Assembly: GCA_021772565.1 (NCBI GenBank)
Contig: JAJFLR010000022.1
Coordinates: forward strand, 1-47,473
DNA: 47,473 bases
Direction of reading: 5' to 3'
Origin: Opitutales bacterium
Lineage (GTDB): Bacteria > Verrucomicrobiota > Verrucomicrobiia > Opitutales > JAJFLR01
Positions 1-47,473 of this stretch are shown here, in pieces; the stretch's first letter is position 1, and every line of letters starts with the position of its first letter. The position numbers and the translations under genes are program-made. A model generated the notes under the pieces. That model was not told the origin of the DNA. It saw only the letters and a program-made list of their open reading frames with translations, and did not search any database.

Positions 1-117
1 TTATGAACAAATCCTAACGAAAAGTACAGGTAAAAAAATTGTAAAAAACATTCATATGCCCCATGTTGTTCACTAACAATACCTTGTGTATTGGATTAAA
101 TCAGTAAAATTGTATAA

Positions 118-288
118 AAAAACTTAGGAAAACGTGTTGAAAAATTACCTGACCTCAGCCACATTCACCGTCAGTTTCAATTTCGCAATAATCAATACGA
201 ACAGACCACCAGAAAAATAATTGAAGAAGAACGCCCGCCAATGATAACGATTCCGGCTTATCGCGAAAAATTTGGCTTGGCAGAATAA
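118..288 (+). pseudogene. C-terminal fragment of an unidentified gene
   Basis: A frame runs open for 56 codons to a TAA at 286, after a stop at 115, with no ATG, GTG or TTG near its beginning. The translation is charged and ordered-looking and ends in RPPMITIPAYREKFGLAE. It reads like the tail of a real protein rather than chance translation. The rest of the gene is absent upstream, so this is most likely a remnant at the edge of the defence island. I do not recognise the family. Bases 1-117 and 289-336 show nothing else I can support. Confidence 0.3.
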
Positions 289-336
289 TAATTAATTATG
301 TCTGACTGATAAACTTCTGTAGTAAGCATCTTTAAA

Positions 337-3300
337 TTAAACACTTTTTGCTTTACTTATTCTATTCCAAACTAGCCGACAGACTGCTCGATAAACTTCT
401 TTGCGTTCGTCCTCAGTAAGCTCTAATGCGTCAAAAACTATGGTGTCTAATTCTGCTCGATCTGGCAGTGGATTTGGCTCTTGTTTTTCAATAGGAATAT
501 CTGAATTCGGATAAATGCCGCATTCTTCGAAGATGGTTTTAATGTCTCGACTTAAAATCTTATTTTTAGGTAAAGATAATAAATTTGGCATCAAAACATA
601 TGAATCTGAAACCTCATAAACCATAAGGCTTCTCGGACCACCTCCACCACCTAAATCCCTTTTCATTACTTCACTCATAAAAGCGTAAATTGTTGAGTTG
701 CACACAAATTGATTACTTCGATCAAGATATGAGTAATACATACGACAATCAGCAAAGTAGTCTTCATTAGAAATAAATACTGCAAGTCTCTTTCTAATTT
801 CTTTTCCCCAGAACGTATTTCCACATACTGGTCCCAATTCGTACCAATACTTCCTCCCCTGAACACTTGGCACGGCACTCCAATAAACATTATTCTTCTT
901 TTGCGTTTCACCCCATTCAATATACTTTAAAGCATTTGTACCTTTCAGTTCTTCTTTGCTTTTATTACAAATAAAAATCTTATATTTCAAATCTTTAGGA
1001 TTAACTATAATGCTTTTACATTCACGTGGGCTTTTGATAACCGGCTTTAGAAATTCTGATTCAATCTGCCAATGTTGAATCTGCTCTTTTGTTAAATAGA
1101 AAAATTTATTCACCCCAGTTGTAATTCCACGGCGAACATCTGCTACATCACCAAGTTTAACTAATTTATTTTTGCCCTTCTCTAAAATCGTAAAAAATAT
1201 ATCAGGTGCGCGAAGATATTTTCCACCCCATTTGTCACCGATATATTTACCGGTCTGCATTTTAGTTTCGCTATCGTATTCTGTTCCACTTTCCCTTAGT
1301 TTTTTTGCAATTATCGGATAGACTCTAAATATATCATTACTCTCAACTTGTTTGGCATATTCAATTTGCAAAAGGTTTTCCGTAAAGATCGCCTCTTCAA
1401 ATGGTTTTTTTAAAGCAACAAATTTAACCATAAATTTTTCATCACTCTTTTTTTGCGGTGCGTGAATAATGGAAATAATTGTATTCACGTCGGCAGCCCC
1501 AAAACTCCTTTTGGCATGATTATCAATAATAAGATCAACCCGACATCTCTTGAGTAAAAAATCCTGCAGCCACACACCATAGCCTACATCCAGCCATGAA
1601 TTGGAACAGATATAAGTGTGAATACCGTTGCGATTAAGCAGACGTAACCCGCGAATATAAAAATAGGTGTAAAGATCGGACTTCGCGTTCATTTTGACTT
1701 TTGGCGAAAAATCATCAGGGAAATCAATTCTTACCATCTCCTGCAAATGTGTTTTATACTCCTTCTTATCTTTTATTTTACCGATTGGATCCTCAATGTA
1801 TTCCTGTCGGACATAGGGCGGATTGCCAATAATAAGATCAAACCCATCCTTTTCAGCAAATACCTCGGCAAATTCAATGCTCCAAACCAACGGTTTACCA
1901 CTGCTATGCAATACCGTTTCTTGCGCCTTAAGTTCAGCAATTTCGTCTTCAAGTTTTTTATTCTTTTCTTTATTAAACTCTAGTTCTTTTTGCTCTGGCT
2001 CAATAAGTTCTACAAAAAGCTCAAGATTTTTAACAGGGTTAATATTTTTTAATTTTCTTAGTTGTTCATTTTTTTCTTTGATTTCAATATTAAGGATTTC
2101 TTTATATATATCGAGTTCATTACGTTTTAGTTCCCATTCCTTTAATTCACTTTTATTATCAAAATATTGAAGTTTGAGATTTTTCAACTTAGTGATTTTT
2201 ACTTTTATGGACTGACTTAATTCCATATTGTGTCCGGAAACAGGGAAAGCTTTTGAACCTACACGTTGGATCAGAGAATCCCCTTGTCTGATTTTAAAAT
2301 CAAGGCTTGGTAAAATTGGTTCCAAAGAATTCCTTAAAGCATCCGGAGCATCGACAAATAAAGATAACCACAGACGAAGCTGGCAAATCCAAACCGCCCA
2401 CTCTTTCACTTCTACACCGTATAATGAGTCTTTGATAATTTGTTTTTTACGTTCATAAATATTTCTGTCATCAAGACCATATCGTTGCCTTAAAGATTGC
2501 TCAACATGATCCAATACTTGCATCATACCGACTAAAAAAGCACCAGAGCCAACCGCCGGATCACAAATTGCTAATTTTTGTAATTCGTCTAAAATTGCCT
2601 GAGCCTCCTTTTTCGAGAAACTGCCTTCTTTTTGGTCTTCCTCTTTACCAATTTCTTTGAAGAATAACTCATATAGATTATCTGCCTTGACCGGATTTTC
2701 TAAATTCTTCTGCAACCATTTGACTAGACTCAAACGGCATATTAAATCCACTTCCGTTCTCGGAGTATATACAGCACCATTCGCTTTATTAACCAAACGT
2801 TCAAAAATTATTCCTAAAAATTCCGGGTTGAGTTGCAAATCCTCATCATCAAGCGAATTTTCTTCTATGGTAAAACTATGTGCAAAAAGGAAACTAAAAA
2901 ACTGTTCGATTTCAACATCAGGAATAATCCAACCCTTATCGTCATAAGCAGGTTTTTCTTTAAATAATCCCCCGTTTAAATAGGGCGCCATTTGCAATTT
3001 ATTTTCAGTTTCTGGCGAGAAGTCATTATTACCATAAGCAACTTTTTTGCCTGGTTGAGAGTTTAATGCCTCAAAAAATAGCGGCTTTATCCAACGAGAA
3101 TAAAATTCATTTTTTCCAAATGATTTATCTTTGTACTCTCTAAAAAAACTTTGCACAAATTTCTCATCATCACCAATCCATTTTCTCTTTTGGATAAATC
3201 CGATGAAAACTGTCCTGATAATAAATAGTAGAACAAAATCCCCGGCACATTCCTCATCATCCATTTTGTTTACTTGTTTTGTTTTCTCAACAACCTTGTT

Positions 3301-3864
3301 ATAAATCTGAAAAAACTCATCATAAAATAAGTCAGTTACAGCAGTTATAGAGAATGCCTCTTTGATTTTGCCTAGACTAGTGAAATCGCAAATTCCAATC
3401 TGTTTTAAAAATGTTTTGTTTGTGATTTGAGCATCTGAACTGACAAAATAAGTAAACCGACGAAAAGCACTCCAATTCCTTTTTGTTCCAAAATAATTTG
3501 CGTAAATTAAACTGAATCGAAAATTTCCATTTAGGTCATAATATATAAATATACCAGCATCTGCCCGTTGCTTTTTTAATATTATTTTTGCTTTTTCGTA
3601 CTGGGCTTTTTTACCGGAACGCTCTGTCAAAGATTTTGAGGATTCAAATGCACAGATAATTAAATTTTGTCCTTCGGCTTTAAAATCTATTTCACCGAGC
3701 TTTATACCGTTTGTAAAACGATCGTCATCATAATGCTTCAATTCTTCTCTTCGTTGCCGAAACGAACGATTTTTGGCACGGAAAAATTGGATAAATTTAT
3801 CAATAGCAAAATCGTCGATGATAGTATTTAAAATATTATTCTTCATATATTTCAATATCACCAT
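337..3864 (-). CDS. Eco57I-type (IIG-like) DNA adenine methylase/endonuclease
   Basis: This 1175-residue protein should methylate adenine N6 in a target sequence and may also cut unmodified DNA. The SAM-binding motif CDPAVGSGAFLVG lies near residue 435 and the catalytic NPPY near residue 679, an arrangement typical of Eco57I-class gamma methylases. A charged segment with predicted coiled coil lies between them. A TaqI-like target-recognition region begins near residue 905 (LGDVADVRRGITTG). The N-terminal ~200 residues (EIDFKAEGQNLIICAFESS near residue 58) resemble the nuclease-like domain of large IIG enzymes, but I cannot assign a PD-(D/E)XK site with certainty. The ATG at 3864 has AAGGA about eight bases upstream and overlaps the toxin gene by 29 bases; an ATG at 3846 is the alternative. 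As last gene of the operon it probably provides modification and specificity for the helicase-nuclease at 4931. Confidence 0.88.
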   Translation of the reverse strand: MVILKYMKNNILNTIIDDFAIDKFIQFFRAKNRSFRQRREELKHYDDDRFTNGIKLGEIDFKAEGQNLIICAFESSKSLTERSGKKAQYEKAKIILKKQRADAGIFIYYDLNGNFRFSLIYANYFGTKRNWSAFRRFTYFVSSDAQITNKTFLKQIGICDFTSLGKIKEAFSITAVTDLFYDEFFQIYNKVVEKTKQVNKMDDEECAGDFVLLFIIRTVFIGFIQKRKWIGDDEKFVQSFFREYKDKSFGKNEFYSRWIKPLFFEALNSQPGKKVAYGNNDFSPETENKLQMAPYLNGGLFKEKPAYDDKGWIIPDVEIEQFFSFLFAHSFTIEENSLDDEDLQLNPEFLGIIFERLVNKANGAVYTPRTEVDLICRLSLVKWLQKNLENPVKADNLYELFFKEIGKEEDQKEGSFSKKEAQAILDELQKLAICDPAVGSGAFLVGMMQVLDHVEQSLRQRYGLDDRNIYERKKQIIKDSLYGVEVKEWAVWICQLRLWLSLFVDAPDALRNSLEPILPSLDFKIRQGDSLIQRVGSKAFPVSGHNMELSQSIKVKITKLKNLKLQYFDNKSELKEWELKRNELDIYKEILNIEIKEKNEQLRKLKNINPVKNLELFVELIEPEQKELEFNKEKNKKLEDEIAELKAQETVLHSSGKPLVWSIEFAEVFAEKDGFDLIIGNPPYVRQEYIEDPIGKIKDKKEYKTHLQEMVRIDFPDDFSPKVKMNAKSDLYTYFYIRGLRLLNRNGIHTYICSNSWLDVGYGVWLQDFLLKRCRVDLIIDNHAKRSFGAADVNTIISIIHAPQKKSDEKFMVKFVALKKPFEEAIFTENLLQIEYAKQVESNDIFRVYPIIAKKLRESGTEYDSETKMQTGKYIGDKWGGKYLRAPDIFFTILEKGKNKLVKLGDVADVRRGITTGVNKFFYLTKEQIQHWQIESEFLKPVIKSPRECKSIIVNPKDLKYKIFICNKSKEELKGTNALKYIEWGETQKKNNVYWSAVPSVQGRKYWYELGPVCGNTFWGKEIRKRLAVFISNEDYFADCRMYYSYLDRSNQFVCNSTIYAFMSEVMKRDLGGGGGPRSLMVYEVSDSYVLMPNLLSLPKNKILSRDIKTIFEECGIYPNSDIPIEKQEPNPLPDRAELDTIVFDALELTEDERKEVYRAVCRLVWNRISKAKSV

Positions 3865-4210
3865 TTCGAATATCCTTATTCAGCATTCGTAAGTATTTTT
3901 TCAATTCAGTTCGAAACACCGTATTTTTTATACTTATATTACTACCGATTTTGTCATTTTTACTTCGGTAAAAAAGAAAGAAACCGTCGCCAGATTCAAC
4001 ATCAACGAGAAACACAACTCGACGAGTGCCATGGACAGTGGTAGCATAGATTTTTATCAACTTTGACCCGGCAGGAAGAGATTCTCCTTTTATAGTAGAA
4101 TAAATACCTTTGCCAAAAGCAGTTATTATAATCTCAAAATCCCGAGGTGGAATTAATCCCTTTTTAAACTCTTTTTTTCTAATGCTTGTTGCGATGACGA
4201 TTGCACCCAT
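3836..4210 (-). CDS. RelE/ParE-superfamily toxin
   Basis: The 124-residue basic protein has the small beta-rich pattern of RelE/ParE-fold toxins. The most telling stretch is RRVVFLVDVESGDGFFLFYR followed by SKNDKIG, with a Lys/Arg-rich C-terminal helix. RelE relatives cleave ribosome-bound mRNA, but activity cannot be read from this sequence. It starts five bases after the RelB-like antitoxin stop, and its last 29 bases overlap the methylase start, so it is translated inside the restriction operon. That placement suggests a co-regulated addiction device rather than a chance neighbour. The subfamily is uncertain. Confidence 0.7.
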   Translation of the reverse strand: MGAIVIATSIRKKEFKKGLIPPRDFEIIITAFGKGIYSTIKGESLPAGSKLIKIYATTVHGTRRVVFLVDVESGDGFFLFYRSKNDKIGSNISIKNTVFRTELKKYLRMLNKDIRNGDIEIYEE

Positions 4211-4215
4211 AAAAA

Positions 4216-4458
4216 CTATCGTTTGTGCTTACGCCAGTTTTTTACCACTGAGTTCATTTCCACCTGTATTTCATCATCTACAGGAATTTCAGATACTTCG
4301 TAGCGCGGCAACTCTAATGAAAATGGGATGCTGCGTGTTTGAACAATCTTTTTCATATAGAGACGAATGGCTGTAGGCATGTCCAAACCAAGAGACTCAA
4401 GCACTTTTTCCGCAGCAGTCTTGTCTGCATCTTCGATTCGAATTTGAATATTTTTCAT
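4216..4458 (-). CDS. RelB/DinJ-family antitoxin
   Basis: This 80-residue protein begins MKNIQIRIEDADKTAAEKVL and continues with LGLDMPTAIRLYMKKIV and a PFSL element. That is the ribbon-helix-helix signature of RelB/DinJ antitoxins, in which the N-terminal strand binds DNA and the C-terminal acidic tail wraps the toxin. The C-terminal part (VDDEIQVEMNSVVKNWRKHKR) fits a toxin-binding segment. It lies directly upstream of the RelE-like gene and three bases downstream of the BRO-N pseudogene. Proteins of this family usually repress their own promoter, but no separate promoter is evident here, so expression may come from the whole operon. Confidence 0.82.
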   Translation of the reverse strand: MKNIQIRIEDADKTAAEKVLESLGLDMPTAIRLYMKKIVQTRSIPFSLELPRYEVSEIPVDDEIQVEMNSVVKNWRKHKR

Positions 4459-4461
4459 ATC

Positions 4462-4934
4462 TTAAAACGTATGCAAAACACATGCGTTTTGCAAGAATAA
4501 ATTCATAGACTCTTTGGCTTTATACAATGCCCTTGTTCTTTTAGTCGCCAGTTCCGGATCCTCTATTTCCTGAACTCTTTCATAACCAACACGCGCAAAC
4601 CAAAGCTTTAAAGGCTCTGCTTTAGGTGAGGGGATAGACTGGATGAGACGGAAAATGCCTTCTGTGTGCCAGCAATACATTATTTGTATTCCTCCAGAAG
4701 TATCCACTTCCAGCATAAGGGGTGGTACAAATTGTACCCCCCCCCTTGTTTAGTTAATCTTGCAAGTTCCCGATCTCTTTGCTTTATTCGTTTAAAATAT
4801 TGTGCGGGATCAGGTGAATCAGTAAGCACCTTTACCACATCATTAACCACAAACCACCACTCATTTTGGTAAATAGTTTTACGTATCTCCTTCCTGCGAA
4901 AAATTGCAATCTTGGTTGGTTGATTTTTATTCAT
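4462..4934 (-). pseudogene. Frameshifted BRO-N / prophage antirepressor-like gene
   Basis: Two overlapping frames together give one BRO family N-terminal domain. The upstream frame (start 4934) reads IAIFRRKEIRKTIYQNEWWF, then VVNDVVKVLTDSPDPAQYFK, and stops at about 4680. The downstream frame continues with GGIQIMYCWHTEGIFRLIQS and PSPKAEPLKLW, then VGYERVQEIEDPELATKRTR. The frames meet at a run of nine C on the plus strand (4737-4745). Seven or ten residues in that run would restore one frame. The C-terminus also diverges after RALYKAK, where relatives normally continue, so the gene may be truncated as well. The ATG overlaps the helicase stop in an ATGA junction. BRO-N proteins are DNA-binding domains common in phages and in toxin or restriction loci. 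Decay and phase-variable switching are both possible. Confidence 0.8.
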
Positions 4935-7900
4935 ATTTTTCGGTTTTCAATAGCGATAATAATTTCTTTGGAAAGATCGTGTTGCCGTTGTTTTTCTTTT
5001 AATAGATAGTCTTCGCCTATCTCCTGCTTTAGTTTTGCTATTTCTTCCACAGTTTTTTTGTTATTATCAATATTACTGAAATTCAGATTCGCAATACGGC
5101 GTAATGTGAAATCCGACAAGGTTCCAAAATCAATAATATCCTCACGTAAGGTTCTTATGAAATCCATCTGTTGCAGCATTTCCTGCCAGGGTTTCGAGAT
5201 GATGCTTTTGAGATTGTTTAAGGCCTGTTGTTCGAGACTCTGCTCATTGTTTGGGATAGTCTTCTGTTCTCTTCGAGTCCTTATTCTCCCATAAGATTCC
5301 CAAAATATATTGCTAAGCGTTAAGGCTTTCTCGCTTTTATCACATGCGATATGGTCAAATATTTCTTCTAATGTTATATCGCGAATTTCATTTTTTTTGT
5401 TGTCGCCACAATTAAGCGCGTGAATGTACATGCGGCCTTTTTTTATAAAAACCAGCAGCTCATTCTCATTATAAAGCTTGGCCACTTTAACTCGCGGCGG
5501 AAATTTGCCGATATCACTTACCATATCCGGGTATTTTTTTTGTAGTTTTAGAAATATCCTTAATGCTTTGGTATAAAATGCTTCATCTTCCAATGAGTCC
5601 GGGTTTGTTTGAATTTTTTCGAAAAGGCCGGCAGGAGTCGGATCTTCGTCGACATCAAAGATTTTAGCATCTTCTCCCAATGCATTGTGAATGAGAAACA
5701 TTTTCTGCTCAGCAATTTCCCGACTCTTAACAATGGTGGCGCCTTTTTCTGTCGGGAAGAAATTCACTAAATAGAGTTCGTTAAAGACTTTTTTACTGAT
5801 GCGATTGATCCGACCAACACGCTGTATAACTCGGACAGGATTCCAGGGAATGTCATAATTAATAACCATACCCGCACGATTTAAATTATAGCCCTCAGAA
5901 ATTTTATCAGTCGCAAGCAAAATGTCATAATTATCTTCCTGTTCATCACAGGAAGCATCAAAGTTTTTATTGATATGAATAATTTTATTTGCCGACAGAT
6001 GTTTGCCCACTACTAAAAGTCTTTTGCCAAACTTACCTTTAAGAACTTTTTCAAGATAATTTACCGTGTCAGTATATTCAGAAAATATAATAATCTTTCT
6101 CTTAGGTTCTCCTTGTATTGGGATTTCATTCAACACATCATTTATATTTTTCACCAGGCAATCGGACTTAGGATCATTCTTTACCAAATCCAATCGTCCT
6201 AGCTCATTTAATATTGTACCAAATAAGTTCAGGTCAGATTTTATATCTGCGATGAAATCATCCTTATTAAGGAAATCATTAACTTCATAAATTCGATTAT
6301 TTTTGGGATAATCACCCTCACGCAACTTTTCGGCAAATTCTTCAAGTTGCTGTTCAATTTCCTCGATCTCAAAATCGTATATTTTTTCTAAAAGCGACCG
6401 GTCGAGAATGTATTTTCCTGTCTTTTCTATAAACGCTAAAACAATCGTGGTGATATACTGGAAATTTTTTATACTCTGTTCAAACGATCCAAAAGAGCTT
6501 TCAAATCGTTTGACGATCAAACGCCGCATAAATTCATACAAGTTCTTTTGCTGTAAATATTGAAAATTTTCTTTTTCGCTTAATTTTTCTTCGTAAATTT
6601 TCCCACGTTCCACTTCGTATTCAAATGGCCTATAAATTGCGCCTTTAAATTGACCGCCTAGATCTAGCTCGCCAAAATAGTCATCGATAATCCGGTCATA
6701 GAATTTTGATTGTGATTCAGATAATTCAAAATACCACTCTCGAGGATCATTTAACATTGAGAGATGTTTAACTTCATTTTTGTAGAAAGGATTATTTTGC
6801 AAGTCCAAACGGTTTCTTCGAATTGTAATCGGTTCAATAACATCTCTAATTTGTTTTGCCAGGTGAAGTGATCGTTGTTTTACCAAGTCGAAATTAATAT
6901 TCCTGTCGCCAAACATGGTTTCGTAATAATTATCCGCCTTTATTCTCTTGTTTTCATTTGGCGAGTCCCAATATTTTCTAATATAACCCAAACGGTCAAA
7001 CGCCCCTTTAAAAAGCTTGAATTTATCGACAAGGTTATTTTCCAACGTGATAGCAGATTTTTTTGGCGTAATGAATAATTTCAGCAAGGACAAAATGTCT
7101 GCCGGTCTATTATTGAAAGGAGTAGCGGTAAGTAATAGCACAATTTTGTTACGACAAATATTTTTTAGAAACTCATAATTTTTTGTGTCTTGATTCCTAA
7201 AACGATGTGCTTCATCGATAATTATAATATCAATATTTTGTGCTTTTTTAACAAATTTATTAATATTTTCGAGATCACCAGTCGACCTAACTTCCCAACC
7301 ATATAGCTCAAACTCTTCTATATATTTTTTCCATCCGGAATTTTTGTTCTCATCACCGACTAATCCCGGTGGACAAATTACAAGACCTCTTTTTCTAAGT
7401 TCTTTAACAATACAGCAAGCAATAACTGTTTTTCCCAATCCAACAACATCGGCGATTATTACACCATTATTTTTTTCAATAATTGCTAATGACTGTTTCA
7501 CCGCATCCAGTTGGTATTGATACGGAGTATACCCATTATTTTCCAAGAGAATTTTGAGTGAATCACAAATATCCTTTTGCTCAAAGGAGTCCAAATATGT
7601 TTTCAAGACCAAAACATAGGCCTCAAAAGGAGTTATTTCTTTTACAAGAGTTTCATTCTCAACAGTTTCAATAAGCTTAGTTTTAATTTCATCATCTTCG
7701 GTTATTTTTACAGCATCATTCCATAACGCGTCAAAATATTCTTCAGCTTTTTCAACTCCATAATCACTGATTTCAACATTAAACTCTTCCTGCGTTGTAA
7801 GTCCTGCTCGAGTTAAGTTGCTACTTCCTGTTATGAATAAATTTTTTCTACCTATCTGCCCCTCTTCAAGTTTAAATATATATAATTTTGCATGATTCTT

Positions 7901-8287
7901 ATTATAGGTTTTTCGTATTACTAACTGATCTTTTTTGACCAATTCGATAAAAAAACTAACTTGCTCGTAAAATTCCTCAGTATCAAACTCATCGTTGTTC
8001 ACAGCACTCTTGACTGATTGCAAAAATTTATAGCTTCTTTCCTCATCAGACAATTGATGCTCTGGATCAGCTAATTCGAGTATGCCCCTGTTTGTCTTAT
8101 CGACATTTAAACCAACGAGTATGTTTATTTTGGTATTTGGATTTTTTTTTAATCCGTCATATAATTCATGAATACCTGAAAAATAAAAGAATCCTACCAA
8201 AAACTTTAACTCATCACTTTTCGCTATAAGCTCGATTAGACGATTTTTTAAATTATCCGATTCACTGTTTGTAATAAAGTTTTTCAT
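4931..8287 (-). CDS. PLD-family nuclease fused to SNF2-type DEAH helicase
   Basis: The 1118-residue protein joins a phospholipase D-like domain (about residues 1-190) to a superfamily 2 helicase. The PLD part shows a single H132-A-K134 motif followed by GSSNLTRAG (154-162), as in HKD nucleases that dimerise to form the active site. The helicase part has a Q-motif region at 253-260, Walker A GLGKT (283-287), DEAH (358-361), LLTATPF (385-391) and motif VI QRVGRINR near residue 820. The long insert between the RecA lobes resembles SNF2/RapA proteins. It is first in the operon with BRO-N, RelBE and the Eco57I-type methylase, which suggests an ATP-driven translocating nuclease of a restriction system. 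DISARM uses separate PLD and helicase proteins and other partners, so this is not canonical DISARM. Confidence 0.88.
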   Translation of the reverse strand: MKNFITNSESDNLKNRLIELIAKSDELKFLVGFFYFSGIHELYDGLKKNPNTKINILVGLNVDKTNRGILELADPEHQLSDEERSYKFLQSVKSAVNNDEFDTEEFYEQVSFFIELVKKDQLVIRKTYNKNHAKLYIFKLEEGQIGRKNLFITGSSNLTRAGLTTQEEFNVEISDYGVEKAEEYFDALWNDAVKITEDDEIKTKLIETVENETLVKEITPFEAYVLVLKTYLDSFEQKDICDSLKILLENNGYTPYQYQLDAVKQSLAIIEKNNGVIIADVVGLGKTVIACCIVKELRKRGLVICPPGLVGDENKNSGWKKYIEEFELYGWEVRSTGDLENINKFVKKAQNIDIIIIDEAHRFRNQDTKNYEFLKNICRNKIVLLLTATPFNNRPADILSLLKLFITPKKSAITLENNLVDKFKLFKGAFDRLGYIRKYWDSPNENKRIKADNYYETMFGDRNINFDLVKQRSLHLAKQIRDVIEPITIRRNRLDLQNNPFYKNEVKHLSMLNDPREWYFELSESQSKFYDRIIDDYFGELDLGGQFKGAIYRPFEYEVERGKIYEEKLSEKENFQYLQQKNLYEFMRRLIVKRFESSFGSFEQSIKNFQYITTIVLAFIEKTGKYILDRSLLEKIYDFEIEEIEQQLEEFAEKLREGDYPKNNRIYEVNDFLNKDDFIADIKSDLNLFGTILNELGRLDLVKNDPKSDCLVKNINDVLNEIPIQGEPKRKIIIFSEYTDTVNYLEKVLKGKFGKRLLVVGKHLSANKIIHINKNFDASCDEQEDNYDILLATDKISEGYNLNRAGMVINYDIPWNPVRVIQRVGRINRISKKVFNELYLVNFFPTEKGATIVKSREIAEQKMFLIHNALGEDAKIFDVDEDPTPAGLFEKIQTNPDSLEDEAFYTKALRIFLKLQKKYPDMVSDIGKFPPRVKVAKLYNENELLVFIKKGRMYIHALNCGDNKKNEIRDITLEEIFDHIACDKSEKALTLSNIFWESYGRIRTRREQKTIPNNEQSLEQQALNNLKSIISKPWQEMLQQMDFIRTLREDIIDFGTLSDFTLRRIANLNFSNIDNNKKTVEEIAKLKQEIGEDYLLKEKQRQHDLSKEIIIAIENRKI

Positions 8288-8549
8288 ATTTCTGTAGATA
8301 TAATTCTCTTCATTCGAAATATTATTTACGTATTAATAGAAATTGCTGTTATTAAGGAATCCTTAATAATTAAATCCACACTCAAAACTTTCAATTTAAA
8401 AAATATTACTTTTTATCATTTCTGAAAAATCCATCTAAGTCTGTAATCACAGTAAAAATTTTAACCTTTTTAAAGCTGGCTTAGAACTAGTAGTTTAATT
8501 CTGCCAAAATACATTTCCCACTTGAATGAATTTAATCCTATGTTACAGT

Positions 8550-8574
8550 GGTAGAATACAGAAATAAATCTACC
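8550..8574. promoter_or_regulatory. Inverted repeat upstream of vapBC, candidate operator
   Basis: GGTAGA at 8550-8555 and TCTACC at 8569-8574 form a perfect 6-bp inverted repeat with a 13-base spacer, ending ten bases before the antitoxin start codon. VapBC complexes commonly bind such repeats over their own promoter. I see no convincing -35/-10 pair beside it. The remainder of the 8288-8584 gap holds no gene; it must contain the divergent promoters for the restriction operon and this pair. Confidence 0.35.
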
Positions 8575-8584
8575 TATAAAGAAA

Positions 8585-8845
8585 ATGACATTAAATATAA
8601 AAAATCCTGAAGCTTATCAACTTGCACAGGAACTATCTAAAGCAACCGGGAAAACAATGACATCTTCAATTATTGATGCATTGAAAGACAAACTTGATAG
8701 GGTGAATAAAACGCATTTAAGTCATCACAACACATTAGCTGAGTCTCTTGATGAGATTGCACTTCATTGTGCTTCTTTACCTCATTTAGATGATAGATCT
8801 TCTGATATGATTATAGAGTATGACGAAAATGGGCTACCCGGATAA
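8585..8845 (+). CDS. vapB: VapB-type antitoxin (Rv0623-like)
   Basis: This 86-residue protein begins MTLNIKNPEAYQLAQELSKA, followed by TGKTMTSSIIDALKDKLDR. That pattern is typical of the Rv0623-type VapB antitoxins, which bind DNA through the N-terminal part and neutralise a PIN-domain toxin with the C-terminal part. The stop codon lies six bases before the toxin start, so the two are co-transcribed. The acidic C-terminus (DDRSSDMIIEYDENGLPG) fits a toxin-wrapping tail. The pair is divergent from the restriction operon. Confidence 0.85.
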   Translation: MTLNIKNPEAYQLAQELSKATGKTMTSSIIDALKDKLDRVNKTHLSHHNTLAESLDEIALHCASLPHLDDRSSDMIIEYDENGLPG

Positions 8846-8851
8846 ATTGAA

Positions 8852-9238
8852 ATGGTAGTCGATACGTCAGCACTTTTAGCAATATTGTTAAACGAACCAG
8901 AACGATCAGATTTTAACCAAAAAATTGGGTCTGCCAACACATGCATTATTTCATCTGGCACATACCTGGAAACTTGTATCGTAATTGAAACCCGTTTGGG
9001 TTACGAAGGGATGCGTGATCTTCGCTATTTCATGGAAACCGCAAAAATTGAAATTATTGCTTTTGATTCATATCACACAGAAATAGCCAGACGAGCATAT
9101 AATAAATTTGGCAAAGGAAAACATCCAGCCGGATTAAATTATGGAGATTGTTTTGCCTATGCTTTAGCCTCAACTACCGATCAACCTTTGTTGTTTAAAG
9201 GTAATGATTTTTCACAAACAGATATTAAAAAGGCTTAA
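8852..9238 (+). CDS. vapC: VapC PIN-domain ribonuclease toxin
   Basis: The 128-residue protein is a PIN-domain toxin that should cleave RNA in a metal-dependent way. The acidic PIN residues are visible: D4 in VVDTSALLAIL, a Glu in GTYLETCIVIE, and Asp residues in NYGDCFAYALA and LLFKGNDFSQTDI. Its length matches the family. It follows VapB with a six-base gap and ends five bases before the convergent mgtE stop. It appears intact. Confidence 0.88.
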   Translation: MVVDTSALLAILLNEPERSDFNQKIGSANTCIISSGTYLETCIVIETRLGYEGMRDLRYFMETAKIEIIAFDSYHTEIARRAYNKFGKGKHPAGLNYGDCFAYALASTTDQPLLFKGNDFSQTDIKKA

Positions 9239-9243
9239 ACCGC

Positions 9244-10605
9244 TCACAATAAAAACATCGACCCCAAGCTCAGGAAAATAAAAAATCCGGCAGTGTCGGT
9301 CACAGCAGTTAAAAATATTGATGAACTCTGTGCCGGATCAAAATTAAATTTCTTCAAAAACAATGGAATAAATGCGCCAAATAACCCGGCTAATCCCATA
9401 TTCAAAATCATCGCAATAAATATTACTAACGCTACCATTTTATTGGAAGTAATTACAAAACCAATAACTCCTGCTACTATCCCAATAACAAATCCGTTTA
9501 TTAATCCGAGTGAAGTTTCCTTAATAAATAAATTTCGATGATCTGAATTTTCAACTTCGCCAAGTGCCAAACTGCGAATGGCAATTGCCAAGGTCTGATG
9601 TCCCGCGTTTCCTCCTAGACTGGCTATAATAGGCATGAAGGCAGCCAATAACGGCATCATACCAATTTGCTTTTCAAACATAATAACGATGCCTCCAGCT
9701 AAAAATGCTGTAATCAAATTCACCTGTAACCACGGATTTCTTTTTTTAACACTGTATGATAATTTATCGTGAATACTTTCATCGGCACCGGCTCCAACAA
9801 GTTTTTGAATATCTTCGGTTGCCTCATCCTGTAAAATATCCAAAACGTCATCATGCATAACGATACCGAGCAATTTACCATCATGATCAATAACCGGTAA
9901 TGATGCTAAATTATGGTCAGCCATTGCTAATGCGACTTCTTCACGATCCTGTTCCGGATAACTCATACCGGTTAGTTGTGTATCCATAATATCAGCCATT
10001 TTTTCGTCTGGATCAGCCAAGATTAATTTTTTTAACGATACAACGCCCTTCAAGATTTCATTTTGATCAACCACATAAATAAAATAAATATCATCATCCT
10101 GATCACTGTTTTCCCTAACCTTGGAAATCGTTTGGTCAACAGTCATCGTGTCCAATGCAGTTGATACAACCGAAGTCATTACGCCCCCTGCGGTATCGGA
10201 AGAATAGGTCAACAAATCTTTCACTGCTTGAGCTGCGTCGGGCTCGATCTTATCGAGCAATCGCACCCTATCGTGATCCTCCATCTCAGCAACAATATCA
10301 GCAGCATCATCAGGTTGAAATTCTTCTAAAATTTTTACTGCCCGCTCCTCACGCATGGCACCGACAACCTCAGCAGAATCATCAGGTTCCATCTCCGATA
10401 GAATATCTGATGCAATCTCTTCGTTGAACAAACGTAAAACAGTGCGCCGTTCATCGACATCTAACCGCTCTAAAAAACCGGCGAGTGCAACCGCTGGTGT
10501 AACCGACAACCTATTGGTGTCTAACGACGTCAATTTATCTCGAGGATGAGAAATTAAGTCCTCAACAGAATATTCCTCAATTGACTGTTCATCTGGTTGT
10601 TGCAT
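9244..10605 (-). CDS. mgtE: MgtE magnesium transporter
   Basis: This 453-residue protein matches MgtE in length and order. A helical MgtE_N domain (about residues 35-140) has the repeated pattern EMEPDDSAEVVGAM and EFQPDDAADIVAEM. Two CBS domains follow (about 145-265; MTSVVSTALDTMTVDQTI and GIVMHDDVLDILQDEATEDI), then five predicted membrane helices from about residue 285. The pore-lining signature SLGGNAGHQTLAIAIRSLAL is present. In the family, cytosolic Mg2+ bound between the N and CBS domains closes the channel. The gene lies downstream of gltX on the same strand. I see no M-box-like leader in the upstream gap, which instead carries a nested palindrome. Confidence 0.95.
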   Translation of the reverse strand: MQQPDEQSIEEYSVEDLISHPRDKLTSLDTNRLSVTPAVALAGFLERLDVDERRTVLRLFNEEIASDILSEMEPDDSAEVVGAMREERAVKILEEFQPDDAADIVAEMEDHDRVRLLDKIEPDAAQAVKDLLTYSSDTAGGVMTSVVSTALDTMTVDQTISKVRENSDQDDDIYFIYVVDQNEILKGVVSLKKLILADPDEKMADIMDTQLTGMSYPEQDREEVALAMADHNLASLPVIDHDGKLLGIVMHDDVLDILQDEATEDIQKLVGAGADESIHDKLSYSVKKRNPWLQVNLITAFLAGGIVIMFEKQIGMMPLLAAFMPIIASLGGNAGHQTLAIAIRSLALGEVENSDHRNLFIKETSLGLINGFVIGIVAGVIGFVITSNKMVALVIFIAMILNMGLAGLFGAFIPLFLKKFNFDPAQSSSIFLTAVTDTAGFFIFLSLGSMFLL

Positions 10606-10663
10606 CGAATTTTGATGAAGAAAGATTATTAAGTTTTCAAATTATTATAAAAAAAATCACAAT

Positions 10664-10744
10664 CGGTATCAGCACAATATAAAAGTGCGGCTATCGGTAT
10701 CGATTAAATCGAATGCGATACCGATAGCCGTTTCACTGATACCG
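10664..10744. repeat. Nested palindrome between gltX and mgtE
   Basis: The inner arms CGGCTATCGGTATCG (10688-10702) and its exact complement (10716-10730) make a 15-bp stem with a 13-base loop. Outer arms CGGTATCAG (10664-10672) and CTGATACCG (10736-10744) enclose it. The core CGGTATC therefore occurs four times in alternating orientation. The site is downstream of gltX and upstream of mgtE. It could terminate gltX transcription, be a processing site, or be an intergenic palindromic repeat. No long T-run follows on the minus strand. Confidence 0.6.
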
Positions 10745-10826
10745 AAAGCGATTTGAATCTTCATCATAGAAATAATAAATTGCTACTATTATTTATGAAA
10801 TGCATTCAATATAAATTTCTCTAATT

Positions 10827-12197
10827 CTAAATAATTTCTAGAAGTCTGTTAATTCGGTTTACTGTTTTTTCTTTGCCTAAAACTTCCAGCATACCGTAAA
10901 AACTTGGCCCGGCATTTGTCCCGGAAACCGCTAGTCTACCAGTGTGAATATAAGCGCCAGTATTGACATCAAATTTACCGGCTAAAACCTGCACTAATTC
11001 TTCCAGTGATACTTGATCAAATTTCTCAAGTTTTTCGATTGCATTCAATAATTCAGTTAAGCGCGATTTAGGTTCACCTTTTTTCAAGATTTTATTTTTT
11101 GCTTTCTCATTGAAATCAAAATCTTCGTTAAAAAAGTAATTACAAAATGATGGTAAGTCATCAATCGACCGTACTTTCTCCTGACAAATTTTTAAAACCG
11201 AATTTAAATAATCGGTATCAATATTTTCATCGATTAATTTTGCTGCAGTTAAAATTGGCTTAGCCAAATTAATAAATTCATCTATAGGTAAATGACGCAA
11301 ATGTTCAGAATTGATAAACGACATTTTTTTCTCATCAAACCGTGCATTATTTTTATTAATTCCCTCCAAACTAAAAAGCTGAATAATCTCCTCAATCGGT
11401 AAAACTTCCCGATCATCTTTTGGCGACCAACCGAGTAAACAGAGATAATTTCGTACTGCCGCGGGCAAAAAATTTCTAGACTGGTATTCATCAATCAATG
11501 CACCCTCGTCGCGCTTACTCATTTTGCCCGAACCGTGAGATTTTAAAATAAGTGGGATATGCGCAAACTCCGGCGGTGTATGACCAAACGCTTTAAACAA
11601 TTCACAATGCTTGCTGGTATTAGAAAGATGATCTTCGCCACGTATAACGTGAGAAATCTGCATACAAATATCATCGACTACATTGACAAAATGAAAAACC
11701 GGTTCGCCATTTTTTCGAAAAATAACAAAATCCTGTTCTTCTGCTCTTTCAACTTTACCGCGCACTAAGTCATTAATAACTTGAGGTTCTGCTTTAACTT
11801 TTTCGACTTCGCATTTTTTAAAATTATCATAAGCTTGATACCGATCACCCTCCAACCGAAAAAAAACCGCCCCATCTTTATCATAGGCACGATCGGTATC
11901 TCGTAATTTTTTTAAATATACCTGATAAACATCTTTGCGTTCACTCTGAAAATACGACCCGAAATCACCGCCGACTTCCGGCCCCTCATCCCACAACAAG
12001 CCGAGCCATTTCATGCCATCGATTAAATGCTGAAGAGCCTCCGGTGTATTGCGCTCCTTATCGGTATCCTCAATACGCAAAATAAATTTCCCGCCAGTAT
12101 GCTGAGCATAGAGCCAGTTAAAAAGTGCAGTACGGGCACTACCAATATGAAATGATCCTGTCGGACTCGGTGCAAATCTTACGCGAACTTGTGACAT
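10827..12197 (-). CDS. gltX: Glutamyl-tRNA synthetase
   Basis: The 456-residue class I synthetase charges tRNA-Glu. The HIGH-type motif lies in [20 protein letters not shown] at the N-terminus. The second signature is GKMSKRDEG near residue 230, and [10 protein letters not shown] lies between them. The C-terminal third is the helical anticodon-binding domain, ending [20 protein letters not shown]. Length and start agree with bacterial GltX. Whether it is discriminating (tRNA-Glu only) cannot be decided here, because no gatCAB or glnS lies in the window. It is transcribed towards mgtE. Confidence 0.95.
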
Positions 12198-12305
12198 GGT
12201 ATTTATATTTTTAAAATTAAAAACCAGTAGTTCACATTTTTCAAAATGAATGTCGAGAGATAGTTGGAAATGAAATTTTTTGTTGGGTCTAAACCAATTA
12301 TATTA

Positions 12306-12557
12306 TTAAGATACAGACTCGCATTTCACAATTCTAATTTCTTTAACGGCATGGTCTATCCAATAAGTTATGATTAAATTTTGAAACAGCATTACGTGAT
12401 AAATTCTACCGGATGTCCCTTTTTCCTAAAAATCTCCTTCTATGAATGGATTGTCTGCAAGTTTTTCAAAAAATTGAACCGCTAGTTTGCAAATTTTTGT
12501 CGGGCCGCCTAGCAAAAATCTTACCGTCTGGCCAGACAACACGTAATCATAATCCAT
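12306..12557 (-). pseudogene. Small toxin-like gene interrupted by an in-frame TAG
   Basis: Starting at the ATG at 12557, the frame reads MDYDYVLSGQTVRFLLGGPT, then VQFFEKLADNPFIEGDF. It hits TAG at codon 44 (12426-12428) and continues in the same frame for 39 codons, with ITYWIDHAVKEIRIVKCESV near the end, to a TAA at 12306. The sequence after the stop completes the first part as a coherent beta-strand protein of 83 residues, as in small RelE/ParE-fold toxins. It sits three bases downstream of a short acidic, antitoxin-like gene. One point mutation has therefore probably inactivated a toxin. Sequencing error is the other explanation. Confidence 0.6.
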
Positions 12558-12560
12558 ATT

Positions 12561-12773
12561 TTAGAAGTTTTTTGATGAGAGGTCTGCATCAATTTTTAAA
12601 AACTCATCGAGCTTAAGATTATCACCTTCAGATATGGAATCCCAAAGTCGATCTAATTCATTGCCGTAATCAGGATTTTCTCTAACGGAAAGATGTTTTG
12701 TATAAGCCGCCAGATTTAAAATTTCCAATTTATCAAGCGTATCAATATTTTCCTTTATCTCTTTTAAAGTCAT
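12561..12773 (-). CDS. Putative antitoxin partner of the interrupted toxin
   Basis: This 70-residue protein is predicted helical and acidic (MTLKEIKENIDTLDKLEILN, then ELDRLWDSISEGDNLKLDEF). The frame stays open upstream to 12869, but the extension LLFWIFKLIY looks unlike the rest, so I place the start at 12773. It is followed at three bases by the toxin-like pseudogene, the usual antitoxin-toxin order. I do not recognise a named family. If the toxin is dead, this may be a retained orphan antitoxin. Confidence 0.5.
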   Translation of the reverse strand: MTLKEIKENIDTLDKLEILNLAAYTKHLSVRENPDYGNELDRLWDSISEGDNLKLDEFLKIDADLSSKNF

Positions 12774-13043
12774 ATAAATTAATTTAAATATCCAAAATAA
12801 TAATGTCAAACAGTTCTCTCTCAATTGATTTGGGTATAAGCCAGTTTGTGTGGTGTTGAAAGAAAGCATAAGAAAAAAGCTTACAAGAATCTTATTTTAA
12901 AAATTACGGAATGCCTCCTTTAGTTTTCCGGGCAGTATTCCAGTTTATCCCTCAGCTATTATAGAATGCAAAATTTTTTCCTTCAGATGAGAGCATTTTC
13001 TGTTGTCCAATTTTTTTGGATATTCCATGTAGGGCATTCGCTT

Positions 13044-13204
13044 GGAGGCTGTTGAAAAACAGTAAGACTACGCAATTGTCATTGCGAGAAGCGAAGCGCC
13101 GCGGCAATCCAGATCGTGGAATGCTGATAGATTGCGAGCCATCATGATGATGGCTCGCAATGACAAAAGTGTACAATATCTTTTGCTGTTTTTCAACAGC
13201 CTCC
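13044..13204. mobile_element. 161-bp MITE-like element with 19-bp perfect terminal inverted repeats
   Basis: GGAGGCTGTTGAAAAACAG at 13044-13062 is exactly complementary to 13186-13204. The interior carries further symmetry: GTCATTGCGAG at 13078-13088 and CTCGCAATGAC near 13153-13163, with a palindrome centred on ATCATGATGAT. No coding frame is credible inside. Short, non-coding and bounded by perfect terminal repeats, it looks like a MITE or a transposase-dependent palindromic repeat. No clear target-site duplication longer than two bases is visible. Confidence 0.7.
13078..13111 (+). repeat. Short intergenic repeat, copy 1
   Basis: The layout is GTCATTGCGAG, 13 variable bases, then CGGCAATCCA. 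The same layout occurs on the opposite strand at 19246-19279. This copy is nested inside the MITE-like element. It belongs to the class of palindromic GTCATTGCGAG repeats scattered between genes in many bacteria. Confidence 0.55.
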
Positions 13205-13300
13205 TTACGAAACGCCTTCCCCAGAAATACTGAATCGTGATACCATGACATTAAGACAAGCGCGAGTCGCACATACCTAACCTTTTTAGATTTTAAATAA

Positions 13301-13685
13301 CGCTTTCAGGGAGAAGTAAGCCGGATTTTGTTTCCTGATATTGAGTCAGGTGCATTCATTTATCTACAGATCGACCTAAATCGATCCGTCTTCCCGAAAG
13401 AAGTGCGACACACCCGGAATCATAGAACGAGCAACTCGATCCCTTCTTGGTCTTGCACCAGACTGGGTTTATCGTGCCTCCTCAGTTACCCTCGGAGCGG
13501 TAGGCTCTTACCCCACCTTTTCACCCTTATCCCGCCGAAACGAGACGGTATATTTTCTGTGACACTGTCCGTCACTCCAGGCTTAAACCTGAAATGCCCA
13601 TACTTTCATATGGAATCCTGCCCTGCGGTGTCCGGACTTTCCTCTCCATTGCAAAGAACAGAGCGAATGCGCTCTCCCTGAAAAC
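13301..13685 (-). ncRNA. rnpB: RNase P RNA (bacterial type A)
   Basis: This is the catalytic RNA of RNase P, which matures tRNA 5' ends. Read on the minus strand, it begins with a P1 strand CAGGGAGA (13680-13673) that pairs with TCTCCCTG at 13314-13307. It contains the invariant GAGGAAAGTCCGGAC (13644-13630), the ACAGAAAATATACCG element of P4 (near 13560), the GGTAAGAGCCTACCG cruciform near 13500, and the 3' ATCCGGCTTA (13326-13317). Size is about 385 bases, as expected. The ends are set from P1 pairing and are accurate to a few bases. No strong T-rich terminator follows. Confidence 0.93.
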
Positions 13686-13787
13686 TAACTAATAATCTAC
13701 GATCATTTTTATAACAAGCAAGGGGATATTTTGTGTTAATTTCTACTTGATCGTAACGCTGCAATCCATATATTGAATTTTAAAGTT

Positions 13788-13937
13788 ATGGCTAAAAGTC
13801 AAAATGTAGTACAAGTGAAGAATCCACGTTCAGGGCATTACGTTAAGATCAACCGTGCTCAGGGCAAAATTGTAGCGCATAAGACTTCTCCAGGGCCGTA
13901 TAAAGGAATCCCGGTTGCAAAGAAAAAAAGTAAATGA
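13788..13937 (+). CDS. Small basic protein of 49 residues
   Basis: An ATG at 13788 opens a frame of 49 codons ending in TGA at 13935. The protein starts MAKSQNVVQVKNPRSGHYVK, continues with a glycine/lysine-rich centre and ends in KGIPVAKKKSK. It is rich in Lys and Arg and lacks a membrane segment. The regular beta-like pattern and the run NPRSGHYVKI look like a conserved small protein, and I recall similar hypothetical proteins, but I cannot name a family. It is just upstream of the ATPase-TPR operon, separated by about 245 bases without a clear gene. Confidence 0.6.
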   Translation: MAKSQNVVQVKNPRSGHYVKINRAQGKIVAHKTSPGPYKGIPVAKKKSK

Positions 13938-14182
13938 TACTTTATAATCCCGTCGACGGTGATGTCTCCTCCAGATCGATCCGTTACAGACCCAGAACGA
14001 GTTTTCTCATGACCAAACTCGGGAAGCCACTTCCTGATGAGATTAAGAAAATTCGATAGACTTTCACGCAAGTAACCTCACTGTTTTCCGGATCAGTTTT
14101 GGATCCATGCTCTACGATGAAGACACTCTTGCATTTATTGAAATAATTGTAGTATCATCAACTGCTTAAGATAATATTTCGT

Positions 14183-15565
14183 ATGTCAAATTTACTGAAG
14201 AAACTTTATAATTCCTGCAATCCACTTAAACCGGCAACACCGGCACAGTACGTTGATTGCACTGAAGTCCGTGGTGGCGCTGCTTTTTTTCAGCAATATC
14301 AAAACGAACTCGCTTTAGTAGAAGGCTCTTTTTTATGCACCCTTTTTTCAGGCCATATCGGCTGTGGTAAATCTTCCGAATTGCATCATCTGGCTCATAA
14401 GTTGGAAGATCCAAAACCTACAGCCTCCAGTAAACGATACTTTCCAATTATACTCGATGCCAGCGAGTATTTAGACGATTACGATGTTACGCCAACGGAT
14501 TTATTGCTGGCAATTGTTGCGGAAGTCGCTGCCAAACTTAAAGAAAAAGACATAGGCGAATTATCAGACAATTACTTCGTTAAAAGATTTAATGAAATTA
14601 AAAAGTTCTTTCTCAGTGAAGTTGAAATTGCAGAAGGAGAATTATCGCTTTGGAATATCAAAGCAAAGATTCAGCGATTAAAGAGTGATCCTGAAGCACG
14701 AAAAAAAGTACGTGATAATCTCCTACCCCAAACGTCCACTATCCTCCATGAAATTAATACTGTCTTTGAAGAAGCTCGATTGAAATTAAAAAATCACAAA
14801 GTTAAAAATGATGAAACGCCATATTCTGATTTTGTCCTAATCGTTGATAATCTTGAAAAAATTCAACGTATTTCGGGACACGATGAAGGAGAAGCTTCAC
14901 ACAAAGAATTATTTGTCGAACGCGCACCGCAACTTAAATCACTTAATGCACACGTTATTTATACGATTCCGTTATCATTAGTGATATCTTTCGGCCCAAA
15001 GTTAGAAATAATTTATGGTTCTACACCATTCGTCCTACCGATGATAAAAATTATTGAACGGAATAAACGTAAGCCTTACCTGAAAGGCAGAAAGTGTCTT
15101 GAATCCATTTTACTGAAGCGACTCGGAGAACCGTCATTGGATAATTATATTGAAAAAGAAGCGCTCGATTGGCTCATGGAATATACCGGCGGGCACATTC
15201 GTGGATTTCTCGCAACTATCCAGGAAGCTTGTACTTACATTGATCAACTACCTATTACTTTAAAAGCTGCGCAAAAAGCGTTGGCTCAATCAGTTCGATT
15301 GTTCAGCTCCTCTATTCCAGCCAGTTACTGGCCTAAGTTAGCGGAACTGGAGCTATCCGAACAAAAAGACATCGATAACAACGACCCGGATTTCAGAAAA
15401 ATGCTCGAACAAATCATAATTCTTGAATACATCAATGGTGGTATCGAAGAGGATGCGTTTAATCCGGTAACACCCTGGTATGTTGTAAATCCTATAGTTC
15501 GAGAATTAAATACATTCAAGTCCCATCTTGAAAAGTTCAGCAAAGATAAAGAATCACAGAAATAA
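14183..15565 (+). CDS. P-loop ATPase of an ATPase-TPR gene pair
   Basis: The 460-residue protein has a Walker A site GHIGCGKSS near residue 58 and a Walker B-like strand DFVLIVDNLEKI near residue 216. The N-terminus carries the pattern NPLKPATPAQYVDCTEVRGG, which I associate with a family of AAA/STAND-like ATPases common in cyanobacteria and other environmental bacteria. The C-terminal part is helical, resembling a winged-helix or lid region (WLMEYTGGHIRGFLATIQEA). No membrane segment is present. It is followed at 24 bases by a TPR protein with a matching N-terminal domain, so the two are an operon. I infer a regulated ATPase whose nucleotide state is coupled to a TPR sensor, possibly in signalling or conflict. 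Confidence 0.72.
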   Translation: MSNLLKKLYNSCNPLKPATPAQYVDCTEVRGGAAFFQQYQNELALVEGSFLCTLFSGHIGCGKSSELHHLAHKLEDPKPTASSKRYFPIILDASEYLDDYDVTPTDLLLAIVAEVAAKLKEKDIGELSDNYFVKRFNEIKKFFLSEVEIAEGELSLWNIKAKIQRLKSDPEARKKVRDNLLPQTSTILHEINTVFEEARLKLKNHKVKNDETPYSDFVLIVDNLEKIQRISGHDEGEASHKELFVERAPQLKSLNAHVIYTIPLSLVISFGPKLEIIYGSTPFVLPMIKIIERNKRKPYLKGRKCLESILLKRLGEPSLDNYIEKEALDWLMEYTGGHIRGFLATIQEACTYIDQLPITLKAAQKALAQSVRLFSSSIPASYWPKLAELELSEQKDIDNNDPDFRKMLEQIIILEYINGGIEEDAFNPVTPWYVVNPIVRELNTFKSHLEKFSKDKESQK

Positions 15566-15589
15566 TTTAAAAAACTAAACTTCGGAAAC

Positions 15590-17065
15590 GTGGCATTATC
15601 TTCCAAAGTAAAATCAATTGATCCATTCTCAGAATCTTTTGCACACAGATCTGATGAAACTAGTGAATACAATGCTTTAAAACGTGCGTTAAAACTCGCT
15701 TCAGGTTTTACTCTGTTTTTTGTTCATTGCAATAACCTGCCATTGCGTCGAAAATTGATCAGTGAAATTAAAACCGATTTAGCTGACTTGAATATTTTGG
15801 AGTTTCCACTTGAAAAAGAAATAACGCATTTGCTTGATTTTTTTCGCAATAAAAAATCCGATGAATTTCATTCTCCAGATATCATATTTCTACATGGAAT
15901 TGAAAACTGGCTGGCCGATGGTGAAAAAGGTGAGCAATCGCCATTTATTCTCAATTTAAATGCAGCCCGAAATAATTTTCCGGTAGCCCTGCCTCTACCA
16001 ATTGTATTCTGGGTCAATGAACGTGTAATGACTACAATAGCCCGTGGTGCTCCCGACTTTTGCTCCATTCGCTCAGGTATATATTTCTTTGAAGCACCGG
16101 TAGAGAAGAGAACTGATATCGAGCGAATTCTGGCTGATGCTGACCAGGCAGCAGTCGATGGATTATCGTATGAAGAAAAAATTGAGCGGCTGGAAACCGT
16201 TCGAAAAATGCTCAATGACTACGAATCGTTGCCTAATGAAACTCGCGACAGATCAACCGAATCACGCTTATTATACAATTTATACCAAATCAACAATTCT
16301 CTGGGTAATTATGATGAAGCTGAAAAGTTGATTAGTCAAAGACTCAAACTCGATCGAGAATTGTATGGAAATAATAGCTCGGAGGTCACAGCCGATTTAA
16401 ATGATCTCGCTTTATTGTTAAATTCTAAAGGGCAGAATAAAAAAGCGATTGAGTTGATTCAAGAGGCGTTGAAAATCGATATAAAACTGTTTGGAGAAAG
16501 TGACCAAAGCGTTGCAATTCGTTATAACAATCTCGGCATCGCCTATCATGCCTTGGGTGATGCAGCGAAAGCAAAGAGCTATTACGAAAAGGCGCTCGAA
16601 ATCGATCGGGCTGTATTTGGTGAGCAGCATCCCAAAATAGCGATTCGTTATAACAATCTCGGCGAAGCCTATCGCGGTTTGGGCGATGCAGCGAAAGCAA
16701 AGAGCTATTACGAAAAGGCACTCGAAATCGATCGGACTGTATTTGGTGAGCAGCATCCTGATACCGCTACAGATTATAACAATCTCGGCTCTGCCTATAG
16801 TGACTTGGGCGAGCCAGCGAAATCGGTCAGCTATTACGAAAAGGCACTTGAAATCGATCGTTCTGTATTTGGTGAACAACATCCCAACATAGCGATTAGT
16901 TATAACAATCTCGGATCTGCCTATCGTGACTTGGGCGATACAGCGAAAGCGGTCAGCTATTACGAAAAGGCGCTCGAAATTTTTAAAACAGTTTATGGGC
17001 CGGAGCATCCCAACACAATCACTGTCAAAAAAAATCTGGATGCTACAAAAAAAATGATGTTATAG
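15590..17065 (+). CDS. TPR protein with N-terminal NTPase-like domain
   Basis: The 491-residue protein begins with an alpha/beta domain of about 180 residues (LKLASGFTLFFVHCNNLPLR, then PDIIFLHGIENWLADGEKGE). It looks like a P-loop fold that has lost Walker A: the expected glycine-rich loop is replaced by CNNLPLRRKL, as in families that partner an intact ATPase. Kinesin-light-chain-type TPR repeats follow from about residue 225. The last four, 42 residues each (308-475), are almost identical, with YYEKALEIDR and VFGEQHP in each. The start codon is GTG, with GGA four bases upstream. The protein is probably cytoplasmic. TPRs bind proteins or peptides, so it may be the recognition arm for the ATPase upstream. 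Confidence 0.78.
   Translation: MALSSKVKSIDPFSESFAHRSDETSEYNALKRALKLASGFTLFFVHCNNLPLRRKLISEIKTDLADLNILEFPLEKEITHLLDFFRNKKSDEFHSPDIIFLHGIENWLADGEKGEQSPFILNLNAARNNFPVALPLPIVFWVNERVMTTIARGAPDFCSIRSGIYFFEAPVEKRTDIERILADADQAAVDGLSYEEKIERLETVRKMLNDYESLPNETRDRSTESRLLYNLYQINNSLGNYDEAEKLISQRLKLDRELYGNNSSEVTADLNDLALLLNSKGQNKKAIELIQEALKIDIKLFGESDQSVAIRYNNLGIAYHALGDAAKAKSYYEKALEIDRAVFGEQHPKIAIRYNNLGEAYRGLGDAAKAKSYYEKALEIDRTVFGEQHPDTATDYNNLGSAYSDLGEPAKSVSYYEKALEIDRSVFGEQHPNIAISYNNLGSAYRDLGDTAKAVSYYEKALEIFKTVYGPEHPNTITVKKNLDATKKMML
16511..17014 (+). repeat. Four tandem 126-bp coding repeats (TPR units)
   Basis: Four consecutive 126-base units encode 42-residue TPR motifs. They are nearly identical at DNA level, including synonymous positions such as AGCTATTACGAAAAGGC in each unit. 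The preceding TPR units are diverged. This indicates recent tandem duplication or gene conversion within the gene rather than ancient repeats. Copy number may vary between strains. Confidence 0.85.
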
Positions 17066-17097
17066 AATAATGTAATATTTATAATTTTTAATCTACA

Positions 17098-17523
17098 ATG
17101 GCCAAAAAAAACATTCTATTCGTCTGCATTCACAACAGCGCACGCAGCCAGATGGCAGAGGCGTTTGTAAACAATTATTATGGTGAAAAATTTCATGCTC
17201 AGAGTGCCGGGATTGAACCAGGGAAGTTGAATCCTATTGTCGTCGATGCGATGCAGGAAATTGGCATTGATATTTCAGGCAATTCAACAACGAGTGTCGC
17301 TGAAGTTATTGAGAGTAAACAGACATTTGATTATTTGATAACGGTCTGCGACGAAACAAGTGCCGAACGTTGTCCAATTGTTCCGGGAACAGGTGAGCGT
17401 TTACATTGGGGATTTCCAGATCCTTCCGGATTAGATGGTAGTTATGAGGAAAAGCTTTCTGAGACACGGACTATTCGTGATGCGATAAAGACTAAAATTG
17501 TGTCTTGGTGCGGAGAGATGTGA
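17098..17523 (+). CDS. arsC: Arsenate reductase, thioredoxin-coupled LMW-phosphatase type
   Basis: The 141-residue protein reduces arsenate to arsenite for export. It has the low-molecular-weight phosphatase P-loop FVCIHNSARSQMAEAF with the nucleophile C10. C84 and C92 in TVCDETSAERCP match the resolving cysteines of thioredoxin-type ArsC enzymes, and the FPDPSGLDG loop supplies the general acid. A plain tyrosine phosphatase would lack the second and third cysteines. It starts 32 bases after the TPR gene but appears functionally separate. No arsR, arsB or acr3 is in the window, so it is isolated from a usual ars operon. Confidence 0.9.
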   Translation: MAKKNILFVCIHNSARSQMAEAFVNNYYGEKFHAQSAGIEPGKLNPIVVDAMQEIGIDISGNSTTSVAEVIESKQTFDYLITVCDETSAERCPIVPGTGERLHWGFPDPSGLDGSYEEKLSETRTIRDAIKTKIVSWCGEM

Positions 17524-17542
17524 TAAACTAATTTGTAATTTG

Positions 17543-17651
17543 GGTAGGGACGTCTGTCCGTTCGGCTGAGCTCACGGCCGAAGCCCCAGACGTCCGCGAC
17601 AGGGACTTAGTTTCGTCTAAGACACGGATGCCTCGGAGATGCATCCCTACC
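17543..17651. repeat. 109-bp palindromic intergenic element
   Basis: GGTAGGGA (17543-17550) and TCCCTACC (17644-17651) bound the element. Inside are GACGTCTG (17550-17557) with CAGACGTC (17587-17594), and TTCGGC (17561-17566) with GCCGAA (17577-17582) around a TGAGCTCA palindrome. It is far more GC-rich than its flanks and fills the gap between the convergent arsC and lysS genes. It looks like a mobile intergenic palindromic unit that may also end transcription from both sides. Confidence 0.6.
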
Positions 17652-17660
17652 TAATTTTTA

Positions 17661-19127
17661 TTACGTTGTTGGTCTTAACGATGGAAATAAAATTGTATCG
17701 CGGATGCTGGCAGCACCGGTTAGCAAAATTACCAAACGATCGATACCGACTCCCATGCCGCCGGCCGGTGGCATTCCATGTTCCAATGCCAGCAGAAAAT
17801 CATTGTCGATATTTTGCACTTCTTCGCCAGCTTGTGCTTCAAACATTTGTCGTTGAACTAACGGATCATTTTGTTCGGAATAGGCCGGCGCAATTTCCTG
17901 TCCATTGATACAGAGTTCAAAAACGTCGATAGTTGAATCGTCACCCTCGGTAATTTTTGCTAACGGGCAAAGTTCTTTCGGCAGATGCGTAACAAATGTC
18001 GGCTGAATTAATCCTGGCTCGATTATTTTTTCAAAGACGTTACTGGTAATTTCGAAATCTTCTAACGCAGGATTAACCTCAATTTTCAGTTCCTCGCATT
18101 TTTTTAATTTTTCTTCTTTGGATAGTGCAAACCAGTCTACATCACCAGTTGCCTCTATAACTAAGTCTTTATATTTTGCTTCTTTCCATTCACCGCCAAG
18201 CTCAATTTTCTCACCATCATAACGTTCTATTTCAGTAGTGCCTAAAACTTCGTCACAGATAGTTTGAATCATGTCACGGATCAATTTCATCATTCCACGA
18301 TAATCGGTGTAAGCCTGGTAAACTTCGAGCATTGTAAATTCCGGATTATGTTTTCTGGACAAACCTTCGTTACGAAAAATTCGCCCTAGCTCATAGACTC
18401 GGTCGATGCCACCCACTAAAAGTCTTTTTAAGTGAAGTTCCAATGCGATGCGTAAATAAAAGTCACAATCCAATGCATTAAAGTGTGTGGTAAATGGACG
18501 AGCGGCAGCACCACCGGCTTCGGCTTGCAGCATCGGTGTTTCGACTTCTAAAAAATTCTGCTTGTCGAGAAATCGGCGAATGGATGAAATTATTTTAGAC
18601 CGTTTGATAAAACGTTCCCGCGAATCCATGTTGCCAATTAAATCGAGATAGCGTTGACGATAAATTTGCTCACTATCTTTCAGGCCATGAAATTTTTCAG
18701 GTAATGGACGTAACGATTTACTGACTAGAGTAAATTTTTTTACTCGAACCGTAATTTCTTCAGTTTTAGTTTTAAAGAGCTGGCCTTCGGCACCGATAAA
18801 GTCTCCGATATCGAGTTTCTTGAAAAATTTATATTCCTCCTCCCCTACTTCATCTCTTTTAAAATAAAGTTGCATCCGTCCATCGCGATCGAGAATTTTT
18901 ACAAAGGCGGCTTTACCCATCAGGCGCATGACAACAATTCGTCCGGCTACTTTAACCGTCGGACTGTTTTCTTCACCTTCAGAATAATGTGATTTTGCCT
19001 CAGAAGAACTGTGAAGCTGCTCACAGTTGCCTCTATACGGATCGATACCTGCTTCTCGCAAGGCTTCGAGTTTGTTGAGACGAACTTTAAATATATCGCC
19101 GGTGGAATCTTTTTCTTGTTTACTCAT
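17661..19127 (-). CDS. lysS: Lysyl-tRNA synthetase, class II
   Basis: This enzyme charges tRNA-Lys. An N-terminal OB-fold anticodon domain (about residues 40-150; VAGRIVVMRLMGKAAFVKIL) is followed by the class II core. Motif 2 is RVYELGRIFRNEGLSRKHNP, and motif 3 is GMGVGIDRLVILLTGAASIR at the C-terminus. The 488-residue length matches bacterial LysS. I chose the ATG at 19127. A GTG at 19154 lies in frame with GAAAGG immediately before it, so a start nine codons earlier is possible. It converges on arsC across the palindromic element. Confidence 0.95.
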   Translation of the reverse strand: MSKQEKDSTGDIFKVRLNKLEALREAGIDPYRGNCEQLHSSSEAKSHYSEGEENSPTVKVAGRIVVMRLMGKAAFVKILDRDGRMQLYFKRDEVGEEEYKFFKKLDIGDFIGAEGQLFKTKTEEITVRVKKFTLVSKSLRPLPEKFHGLKDSEQIYRQRYLDLIGNMDSRERFIKRSKIISSIRRFLDKQNFLEVETPMLQAEAGGAAARPFTTHFNALDCDFYLRIALELHLKRLLVGGIDRVYELGRIFRNEGLSRKHNPEFTMLEVYQAYTDYRGMMKLIRDMIQTICDEVLGTTEIERYDGEKIELGGEWKEAKYKDLVIEATGDVDWFALSKEEKLKKCEELKIEVNPALEDFEITSNVFEKIIEPGLIQPTFVTHLPKELCPLAKITEGDDSTIDVFELCINGQEIAPAYSEQNDPLVQRQMFEAQAGEEVQNIDNDFLLALEHGMPPAGGMGVGIDRLVILLTGAASIRDTILFPSLRPTT

Positions 19128-19245
19128 TGTTATTATAAGTCGAATTGTTCTCACCCTTTCTACTACGAGTCAAGAAATCTGTGAATGAGGTCATATCGAG
19201 CTTATGAATGCTGCATAACAGTCAATATAGAAAAATGAAAAGTCA

Positions 19246-19279
19246 TGGATCGCCGCGTCATTTCATTCCTCGCGATGAC
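19246..19279 (-). repeat. Short intergenic repeat, copy 2
   Basis: On the minus strand this reads GTCATCGCGAG, 13 variable bases, then CGGCGATCCA, followed by TGAC. Fixed blocks and spacer length match the copy at 13078-13111 apart from one compensating T/C and A/G difference in each block. It lies in the divergent gap between lysS and tatA, which otherwise shows no gene. Confidence 0.55.
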
Positions 19280-19396
19280 AAAGTAATAAATAATAGACAT
19301 AACTCTATTCAAGAAGAGAATGCAGAAATTAATCAAAAAAAAACCCCCTGTATTTAGTTATTTACAAATTAAGAACTTATATTAGATTATGAAACA

Positions 19397-19687
19397 ATGG
19401 ATTTGTTTTTAAACAGTTATAGTTTAGCATTTATCAATGGAATTGGAACCATGGAATTGGTTATAATTTTCCTGGTTGTATTGCTTATTTTTGGACCAAA
19501 AAAATTACCAGAGCTTGCACGCGGCATTGGTAAATCAATTAAAGAATTTAAAAAATCTGCAAACGAAATTGAAGATGATATTAAAACTGTCATCGATGAT
19601 TCGGAGACAAATAAGACCCAAAGCACAGCTGGGGCAAGTGATGCTAACTCGGCGCAGCGGACTGAAGAAACTAAGACGACTAGCTAA
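19397..19687 (+). CDS. tatA: Twin-arginine translocase subunit TatA/TatE
   Basis: The 96-residue protein forms the pore-like component of the Tat pathway that exports folded proteins. One membrane helix (about residues 18-33, MELVIIFLVVLLIFG) is followed by the FGPKKLPELARGIGKSIKEF hinge and amphipathic helix diagnostic of TatA. A polar, low-complexity tail completes it. The N-terminal stretch LAFINGIG before the helix is usual for the family, supporting the ATG at 19397. No tatC is adjacent. The downstream gap to 19818 holds only short palindromes such as GTGAGCTCAC at 19724-19733. Confidence 0.92.
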   Translation: MDLFLNSYSLAFINGIGTMELVIIFLVVLLIFGPKKLPELARGIGKSIKEFKKSANEIEDDIKTVIDDSETNKTQSTAGASDANSAQRTEETKTTS

Positions 19688-19817
19688 TATATTTTTTTCT
19701 AGAGAAATTGCCGCAATCACAGTGTGAGCTCACTACCGAGTCCCGATTTATGGGACAACATGTTCACGAGAAAACATGACAATATAAATTGGTATGTGTT
19801 AGACAGAACTATAAATT

Positions 19818-20315
19818 TCAACCTACCATAATAAATCCAATTTGATTTTGGATTCGCTCAATGGTTTCGGCGTTAATTTCCATTATGGGTACTTCATATT
19901 CTTTCTTTTCTTTCACATGAATATAGTGTTGAATTTGACCATCGCTATTGGTTACCCCTAAATTTTTAATTATTCTTTTTCGCTCCAGAATAATAGACAG
20001 TAAATACTTTAAAATATTTACATCTTCAACATCGTTAGATTCTTCTTCAAAAAGTGAGAGAAATAAATCTTCAGACGACTTCAATGCCTGGCGCTTAGCT
20101 TCGGCAGGATCCTCCTCATCCTTAACAACGTGTGACCACCAGCCTAAAATTTTCTCATCTTTTTTGAATGAATCTTCTTCAGATTTTAAAATGTCTTTAC
20201 GAGCAATTTCACCATTTTCATCATGCGAAATATAACTTATTACAATGTCACCCGGCTGAAATTCAACATCTGTAATAGTTGATTTTCCGGTATTCGATTT
20301 CACACTCCATTCCAT
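19818..20315 (-). CDS. Hypothetical acidic protein
   Basis: A 165-residue acidic protein with no signal peptide or membrane segment. The N-terminal half contains LGWWSHVVKDEEDPAEAKRQ, and the C-terminal half is helical with a mixed-charge region (LLSIILERKRIIKNLG) before a short strand-rich end (HYIHVKEKKEYEVPIME). I do not recognise a family. Codon use and composition match the neighbours, and the frame is well delimited, so it is likely a real gene of this lineage. It converges on tatA and lies about 110 bases downstream of the M50 protease gene on the same strand. Confidence 0.75.
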   Translation of the reverse strand: MEWSVKSNTGKSTITDVEFQPGDIVISYISHDENGEIARKDILKSEEDSFKKDEKILGWWSHVVKDEEDPAEAKRQALKSSEDLFLSLFEEESNDVEDVNILKYLLSIILERKRIIKNLGVTNSDGQIQHYIHVKEKKEYEVPIMEINAETIERIQNQIGFIMVG

Positions 20316-20424
20316 AATTTTTTTATTTATCTATTTTTGATTTTGCAAATTGTTTTAACACTGAGTCAAGTATCTTAGGTAATGAGACCCACCTACACAC
20401 TCTATCTTTGAATGGAAAATATAT

Positions 20425-21540
20425 TTAATTATTCAACCAGTTTGGGTTCTCCCGAGATTTTTCACTTAATTTATTCCAGTCAAGCATAGCATCAATCTGA
20501 TTGGTATCGAGTACCCCTATGAGTTTATCATGCTGATAAACTGGATAAACTGATCGATCTTTTTTTATGAGCAAGTCAGCAAATATATTTAAAAACCAAT
20601 CAGCCTGCAATATAGACTTTTGTTTAATACAATAATCTTTCAGAGTTTCTTTTAAGCTATTTTTCTTTGCCAAACGTTTAATATCTTCAGGAAATAAAAC
20701 AGCCAGAACCGAGTTGTCATCATCCATGACAACAACCTCGCGCGGTTGATTATATTTCATCAAATCTACAGCATCCTCAATTGTTTTACTTTTATCTAAC
20801 TTCGCAAAACTGTGGCGAGTAAGATCGCGAACTTTTAAGTCACGAAACATTTCCTGTTTTTTCACAAATTTATATTCAAGCTCACCACCAAGATAGATAA
20901 ATGCAAAAAGTGCAGCCATAAGGTAATTGCCATGATTAAAGATTGAGAGATAAATTAAAATAATCGCTAAAGGTTTGGCGAAATATACAGCAACTTTAGT
21001 AGCTGTTAAGTAAGTAAATTTAATAGCGAGTATCGCTCTAAATATTCTACCACCATCCATGGGAAAAATAGGAAGTAAATTAAAAGTCCCCATAATTAAA
21101 TTAAATACTAAAATTGTAGGAACTAATTGTGAAAGTGCATAACTCGGGTAAAGAATTGAATATAAATTTGGCATATCGACAAATAGATATAAAATACCGG
21201 CAATAATAAAATTAACTGCCGGTCCGGCTAATGTAATTAAAAGTTCCTTTTTCGGTTCTTTAGGCAGACTTGAAAATTGGGCCATACCACCTATCGGAAG
21301 CAATAAGATACGGTGAACATAAATTCCATATTGCAAGGCAACAATACAATGACCAAGCTCATGCAGAACGACACAGACAAATACTAAAATGATAAAGGCA
21401 ATATTCCAAATTCCCCCAGTAAATCCAGCGTCAGACCAACCATTCCAAGCAAAAAAAGCTATCAAAATGAGAAATGTAAAATGTAATTCAAGTCGAATAC
21501 CAAAAATTCGAAATAAATTAAGTGACCATGATTGTGTCAT
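20425..21540 (-). CDS. M50 site-2-type metalloprotease with CBS domains
   Basis: This 371-residue membrane protein is a Rip/SpoIVFB-like intramembrane zinc protease. The zinc-binding HELGH (residues 61-65) lies in a membrane helix, and the third ligand motif FPMDGGR lies near residue 160. Six predicted helices occupy about residues 15-220. A cytoplasmic pair of CBS domains follows (VRDLTRHSFAKLDKSKTIED near 240, and VYPVYQHDKLIGVLDTNQID near 335). SpoIVFB-type relatives use CBS domains to sense ATP or other nucleotides and gate cleavage. The substrate is unknown and no sigma or anti-sigma gene is adjacent. Confidence 0.9.
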   Translation of the reverse strand: MTQSWSLNLFRIFGIRLELHFTFLILIAFFAWNGWSDAGFTGGIWNIAFIILVFVCVVLHELGHCIVALQYGIYVHRILLLPIGGMAQFSSLPKEPKKELLITLAGPAVNFIIAGILYLFVDMPNLYSILYPSYALSQLVPTILVFNLIMGTFNLLPIFPMDGGRIFRAILAIKFTYLTATKVAVYFAKPLAIILIYLSIFNHGNYLMAALFAFIYLGGELEYKFVKKQEMFRDLKVRDLTRHSFAKLDKSKTIEDAVDLMKYNQPREVVVMDDDNSVLAVLFPEDIKRLAKKNSLKETLKDYCIKQKSILQADWFLNIFADLLIKKDRSVYPVYQHDKLIGVLDTNQIDAMLDWNKLSEKSRENPNWLNN

Positions 21541-21664
21541 ATTATGACGTTATGAGAAATTCATTGAATTTAGCAAAACAAGAATTAGAAACTTTAAAAA
21601 TTGCAATATAATGCTCTCAATAAATCAGTGAGATGCTAAGAAAATTAACTGTATTGATAATTTT

Positions 21665-22195
21665 TTAGTTATTTAATTCAGCGATCCTGGCCTCAGTTTC
21701 TTTCTGACTACTCAACGCCTGTTGATAACTATTTTCTAATTTACTTATCTCTTCTTTGGCTGCATCAATTTGTTTGCCAATTTTTAAGTACTTATTTTCA
21801 GCTACTCTAAGACGAAGTTCTTTGCCAACTTTTTCAGCTTTACCCCAATTACCACTGGCACTTACAAGCTTTTCAAATTTTTCTTTGGCTGATTCTTCGC
21901 TTCTATTAAAAACCTCTAACCCCTGTTTTAAAGTGTTAATCGTATCTTCAATCTGGGCAGTATGCTCTTTCTGCGTTTGTAAAAGCTTGTTTAATTCCTC
22001 AAGTGTGATTTTACGTGCTTCCTCAGCAGCTTTCTTAGCCATTTCATCTATTTTATGATCACTTTCATCAGCATGAGTGCCGCTTTCATGGTGACTATCG
22101 ATATGATGAACATCGTCATGTGAGTCATTAGATTTCAGGAAAAAATAGGTGCCAACAAATGCGATTAGAATAATTATACTTATGATTATTTTCAT
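21665..22195 (-). CDS. Membrane-anchored His-rich coiled-coil protein
   Basis: The 176-residue protein starts with a membrane helix (MKIIISIIILIAFVGTYFFL). A short His/Asp/Glu-rich stretch of about 23 residues follows (SHDDVHHIDSHHESGTHADE), with seven histidines. The rest is a long helical coiled coil (LEELNKLLQTQKEHTAQIED and similar) to the C-terminus. The anchor and orientation suggest a periplasmic protein tethered to the inner membrane. The His-rich part could bind Zn, Ni or Cu, but that is inference. I do not recognise a family. It stands alone between nspC and the protease. Confidence 0.75.
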   Translation of the reverse strand: MKIIISIIILIAFVGTYFFLKSNDSHDDVHHIDSHHESGTHADESDHKIDEMAKKAAEEARKITLEELNKLLQTQKEHTAQIEDTINTLKQGLEVFNRSEESAKEKFEKLVSASGNWGKAEKVGKELRLRVAENKYLKIGKQIDAAKEEISKLENSYQQALSSQKETEARIAELNN

Positions 22196-22292
22196 TTTTT
22201 ATAGATATAGTTTAAATAGTTTTACATGATTTATGATTGTAAACTATCGATCGAGATCAATCAAAATTCGAACAGAAATAGAATAAATAATA

Positions 22293-23438
22293 TTATGATA
22301 AACGATTTTTATAATCTAAATAACTGAATTTTTTGACGACTTGCAGATTACCATTATTTTCTTGGTCAGAGTGATAGATCGAGATGGAGGGGAGACGAAC
22401 ACCATTGAATGTTGTATTCTTAACCATTGTGTAATGAGCCATATCCAGAAAAACAATTTTGTCGCCTATTTTTAATGGATTTTTAAATGAATAATCTCCC
22501 ATAACATCACCTGCTAGACATGACATTCCCGCAAGCCGATATGTATTTGAAAGCTCACCAGGGTTTCCTGCACCAACGATTTGAGGTCGATACGGCATCT
22601 CGAGAACATCAGGCATGTGAGCAGTCGCTGATGTATCTAAAATTGCGGTATTGATATCATTATTAACAATATCGAGAACTGACGCCACAAGGCACCCTGC
22701 GTTGAGGGCAATTGCTTCACCCGGCTCCAGATAAATTTTTAATTTCGGATACTGTTTAGTAATTTTTATCAGAAGATGGATAAGTCGATGACGATCATAA
22801 TTACTCTGAGTAATATGATGACCTCCACCCAAATTTATCCAGTCTAATTTTTCCAAAAAGTTGCCAAAAAAATTTTGAAAATTATTCCAGGTTCGCTCAA
22901 GGACATCAGCACCCTGTTCACAAAGTGAATGAAAGTGGAAGCCAGAAATACCAGAGATATCATTTTTAATAATGTGCTCCAACGTAATTCCAAGCCTGGA
23001 TCCTTTACTGCATGGATTATAGATTTCGCAATCAACTTCTGAATATTCAGGATTAATTCTTAATCCACATTTTATTTTTCGACTATTACTAATGACACTA
23101 TCTTTAAATCGGTACCATTGATTGAATGAATTAAAAATCAAGTGATCTGCGATTGGCATCAGATCATCAATTTCATCATTACTAAAAGCAGGTGAGTAAA
23201 CATGGATTTCTTTATTAAAATATTCGCTGCCCAATTTTGCCTCATGCAATCCGCTGGCGGAAACACCGGACAAATATTTTCGAATTAAAGGAAATAAGCT
23301 AAACATTGCAAAACCCTTCAATGCTAAAAGAATTTTGCATCCGGTTTGATCTTCTATAGATTTGAGGATACGACAATTCTCCTCAATCTTGAGACGATCA
23401 ATAATATAACTCGGTGTATTAATTTCTGATAAGTCCAT
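22293..23438 (-). CDS. nspC: Carboxynorspermidine/carboxyspermidine decarboxylase
   Basis: The 381-residue PLP enzyme makes spermidine or norspermidine from the carboxy-precursor in the alternative polyamine pathway. It has the fold-III decarboxylase pattern with the PLP lysine K41 in CKILLALKGFAMFS. NspC-specific stretches are visible: GVSASGLHEAKLGSEYF, LRINPEYSEVDCEIYNPC, GFHFHSLCEQGAD and WINLGGGHHIT. Length matches NspC. The usual partner, carboxyspermidine dehydrogenase (a saccharopine dehydrogenase relative), is not adjacent and must be elsewhere if the pathway is complete. Confidence 0.93.
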   Translation of the reverse strand: MDLSEINTPSYIIDRLKIEENCRILKSIEDQTGCKILLALKGFAMFSLFPLIRKYLSGVSASGLHEAKLGSEYFNKEIHVYSPAFSNDEIDDLMPIADHLIFNSFNQWYRFKDSVISNSRKIKCGLRINPEYSEVDCEIYNPCSKGSRLGITLEHIIKNDISGISGFHFHSLCEQGADVLERTWNNFQNFFGNFLEKLDWINLGGGHHITQSNYDRHRLIHLLIKITKQYPKLKIYLEPGEAIALNAGCLVASVLDIVNNDINTAILDTSATAHMPDVLEMPYRPQIVGAGNPGELSNTYRLAGMSCLAGDVMGDYSFKNPLKIGDKIVFLDMAHYTMVKNTTFNGVRLPSISIYHSDQENNGNLQVVKKFSYLDYKNRLS

Positions 23439-23562
23439 GCCAAACTGAATATCTCCAAAAACTACAAAATAAAATCAATAAGTTTTTAAAATAAATTGTT
23501 GATTTTAGATTTTAGCCAATGATAGTAGTGAAATTAGAATTTCAGCAATTTAAGCTTAACAC

Positions 23563-23891
<329 letters not shown>

Positions 23892-23910
23892 TGCTCAATT
23901 GTCTCTTTAG

Positions 23911-26900
23911 TTAATTACTTAATTTTTGTGCAGCTTGAAATTTTATGAGAGTTGACTTTAGTTCTTCAATATTAATTGGCTTTGAAATATAATCATTCAT
24001 GCCAAGAGCGATACATTTTTCTTTATCTCCTTTCATTGCATGCGCTGTCATAGCAACAATTGGAATATTATGATTTTTAACATTTGATGATGTATTGCGG
24101 ATAATTTTAGTTGCTTCAAAGCCATCCATTTCCGGCATTTGTAAATCCATTAAAATGATATCGAATTCATCATTTTTATTTTTTTCTAAAACTTCCAGCC
24201 CATTTACAGCAATTTCAACCGAATACCCGATACTCTCCAGCATAAGGGTTGCAACTTTTTGATTGGTGGGACTATCCTCAGCTAATAATATTCTATAATC
24301 ATGTTTAACAATTTCAGAACCTCTCAATTCAATGCGATTAAGCTTCTTATCACCGACAAGTGTGTTCTGATCATTGCTCATTATTGAAACAAGACAGTTA
24401 AACAACAAAGATTGCTTAATCGGCTTGGTCAAGTAAGCTACAAAATTTAGTTTGTTAAAATTATGCAAATCTTGCAGATCTGTAATCGATGTTAACATAA
24501 TTAAAATGGTATTACTGAATTCAAAATTAGAATTAATCTTTTTACCTAATGTCAAACCATCCATTTCAGGCATAGCCATATCAAGTATTGCAATTTGATA
24601 TGGATCACCATCCTCTACTGCACTATGAAGTTTTTTAAGAGCCTCTTCTCCACCTGAAGCCTCTTCATACCTAAATCCCCAACCAGTAATTTGTTCTCTC
24701 AAAATAAAACGATTTGCTTCATTGTCATCTACGCCAAGAATTCTAATCTTATTAGTATTATCTGGTATGTTAAATATATGTTCTTTTTTAAGTGGCATTA
24801 TTTCAAACCTGGCAGTAAACCAAAACCTGGATCCCTTTCCTACTTCACTTTCTGCTTTTATTTCTCCTCCCATAAGCTCGCATAGTTGAGTCGAAATCGC
24901 CAGACCTAACCCTGTTCCACCATATTTACGAGTCGTCGATGAGTCTAGCTGAGTAAATTTATCAAATAATGTTTCAATCTTATCAGGTGGAATTCCCCCC
25001 CCTGTATCAATGATATCAAATCTTAAAACAGTGAATCTATCCTCCCTTTTTAATTCAGAAACATGAATAGATATATTACCTTCTTGGGTAAATTTAATCG
25101 CATTACCAATTAAATTAATCAGTACTTGCCGAAGTCGTATTGGATCCCCCTTAAGTGATGAAACAACATTTTTTGTGATAAAATGTGTATATTCCAAACC
25201 TTTATCCTGTGCACGAACAGCTAGTAGATCATTCACTTCATCCATAACTGATACTAAATCAAATTCAACATCCTCAATATCTACCTTACCCGCTTCAATT
25301 TTTGATATATCTAAAATATCATTTATAATTATCATTAAAGCATCAGCACTGTTGTTAATTGTCTCGGTATATTCCTTTTGTTTAGCATCAAGTTTTGTTT
25401 TTAACAATAGATATACCATGCCAATTATTCCATTCATCGGAGTTCGAATTTCATGACTCATGTTTGCCAGAAAATCACTTTTAGTCGAGTTTGCTATCTT
25501 GGCATCATTTATCGCTTGTATTAATTTACTTTCAGCGTGACTCCGTTCAATAACTCGACCCAATTGAGTACCAACGTGAGCCATAATCCCAAGAAGATCC
25601 GTATCAGGTTCCTGCGTTTCTTCAGAGAAGAATTCCAAAACTGCTTCAACTTTTAGACCGACTAAAACCGGAAAACCAAATCCCGCCTTTACACCGATAT
25701 TCTTTGCCAAAGTTGATCGTGGGAAATTGGGATCAATTGTAACATCTTTAATCCAGGCTGGATTACCCGTATCAAGTACTCTGCCGGGCAAGCCAATTCC
25801 TTTTTTAAAAGTTGTTTCTTCAGTAACGTTCCTAAAAACTTTAAACCTTACCGGATCATCGATATGCCATAGTTTCGATGGATTCAGCATTTCGGGATTG
25901 TCTTTATCCAAAATATAAGCGTGGCCAATTGGCCATCCGGTAAATGCACAAACTTTATTCATAACGGTCACTATTGCATCTTCCATAGAATCTGCTTCAT
26001 TGGCTGCAACAGCCGTCATTTGAAGTAAATCTAAAAATATATTTTTACTTTTTAATATTTTTTCTGCGTTCTTTCTTTCGGTAATATCACGAAATGTTCC
26101 AATGAAAAATGAGTCATCAGCAACATTCGAACTTGAAATCATAACTTCCACAGGAAAAGAATCTCCACTGGCATGTACACCAAATAATTCATGATGTGTT
26201 TCCGAAATAACAATTTTACTGAAGTTTTTAATGTAATTTGCAAGACTTTCTTCAGTACCAAATTCTTCAGCATTATAAAATTTAATATACTCCGTTATAT
26301 CCTTACTTAATATATCTTTCTCCAAAAGACCAAACATTTGAGTTGCTGCAGGATTAAATGAGGAAATCTGCAAGTTATGCATGTTAAATGTAATAATTGC
26401 ATCCATTGATGAACTAACAATCGCCTCAGTTTTTCTTACTGATGTCTCTAAATTCGACATGACTTTGTTGTAGCAAACTGCAATTTGTCCAACCTCGGTA
26501 AATTCATCTACCGGCGCTCTGACGCTAAGGTCGTTAGACTTCGTTTGTGCATCCATAACAAGCATTAAATCCAGCAAATCGGTTTTGGCCCCATGCTCAG
26601 AAATATTCAGTCCTACCCTTTCAGATTCCAGATCAACTCTCAGTGGGTAAAACTTATTTACTATCTTGAAACATATAAACGAAACTCCAAACGCCCAAAT
26701 ACCGCAAACAATCACACCGAGAAGTTGTATTTGGAGTTGTTCAATAGTGCTAAGGTGCGTTCCTATTAGATGAGGATCGCCAAAAATAGCTACTGCAATT
26801 GTTCCCCATATACCAGCACCCAAGTGAACTGGAATTGCTCCAACAACATCATCCACTTTAAATTTAAATAAATAATGTTCCACAACTAACATAATTAGGC

Positions 26901-27786
26901 CACCACAACCACCGATGAGCAATGCAGTTCCGGGTGTAATCACATTTGCACAGGCAGTAATAGATACTAAGCCGGCTAAAACACCGTTTATGATATAGAT
27001 AACTTTTACCTTTTCCCAAAAAAACCAGGCAAAAAGTAGAACTGTCACTAAACCAGCGCCTCCTCCTAAAATAGTATTTAATATTACATGTGGACTCCGA
27101 TCTGTGAATGCAAAATCTGATCCACCATTAAAACCAAACCAACCAAACCATAATAAAATGGTGCCAAGTGCGGCCATTGGTAAACTTGAACCGGATATAT
27201 CATTAGGATCCCCCTCATCAGTAAATCTACCTAGCCTGGGTCCGAGAATTAAGACAATTGCCAATGAAACCCAACCACCTACACTATGAACAACTGTTGA
27301 ACCTGCAAAATCAATAAATCCAGATTGGGCTAACCATCCAGTATTTGTTCCAAAATTAACACCATTCCATGCCCAATGTCCAAATACAGGATAAATTATA
27401 CCAGCTATAATAATCGTAGCAAAAATATAGCCACCAAACTTCATTCTTTCAGCAGCAGATCCTGATAAAATAGTAACAGCAGTACCACAAAACATCATTT
27501 GGAAAAGTAGAAATGCAACGTGCCATGATTTCATGTCACTGAGACCAGGTGAAAAATTATCAATTCCAATAATACCGGATTTTGAAGTTCCAAACATCAG
27601 GCCAAAACCAACAAGCCAAAATATTAATACGGATACCCCAAGATCAGAAATATTTTTAATAGCGACATTTATATTATTTTTGGTTCTCGTTAGACCCACT
27701 TCGAGACACAAAAATCCAGCTTGCATTAAAAATACTAAACAAGAACAAAATAGCAGCCAAAAAGTATCTAGTAATGTATTATCCAT
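23911..27786 (-). CDS. Ammonium transporter fused to a hybrid histidine kinase
   Basis: The 1291-residue protein joins an Amt domain to a full sensor kinase. Residues 1-400 are Amt, with 11 predicted helices and the twin pore histidines H167 ([10 protein letters not shown]) and H321 ([11 protein letters not shown]). A HAMP-like linker (about 405-450), PAS (455-575), GAF (600-750), HisKA with H778 in [12 protein letters not shown], and HATPase ([10 protein letters not shown]) follow. Two receiver domains complete it, the first near 1013-1135 ([11 protein letters not shown]) and the second near 1165-1285 ([12 protein letters not shown]). Ammonium-sensing Amt-kinases are known, Ks-Amt5 of Kuenenia being the characterised example. 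It should report external ammonium. No separate output regulator lies next to it. Confidence 0.95.
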
Positions 27787-27893
27787 TAATTTGCATAGCT
27801 ATCAGGTATTTTACATTTTTTCCAAATACATAAACGAAAGTAAAATGACTTAAAAAAATTTTAGCAATTTTATATTTTTGCAAAAATTAATGA

Positions 27894-30428
27894 CTAATTT
27901 TCAGGTAGTCGTTTACATGCAACGTCAAATAGAAACAACAATAATGTAAATATTAAAATCCATGACCATATTTCAATTTCTCTAACCGCATCATTATTAT
28001 TTTCAGTTATTAGCTTTTCATCATTACTATAAATACGCCCATTGGTATCTGTCGCCAATTTTTCTAACCTCTCAATATCTGGTGGAAGCATCAAATATTC
28101 TGCAGAATAGCCAATAATTTCCGGAATATATTTTCTGAACAATGAATTATTTTTTGAATCAAATAATTCTAAATCAATATGGTAAATTCCTTGTAAATTT
28201 GTCTTAACTAATGCTTCTAATAAACTCGGAATGCTATGATTAAGCTCGTATTCATTTCGAGACCCATCAGGAAACAATATTCGTGCTTTCCCCTTAGTAT
28301 GATTAACGATGTTTCCAAAATTATCAATAGACTCTATTTGAATTTTATATCCGTCTGATGTTTTATCAATTAGCATGGGAAAATTTTTTAAAGCTTCTAC
28401 ACGCATTAACTTACGAAAAACCTGAACCCAAAATTTACTGTAACCATTCCAACGCAACCACTCTACCGCCCATCGATTTCTAGCATCAGAAGTAAATGCT
28501 CCGACATTGCCCAATCCATATCTCCAGGTTGCCAACAAGGGCTCTCCATTTTCAGTCGACAACCATATTTCAGCTGTCGGCTTTGGTTGAGTTGCAACAT
28601 ATCCATACAAAAATGGAGCTGAGCTGAAGTCAATTCCTTCCAAAAATTCTGCCTGAGTGATTACCTGTGGCAAAAAAGGGATCTCTCGTAATACTGATTT
28701 AGATGCAGTCATTGTCTCTTTAGCAAAAATTTGTGGAATGCTACTGGCATCATCAGTAAAATAGAATCTCCCATTTCCCCATTGTGCAATTTCACTGAGT
28801 AAATTTGTATCTGCATTCTGACCAACACCGACGGTGCTGACCGTAATTTTTTCCTGTGTCATGCGAGTAGTTAATTCATAAAAAGGTCCCGGCTGAGATT
28901 GCCCATCGGTCAATATGATAACGTGTTTAATTTTAGCCGGAATATTATTCAGTTGATTATAAGCCAGTTCCATTGCAGGAGAAATATTTGTGCCACCACC
29001 AGCCTGAATTGAGCTGATTAAGTTTATTAAACCAAATTTATCAAAAACTGTCTGCATATTGGCTACCCAAAAAGCATCACCATCGAAAGCAACAACACCG
29101 GCATAATCATTTTGTGATAGTAATTCTATTGCTGCCTTCGCCGCATCCTTTGCCATCTCAATTTTTTCGCCATTCATACTTCCGCTTTTATCAATGAGAA
29201 GTGCAAGACCTAACGCAGGATCTTCTTTCTCCTTTTCAAAATCACATTTAACGGGCAACATTTCTTCTATAACAGTACGATAATAGCCTCCCAATCCAAA
29301 AGATTGATCACCCCCCAACATTAAAAAACCTCCTCCAAAATCTTTAACATAGTCTTTATATAATATGAACTGATCTGCCCGAAGTTGTGTTGCCGCAATA
29401 TTGTCAATTACCAGAAGGTCATAATTTTGTAAGTCGGACATAGAAGTGGGAGCACCAGCTAACGGTCTGGTGTCGAGCAGTATACCGTCATCTTTTAAGG
29501 CCCACGATAAATAACGTACTGCACCAAGATTATCTGTAATTATAAGAGCCTTGGAAACACCTTTGGATTGAACAAGAGTTGATAATGTATTGTTATCAAC
29601 AATCGAATCATTCTTACTGTGAATTTCGATTGTGAACTCACTCAATTTGTTTTCACTGATTGTTTCCTCAAAATTATAACGATTTTGACCTGCTTTTAGT
29701 AAAACTGAATTAGTGGAAGTAAGTAATCCATTTTTAAAAATTTTAATTACCGCATCAGAGCTAGAATTACTAATAATTTCAATATCGATATTAAATGGTT
29801 CTGATATGTTAACCTGTTTAGGCGCAGAAATATTTTTAAGAATTACTTCAGGGTTATTTGGTGGATGAATACTCACAACGTGGGTTTGAATATTGGAAGC
29901 CTTTAATGCTTCGGCTTCTTCAACCCAACTCAATGGAGCACGTCCATCTGAAAATAGAATGATTGTGTTATTAAACCCGGATGGAAATGAGGCACGTGCC
30001 AAACGCAATGCTCCTGCTAAGTCTGTATTTTTTTTATCAATGCTCAATTTTTTAAAATCATCCAAACGCTCAACCTTCGTAACAACTGACGCTTCAGTGG
30101 CAAATGCAATTACCGTTTCGTTTTCAAATAATGATTTAGTATTAATTTTATCTTTTAATTCGAAATAACGGTTTATAGCTTCGTTGCCCATACTATCACT
30201 TACATCAATCAGCCAGACAACAGCCTGCCGATCTGTAGAAATTTTCAATCGAACATCAAGTAATGCAATTACGAGCAAGATAAATAAACTGATGCGAATA
30301 GTTAATATTTTTACTCTTCTTTTATTACTGAATGAATCTAAAGAATGTTTTGAATAATAGATAACAAAAGTTATCGCGAATAATGCAAATAACGGCCAAT
30401 AATTAGTTATATAAATGGATTCTATCAT
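27894..30428 (-). CDS. Membrane protein with two von Willebrand A domains
   Basis: The 844-residue protein has two N-terminal membrane helices (about 7-25 and 41-58), a VWA domain with MIDAS motif DVSDS (75-79), and a strand-rich Ig-like region. A glutamine-amidotransferase-like segment follows (DLLVIDNIAATQL and FGGGFLMLGGDQSFGLGGYY), then a second VWA with DKSGS near residue 409. One C-terminal helix (WSWILIFTLLLFLFDVA) ends it. This architecture is known in uncharacterised membrane proteins paired with BatA-like proteins. It overlaps the upstream gene by four bases (ATGA), so the pair is translationally coupled. MoxR ATPase, the usual third member, is not adjacent. Confidence 0.85.
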   Translation of the reverse strand: MIESIYITNYWPLFALFAITFVIYYSKHSLDSFSNKRRVKILTIRISLFILLVIALLDVRLKISTDRQAVVWLIDVSDSMGNEAINRYFELKDKINTKSLFENETVIAFATEASVVTKVERLDDFKKLSIDKKNTDLAGALRLARASFPSGFNNTIILFSDGRAPLSWVEEAEALKASNIQTHVVSIHPPNNPEVILKNISAPKQVNISEPFNIDIEIISNSSSDAVIKIFKNGLLTSTNSVLLKAGQNRYNFEETISENKLSEFTIEIHSKNDSIVDNNTLSTLVQSKGVSKALIITDNLGAVRYLSWALKDDGILLDTRPLAGAPTSMSDLQNYDLLVIDNIAATQLRADQFILYKDYVKDFGGGFLMLGGDQSFGLGGYYRTVIEEMLPVKCDFEKEKEDPALGLALLIDKSGSMNGEKIEMAKDAAKAAIELLSQNDYAGVVAFDGDAFWVANMQTVFDKFGLINLISSIQAGGGTNISPAMELAYNQLNNIPAKIKHVIILTDGQSQPGPFYELTTRMTQEKITVSTVGVGQNADTNLLSEIAQWGNGRFYFTDDASSIPQIFAKETMTASKSVLREIPFLPQVITQAEFLEGIDFSSAPFLYGYVATQPKPTAEIWLSTENGEPLLATWRYGLGNVGAFTSDARNRWAVEWLRWNGYSKFWVQVFRKLMRVEALKNFPMLIDKTSDGYKIQIESIDNFGNIVNHTKGKARILFPDGSRNEYELNHSIPSLLEALVKTNLQGIYHIDLELFDSKNNSLFRKYIPEIIGYSAEYLMLPPDIERLEKLATDTNGRIYSNDEKLITENNNDAVREIEIWSWILIFTLLLFLFDVACKRLPEN

Positions 30429-32110
30429 TCAGTTATCCTTTTCGAATATAAACCCATTTCAATTACACACCAAATTAACGCCAAAATAACCAACAACCAC
30501 CAAATTGGGAAAGCAGACCACCATGATAAATTTTTTTTAATGTTATTACTATCTGATAAACTATCTGGAAGAGATGAATTAAAAAGTGTTGCTGGCTGTC
30601 CCGGAAGTTCCGCACTTACACCATTTGCAAATGGACGAATTTCAGAAATAATATTACCCATAAAAATTGGGAATGCCGTGCGAAATGGGAGATCAGTTGC
30701 ATCAATATCAAACGCTAACAATATCCAATTAAATTTATTTGTATGTTCATATCCCCAAATTAATGGCACGCCAAAACTGTCTGCAAAAGTTGTAGATATT
30801 TCAGAAGGTAGATAATTACCAGCAGAGTTTACTTTTATATTTTCAAGCCCTGTAAAATTTAAAATAGTTGCATCACTTTTCCATGATGAAATTAGCGGAC
30901 TTTTAACTTCATCTTTATACGTTCCCCAAAAACCATCACGCTCAGGATTTATAATTAATGCAAATGATTCTTTGAAATTTTCAGGAGGAACAGATTTATT
31001 AAAAACCGATAAACTACTACTGCTCATCTGTTCTACAGGCAAATCTTCTGATTTTAAAATTTTTGATACAGTAACACCGGGTATCGATAAAAAGACCGCC
31101 TCCAAAAATTGATCTTGTTTGCCCACTAGATTAATTTTAATCGGTTTTATGGGAGCTAATTCTAACGTTGCACTATTATCATCAGTCAATCTGTCTTGTT
31201 CATTACTTTCCAACTTAAGTTTATATTGAACTTTTTGTTCCACTTTTTCAATCCAAGTATAATTCCAGGCATTACTATTCTTAAAAGAAATATCTATTGC
31301 ATCTATCAACTGGTTGTTTCGATACAACAGAACCCGTTCATTGAAATTAGATTTTCCAGTAAAATTTATACTGGCAGTCAGTATATACTCAGTTCCAAAA
31401 TCACTATTTCGTCTGGCTGAAAAATTTGTTATTCCAATATTATCAATTGATTTTTTCAGATGAACCAATGACACATTTTCCAGTAAACCTGAATTCAAGA
31501 TGGTGTTATACGATTCTTCAGTCAACCAGACGCCGTCAGTAAAAAAAATTATTTCATAATTATCAACTGTACGTGATAAATTCCGTGCAAGTTTTAAAAC
31601 CGGTATTATTTCAGTTTCGAGATCAACAGTCTGTGCAGTCTTTAATAACTGTTTATGGTTTTGTTTATTATTTGACCATTCTGAAATTATTTTAGGTGTA
31701 TTTTCTGCTGTCAAAATTATTGCCTGGTCAATATATCTTAGCCTATCAATCTCACTACCGGCTAATTTTATTGATTCTATCCATGAGCTATTATCATTTA
31801 CATCTATAGCAGACATACTGACAGAGGGATCAAGAATAATTATTTTGTGATTTACATTTTTTGATTTTGAAAAAAACGGCCGGCTCAATGCAAAAGCCAA
31901 TATAAATATAAAAATTAGTTGGAGTAAGTAAGAAATCCAATTTCTAAATTTTCTCCAAAAGGGTTGATTGTGTAATTGGGTAGATAGCTGATTCCAGAAA
32001 AGTAAATTACTGACAACCCGCTTGCGTGGTTTTTGTTTAAGCAGATAAAAGATAAGCACCGGTAGAGCCAGCAATAAATAAAACCAGGCCCAAGGTGAAA
32101 AAAAACTCAT
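30425..32110 (-). CDS. BatA-like N-terminal / VWA membrane protein
   Basis: The 561-residue protein opens with the aerotolerance-type BatA N-terminus (FFSPWAWFYLLLALPVLIFY and a basic KQKPRKR stretch). A second helix lies near residues 60-80, followed by a VWA domain with DPSVS as MIDAS. A final helix is at about 535-555 (WWLLVILALIWCVIEMGLYS). Most of the chain is therefore periplasmic. It precedes the double-VWA protein with a four-base overlap. In Bat operons such proteins are linked to stress tolerance or protein assembly, but the role here is not known. Confidence 0.82.
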   Translation of the reverse strand: MSFFSPWAWFYLLLALPVLIFYLLKQKPRKRVVSNLLFWNQLSTQLHNQPFWRKFRNWISYLLQLIFIFILAFALSRPFFSKSKNVNHKIIILDPSVSMSAIDVNDNSSWIESIKLAGSEIDRLRYIDQAIILTAENTPKIISEWSNNKQNHKQLLKTAQTVDLETEIIPVLKLARNLSRTVDNYEIIFFTDGVWLTEESYNTILNSGLLENVSLVHLKKSIDNIGITNFSARRNSDFGTEYILTASINFTGKSNFNERVLLYRNNQLIDAIDISFKNSNAWNYTWIEKVEQKVQYKLKLESNEQDRLTDDNSATLELAPIKPIKINLVGKQDQFLEAVFLSIPGVTVSKILKSEDLPVEQMSSSSLSVFNKSVPPENFKESFALIINPERDGFWGTYKDEVKSPLISSWKSDATILNFTGLENIKVNSAGNYLPSEISTTFADSFGVPLIWGYEHTNKFNWILLAFDIDATDLPFRTAFPIFMGNIISEIRPFANGVSAELPGQPATLFNSSLPDSLSDSNNIKKNLSWWSAFPIWWLLVILALIWCVIEMGLYSKRITE

Positions 32111-32148
32111 TTAACGCATTTTAAGAAATCTGTACTAAATTGAATAAA

Positions 32149-32505
<357 letters not shown>

Positions 32506-32562
32506 TTAAAATGCTAATTTAAGCTATTTAAAAATATAATAACAACCCATAAAATTAAAAAT

Positions 32563-34350
32563 TTATATATCCAAATCAACTGTATTAATACGCAAATCTC
32601 GCAATTGCTTTTCAGTGACAGGTGCTGGACTCTGAGTCATCAGGCATTGCCCTTTTTGTGTTTTAGGAAATGCGATCACATCGCGGATACTCTCTCTACC
32701 CGCCAGAATTGCAACTAATCGATCCAGACCAAGCGCAATCCCACCATGAGGTGGCGCTCCAAATTGAAATGCTTTTAACATATAACCAAATCTTGTCTCA
32801 ACAACATCTGGTGGAATTTTTAAAACATCTTCAAATACCTTCTTTTGAAGTTCTGGCTGATGAATACGAATGCTTCCTCCCCCCAGTTCAACTCCATTGA
32901 GTACTATGTCATAATGCTGACCTCGAATTTTTTGTGGATCTGAATCAAGCAAGGAGGTATCCTCTGGAACAGGTGAAGTAAATGGATGATGCGCCGATAC
33001 ATATCGATCTTCTTCAGGATCGTGTAACATTAATGGAAATTCTATTACCCAGAGAAAATCGTAACGGTCATCTGGTATTTCCAGTCGCCCTTTTTTCTTT
33101 AATAATTCAGCGGCTTCCAATCTAACACGTCCCAAAATAGCACAAGCTCTATCCCATTCAGCAGCCGCAAAAAATATTATGTCTCCCTCTTCAACTTGCA
33201 GCCTTGTTTTCAAAGCCGCTTTTTCATCTTCAGATAAAAATTTCAAAATCGGTGATTTCCATTCACCCTTTTCGGATTTGATAAAAGCCAGTCCTTTGGC
33301 TCCCAGCAATTTCGCAGATTCTTCAAGCTGTTTTAATTCACCCTGCGTTAAATCAGCCAGTCCTTTTGCATTAAAAGCTTTTACGACACCGCCTTTTTTG
33401 ATCACGCCTGAGAAAACTTTAAATTCTGATTCTTTAAAAACATCGACAAAGTCCACTATTTCCAAATCAAAGCGTGTATCCGGTTTATCGACGCCGTAAC
33501 GGTTCATTGCATCAGTATATGGCATACGTGGAAAAGGCACTGGAATATCAATATCAAGCACCTCTTTCCAAATTCTTTGTAACAGCCCCTCAATCAACTT
33601 ATACATGTCCTCACGGTCAATAAATGACATCTCCAGATCGATTTGGGTAAACTCAGGTTGACGATCGGCGCGTAAATCTTCATCGCGAAAACAACGAGCG
33701 ATTTGATAGTAACGCTCAACACCGGCAACCATTAGCATTTGCTTATACTGCTGAGGAGATTGCGTGAGTGCATAAAAACTACCGGGACTCATTCGACTTG
33801 GCACAAGAAACTCACGTGCACCTTCCGGGGTACTTTTAAAAAATATCGGTGTTTCTACTTCAATAAATTTTTGCTCATCCAAGTAGGTATGAATTGATCG
33901 AACAGTTTGATGTCGTTGTTTTAAGACATTTAAAACCGATGGCCTTCTCATATCAAGATAACGGTATGTTAATCTTAAGTCCTCATGAACTCGTTCAGCT
34001 TTTTCATCCTCGAGGGGAAAAGGAGGTGTTTGTGAAATATTATGAATCAACAATTCTTCTGCATGGACTTCGATTTCTCCGGTAAATAATTTTGAGTTAA
34101 TTGTTTCTGCCGGTCTCAATTGCACCAAACCGTGGGCTTCAATAACAGACTCCGGCTTTAACTCTGAAAGCAATTTACCATAATTATTTTGATTTGGATC
34201 AAATACAATTTGTGTCAAACCTTCACGATCCCGCAAATCGAGAAAAATTATTCCTCCATGATCCCGTAAAGATTCAATCCAGCCAATTAAAGCAACTGAT
34301 TCACCAGCATTCTTTTTTGTTAACTCACAACAATGATGTGTTCTTTTCAT
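32563..34350 (-). CDS. aspS: Aspartyl-tRNA synthetase
   Basis: The 595-residue class II enzyme charges tRNA-Asp. Its N-terminal OB fold begins at about residue 18 (GWIESLRDHGGIIFLDLRDR). The class II core contains motif 2 (ARCFRDEDLRADRQPEFTQI). The bacterial-type GAD insertion lies in between (VVKAFNAKGLADLTQGEL). Motif 3 is PPHGGIALGLDRLVAILAGR. I take the ATG at 34350; the longer frame to 34395 adds 15 unusual residues. The GAD insertion identifies it as the bacterial form; tRNA-Asn specificity cannot be judged here. Confidence 0.95.
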   Translation of the reverse strand: MKRTHHCCELTKKNAGESVALIGWIESLRDHGGIIFLDLRDREGLTQIVFDPNQNNYGKLLSELKPESVIEAHGLVQLRPAETINSKLFTGEIEVHAEELLIHNISQTPPFPLEDEKAERVHEDLRLTYRYLDMRRPSVLNVLKQRHQTVRSIHTYLDEQKFIEVETPIFFKSTPEGAREFLVPSRMSPGSFYALTQSPQQYKQMLMVAGVERYYQIARCFRDEDLRADRQPEFTQIDLEMSFIDREDMYKLIEGLLQRIWKEVLDIDIPVPFPRMPYTDAMNRYGVDKPDTRFDLEIVDFVDVFKESEFKVFSGVIKKGGVVKAFNAKGLADLTQGELKQLEESAKLLGAKGLAFIKSEKGEWKSPILKFLSEDEKAALKTRLQVEEGDIIFFAAAEWDRACAILGRVRLEAAELLKKKGRLEIPDDRYDFLWVIEFPLMLHDPEEDRYVSAHHPFTSPVPEDTSLLDSDPQKIRGQHYDIVLNGVELGGGSIRIHQPELQKKVFEDVLKIPPDVVETRFGYMLKAFQFGAPPHGGIALGLDRLVAILAGRESIRDVIAFPKTQKGQCLMTQSPAPVTEKQLRDLRINTVDLDI

Positions 34351-34395
34351 TTCAATGTTTATACTATTAAATATTAATTGCTCCTTTATTATCAT

Positions 34396-34891
34396 ATAAT
34401 TATTTTATTCAATAACGAAATTTTCTAATACAAACATGATTGACTACTTTTCAGTTTAGCAAATTCCTTTTCTGCCATACCCAAAAAGCAATATTTGAAT
34501 GTTATAAATAATGAATTTACTAAAATATTATCAGTTGCTGTTATTAACATTTTATTAATTTTTGTTCTAGACAACATAAGTTGTTTAACGTATATTGTTT
34601 ACAATTATTCACAGTCGCTAATTTAAGAATGCTCATCATCATGCAGACTAATAAATACCCCTTAGAGTATATCCACAATACTCCAAATAGATTAGAAATA
34701 ATTTTAGGCATTAAAAAATTTTCACAACCCACTTTTCTCAAATTTTTTAAGCCAATACCCGGCCACACATAACAATATTTAAAATTTAACAAACACATTA
34801 ATGATACAGAGTTATAAATAATTTTATAACGTTTACTAAATTTGGTTTTTTTAAATTAAAATAATAATTAATAAATAGAAAGGTAAATATA
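34396..34891. other. Gene-free divergent intergenic region
   Basis: About 500 AT-rich bases separate aspS from the first PEP-CTERM gene, which are transcribed away from each other. I see no credible gene or RNA. A weak palindrome ACAACATAAGTTGT (34571-34584) is followed by TTGTTTAAC and TTGTTTACA repeats that could be a regulator-binding area. The region must hold promoters for both neighbours. Confidence 0.4.
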
Positions 34892-35617
34892 ATGAATAAA
34901 ATGAAAGTTACTAAAAATATGAAAAATAGAATTAATAAATACACAGCCGGAACACAGAGTCTGCTATTAGCGACTGGGGCTTTTGCAGCAGCACAAGACA
35001 CAGATGCAACTGTAGTACCATTGTCATTACCGGGAACGATATTGAATCACACATTTGACCTCACAAATGGGACTCAATACGTTGACTATGCAGTATACGG
35101 CTTTGGGGTAAATGGCACTTTGCGGTTTTATGGGTTTGATAATGGAATCACTGTTAAAATAGTTGGCCTGGTTCCGATGGCACAGGTCTATGTAAAGACA
35201 AATACCAACTCGTTTCAAAATTATGATGCAAAAATATTTAATCCAGGAGATTTGGTATCAACTATTAGCGATGTCACAGGTGGCTACAACACGATAAATT
35301 ACAATCTGACATCGATTCATTTTAATGGAAATGAGCGTTCGCCCTGGACAAGTGCTCATAGCGACGTTGCGTTAGGTTTTGTCACACAAAGTAATCATGC
35401 CGGATTCATCAACATAAATTGGGACGCAGCAAACAATGCCATGACTGTTCTCGGCGGCGCTTATGAAAATGTTTCCGGGCTGGCAATAACGGTGACATCG
35501 GCTATTCCCGAACCTGCAGATTACGCTGCTGCACTCGGTCTCGGTGCTCTCGGACTGGCGTATTACCGCAATCGCCGAAATTTAAAACAACGAGCAAAAA
35601 TTAAATCAATCAATTAA
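34892..35617 (+). CDS. PEP-CTERM surface protein, paralogous family member 1
   Basis: The 241-residue protein has an N-terminal targeting region with basic residues and a hydrophobic stretch (KYTAGTQSLLLATGAFAAAQ), then a secreted beta-rich body. Its core RSPWTSAHSDVALGF and GFININWDAANNAMTVLGG recurs in three other proteins here. The C-terminal sorting signal is PEPADYAAALGLGALGLAYY followed by basic residues. PEP-CTERM tails are processed by exosortase and direct proteins to the envelope or exopolysaccharide. The start is supported by AGAAAGG upstream. No exosortase gene is in this window. Confidence 0.88.
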   Translation: MNKMKVTKNMKNRINKYTAGTQSLLLATGAFAAAQDTDATVVPLSLPGTILNHTFDLTNGTQYVDYAVYGFGVNGTLRFYGFDNGITVKIVGLVPMAQVYVKTNTNSFQNYDAKIFNPGDLVSTISDVTGGYNTINYNLTSIHFNGNERSPWTSAHSDVALGFVTQSNHAGFININWDAANNAMTVLGGAYENVSGLAITVTSAIPEPADYAAALGLGALGLAYYRNRRNLKQRAKIKSIN

Positions 35618-35641
35618 CAATTAATAGAAAGGATAAAAATC

Positions 35642-36307
35642 ATGAAAATAGAAATTAATAAAAATAACGTATCAATTAATAAAAGACTGAATCAGTTCGC
35701 TGTCGGGTCTCGGAGTGTCGCGGTATTAGCAGGAGCTGTTGGCACTGCTATTACAGCGGACGGTTCCGTGGTCAACCTAAACCTCGGGACTTTGTCAAAC
35801 AAGACGTTTAAAGCTGACGGGACCGGAACCGGTGGTGGATTTGGGGGCGTGTATTTCACTTTTGCAGATTCCAGTAAAATTAGATTCTACGGCTATAATG
35901 ACCAGATACAAATTAACGGGGGAAACAATGCATACACATTCCAATATGCCATCTTATCTGACAATGCCATATACTATTCGTCAAATTCGACCGTCAACGG
36001 TTCAAGGACACAAACCACAACAGCAAAACTTGCCTATAATGGTAATAATCTTGGTTCATGGACCACGAATCGCTTGAACGGTGCTATCGGTTTCAAGACC
36101 GGAGATGATAAGTTTGGTTTTTTCCGTGTCTCATGGGTGGCATCGACAAAAACGTTAACCGTATTGAGTGGCAAAATTGAAAGTGTTGCTAATACTGCTA
36201 TAGCCGTCCCCGAACCAGCTGAATACGCGGCGGCGCTCGGCCTGGGAGTAATTGGGTTAGCTTATTATCGGAAACGCAAAGGATTAAACAAACGGCTTAG
36301 AAAGTAG
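35642..36307 (+). CDS. PEP-CTERM surface protein, paralogous family member 2
   Basis: The 221-residue protein shares with member 1 the N-terminal pattern (QFAVGSRSVAVLAGAVGTAI) and the core GSWTTNRLNGAIGFKTGDDK then WVASTKTLTVLSG. Its tail is PEPAEYAAALGLGVIGLAYY followed by RKRKG. It lies 24 bases after member 1 and is preceded by the same leader, AGAAAGGATAAA. The repeated leader and gene ends indicate that the genes arose by tandem duplication together with their intergenic DNA. Function beyond surface localisation is not visible. Confidence 0.87.
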   Translation: MKIEINKNNVSINKRLNQFAVGSRSVAVLAGAVGTAITADGSVVNLNLGTLSNKTFKADGTGTGGGFGGVYFTFADSSKIRFYGYNDQIQINGGNNAYTFQYAILSDNAIYYSSNSTVNGSRTQTTTAKLAYNGNNLGSWTTNRLNGAIGFKTGDDKFGFFRVSWVASTKTLTVLSGKIESVANTAIAVPEPAEYAAALGLGVIGLAYYRKRKGLNKRLRK

Positions 36308-36339
36308 TTAGAAATTGGAATTTAGGAGGATTACATATC

Positions 36340-37080
36340 ATGAAAAAGGAAGTTAAACAAAGTATTCAATTAAAAAATAATATAAATATCATGAATAAAT
36401 ATAACAAAATAATGAAAAATATAGTTAATGCAATTCGAACTGTTATCGTGGTGACGATAACATCCGGATTGAATACAGTAGCGTCAGGTGCACTGAATAT
36501 CAATGTCACTAGTAGTGGAACAGGTTCCACTACCTGGACGTTTTCAGGTTCGACAAATACGGCAACTACAGGAACGGTTAGACCAACCGGAGATCCGTCA
36601 TTCAACTTTGAGGATTCGATGTCGTTTGATATTGATGGAGGTGGAGCTTTAACCACTTCATTTATGGCAAATGCCTCGTCGATAACAAACAGGTTGTTCA
36701 ACGTTGGCTCCGGCACGGCATCGATTACAATCGGTACGGACACAAAGTCAATTACACAACTGTTCTTAAATAATAACAGCGACCCCAATCAGGATGAATT
36801 TGGCATCCGTGTGAGTGATCAATTGATCTATAATCTGGAACAGGCGACAACATGGACTGGAGCTATTGTAGTGCCCGTAGATTTTAGTGATCTGATAGTT
36901 GGAACATATTTTAATACGGCAAATTTTGGCGGCCCGGCTTTTTCAACCGGCCCCAATGCTGTTGTTTTGAATATTGTGCCGGAACCATCTACCTACGCAA
37001 TTCTAGCCGGATTGAGTGCTCTAGGGCTGGTCTATTATCGCAAACATCAATGTCAAAACTGCAATCGAGTATTAAATTAA
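36340..37080 (+). CDS. PEP-CTERM protein, unrelated body
   Basis: The 246-residue protein has the tail PEPSTYAILAGLSALGLVYY but not the shared core of its neighbours. A long N-terminal stretch precedes the hydrophobic signal (IRTVIVVTITSGLNTVASGA). The body is Ser/Thr/Gly-rich and predicted beta-sandwich. AGGAGG about 11 bases upstream fixes the start. It lies in the same operon-like string between members 2 and 4, so the cluster carries mixed cargo for one sorting route. Confidence 0.85.
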   Translation: MKKEVKQSIQLKNNINIMNKYNKIMKNIVNAIRTVIVVTITSGLNTVASGALNINVTSSGTGSTTWTFSGSTNTATTGTVRPTGDPSFNFEDSMSFDIDGGGALTTSFMANASSITNRLFNVGSGTASITIGTDTKSITQLFLNNNSDPNQDEFGIRVSDQLIYNLEQATTWTGAIVVPVDFSDLIVGTYFNTANFGGPAFSTGPNAVVLNIVPEPSTYAILAGLSALGLVYYRKHQCQNCNRVLN

Positions 37081-37121
37081 ACTAATCAATTAACAATCAA
37101 TATAAAGAAAGGATAAATATT

Positions 37122-37814
37122 ATGAAAAAGGAAATTAATAAAAAGTTAAAACAGTTTGCTAATGGGTCTAAAAGCTTGGCAGCGGTAACCGGATACATAC
37201 TCGCGGCAAACAGCGTGGATGGCGCTCTAGAACAGATTAGTCTCTCAGCTTTTTCTGGAGACTTAACGATGAGTGCATCTGAATCCTATCGGAAGGTTGT
37301 CGTGCCGTTAGCCTTTACTGGTTCCACCGATTCGGATGACCTAATCTTTTTCCGTTCGGATAACAATCCAAATGGGAGCCTGCTATTCTCGTCTGGATAT
37401 GGTTCTGACGCTGGTTTCGTTTCATCAGGTTCTGTTCCTCAACTTTATTCGAGAGGTTCAAGCATAGATGGTACTAAAGATGCCGCAACTGATCATGCAT
37501 ACTTTGTTGCTTCTGGTGGATCGTCTAGTCCATGGGATTCTGATCAAACAGATGTAGCAGTTGGTTTCCACACAGGTGATAGTAGATTTGGTTATGTAAA
37601 TATTAATTGGGTAACAGCAACAAAAACAATAGAAATTAAAAAAATTGTGATTGAGACAAGTACTGGTGTTGCAGCACAATTTGCAGCAGTACCCGAACCG
37701 GCAGATTACGCTACAGCACTTGGACTAGGCGCAGCCGGACTGGCGTATTACCGCAATCGCAAAAACATAAAACAACGAGTAAAAATCAAATCAAATCAAT
37801 CACTTAACAATTAA
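37122..37814 (+). CDS. PEP-CTERM surface protein, paralogous family member 3
   Basis: The 230-residue protein again has the N-terminal pattern (QFANGSKSLAAVTGYILAAN) and core SSPWDSDQTDVAVGFHTGDS followed by GYVNINWVTATKTIEIKK. The tail is PEPADYATALGLGAAGLAYY with RNRKNIKQR after it, almost the same as member 1. The leader AAGAAAGGATAAATATT matches that of member 2. DNA similarity runs into the spacer after the gene, pointing to a recent duplication. Confidence 0.87.
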   Translation: MKKEINKKLKQFANGSKSLAAVTGYILAANSVDGALEQISLSAFSGDLTMSASESYRKVVVPLAFTGSTDSDDLIFFRSDNNPNGSLLFSSGYGSDAGFVSSGSVPQLYSRGSSIDGTKDAATDHAYFVASGGSSSPWDSDQTDVAVGFHTGDSRFGYVNINWVTATKTIEIKKIVIETSTGVAAQFAAVPEPADYATALGLGAAGLAYYRNRKNIKQRVKIKSNQSLNN

Positions 37815-37834
37815 TAACAATAAATAAAAATTAT

Positions 37835-38470
37835 ATGAAAATGATCAGTATAAATAAAATTAATCAAATGGTTATACTTTTATTAACCATATTGTTAAAC
37901 AGTATAGCTAGTGGGGCAGTAACTATTGGAACGTTAAATGTAACCGTCAATACTGACGGGTCTAATTTAAATTCAATATTTTCAACCACCGGAAGGAGTA
38001 GTGATATTCCTTGGGAAATTATTGGCGGATTTAATGATACACCAGTTTTATCAGTTGATAGTCAAACTTTCGTAGATGATTGGGCGGTTTCGTGGAATTT
38101 TGCTTCTTTTAGTTTTGCCAATGTGCAAAGTGGTTCTATTAATATTACAAACTTTGGCGGCAGTGGTCTTAGTGGAGGAGTTTATGTTGGTGATTCAATA
38201 ACGCAAACAGTTAATACAGCAATACAGAGTTCAGGTGCCGCGGCCTTTGCCGATAATGGTGCACTTTGGGCTTTTCAGCCGACACCATCTGGATCTATCT
38301 TTCTGGGTAATATTATTGGGACATTTTCTGGCACGCTTACAGCTATTGATTTAAATGTTAATTATAATTTAACTATTGTACCTGAACCTTCTATAATTGC
38401 ATTAGTCATCGGTGTGTTTGTTGTAGTTTTAGTCATGTTACATCGCGGTAAGCGGAATCGATTTATATAG
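37835..38470 (+). CDS. PEP-CTERM protein, unrelated body
   Basis: The 211-residue protein has a signal peptide (MVILLLTILLNSIASGAV), a Gly/Ser/Thr-rich beta body and a short tail, PEPSIIALVIGVFVVVLVML followed by HRGKRNR. The motif is recognisable but the helix differs from the AAALGLG type. It lies 20 bases after member 3 and is the last gene before a terminator. It does not share the paralogue core motif. Confidence 0.82.
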   Translation: MKMISINKINQMVILLLTILLNSIASGAVTIGTLNVTVNTDGSNLNSIFSTTGRSSDIPWEIIGGFNDTPVLSVDSQTFVDDWAVSWNFASFSFANVQSGSINITNFGGSGLSGGVYVGDSITQTVNTAIQSSGAAAFADNGALWAFQPTPSGSIFLGNIIGTFSGTLTAIDLNVNYNLTIVPEPSIIALVIGVFVVVLVMLHRGKRNRFI

Positions 38471-38525
38471 AGCTTGTAGGTTATAGGGAGACTAGCTGGC
38501 AGGAAAAGAGATTCATATTGGGAGA

Positions 38526-38560
38526 AAGCTCCTGACACTATGTTGCCAGGGGCTTTTGTT
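38526..38560 (+). terminator. Rho-independent terminator after the first PEP-CTERM gene string
   Basis: AGCTCCTG pairs with CAGGGGCT (one G-U pair) around a short loop, and the stem is followed by TTTTGTTT. It lies about 60 bases beyond the stop at 38470 and marks the end of the 34892-38470 transcription unit. The gap from 38561 to 38779 shows no gene. Confidence 0.75.
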
Positions 38561-38779
38561 TGGATAATTTATTTAATCACTATCGAGCGTAGCAAAACCT
38601 CAACGAATGAAATGAGTTCCGAACGTAATGACATGCGAACCCATAACGATTGAATGCGAATTAAACACAGATTTTTTAAATATTATATCATACATTCGTT
38701 AAAATTAAAAACCATCTTGACATAGTTACTGTTTTACGTAATTTCTCTCTCTTTAAAACTATAATAATTTAAACTAACC

Positions 38780-39469
38780 ATGAATAATAAAATAATTTCA
38801 ATTCCTGCAAAAATATCAAAATACAATCTTGCCTCACAAAGTTTAGCAGTAGGAGTTGGCATGATAGGTATCAGCCAATCGACTGATGCAACCATAACCG
38901 CACTAAATTTACCGGGAACGATTGAGAATGTTGATTTCGTCGAAAATGATTCGCCCAGTCAATTCGTAGTTTACAACTTGGCACTTAGCACGACCGACAC
39001 TACTGATGTATTTAATTTCATAGGACAAGGTAATTACGTAGGAATTACCGGTGGTGATGGAACCACTATTAAATTAGCTACTAATAGTAATATAAATTAC
39101 GACCCAAAATTATTTAATATTGGCGATAGTATTAACGTTACAAGTAATGCTGCAAATGGATATAATGTTGAAAATTTATTTTATAATGTAATATCGTATG
39201 GAAATAGTGAACGTGCGCCTTGGACATCCGATCAAACAAATGTAGCGATCGGATTTGTTAGTGGTGATAACCAACCCGGGTATTTTCTCATTAATTGGGT
39301 TGTCGCGACTGAAACAATGACCGTGCTAGGTGGATTTATTGAAACTTCAGGATCAAGTATAACTGTGGCTGCTGTTCCTGAACCATCTGAATACGCTGCT
39401 GCCCTCGGGCTGGGTGCTACGGGACTCGCATATTATCGTAAGTTAAAAAGTAGAAAAAACCGACCTTAA
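38780..39469 (+). CDS. PEP-CTERM surface protein, paralogous family member 4
   Basis: The 229-residue protein carries the N-terminal pattern (KYNLASQSLAVGVGMIGISQ), the core RAPWTSDQTNVAIGFVSGDN then WVVATETMTVLGG, and the tail PEPSEYAAALGLGATGLAYY with basic residues. It also shares LNLPGTI near residue 45 with member 1. It follows a terminator and ends at another, so it is a separate transcription unit. No clear Shine-Dalgarno sequence precedes the ATG. Confidence 0.87.
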   Translation: MNNKIISIPAKISKYNLASQSLAVGVGMIGISQSTDATITALNLPGTIENVDFVENDSPSQFVVYNLALSTTDTTDVFNFIGQGNYVGITGGDGTTIKLATNSNINYDPKLFNIGDSINVTSNAANGYNVENLFYNVISYGNSERAPWTSDQTNVAIGFVSGDNQPGYFLINWVVATETMTVLGGFIETSGSSITVAAVPEPSEYAAALGLGATGLAYYRKLKSRKNRP

Positions 39470-39516
39470 TAAATTTGTAAGCAGAAAGTTTATTTTAGAA
39501 TATAAGATTTATTTAT

Positions 39517-39551
39517 AAAAAGCCCCAGACAGAAATAGTCTGGGGCTTTTT
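39517..39551 (+). terminator. Strong Rho-independent terminator
   Basis: AAAAAGCCCCAGAC (39517-39530) and its complement GTCTGGGGCTTTTT (39538-39551) form a perfect 14-bp stem with a seven-base loop and a T-run. It ends the transcript of the preceding PEP-CTERM gene. The remaining gap to 39760 contains no gene I can support. Confidence 0.92.
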
Positions 39552-39760
39552 GTTTGTAGAGATTTAATTAAATGAGATTCTTCTTACGACCTCTCGAATA
39601 TGAGTACAGGAATCAATCAGGATAAAAAATTCTATAGCAGTATTAGATTTATAAAAGCCCCTTAAAAAACATGAATAGCATCTATCAATAATCTCCGAGT
39701 AATCTGTCACTTAATAATTCAGTATTGATTCTCCAAGTAAAATTTTCAAACTACTCATAC

Positions 39761-40231
39761 ATGAACAAAAGATTAAGTCTATTTTTAATTATCCTGTTAA
39801 CTTCACAAATATGCATCACCGCTAAATCAAAATTAGTTTCCGGACAAATTGAGAGTTACAAAAAACAGGAGGCTGAAATAAATAAAGCGATAAAGTATTC
39901 TGAAAAAGAGTATAAGCAAGTTGTAGCTGTCGTAAAAGATCTTGAAAATAAGAAACGAAAATTACAGTCCTCAATCGATGGAATTAGCATATCAGGAAAT
40001 TATGAAAGTTTACCCGATACTACTGCTCAAAAAAGGGTTGTAAAAGATTATACTGACTTGGCAAACGCTCTAAAGAAATTTGGCCTGAATTTTTTAAACA
40101 AGCAGGAAAAAACAAATAAGGAATTTGGTGAGTTGTCCGCTTCTGTAGAAAATATAATATCTAAATTTGAGCAGTATCGATCAATATATCAACGGAAGTC
40201 AGATGAGATTAACAGCAATGAAAAATTGTAA
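39761..40231 (+). CDS. Small secreted coiled-coil protein
   Basis: From the ATG at 39761 the protein has 156 residues. A signal peptide comes first (MNKRLSLFLIILLTSQICIT). The rest is charged and helical with heptad-like spacing (QIESYKKQEAEINKAIKYSE; LENKKRKLQSSIDG), so it is probably a periplasmic coiled coil. The frame is open upstream to 39725, but that adds residues before the basic signal region. It overlaps the next PEP-CTERM gene slightly. I do not recognise a family. Confidence 0.72.
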   Translation: MNKRLSLFLIILLTSQICITAKSKLVSGQIESYKKQEAEINKAIKYSEKEYKQVVAVVKDLENKKRKLQSSIDGISISGNYESLPDTTAQKRVVKDYTDLANALKKFGLNFLNKQEKTNKEFGELSASVENIISKFEQYRSIYQRKSDEINSNEKL

Positions 40232-40919
40232 TCTAATAAAAACTATTACCTCTATATCCATTCTGCTATCACTCAGTTCAAATTTATTTTCCGAGAGTAT
40301 GAGCTATACAGATAGAACGTCATTTTTGGCTGATATGAATGTTACTAATACATCAACAATAAATTTTGATACTATCAGCGTTGGGACTGACTTAACAAAC
40401 CAAACAATAAGTGGCGTGAAATTTGAAGCGCCCGGAACTTCTCCACTAGAAGTTGTCGATGGCGAAACATTAGTTAGAAGCACATTATTCCCCTCATCAG
40501 GAGCGAATGTTTTATCTCCCGGTGGCAGCAGCACTTCATTAGAAAATGATGATTTACGTTTGGTATTCAATTCACCAGTGAAGGCAGCTGGTCTCGATAT
40601 TGTATTCGATGTGCCGGATGGAGCTTCATTTGTCAGTATAGAATTTTTTGATGAATCTAATAACAGTTTATTTACCAACTCATTTATTCCGGCACCGAGT
40701 GGATCACCGGGTTTTCAATTCATGGGGTTTGCTTCTGACACTGCTATAATAAAGAGTATTTTATTAAATGAATTTGATGGTACCGCATCAGACGATCACG
40801 TTGCCTACGATACTATCACTTTCACGACAAGTGTCATTCCTGAGCCTTCAACTTATGCATTATTGTTGTCTGTAATTGTAAGCTCAAAAATTATTTTTAG
40901 CAGATTCAAAAATAGATAA
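40203..40919 (+). CDS. PEP-CTERM protein
   Basis: A signal peptide (LIKTITSISILLSLSSNLFS) is followed by a secreted body of about 190 residues. Its pattern NQTISGVKFEAPGTSPLEVV and AGLDIVFDVPDGASFVSIEF resembles the jelly-roll-like domains often seen in PEP-CTERM proteins. The tail is IPEPSTYALLLSVIVSSKII followed by FSRFKNR. GGAAG four bases before the ATG at 40203 supports that start, but an ATG at 40218 is also possible. The gene overlaps the coiled-coil gene, so the two are probably co-translated. Confidence 0.82.
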   Translation: MRLTAMKNCNLIKTITSISILLSLSSNLFSESMSYTDRTSFLADMNVTNTSTINFDTISVGTDLTNQTISGVKFEAPGTSPLEVVDGETLVRSTLFPSSGANVLSPGGSSTSLENDDLRLVFNSPVKAAGLDIVFDVPDGASFVSIEFFDESNNSLFTNSFIPAPSGSPGFQFMGFASDTAIIKSILLNEFDGTASDDHVAYDTITFTTSVIPEPSTYALLLSVIVSSKIIFSRFKNR

Positions 40920-41101
40920 TAATTGAATCAAAATTTTAACGACAGTTCTGCTAGCTGAGATATTATTTTGAATAGACACTAATTTTATAATTATTTATCT
41001 AACGTTATAATTTCATGAAGAAATTCTTCTCACCTACAATTATAATGATTGTTATATAAAATTTAGTGAAAAATCTTAATTCAATATCATAATCTCACCC
41101 T

Positions 41102-41863
41102 ATGCACATCACCAAACTAATTAAAATAATAAGTAAGCAAATATTTTATATCTACATTATCCCCCTATCTTGCACAGCAAATTTATCCACAGGAGACTTG
41201 GCATTTATAGGTATTAATCATGATTTTGCACTCGTGGCTCTCAACCCAATAAGTTCAGGTGAAACTATTTATTTTAGAGACGAAGAATGGGATGGCACTG
41301 AATTTAATAATCCGAACGCTGAAGGAACGTTACAATGGACTACTACATCAAGTATCTCTAAGGGAACGATTATTACATTTTCAGATGTGAGTAATTCTGC
41401 CGGAGCAAGCACCGGAACTATTTCAGAAATAGTAAATGGCTTCGGTCTGTCAAATGGCGGCAACAGTATTATAGTTTTTGTTGGCAGTGACGAAGATAAC
41501 CCAACCACATTTATAACCGCAATCGCAACCAAACCAACTGATCTCGATTCGAATGCTGCTGATAATGCAACACTAAATGGAACCGGGCTAACACTTGGAG
41601 TAACCGCTCTAGTACTAAGCTCTGGAAGTGACGGTGGAGCATATTCCGGAAATCGGAATGACGAATCTAGTTTTTCAAGTTATTCGTCAAAAGTGAATAA
41701 CGTTGCCAATTGGACTGATGTTGGGAATAGTGGAAATGGGGAAAGTTTACTGCCATTCGATTCAACATCGTTTACTATTATTCCTGAGCCAAAATTAGTT
41801 ACGTCAATTTCAGGAATAGTTTCACTTGGAATATTAATCTACTCGAAAAATATGCTCAGCTGA
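41102..41863 (+). CDS. Secreted protein with degenerate PEP-CTERM tail
   Basis: The 253-residue protein has a short signal region (IFYIYIIPLSCTANLSTGDL) and a body of the type FIGINHDFALVALNPISSGE then TIYFRDEEWDGTEF. That pattern recalls the extracellular beta-sandwich proteins often annotated near lamin-tail or esterase-like proteins. The C-terminus IPEPKLVTSISGIVSLGILI with YSKNMLS keeps the PEP core but has only one basic residue after the helix. Exosortase processing is therefore uncertain. The gap 40920-41101 is AT-rich and holds no gene. Confidence 0.72.
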   Translation: MHITKLIKIISKQIFYIYIIPLSCTANLSTGDLAFIGINHDFALVALNPISSGETIYFRDEEWDGTEFNNPNAEGTLQWTTTSSISKGTIITFSDVSNSAGASTGTISEIVNGFGLSNGGNSIIVFVGSDEDNPTTFITAIATKPTDLDSNAADNATLNGTGLTLGVTALVLSSGSDGGAYSGNRNDESSFSSYSSKVNNVANWTDVGNSGNGESLLPFDSTSFTIIPEPKLVTSISGIVSLGILIYSKNMLS

Positions 41864-41896
41864 TAACTGCAAGTGAGAATCCGCATACGAAAACTG

Positions 41897-41933
41897 ATAG
41901 CTTGAAATTCTACTACAACGAACTTCAAGCTAT
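41897..41933. repeat. Stem-loop downstream of the 41102 gene
   Basis: ATAGCTTGAA (41897-41906) pairs with TTCAAGCTAT (41924-41933) around a 17-base loop. No T-run follows on the plus strand, so it may be a weak terminator or an mRNA-stabilising stem. It separates the secreted-protein gene from the TerB-DnaJ gene. Confidence 0.45.
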
Positions 41934-41996
41934 TCTGATCTACATAAAATTAAAGTATGAGCTTGATCTTTAACAATAAATATTAAACAAAGCAAA

Positions 41997-42734
41997 ATGT
42001 CGTGGTTAGGAGCAGGTATTGGAGCAGGAATCGGGTTTGTCGTATTAGGTGGTCCTATAGGAGCAGCGTTGGGTGCCTGGATTGGGTCGGCGCTAACAGG
42101 GAACAGTGATGAGAGACAACTCTCCACTGAAAATCAAAATAAACAATTATTTTTTGTCTCACTCTTTTCTATGTTCGGAAAATTGGCAAAGGCGGATGGA
42201 GTTGTCAGCCAGGAGGAAATTCAGGCTGTAGAAAATATTATGACACAAATGAAACTTGACGATGAGGATAAATCTGTAGCTCGGCAATTTTTTAATAACG
42301 CTAAATCCGACACATATTCAATTTACGATTATGCAAAACAGTATGCAGAAATTTTCACTAACCAGGAAATGCGATTAATGGTTTATCGTTCATTGTGGGT
42401 TTTATCTTTATCAGACAATGTTCTCCACAAAAATGAAGAAACAATTTTAAAACAAATTCCACATTATCTTGGAATAAGCCTCTCATATTTCACTACATTT
42501 AAAGATGAGCTAGTCAGAGGGAAAAAATCTAACCTTGATGAATGTTACCAGCTATTAGGTTGCAATAAAAATAGTACTAATGCTGAAATCAAAAAGGCCT
42601 ACAGAAAACTTGTTGGCGAATATCATCCTGACAAAATACAATCAAAGGGCTTGCCGGAAGAATTTTTAAAATTTGCCAATGACCAAATGCATAAAATAAA
42701 TGAGGCTTACAAGTTGATTATGGATAGTAGATAA
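41997..42734 (+). CDS. DjlA-like TerB/DnaJ-domain protein
   Basis: The 245-residue protein starts with a glycine-zipper-like segment (LGAGIGAGIGFVVLGGPIGA) that may insert in or touch the membrane. A TerB-like helical domain lies at about 50-165 (LAKADGVVSQEEIQAVENIM). A C-terminal J domain follows (CYQLLGCNKNSTNAEIKKAY with the essential HPD in YHPDKI). J domains stimulate Hsp70 ATPase, so it is a DnaK co-chaperone. The TerB plus C-terminal J order matches DjlA. Its stop lies seven bases from the stop of the convergent protease gene. Confidence 0.9.
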   Translation: MSWLGAGIGAGIGFVVLGGPIGAALGAWIGSALTGNSDERQLSTENQNKQLFFVSLFSMFGKLAKADGVVSQEEIQAVENIMTQMKLDDEDKSVARQFFNNAKSDTYSIYDYAKQYAEIFTNQEMRLMVYRSLWVLSLSDNVLHKNEETILKQIPHYLGISLSYFTTFKDELVRGKKSNLDECYQLLGCNKNSTNAEIKKAYRKLVGEYHPDKIQSKGLPEEFLKFANDQMHKINEAYKLIMDSR

Positions 42735-42741
42735 TATTTTG

Positions 42742-43614
42742 CTACCCGAACCAGGCAGTTCCTGTTTTTTTTAATAAACGTGCACAAAAAATTGTGCTAA
42801 GTAAAATCAGACTAAATTTCGAAGACTCAGGAATTGTCGTAACTTGATATCCCGATACTGCTATAATAGAATTAATTTCCGAGATATAGTTTGGAACAAA
42901 TGAATCGAAAGTTGTAACCTGTAATCCAGTTGGAGATGCAGCAGTATGGGTGCCGGTAATTGCTAAACTCCCATTAAAACTCACGAACGATGGACTGCCG
43001 GAATCACCATTTTCACCAAATGCATCATCGATTGCACCTGTTGTATTATCAAAAATAAAACTATAGGCTCTTGTTGAATTGAAAGAAAATAAATCTCCGA
43101 ACGAATTAATAACCCCCACACCCATACGAGCAACTTTTCCATAGACCAAAAGATTGAGACCGACATAATCAGTTTCACTTTCCAAATCTAGCAGCGGGTA
43201 AAATGAAATTGCCTCTGCTTCATCGATCGGGTTGGCAAACTCACCAATAAATATATCCACATTCTGACTCAACTCATTTTGAATATTGTGTATGGCACTC
43301 ACCGCATAGGATTTTAATATCCCATCGCGATTAAAAAAGTCTATAACATTACCCACATTCGGTTTATTATGATTCGCTCCAATAAAATGCTGAGGTGAAA
43401 TCATTGTGTAGCTAAAATTTGAATTTGTCTGTTTCCACCCAACTCCAGATAAATCTAATGCACTAAGAAAAAAGTTATTGTTTTCAACAGGACTGGTTGG
43501 GTATCCGGAAGAAAAACGATTGTGACGATCAGTATCTAAATTTCGAATACCAAGGCCAAATAAGTTTGATACAATAATAAAATGAAGTATGAATAATTGA
43601 AAATATATTTTCAT
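42742..43614 (-). CDS. Secreted trypsin-like serine protease with degenerate sorting tail
   Basis: The 290-residue protein has an N-terminal signal peptide (MKIYFQLFILHFIIVSNLFG). A candidate catalytic triad is H82 (FIGANH), D120 (NVDIFIGEF) and S205 (NGDSGSPSF), in the order of trypsin-like proteases. The C-terminus, TIPESSKFSLILLSTIFCAR followed by LLKK, keeps IPE and a hydrophobic helix but has lost the second proline of PEP. It is transcribed away from the CotH gene. A surface-attached processing enzyme is a reasonable guess; its substrates are unknown. Confidence 0.8.
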   Translation of the reverse strand: MKIYFQLFILHFIIVSNLFGLGIRNLDTDRHNRFSSGYPTSPVENNNFFLSALDLSGVGWKQTNSNFSYTMISPQHFIGANHNKPNVGNVIDFFNRDGILKSYAVSAIHNIQNELSQNVDIFIGEFANPIDEAEAISFYPLLDLESETDYVGLNLLVYGKVARMGVGVINSFGDLFSFNSTRAYSFIFDNTTGAIDDAFGENGDSGSPSFVSFNGSLAITGTHTAASPTGLQVTTFDSFVPNYISEINSIIAVSGYQVTTIPESSKFSLILLSTIFCARLLKKTGTAWFG

Positions 43615-43721
43615 CCTGTTAATAAGCTATAAGCGGATTTATCCTTGTCGATACTGTTTTAATTAAAAATCTATCATGCATTTAGACCCTTATCAAAATT
43701 AATTATTCTAATTAAATTAAA

Positions 43722-46385
43722 ATGTACGAACTGCGCCAAAACAGGAAAAAGTGTTTAATAGGAATAATTTCAATTTTCGTAATTTTAATTATCTCTAACG
43801 TTCATGCTAAAAAACTCTTGGGATTAATACCAATCTACATAAGCGAAATTTCTGCGAGTGAAGGAGTGTATCCAGACAATCTCCTTGATGAAGATGGAGA
43901 ACAAGTAGACTGGATTGAAATTCATAATGCTTCTGATATACCTTGTGATTTGACTGGATGGTTTCTAACAGACAATAGAAGAAAACCTTTAAAATGGGAA
44001 TTCCCCAAAGGATCAGTAATTAAAGGAGATCAATACTTGATAGTTTTTGCCAGTGGTAAAAATCGTCGTAATCCGGAATTGCCACTGCACACAAATTTTA
44101 AAATCAATAAAGAGGGCGAAATCATTGCTTTGATTAAACAAGTAAACGAAGAAGGATTAATCATCGACGAAATTAAACTACCGAATCAACATCCTGATAT
44201 TACTTATGGGATAAAAATTGAAAACAACAATTTGCATGCAGGATATTTTTTTACGGCAAGTCCCGGTAAGCCAAACTCAAAGTTAAGAAGTGTGAATCAA
44301 ATACCCAATGTCATCTTTAGTAAATCAAGGGGTAAGTTTCAAAATGCAATAACGCTGGATCTAAGTTGTCCTGATCAGCAAGCAAATATTTATTACACAT
44401 TAGATGGTAGTATACCAACTGAAAGTGATTTAGTGTTCAAGAACCCTATCACAATAAAAGAGACCTCAATGGTTCAAGCGCGAGCTTTTAAGCAAGGAAG
44501 TATCGCATCCAACATAATTACCCATACCTATATTTTCGGAGATTTAGCAAAAAAATTGCAGCATATTCCGATAGTCAGTATCGTAACAAACTCGGAATCT
44601 CTTTATGGTAAATCTGGCATTCTTGGCATGTCAGACAAAAGTAGAAATGGAAAGTTTGATCGAGAATGGAAACATACCAAAAAAGAATCAGACTTTTTTA
44701 ATCCGATTAAAAGAGGCAGGGCTTGGGAAAAATTTTGTTCTGTCGAATTTTTTAATTCTGACAAAAAAATCGGTTCCAATTTCGATGATCAATATCAAAT
44801 TAATTGCGGCATTCGATTGTCGGGAAGTGATTACCATCGTCTACGTCTAACGCCAGACAGTAAGCCATCATTTCGACTCTATTTTAGGTCGGAGTATGGT
44901 CAGACGCACCTCCCCCCCAATTTAAAATTATATGGAACTAATAAAAAAATTAAGCGATTGAGTCTACGTTCAGGCCACGATGTTTCAGGATTAATAAATT
45001 CAATAGTTGTGCATGATGAGCTAGGTCGACGATTGTGGCAGGATATGGGACACCCTTCCATTACAGGGAACTTTGCCCATGTTCTTCTCAATGGGAAATA
45101 CCTCGGATATTATAATTTAGTCGAACGCATTGATCGTTACTCTATTTCTGGATATGATAATTTATCGTATCAAAAAAATAGTAATAAAACTGAAGGTCTG
45201 GATATTATAAAAAGAAGAGGTGAAGTTAACGAGGGTGACAATCAATCGTGGAATGATTTGCTAAACTTGGCAAAAATTGGGAATTTATCCGGTGACAATA
45301 AATTATCAGATATTGCGAGTGCGCTTGATCTTACTAATTTCATAGACTATCTAATCCTTAATTTGTATGCAGTAAATTCGGATTGGCCATTCAATAATTG
45401 GACTGCATTTAAAACTAAAAACAGCGATAGCAAATTTAAATTTATCGTATGGGACACCGATGAAGCATTTGGCTATCCGAAGTTTGGTTTAAATTACGAT
45501 CATATCGCAAAACAATTTCATCTAATTAGTAAAACAGACAATGAACTGCCGATCTTATTTAGGGCTTTGTTGAACAGTCAGGACACCTATTCACTAGTAC
45601 CAATAAAAGCAGAATGGAAAATCTTTAAAGGCAAGATTGAGCCCTCAAAACAAAAGTTAGCATGGACAAAACCTAGTTTTGATGATCGCAACTGGCAAAA
45701 GGGCCCCGCCGGCATTGGTTACAATACCAAACGTAAAACTAAGAATAGTAGGGACATTGACAGACTAAATACAAATTTATCAGACATGAAGGGAAACTAT
45801 GTTTCTGTTTACCTTCGTCATAAATTTAATTTGGAAAATAATCTGACAAATAAAATTAATCAGCTTATGCTAACAGTTAGTTACGATGATGCATTTGTCG
45901 CTTATCTAAACGGAATTGAAATTCACCGTACCAAAGGGTTAAGAGGATTAGACAATCCACCCCGCTTTAATCAAAAAAGTTCTGTTTCACATTCAGCAAA
46001 TGGATGGCATCACACATATGACATATCCAAATATATTTCGATTTTAAAAGAAAAAGATAACGTGCTCAGTATTCAGGTTCACAATAGCAGTGCAAAAAGC
46101 TCAGACTTAATTATCATACCTCAATTAACAGCTTATACTTTTTCTAAAGAGCATGCATTTCGAAAATTGTTTTCCGAAAGAGTAAAAAAACATTTTTTTA
46201 ATGACGGGGTGCTGACGCATAAAAATTTATTAAGACGGTTTAGTGAAATCAAAGAGACAATAATTTCGGTTGATCCTAATTTTGATGATTCAGATGATTA
46301 TAATTTATCGTTGGAAAAAGAATGGATTCCTAAAAGAAGTAATATTCTTCTTAAACAATTAAAATCGCACGGGTTGTATTTTTAA
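43722..46385 (+). CDS. CotH-type protein with lamin-tail and chitobiase-like domains
   Basis: The 887-residue protein has a signal-anchor helix (about 14-32) and a lamin-tail domain (about 36-165; VDWIEIHNASDIPCDLTGWF). A chitobiase C-terminal-like beta domain follows (about 200-270; NIYYTLDGSIPTESDLVF). The CotH domain lies at about 280-610, with GIRLSGSDYHRL, HVLLNGKYLGYYNLVERIDR and WDTDEAFG. A galactose-binding-like domain ends it (about 630-790; VSYDDAFVAYLNGIEIHR). CotH proteins are atypical kinases that phosphorylate spore-coat proteins in Bacillus; in bacteria of this type the role is unknown. The architecture is typical of large envelope proteins in PVC and Bacteroidota genomes. No PEP-CTERM tail is present. 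Confidence 0.88.
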   Translation: MYELRQNRKKCLIGIISIFVILIISNVHAKKLLGLIPIYISEISASEGVYPDNLLDEDGEQVDWIEIHNASDIPCDLTGWFLTDNRRKPLKWEFPKGSVIKGDQYLIVFASGKNRRNPELPLHTNFKINKEGEIIALIKQVNEEGLIIDEIKLPNQHPDITYGIKIENNNLHAGYFFTASPGKPNSKLRSVNQIPNVIFSKSRGKFQNAITLDLSCPDQQANIYYTLDGSIPTESDLVFKNPITIKETSMVQARAFKQGSIASNIITHTYIFGDLAKKLQHIPIVSIVTNSESLYGKSGILGMSDKSRNGKFDREWKHTKKESDFFNPIKRGRAWEKFCSVEFFNSDKKIGSNFDDQYQINCGIRLSGSDYHRLRLTPDSKPSFRLYFRSEYGQTHLPPNLKLYGTNKKIKRLSLRSGHDVSGLINSIVVHDELGRRLWQDMGHPSITGNFAHVLLNGKYLGYYNLVERIDRYSISGYDNLSYQKNSNKTEGLDIIKRRGEVNEGDNQSWNDLLNLAKIGNLSGDNKLSDIASALDLTNFIDYLILNLYAVNSDWPFNNWTAFKTKNSDSKFKFIVWDTDEAFGYPKFGLNYDHIAKQFHLISKTDNELPILFRALLNSQDTYSLVPIKAEWKIFKGKIEPSKQKLAWTKPSFDDRNWQKGPAGIGYNTKRKTKNSRDIDRLNTNLSDMKGNYVSVYLRHKFNLENNLTNKINQLMLTVSYDDAFVAYLNGIEIHRTKGLRGLDNPPRFNQKSSVSHSANGWHHTYDISKYISILKEKDNVLSIQVHNSSAKSSDLIIIPQLTAYTFSKEHAFRKLFSERVKKHFFNDGVLTHKNLLRRFSEIKETIISVDPNFDDSDDYNLSLEKEWIPKRSNILLKQLKSHGLYF

Positions 46386-46434
46386 ATCTGTTACTAGTTT
46401 TTCAACAATCGAAAAAAAAGTTGCGAAAACCATG

Positions 46435-46477
46435 TTGACACAATTAATGTAAAGTTTATATTTCAAAGTATAAACTT
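46435..46477 (+). promoter_or_regulatory. Promoter with overlapping operator for the Phd/VapC pair
   Basis: TTGACA (46435-46440) and TATATT (46457-46462) are separated by 16 bases. A perfect inverted repeat, AAGTTTATA (46452-46460) and TATAAACTT (46469-46477) with an eight-base spacer, covers the -10 region and likely start point. The antitoxin ATG is at 46492. This is the usual position for autorepression by a Phd-family antitoxin or the toxin-antitoxin complex. Confidence 0.72.
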
Positions 46478-46491
46478 AATTCAGAATATTC

Positions 46492-46734
46492 ATGCAAGCG
46501 ACTGCTAAAGATTTACGATTTCATACAAAAGAACTTTTGGAAACTGTTTCCAGAGGAGAGGAAGTTCTCATTACTTATCGAGGCAAACCACATGCAAAAC
46601 TTGTTCCTGTTTCGTCGGGTAATGATCAAAACTCAGGCAATCCATTACGAGGGATTTGGAAGAATCATAAAGAGAGTAAGAATGTTAATGCCTATATTAA
46701 AAAATTAAGACGCGGACGAACCAATGCTCGTTGA
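46492..46734 (+). CDS. Phd/YefM-family antitoxin
   Basis: This 80-residue protein begins MQATAKDLRFHTKELLETVS, followed by RGEEVLITYRGKPHAKLVPV. That is the Phd/YefM DNA-binding fold, in which the N-terminal dimer binds the operator and the C-terminal part blocks the toxin. The C-terminal region (GIWKNHKESKNVNAYIKKLR) is basic and fits PIN-toxin binding. It overlaps the toxin start by 11 bases, giving coupled translation. The palindrome just upstream is its probable binding site. Confidence 0.9.
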   Translation: MQATAKDLRFHTKELLETVSRGEEVLITYRGKPHAKLVPVSSGNDQNSGNPLRGIWKNHKESKNVNAYIKKLRRGRTNAR

Positions 46735-47095
46735 TACTGATATAATTATTTGGTACATGCGCGATAACAAACGTGCAGTAAAATTACTAGATAACAATAC
46801 CGGCTTTAATATTTCCGTCATTACTTACATGGAACTCGTTCAAGGTATGAGAAATAACAATGAACTAAAATCTTTGAAAATGGCACTAAACTATTGGAAA
46901 ACCAAAATAGTTCAAATTAATGAGATCATATCATCAAAAGCTATGATTTATCAGGAACAATTTTTTCTCAGCAACTCACTGCAATTAGCTGATGCTTTGA
47001 TTGCATCAACAGCTTTAACATATCAACTTCCTCTTCATACTGGAAACACCAAACACTATCGTATGTTTAAAGATTTGGTTATTCATAACTTTTAA
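46724..47095 (+). CDS. vapC: VapC-like PIN-domain toxin
   Basis: The 123-residue protein is a PIN ribonuclease. MLVDTDIIIWYM gives the first acidic residue (D4), SVITYMELVQGM the conserved Glu, and LQLADALIASTALTY the third acidic residue. LHTGNTKHYRMF stands where relatives have TLNxKHF. The start overlaps the antitoxin. Pairing of a PIN toxin with a Phd-type antitoxin is common. It appears intact and is the last gene of the window. Confidence 0.88.
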   Translation: MLVDTDIIIWYMRDNKRAVKLLDNNTGFNISVITYMELVQGMRNNNELKSLKMALNYWKTKIVQINEIISSKAMIYQEQFFLSNSLQLADALIASTALTYQLPLHTGNTKHYRMFKDLVIHNF

Positions 47096-47473
47096 ATCTG
47101 ATTACAAGGATCTTGATGATGATCATAATCGATTAAAAAATTCAATCGTCGATATCGATGCAGTTGATCCAATAACTGACACATTCACCAACCCATGACT
47201 GATTTTTGATTTCTGTATGACATTTCTAACATATGAGGTAAGATCAATAATATCAGAAAATCCTTTCGATTGAACAGACAGTCGTCACTACCTATAGCAA
47301 ATTACCAAAAATAACTCCAAAGGAGTTTAGGCAACTAGTGGTGGTCGTCATAAATAATATAACTTAATATCATAGTTATTAATGCAATAAAACTAGTAAC
47401 GGATCAATATGTCCATAAATATCATGTTATCAAATTATATTTGTAGGGCTCGAACTTGTTCGATGCCTTGTCC
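47096..47473. other. Gene-free right edge with a terminal stem-loop
   Basis: After the toxin stop no credible gene is found. A frame open to 47199 has no start codon. Near the edge, TCGAAC (47450-47455) pairs with GTTCGA (47458-47463), with flanking GGC and GCC blocks. It is preceded by GTAGGG, so it may be the start of another palindromic repeat, cut off by the window. Confidence 0.4.

Follow-up and report, generated by a model that had tools for sequence, protein, structure and literature searches.

The four related proteins encoded between positions 34892 and 39469 of the stretch of DNA analysed here (the window, 47,473 nucleotides) are an old local cluster of divergent members of a lineage-restricted family of presumably exported proteins, and about 40 copies of this family are scattered through one 3.57-Mb Opitutia (Verrucomicrobiota) genome. 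Our results make it probable that these are exosortase-sorted surface or matrix proteins of an old family in which recombination has either homogenised the ends of the genes or exchanged their bodies. Such recombination would give a testable reason for a puzzle posed by PEP-CTERM proteins, the tails of which are far more alike within than between species on carriers that look unrelated. Since the bodies of this family can still be aligned, the histories of ends and bodies can be compared directly.

The window cluster and its age

Open reading frames are present at all four starts named in the preliminary description, and all window features described here lie on the forward strand. Member A (34892..35617, 241 aa) consists of a predicted extended signal peptide (MNKMKVTKNMKNRINKYTAGTQSLLLATG), a beta-rich body and a PEP tail (PEPADYAAALGLGALGLAYYRNRR), and members B (35642..36307, 221 aa) and C (37122..37814, 230 aa) have the same architecture; member D (38780..39469, 229 aa) is the sister of A in the tree (support 99/90). 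The N-terminus, core and tail said to be common to these proteins all align with MAFFT, with invariant columns that include W, G-F, G and W in the core and PEP..YA.ALGLG..GLAYYR in the tail. When the 45 N-terminal residues and all residues from the PEP motif onward were cut off before shuffle scoring, all six pairs of bodies still scored z = 12.3-28.2 over shuffles (12-28 for A against B, C and D), which excludes the case in which only the tail is shared; the homology spans the whole length of the proteins, body included. The two interleaved proteins have unrelated bodies that score about 0 against the four, in agreement with the preliminary description. The PEP-CTERM protein at 36340..37080 has only the tail in common with them and is preceded by its own type of spacer, and the PEP-CTERM-like protein at 37835..38470 carries an IVPEPS tail and an ordinary short signal peptide.

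Duplication of leader and spacer DNA along with the genes could be upheld only in part. The spacers before members B and C and the leader of member A have in common an AT-rich AATTAA..AATA..AGAAAGGAtAAA block (p 0.001-0.004), whereas the leader of member D matches only that of A (p 0.008) and the spacer before the gene at 36340 matches none of the others. The leader of A (34832..34891) includes a ribosome-binding block, ...AATTAATAAATAGAAAGGTAAATATA, which also occurs in the spacer between A and B (35606..35641) and in the spacer before C (37069..37121); the latter is related to both, and AATTAACAATTAATAGAAAGGATAAAAAT is common to the two spacers (p 0.001). The hairpin leader typical of the family (model R1, see below) is absent from the four genes, and homogenisation among them is little or none. 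The leader of A gives a weak match to the model (E 2.9), and another weak match at 35575-35644 (E 0.036) falls, by inspection, in the ribosome-binding part. The five-gene cluster (34892-38470) is followed by a weak terminator-like hairpin (38524..38557) that is not clearly above the shuffled background (z -1.7) and is followed only by TTTTG, and member D by a strong hairpin of the intrinsic-terminator type, AAAAAGCCCCAGAC..GTCTGGGGCTTTTT (39515..39553; -28.2 kcal/mol, z -8.3).

Synonymous sites among the four genes are near saturation in every region, with a weak excess of identity only at the very ends (N-terminal region 0.04, middle -0.08, core 0.03, tail 0.12). The cluster is therefore old, and the description of an expanding family was not borne out for these members; a recent tandem duplication is ruled out by the same saturation.

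The family in the genome and its common frame

A search of the genome, a draft in 124 contigs at whose borders some copies stop, returned 39 strong matches (E<=3e-34), of which 37 are near full length, plus fragments that include truncated tail-only and broken copies (C122, C33, C71, C61, C113). Nearly all full-length copies have an intact reading frame with its own start, and most have a ribosome-binding site and a leader. A profile built from the body only (A4) recovers copies in this genome at E down to 4e-57 and, run against 387 further genomes from the phylum, matched nothing at E<=1e-6. No relative was found at E<=1e-10 among the 51 other genomes of a relatives search, and a scan of named genomes also found none, which is weak evidence because a single tail pattern was used.

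Similarity of the tail, as a sorting module, on bodies that merely converged would fit the presence of PEP tails on unrelated bodies in the same genome, as well as the hits that the family profile gives elsewhere in the order, most of which cover the tail only. Both the body-only scores of the window proteins and the recovery of copies by the body-only profile contradict it, as does the AlphaFold model of the body, which reaches a pLDDT of 94 from the family alignment (71 for the full-length model), so that we regard this explanation as extremely improbable. Searches with the models found no fold in the PDB at E<=0.001 (best 0.14 and 0.33) and no match among viral structures (best E 0.016), and a sequence search of the PDB gave no match.

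The dispersed copies have a common frame made up of a leader with a covarying hairpin, a predicted signal peptide of extended type, a PEP tail that hardly varies and, in most cases, a terminator; 21 of 29 have a terminator-like hairpin of their own. At E<1e-3 the leader model R1 has 17 hits in the genome, each immediately before a family member; one of them is the leader of copy C61, which was absent from the set used to build the model. Seven of the ten base pairs of the hairpin show changes on both sides (covariation score 0.347 vs 0.163 when shuffled), and this leader may be an RNA element that regulates exosortase substrates. By eye, decayed reverse-transcriptase-like fragments were seen upstream of several copies, and the genome has four reverse-transcriptase loci, among them what appear to be group II intron-type reading frames. 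Spread of the family by retroelements was considered and rejected, as no intact reverse transcriptase is tied to any family gene. A diversity-generating retroelement was also considered, because the body varies, and was not adopted.

The extended signal peptide begins with a basic, K/N-rich stretch followed by (R/K)LxKYxxGSQSLAVLSGVLGQTA. By inspection, full-length members show a basic, hydrophobic and A-x-A-like pattern at the N-terminus, where the model places a helix. YSIRK-G/S signal peptides of Gram-positive surface proteins are also extended, and in them Y-S ... G-x-x-S precedes the hydrophobic core. The likeness is a resemblance only, the host being diderm, and no YSIRK family was among the Pfam hits of the 33 members of the family alignment at E<=0.1. 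In the PEP motif of these 33 members P206 and E207 are invariant and P208 nearly so, and the tail reads LGLG..GL.YYRRR.

Probable separate histories of ends and bodies

Among the dispersed copies, the excess of synonymous identity falls from 0.64 to 0.37 along the 5' end, is about 0 in the middle and core, and is 0.13-0.34 in the tail (z 14.1 for the N-terminal region, 2.2 for the core and 12.7 for the tail). Between distant copies the codon alignment of the middle region is uncertain, and this alone would depress the excess there. The core, however, aligns well and likewise has an excess of about 0, which means that the pattern is not dependent on the middle. Part of the gradient at the 5' end could reflect nucleotide-level selection near the start codon; such selection leaves the tail and the tree conflict described below unexplained.

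Similarity matrices of the regions separate in the same way. Correlations are high between leader and N-terminal region (0.65), leader and tail (0.55), N-terminal region and tail (0.68) and middle and core (0.55), and low between core and tail (0.06) and leader and core (0.10). After centring, leader and tail still correlate at 0.25-0.29, vs -0.07 to 0.03 for core and tail. The adjacent N-terminal and middle regions also correlate after centring (0.32-0.50), and exchange is therefore not free. In the tree of end DNA, the groups defined by the bodies are rejected as clades (p-AU 0.019 and 9e-67). One tandem trio (on contig C20) is united by its ends at 100/96 and rejected by its bodies (p-AU 1.8e-12); identity within it is 0.94 before the predicted signal-cleavage site, drops there to 0.39 and is again at least 0.81 at the PEP tail.

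An ordinary old expansion of paralogues could account for some of this without any recombination, if leader, signal peptide and tail were kept as functional signals for translation, Sec export and exosortase recognition while the body drifted faster. The signal peptide and PEP tail are indeed functional, and their amino-acid sequences are conserved; similarity of PEP-CTERM tails within a species is known (Haft et al. 2006, PMC1569441), and identity at four-fold sites of the tail (0.39) is only slightly above the expectation from codon usage (0.35). This explanation is nevertheless unlikely, given that the synonymous excess is present at both ends and absent from the core, that similarity of the tail tracks the leader at the far end and not the core next to it, and that the tree conflict in the C20 trio has sharp breakpoints.

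The preliminary description had also raised possible antigenic variation, in which dispersed copies would donate sequence to expressed loci by gene conversion, as in vls, pilS or msp2, with the conserved ends as recombination substrates. Conserved ends that flank a divergent centre, the truncated and broken copies and the mosaicism of bodies and ends would be in keeping with it. However, intact frames, mostly with their own ribosome-binding sites and in most dispersed copies their own terminator-like hairpins, argue against silent donors, no single expression site was found in the genome, and the fragments are few. The bodies are also synonymously saturated, so any exchange must be old, and the window genes are not homogenised. 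Antigenic variation is thus not supported, and we consider it very unlikely.

Recombination that homogenised ends or exchanged bodies in a presumably exported family stays our preferred explanation. The extended signal peptide would direct transit through Sec and be cut by signal peptidase after the A-x-A site, the beta-rich body of about 160 residues would fold in the periplasm, and exosortase would recognise the tail with its PEP motif, hydrophobic stretch and basic residues. The mature body would then be released to, or fixed on, exopolysaccharide or the outer surface, with a structural or adhesive role in the matrix. In the dispersed copies, ectopic recombination may have homogenised the leader hairpin and the codons of signal peptide and tail while the bodies diverged. 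In the C20 trio, the ends and bodies of neighbours would be of different ancestry, either because a body was swapped into the frame or because the ends were converted around it; the breakpoints coincide with the export boundary and the tail. A stronger version is possible, though we hold it to be doubtful, in which about 40 transcription units have a recombination-homogenised frame and the export boundary is the point at which mature domains are exchanged; the frame, on the same tentative footing, would comprise the covarying 5' leader hairpin, the extended signal peptide, the PEP tail and often the terminator. If true, the lineage could present a new surface domain by means of one standard frame for secretion, sorting and expression.

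Sorting and comparison with known families

Six exosortase-like loci were found in the genome. All six score above the TIGR04178 cut-off of 23, and only one (C28) is above the cut-off of the 8TM_EpsH model TIGR02602. The tails of the four window proteins fall below the PEP-CTERM cut-offs, with 12.4-16.8 bits for PF07589 (cut-off 20.7) and at most 10.5 for TIGR02595 (cut-off 16), while several dispersed copies (C14, C56, C20, C1, C40, C122, C8) exceed 20.7 for PF07589. Against NF038129 and NF038126 (cut-offs 65 and 50 bits), the window members reach at most 23.0 and 20.3 bits, and the best E values among the 33 members are 4.9e-6 and 1.8e-5.

The family has the same export-signal architecture as the flocculation-associated PepA (NF033554; PMC9850573). 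Three of the 33 members match this model at E<=0.01 (best E 7e-6), and the match of member C is sub-threshold (E 7.5e-6, 25.9 bits vs a cut-off of 80); unlike PepA, the family scores far under the cut-off. The floc-forming PEP-CTERM proteins (PMC9850573) offer an analogy that makes an adhesive or matrix function plausible. Distant relatives in Opitutia reach E 1e-17 at best, with matches that mostly span core and tail. A tandem set in one of these genomes (G307, L123) has a related core and tail in local tandem copies, with the common pattern G.I.F..GD..(F/Y)G(F/W)I.......TIL.G.(Y/F)......I...PEP, and an N-terminus of the SYRSAARSL type.

A search of the available literature found no report of gene conversion with PEP-CTERM, or of an extended signal peptide with exosortase, and mosaicism of body and frame is not described for PEP-CTERM proteins as far as the available text of Haft et al. 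(PMC1569441) goes. That text reports the expansion of tails within species (65 copies in V. spinosum) and states that the proteobacterial upstream motif is not common to the Verrucomicrobiota phylum. As in the PEP-CTERM/exosortase systems that it describes (TIGR02595, PF07589), the proteins studied here have a predicted signal peptide and a C-terminal PEP motif, hydrophobic helix and basic cluster, and they occur in many copies per genome together with exosortases, mostly as single genes with long upstream regions and bodies without known domains. Unlike those systems, as far as that text describes them, about 40 of the roughly 80 tails listed for this genome sit on one homologous body family. 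Its hairpin leader, its extended signal peptide and its tail are its own, and its ends appear to differ in history from its bodies.

Shared bodies of the tandem window proteins

The preliminary description of the window had placed four PEP-CTERM proteins at 34892, 35642, 37122 and 38780, and our analysis found all four ORFs at these starts, with a common N-terminal signal region, core and tail in the protein alignment. When residues 1-45 and everything from PEP onward were cut off, all 6 pairs of the remaining bodies scored 12-28 standard deviations over shuffles, and therefore the possibility, named beforehand as refuting, that only the tail is shared can be excluded for these proteins. The interleaved proteins at 36340 and 37835 had body scores of about zero against the four in the same shuffle comparison. 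Duplication of leader and spacer DNA, also proposed previously, held for the 34892 leader, the spacer between 34892 and 35642 and the spacer preceding 37122, and was weaker elsewhere. In the tree, 34892 and 38780 are well-supported sisters (99/90), but the four as one group are weakly supported (53/34).

The genes from 34892 to 38470 lie closely spaced on one strand in an operon-like arrangement, followed by a weak hairpin (38524-38557), and a strong terminator-like hairpin lies 3' of the 38780 gene. The PEP-CTERM island extends further with 40218-40919 (IPEPSTYALL), 41102-41863 (IPEPK) and a trypsin-like GDSGSP protein with a degenerate IPES tail (42742-43614, minus strand). At 43722-46385 lies a secreted CotH-kinase protein that also has lamin-tail and chitobiase C-terminal domains.

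A dispersed family and its leader hairpin

A profile built from the four proteins gave 39 strong matches in the genome (E<=3e-34), of which 37 cover nearly the whole length; further matches are broken or tail-only fragments. They are spread across many contigs of a 3.57-Mb draft of 124 contigs in which some copies lie at contig borders. A PF07589 scan found 81 PEP tails, many weak. Defective copies (L011 on C61, L075 on C113, L072 on C57, L077 on C71 and L064 on C33) show an in-frame stop, a frame split in two, a disrupted tail or a tail only. At L068 (C122:10700-21300, 1961-2794), a family-gene 3' end of about 181 nt including the PEP tail is triplicated at a spacing of about 290 nt, partly as tail-only fragments, together with a 73-nt GGGACTTTCCAGTCCC hairpin element.

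The nearest relatives of the window AspRS are in Opitutia and other Verrucomicrobiota (about 72%). The family was absent at E<=1e-10 from 51 other genomes of the order, and when 388 genomes of the phylum were searched with the body-only profile, none besides this one gave a match at E<=1e-6. Across 373 genomes of the order, many profile matches were tail-only and a few were core-plus-tail relatives. One example, at locus L123 of G307, a genome from another family of the order, is an independent tandem array of four related PEP-CTERM proteins whose N-termini are of the SYRSAARSLGAKSAGA type. As far as sampled, with no same-family genomes in the sample, these searches suggest a family restricted to its source genome.

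With start codons placed by ribosome-binding-site inspection, the consensus copy runs from a leader hairpin and ribosome-binding site to an extended basic N-terminus, the motif (R/K)LxKYxxGSQSLAVLSGVLGQTA, an A-x-A-like cleavage site, a variable middle of about 120 residues, the core GAIGFKxGDxxFGFxNVSWxxxTKTLTxLGG and the tail VPEPSEYAAALGLGALGLAYYRRRPGNKxRxK. Outside the family, many of the genome's PEP-CTERM proteins carry a short signal peptide of the ordinary kind. A terminator-like hairpin lies within 110 nt past the stop in 21/29 dispersed copies, against 3 expected from shuffles. The body is predicted to be a beta-rich domain (pLDDT 94, pTM 0.89) with no significant match among solved and viral structures; we claim no new fold, since predicted cellular proteins lay outside that comparison.

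Across 16 aligned leaders, pairing in the 10-pair helix holds in 84.6% of alignment cells. Both partners differ in 7 of the pairs, and the covariation score is 0.347, compared with 0.163 after shuffling and no more than 0.189 after sliding; because the hairpin guided the trimming of the leaders, this is supportive rather than independent. A covariance model built from these leaders found 17 matches in the genome (E<1e-3), always directly 5' of family genes, one of them (C61) outside the training set. The four window genes lack the hairpin, and two of their spacers match the model weakly. A further, weak match with a similar hairpin (C103:5164-5260, L108; E 0.34), possibly an orphan leader, has no obvious family gene beside it and adjoins two short genes, possibly a toxin-antitoxin module.

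Decayed fragments resembling, by eye, the C-terminal part of reverse transcriptase are found, intermixed with dispersed intergenic repeats, at most a few hundred bases 5' of the starts of copies L020, L021, L023, L060 and L071. Two reverse transcriptase ORFs of group II intron type at C96:7696 and C98:41199 (L087, L088) are nearly identical; one is full length and the other, near a contig end, is shorter.

Different histories of ends and bodies

Synonymous identity beyond codon-usage expectation in the dispersed copies falls from 0.64 just past the start to about 0.2 at the signal-region end, is about 0 in the core and in the middle, where alignments between distant copies are uncertain, and climbs again to 0.13-0.34 over the tail; the permutation z is 14.1 for the N-region, 2.2 for the core and 12.7 for the tail. 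By the same measure, the ends of the four window genes show little or no homogenisation. Similarity matrices of leader, N-region and tail correlate mutually (r 0.55-0.68), as do middle and core (0.55), but the neighbouring core and tail do not (0.06); with row effects removed, leader-tail stays at 0.25-0.29 and core-tail near zero.

In the tree of ends, monophyly of the body groups is rejected (p-AU 0.019 and 9e-67). The pattern is clearest in three tandem genes on contig C20, with near-identical ends (100/96) and with bodies for which a single clade is rejected (p-AU 1.8e-12); these p-values are indicative, because several analyses were chosen after seeing the data, including the body groups, the trio and the copies for the restricted test. 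Identity between the trio members C20-2 and C20-3 stays at 0.92-0.97 as far as the predicted signal-peptidase site, drops to 0.25-0.64 within the body and returns to 0.81-1.0 starting at TVTAVPEPS. A single gene genealogy with simple drift would not easily produce this pattern; either conversion of the ends or exchange of bodies would.

Possible role at the cell surface

Antigenic variation, suggested previously, is not borne out: no silent-donor layout was seen in the genome, the bodies are saturated, and the data come from one genome. Six exosortase-like loci were found. Two of them adjoin each other on C67 (L002, C67:4421-8155) as divergent genes on opposite strands, and a family member lies about 2 kb away. 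PEP-CTERM proteins are described as exported, thought to be exosortase-processed and to act with exopolysaccharide, and one of them promotes floc formation (PMC1569441, PMC9850573). By analogy, the family proteins most likely serve as structural or adhesive matrix proteins.
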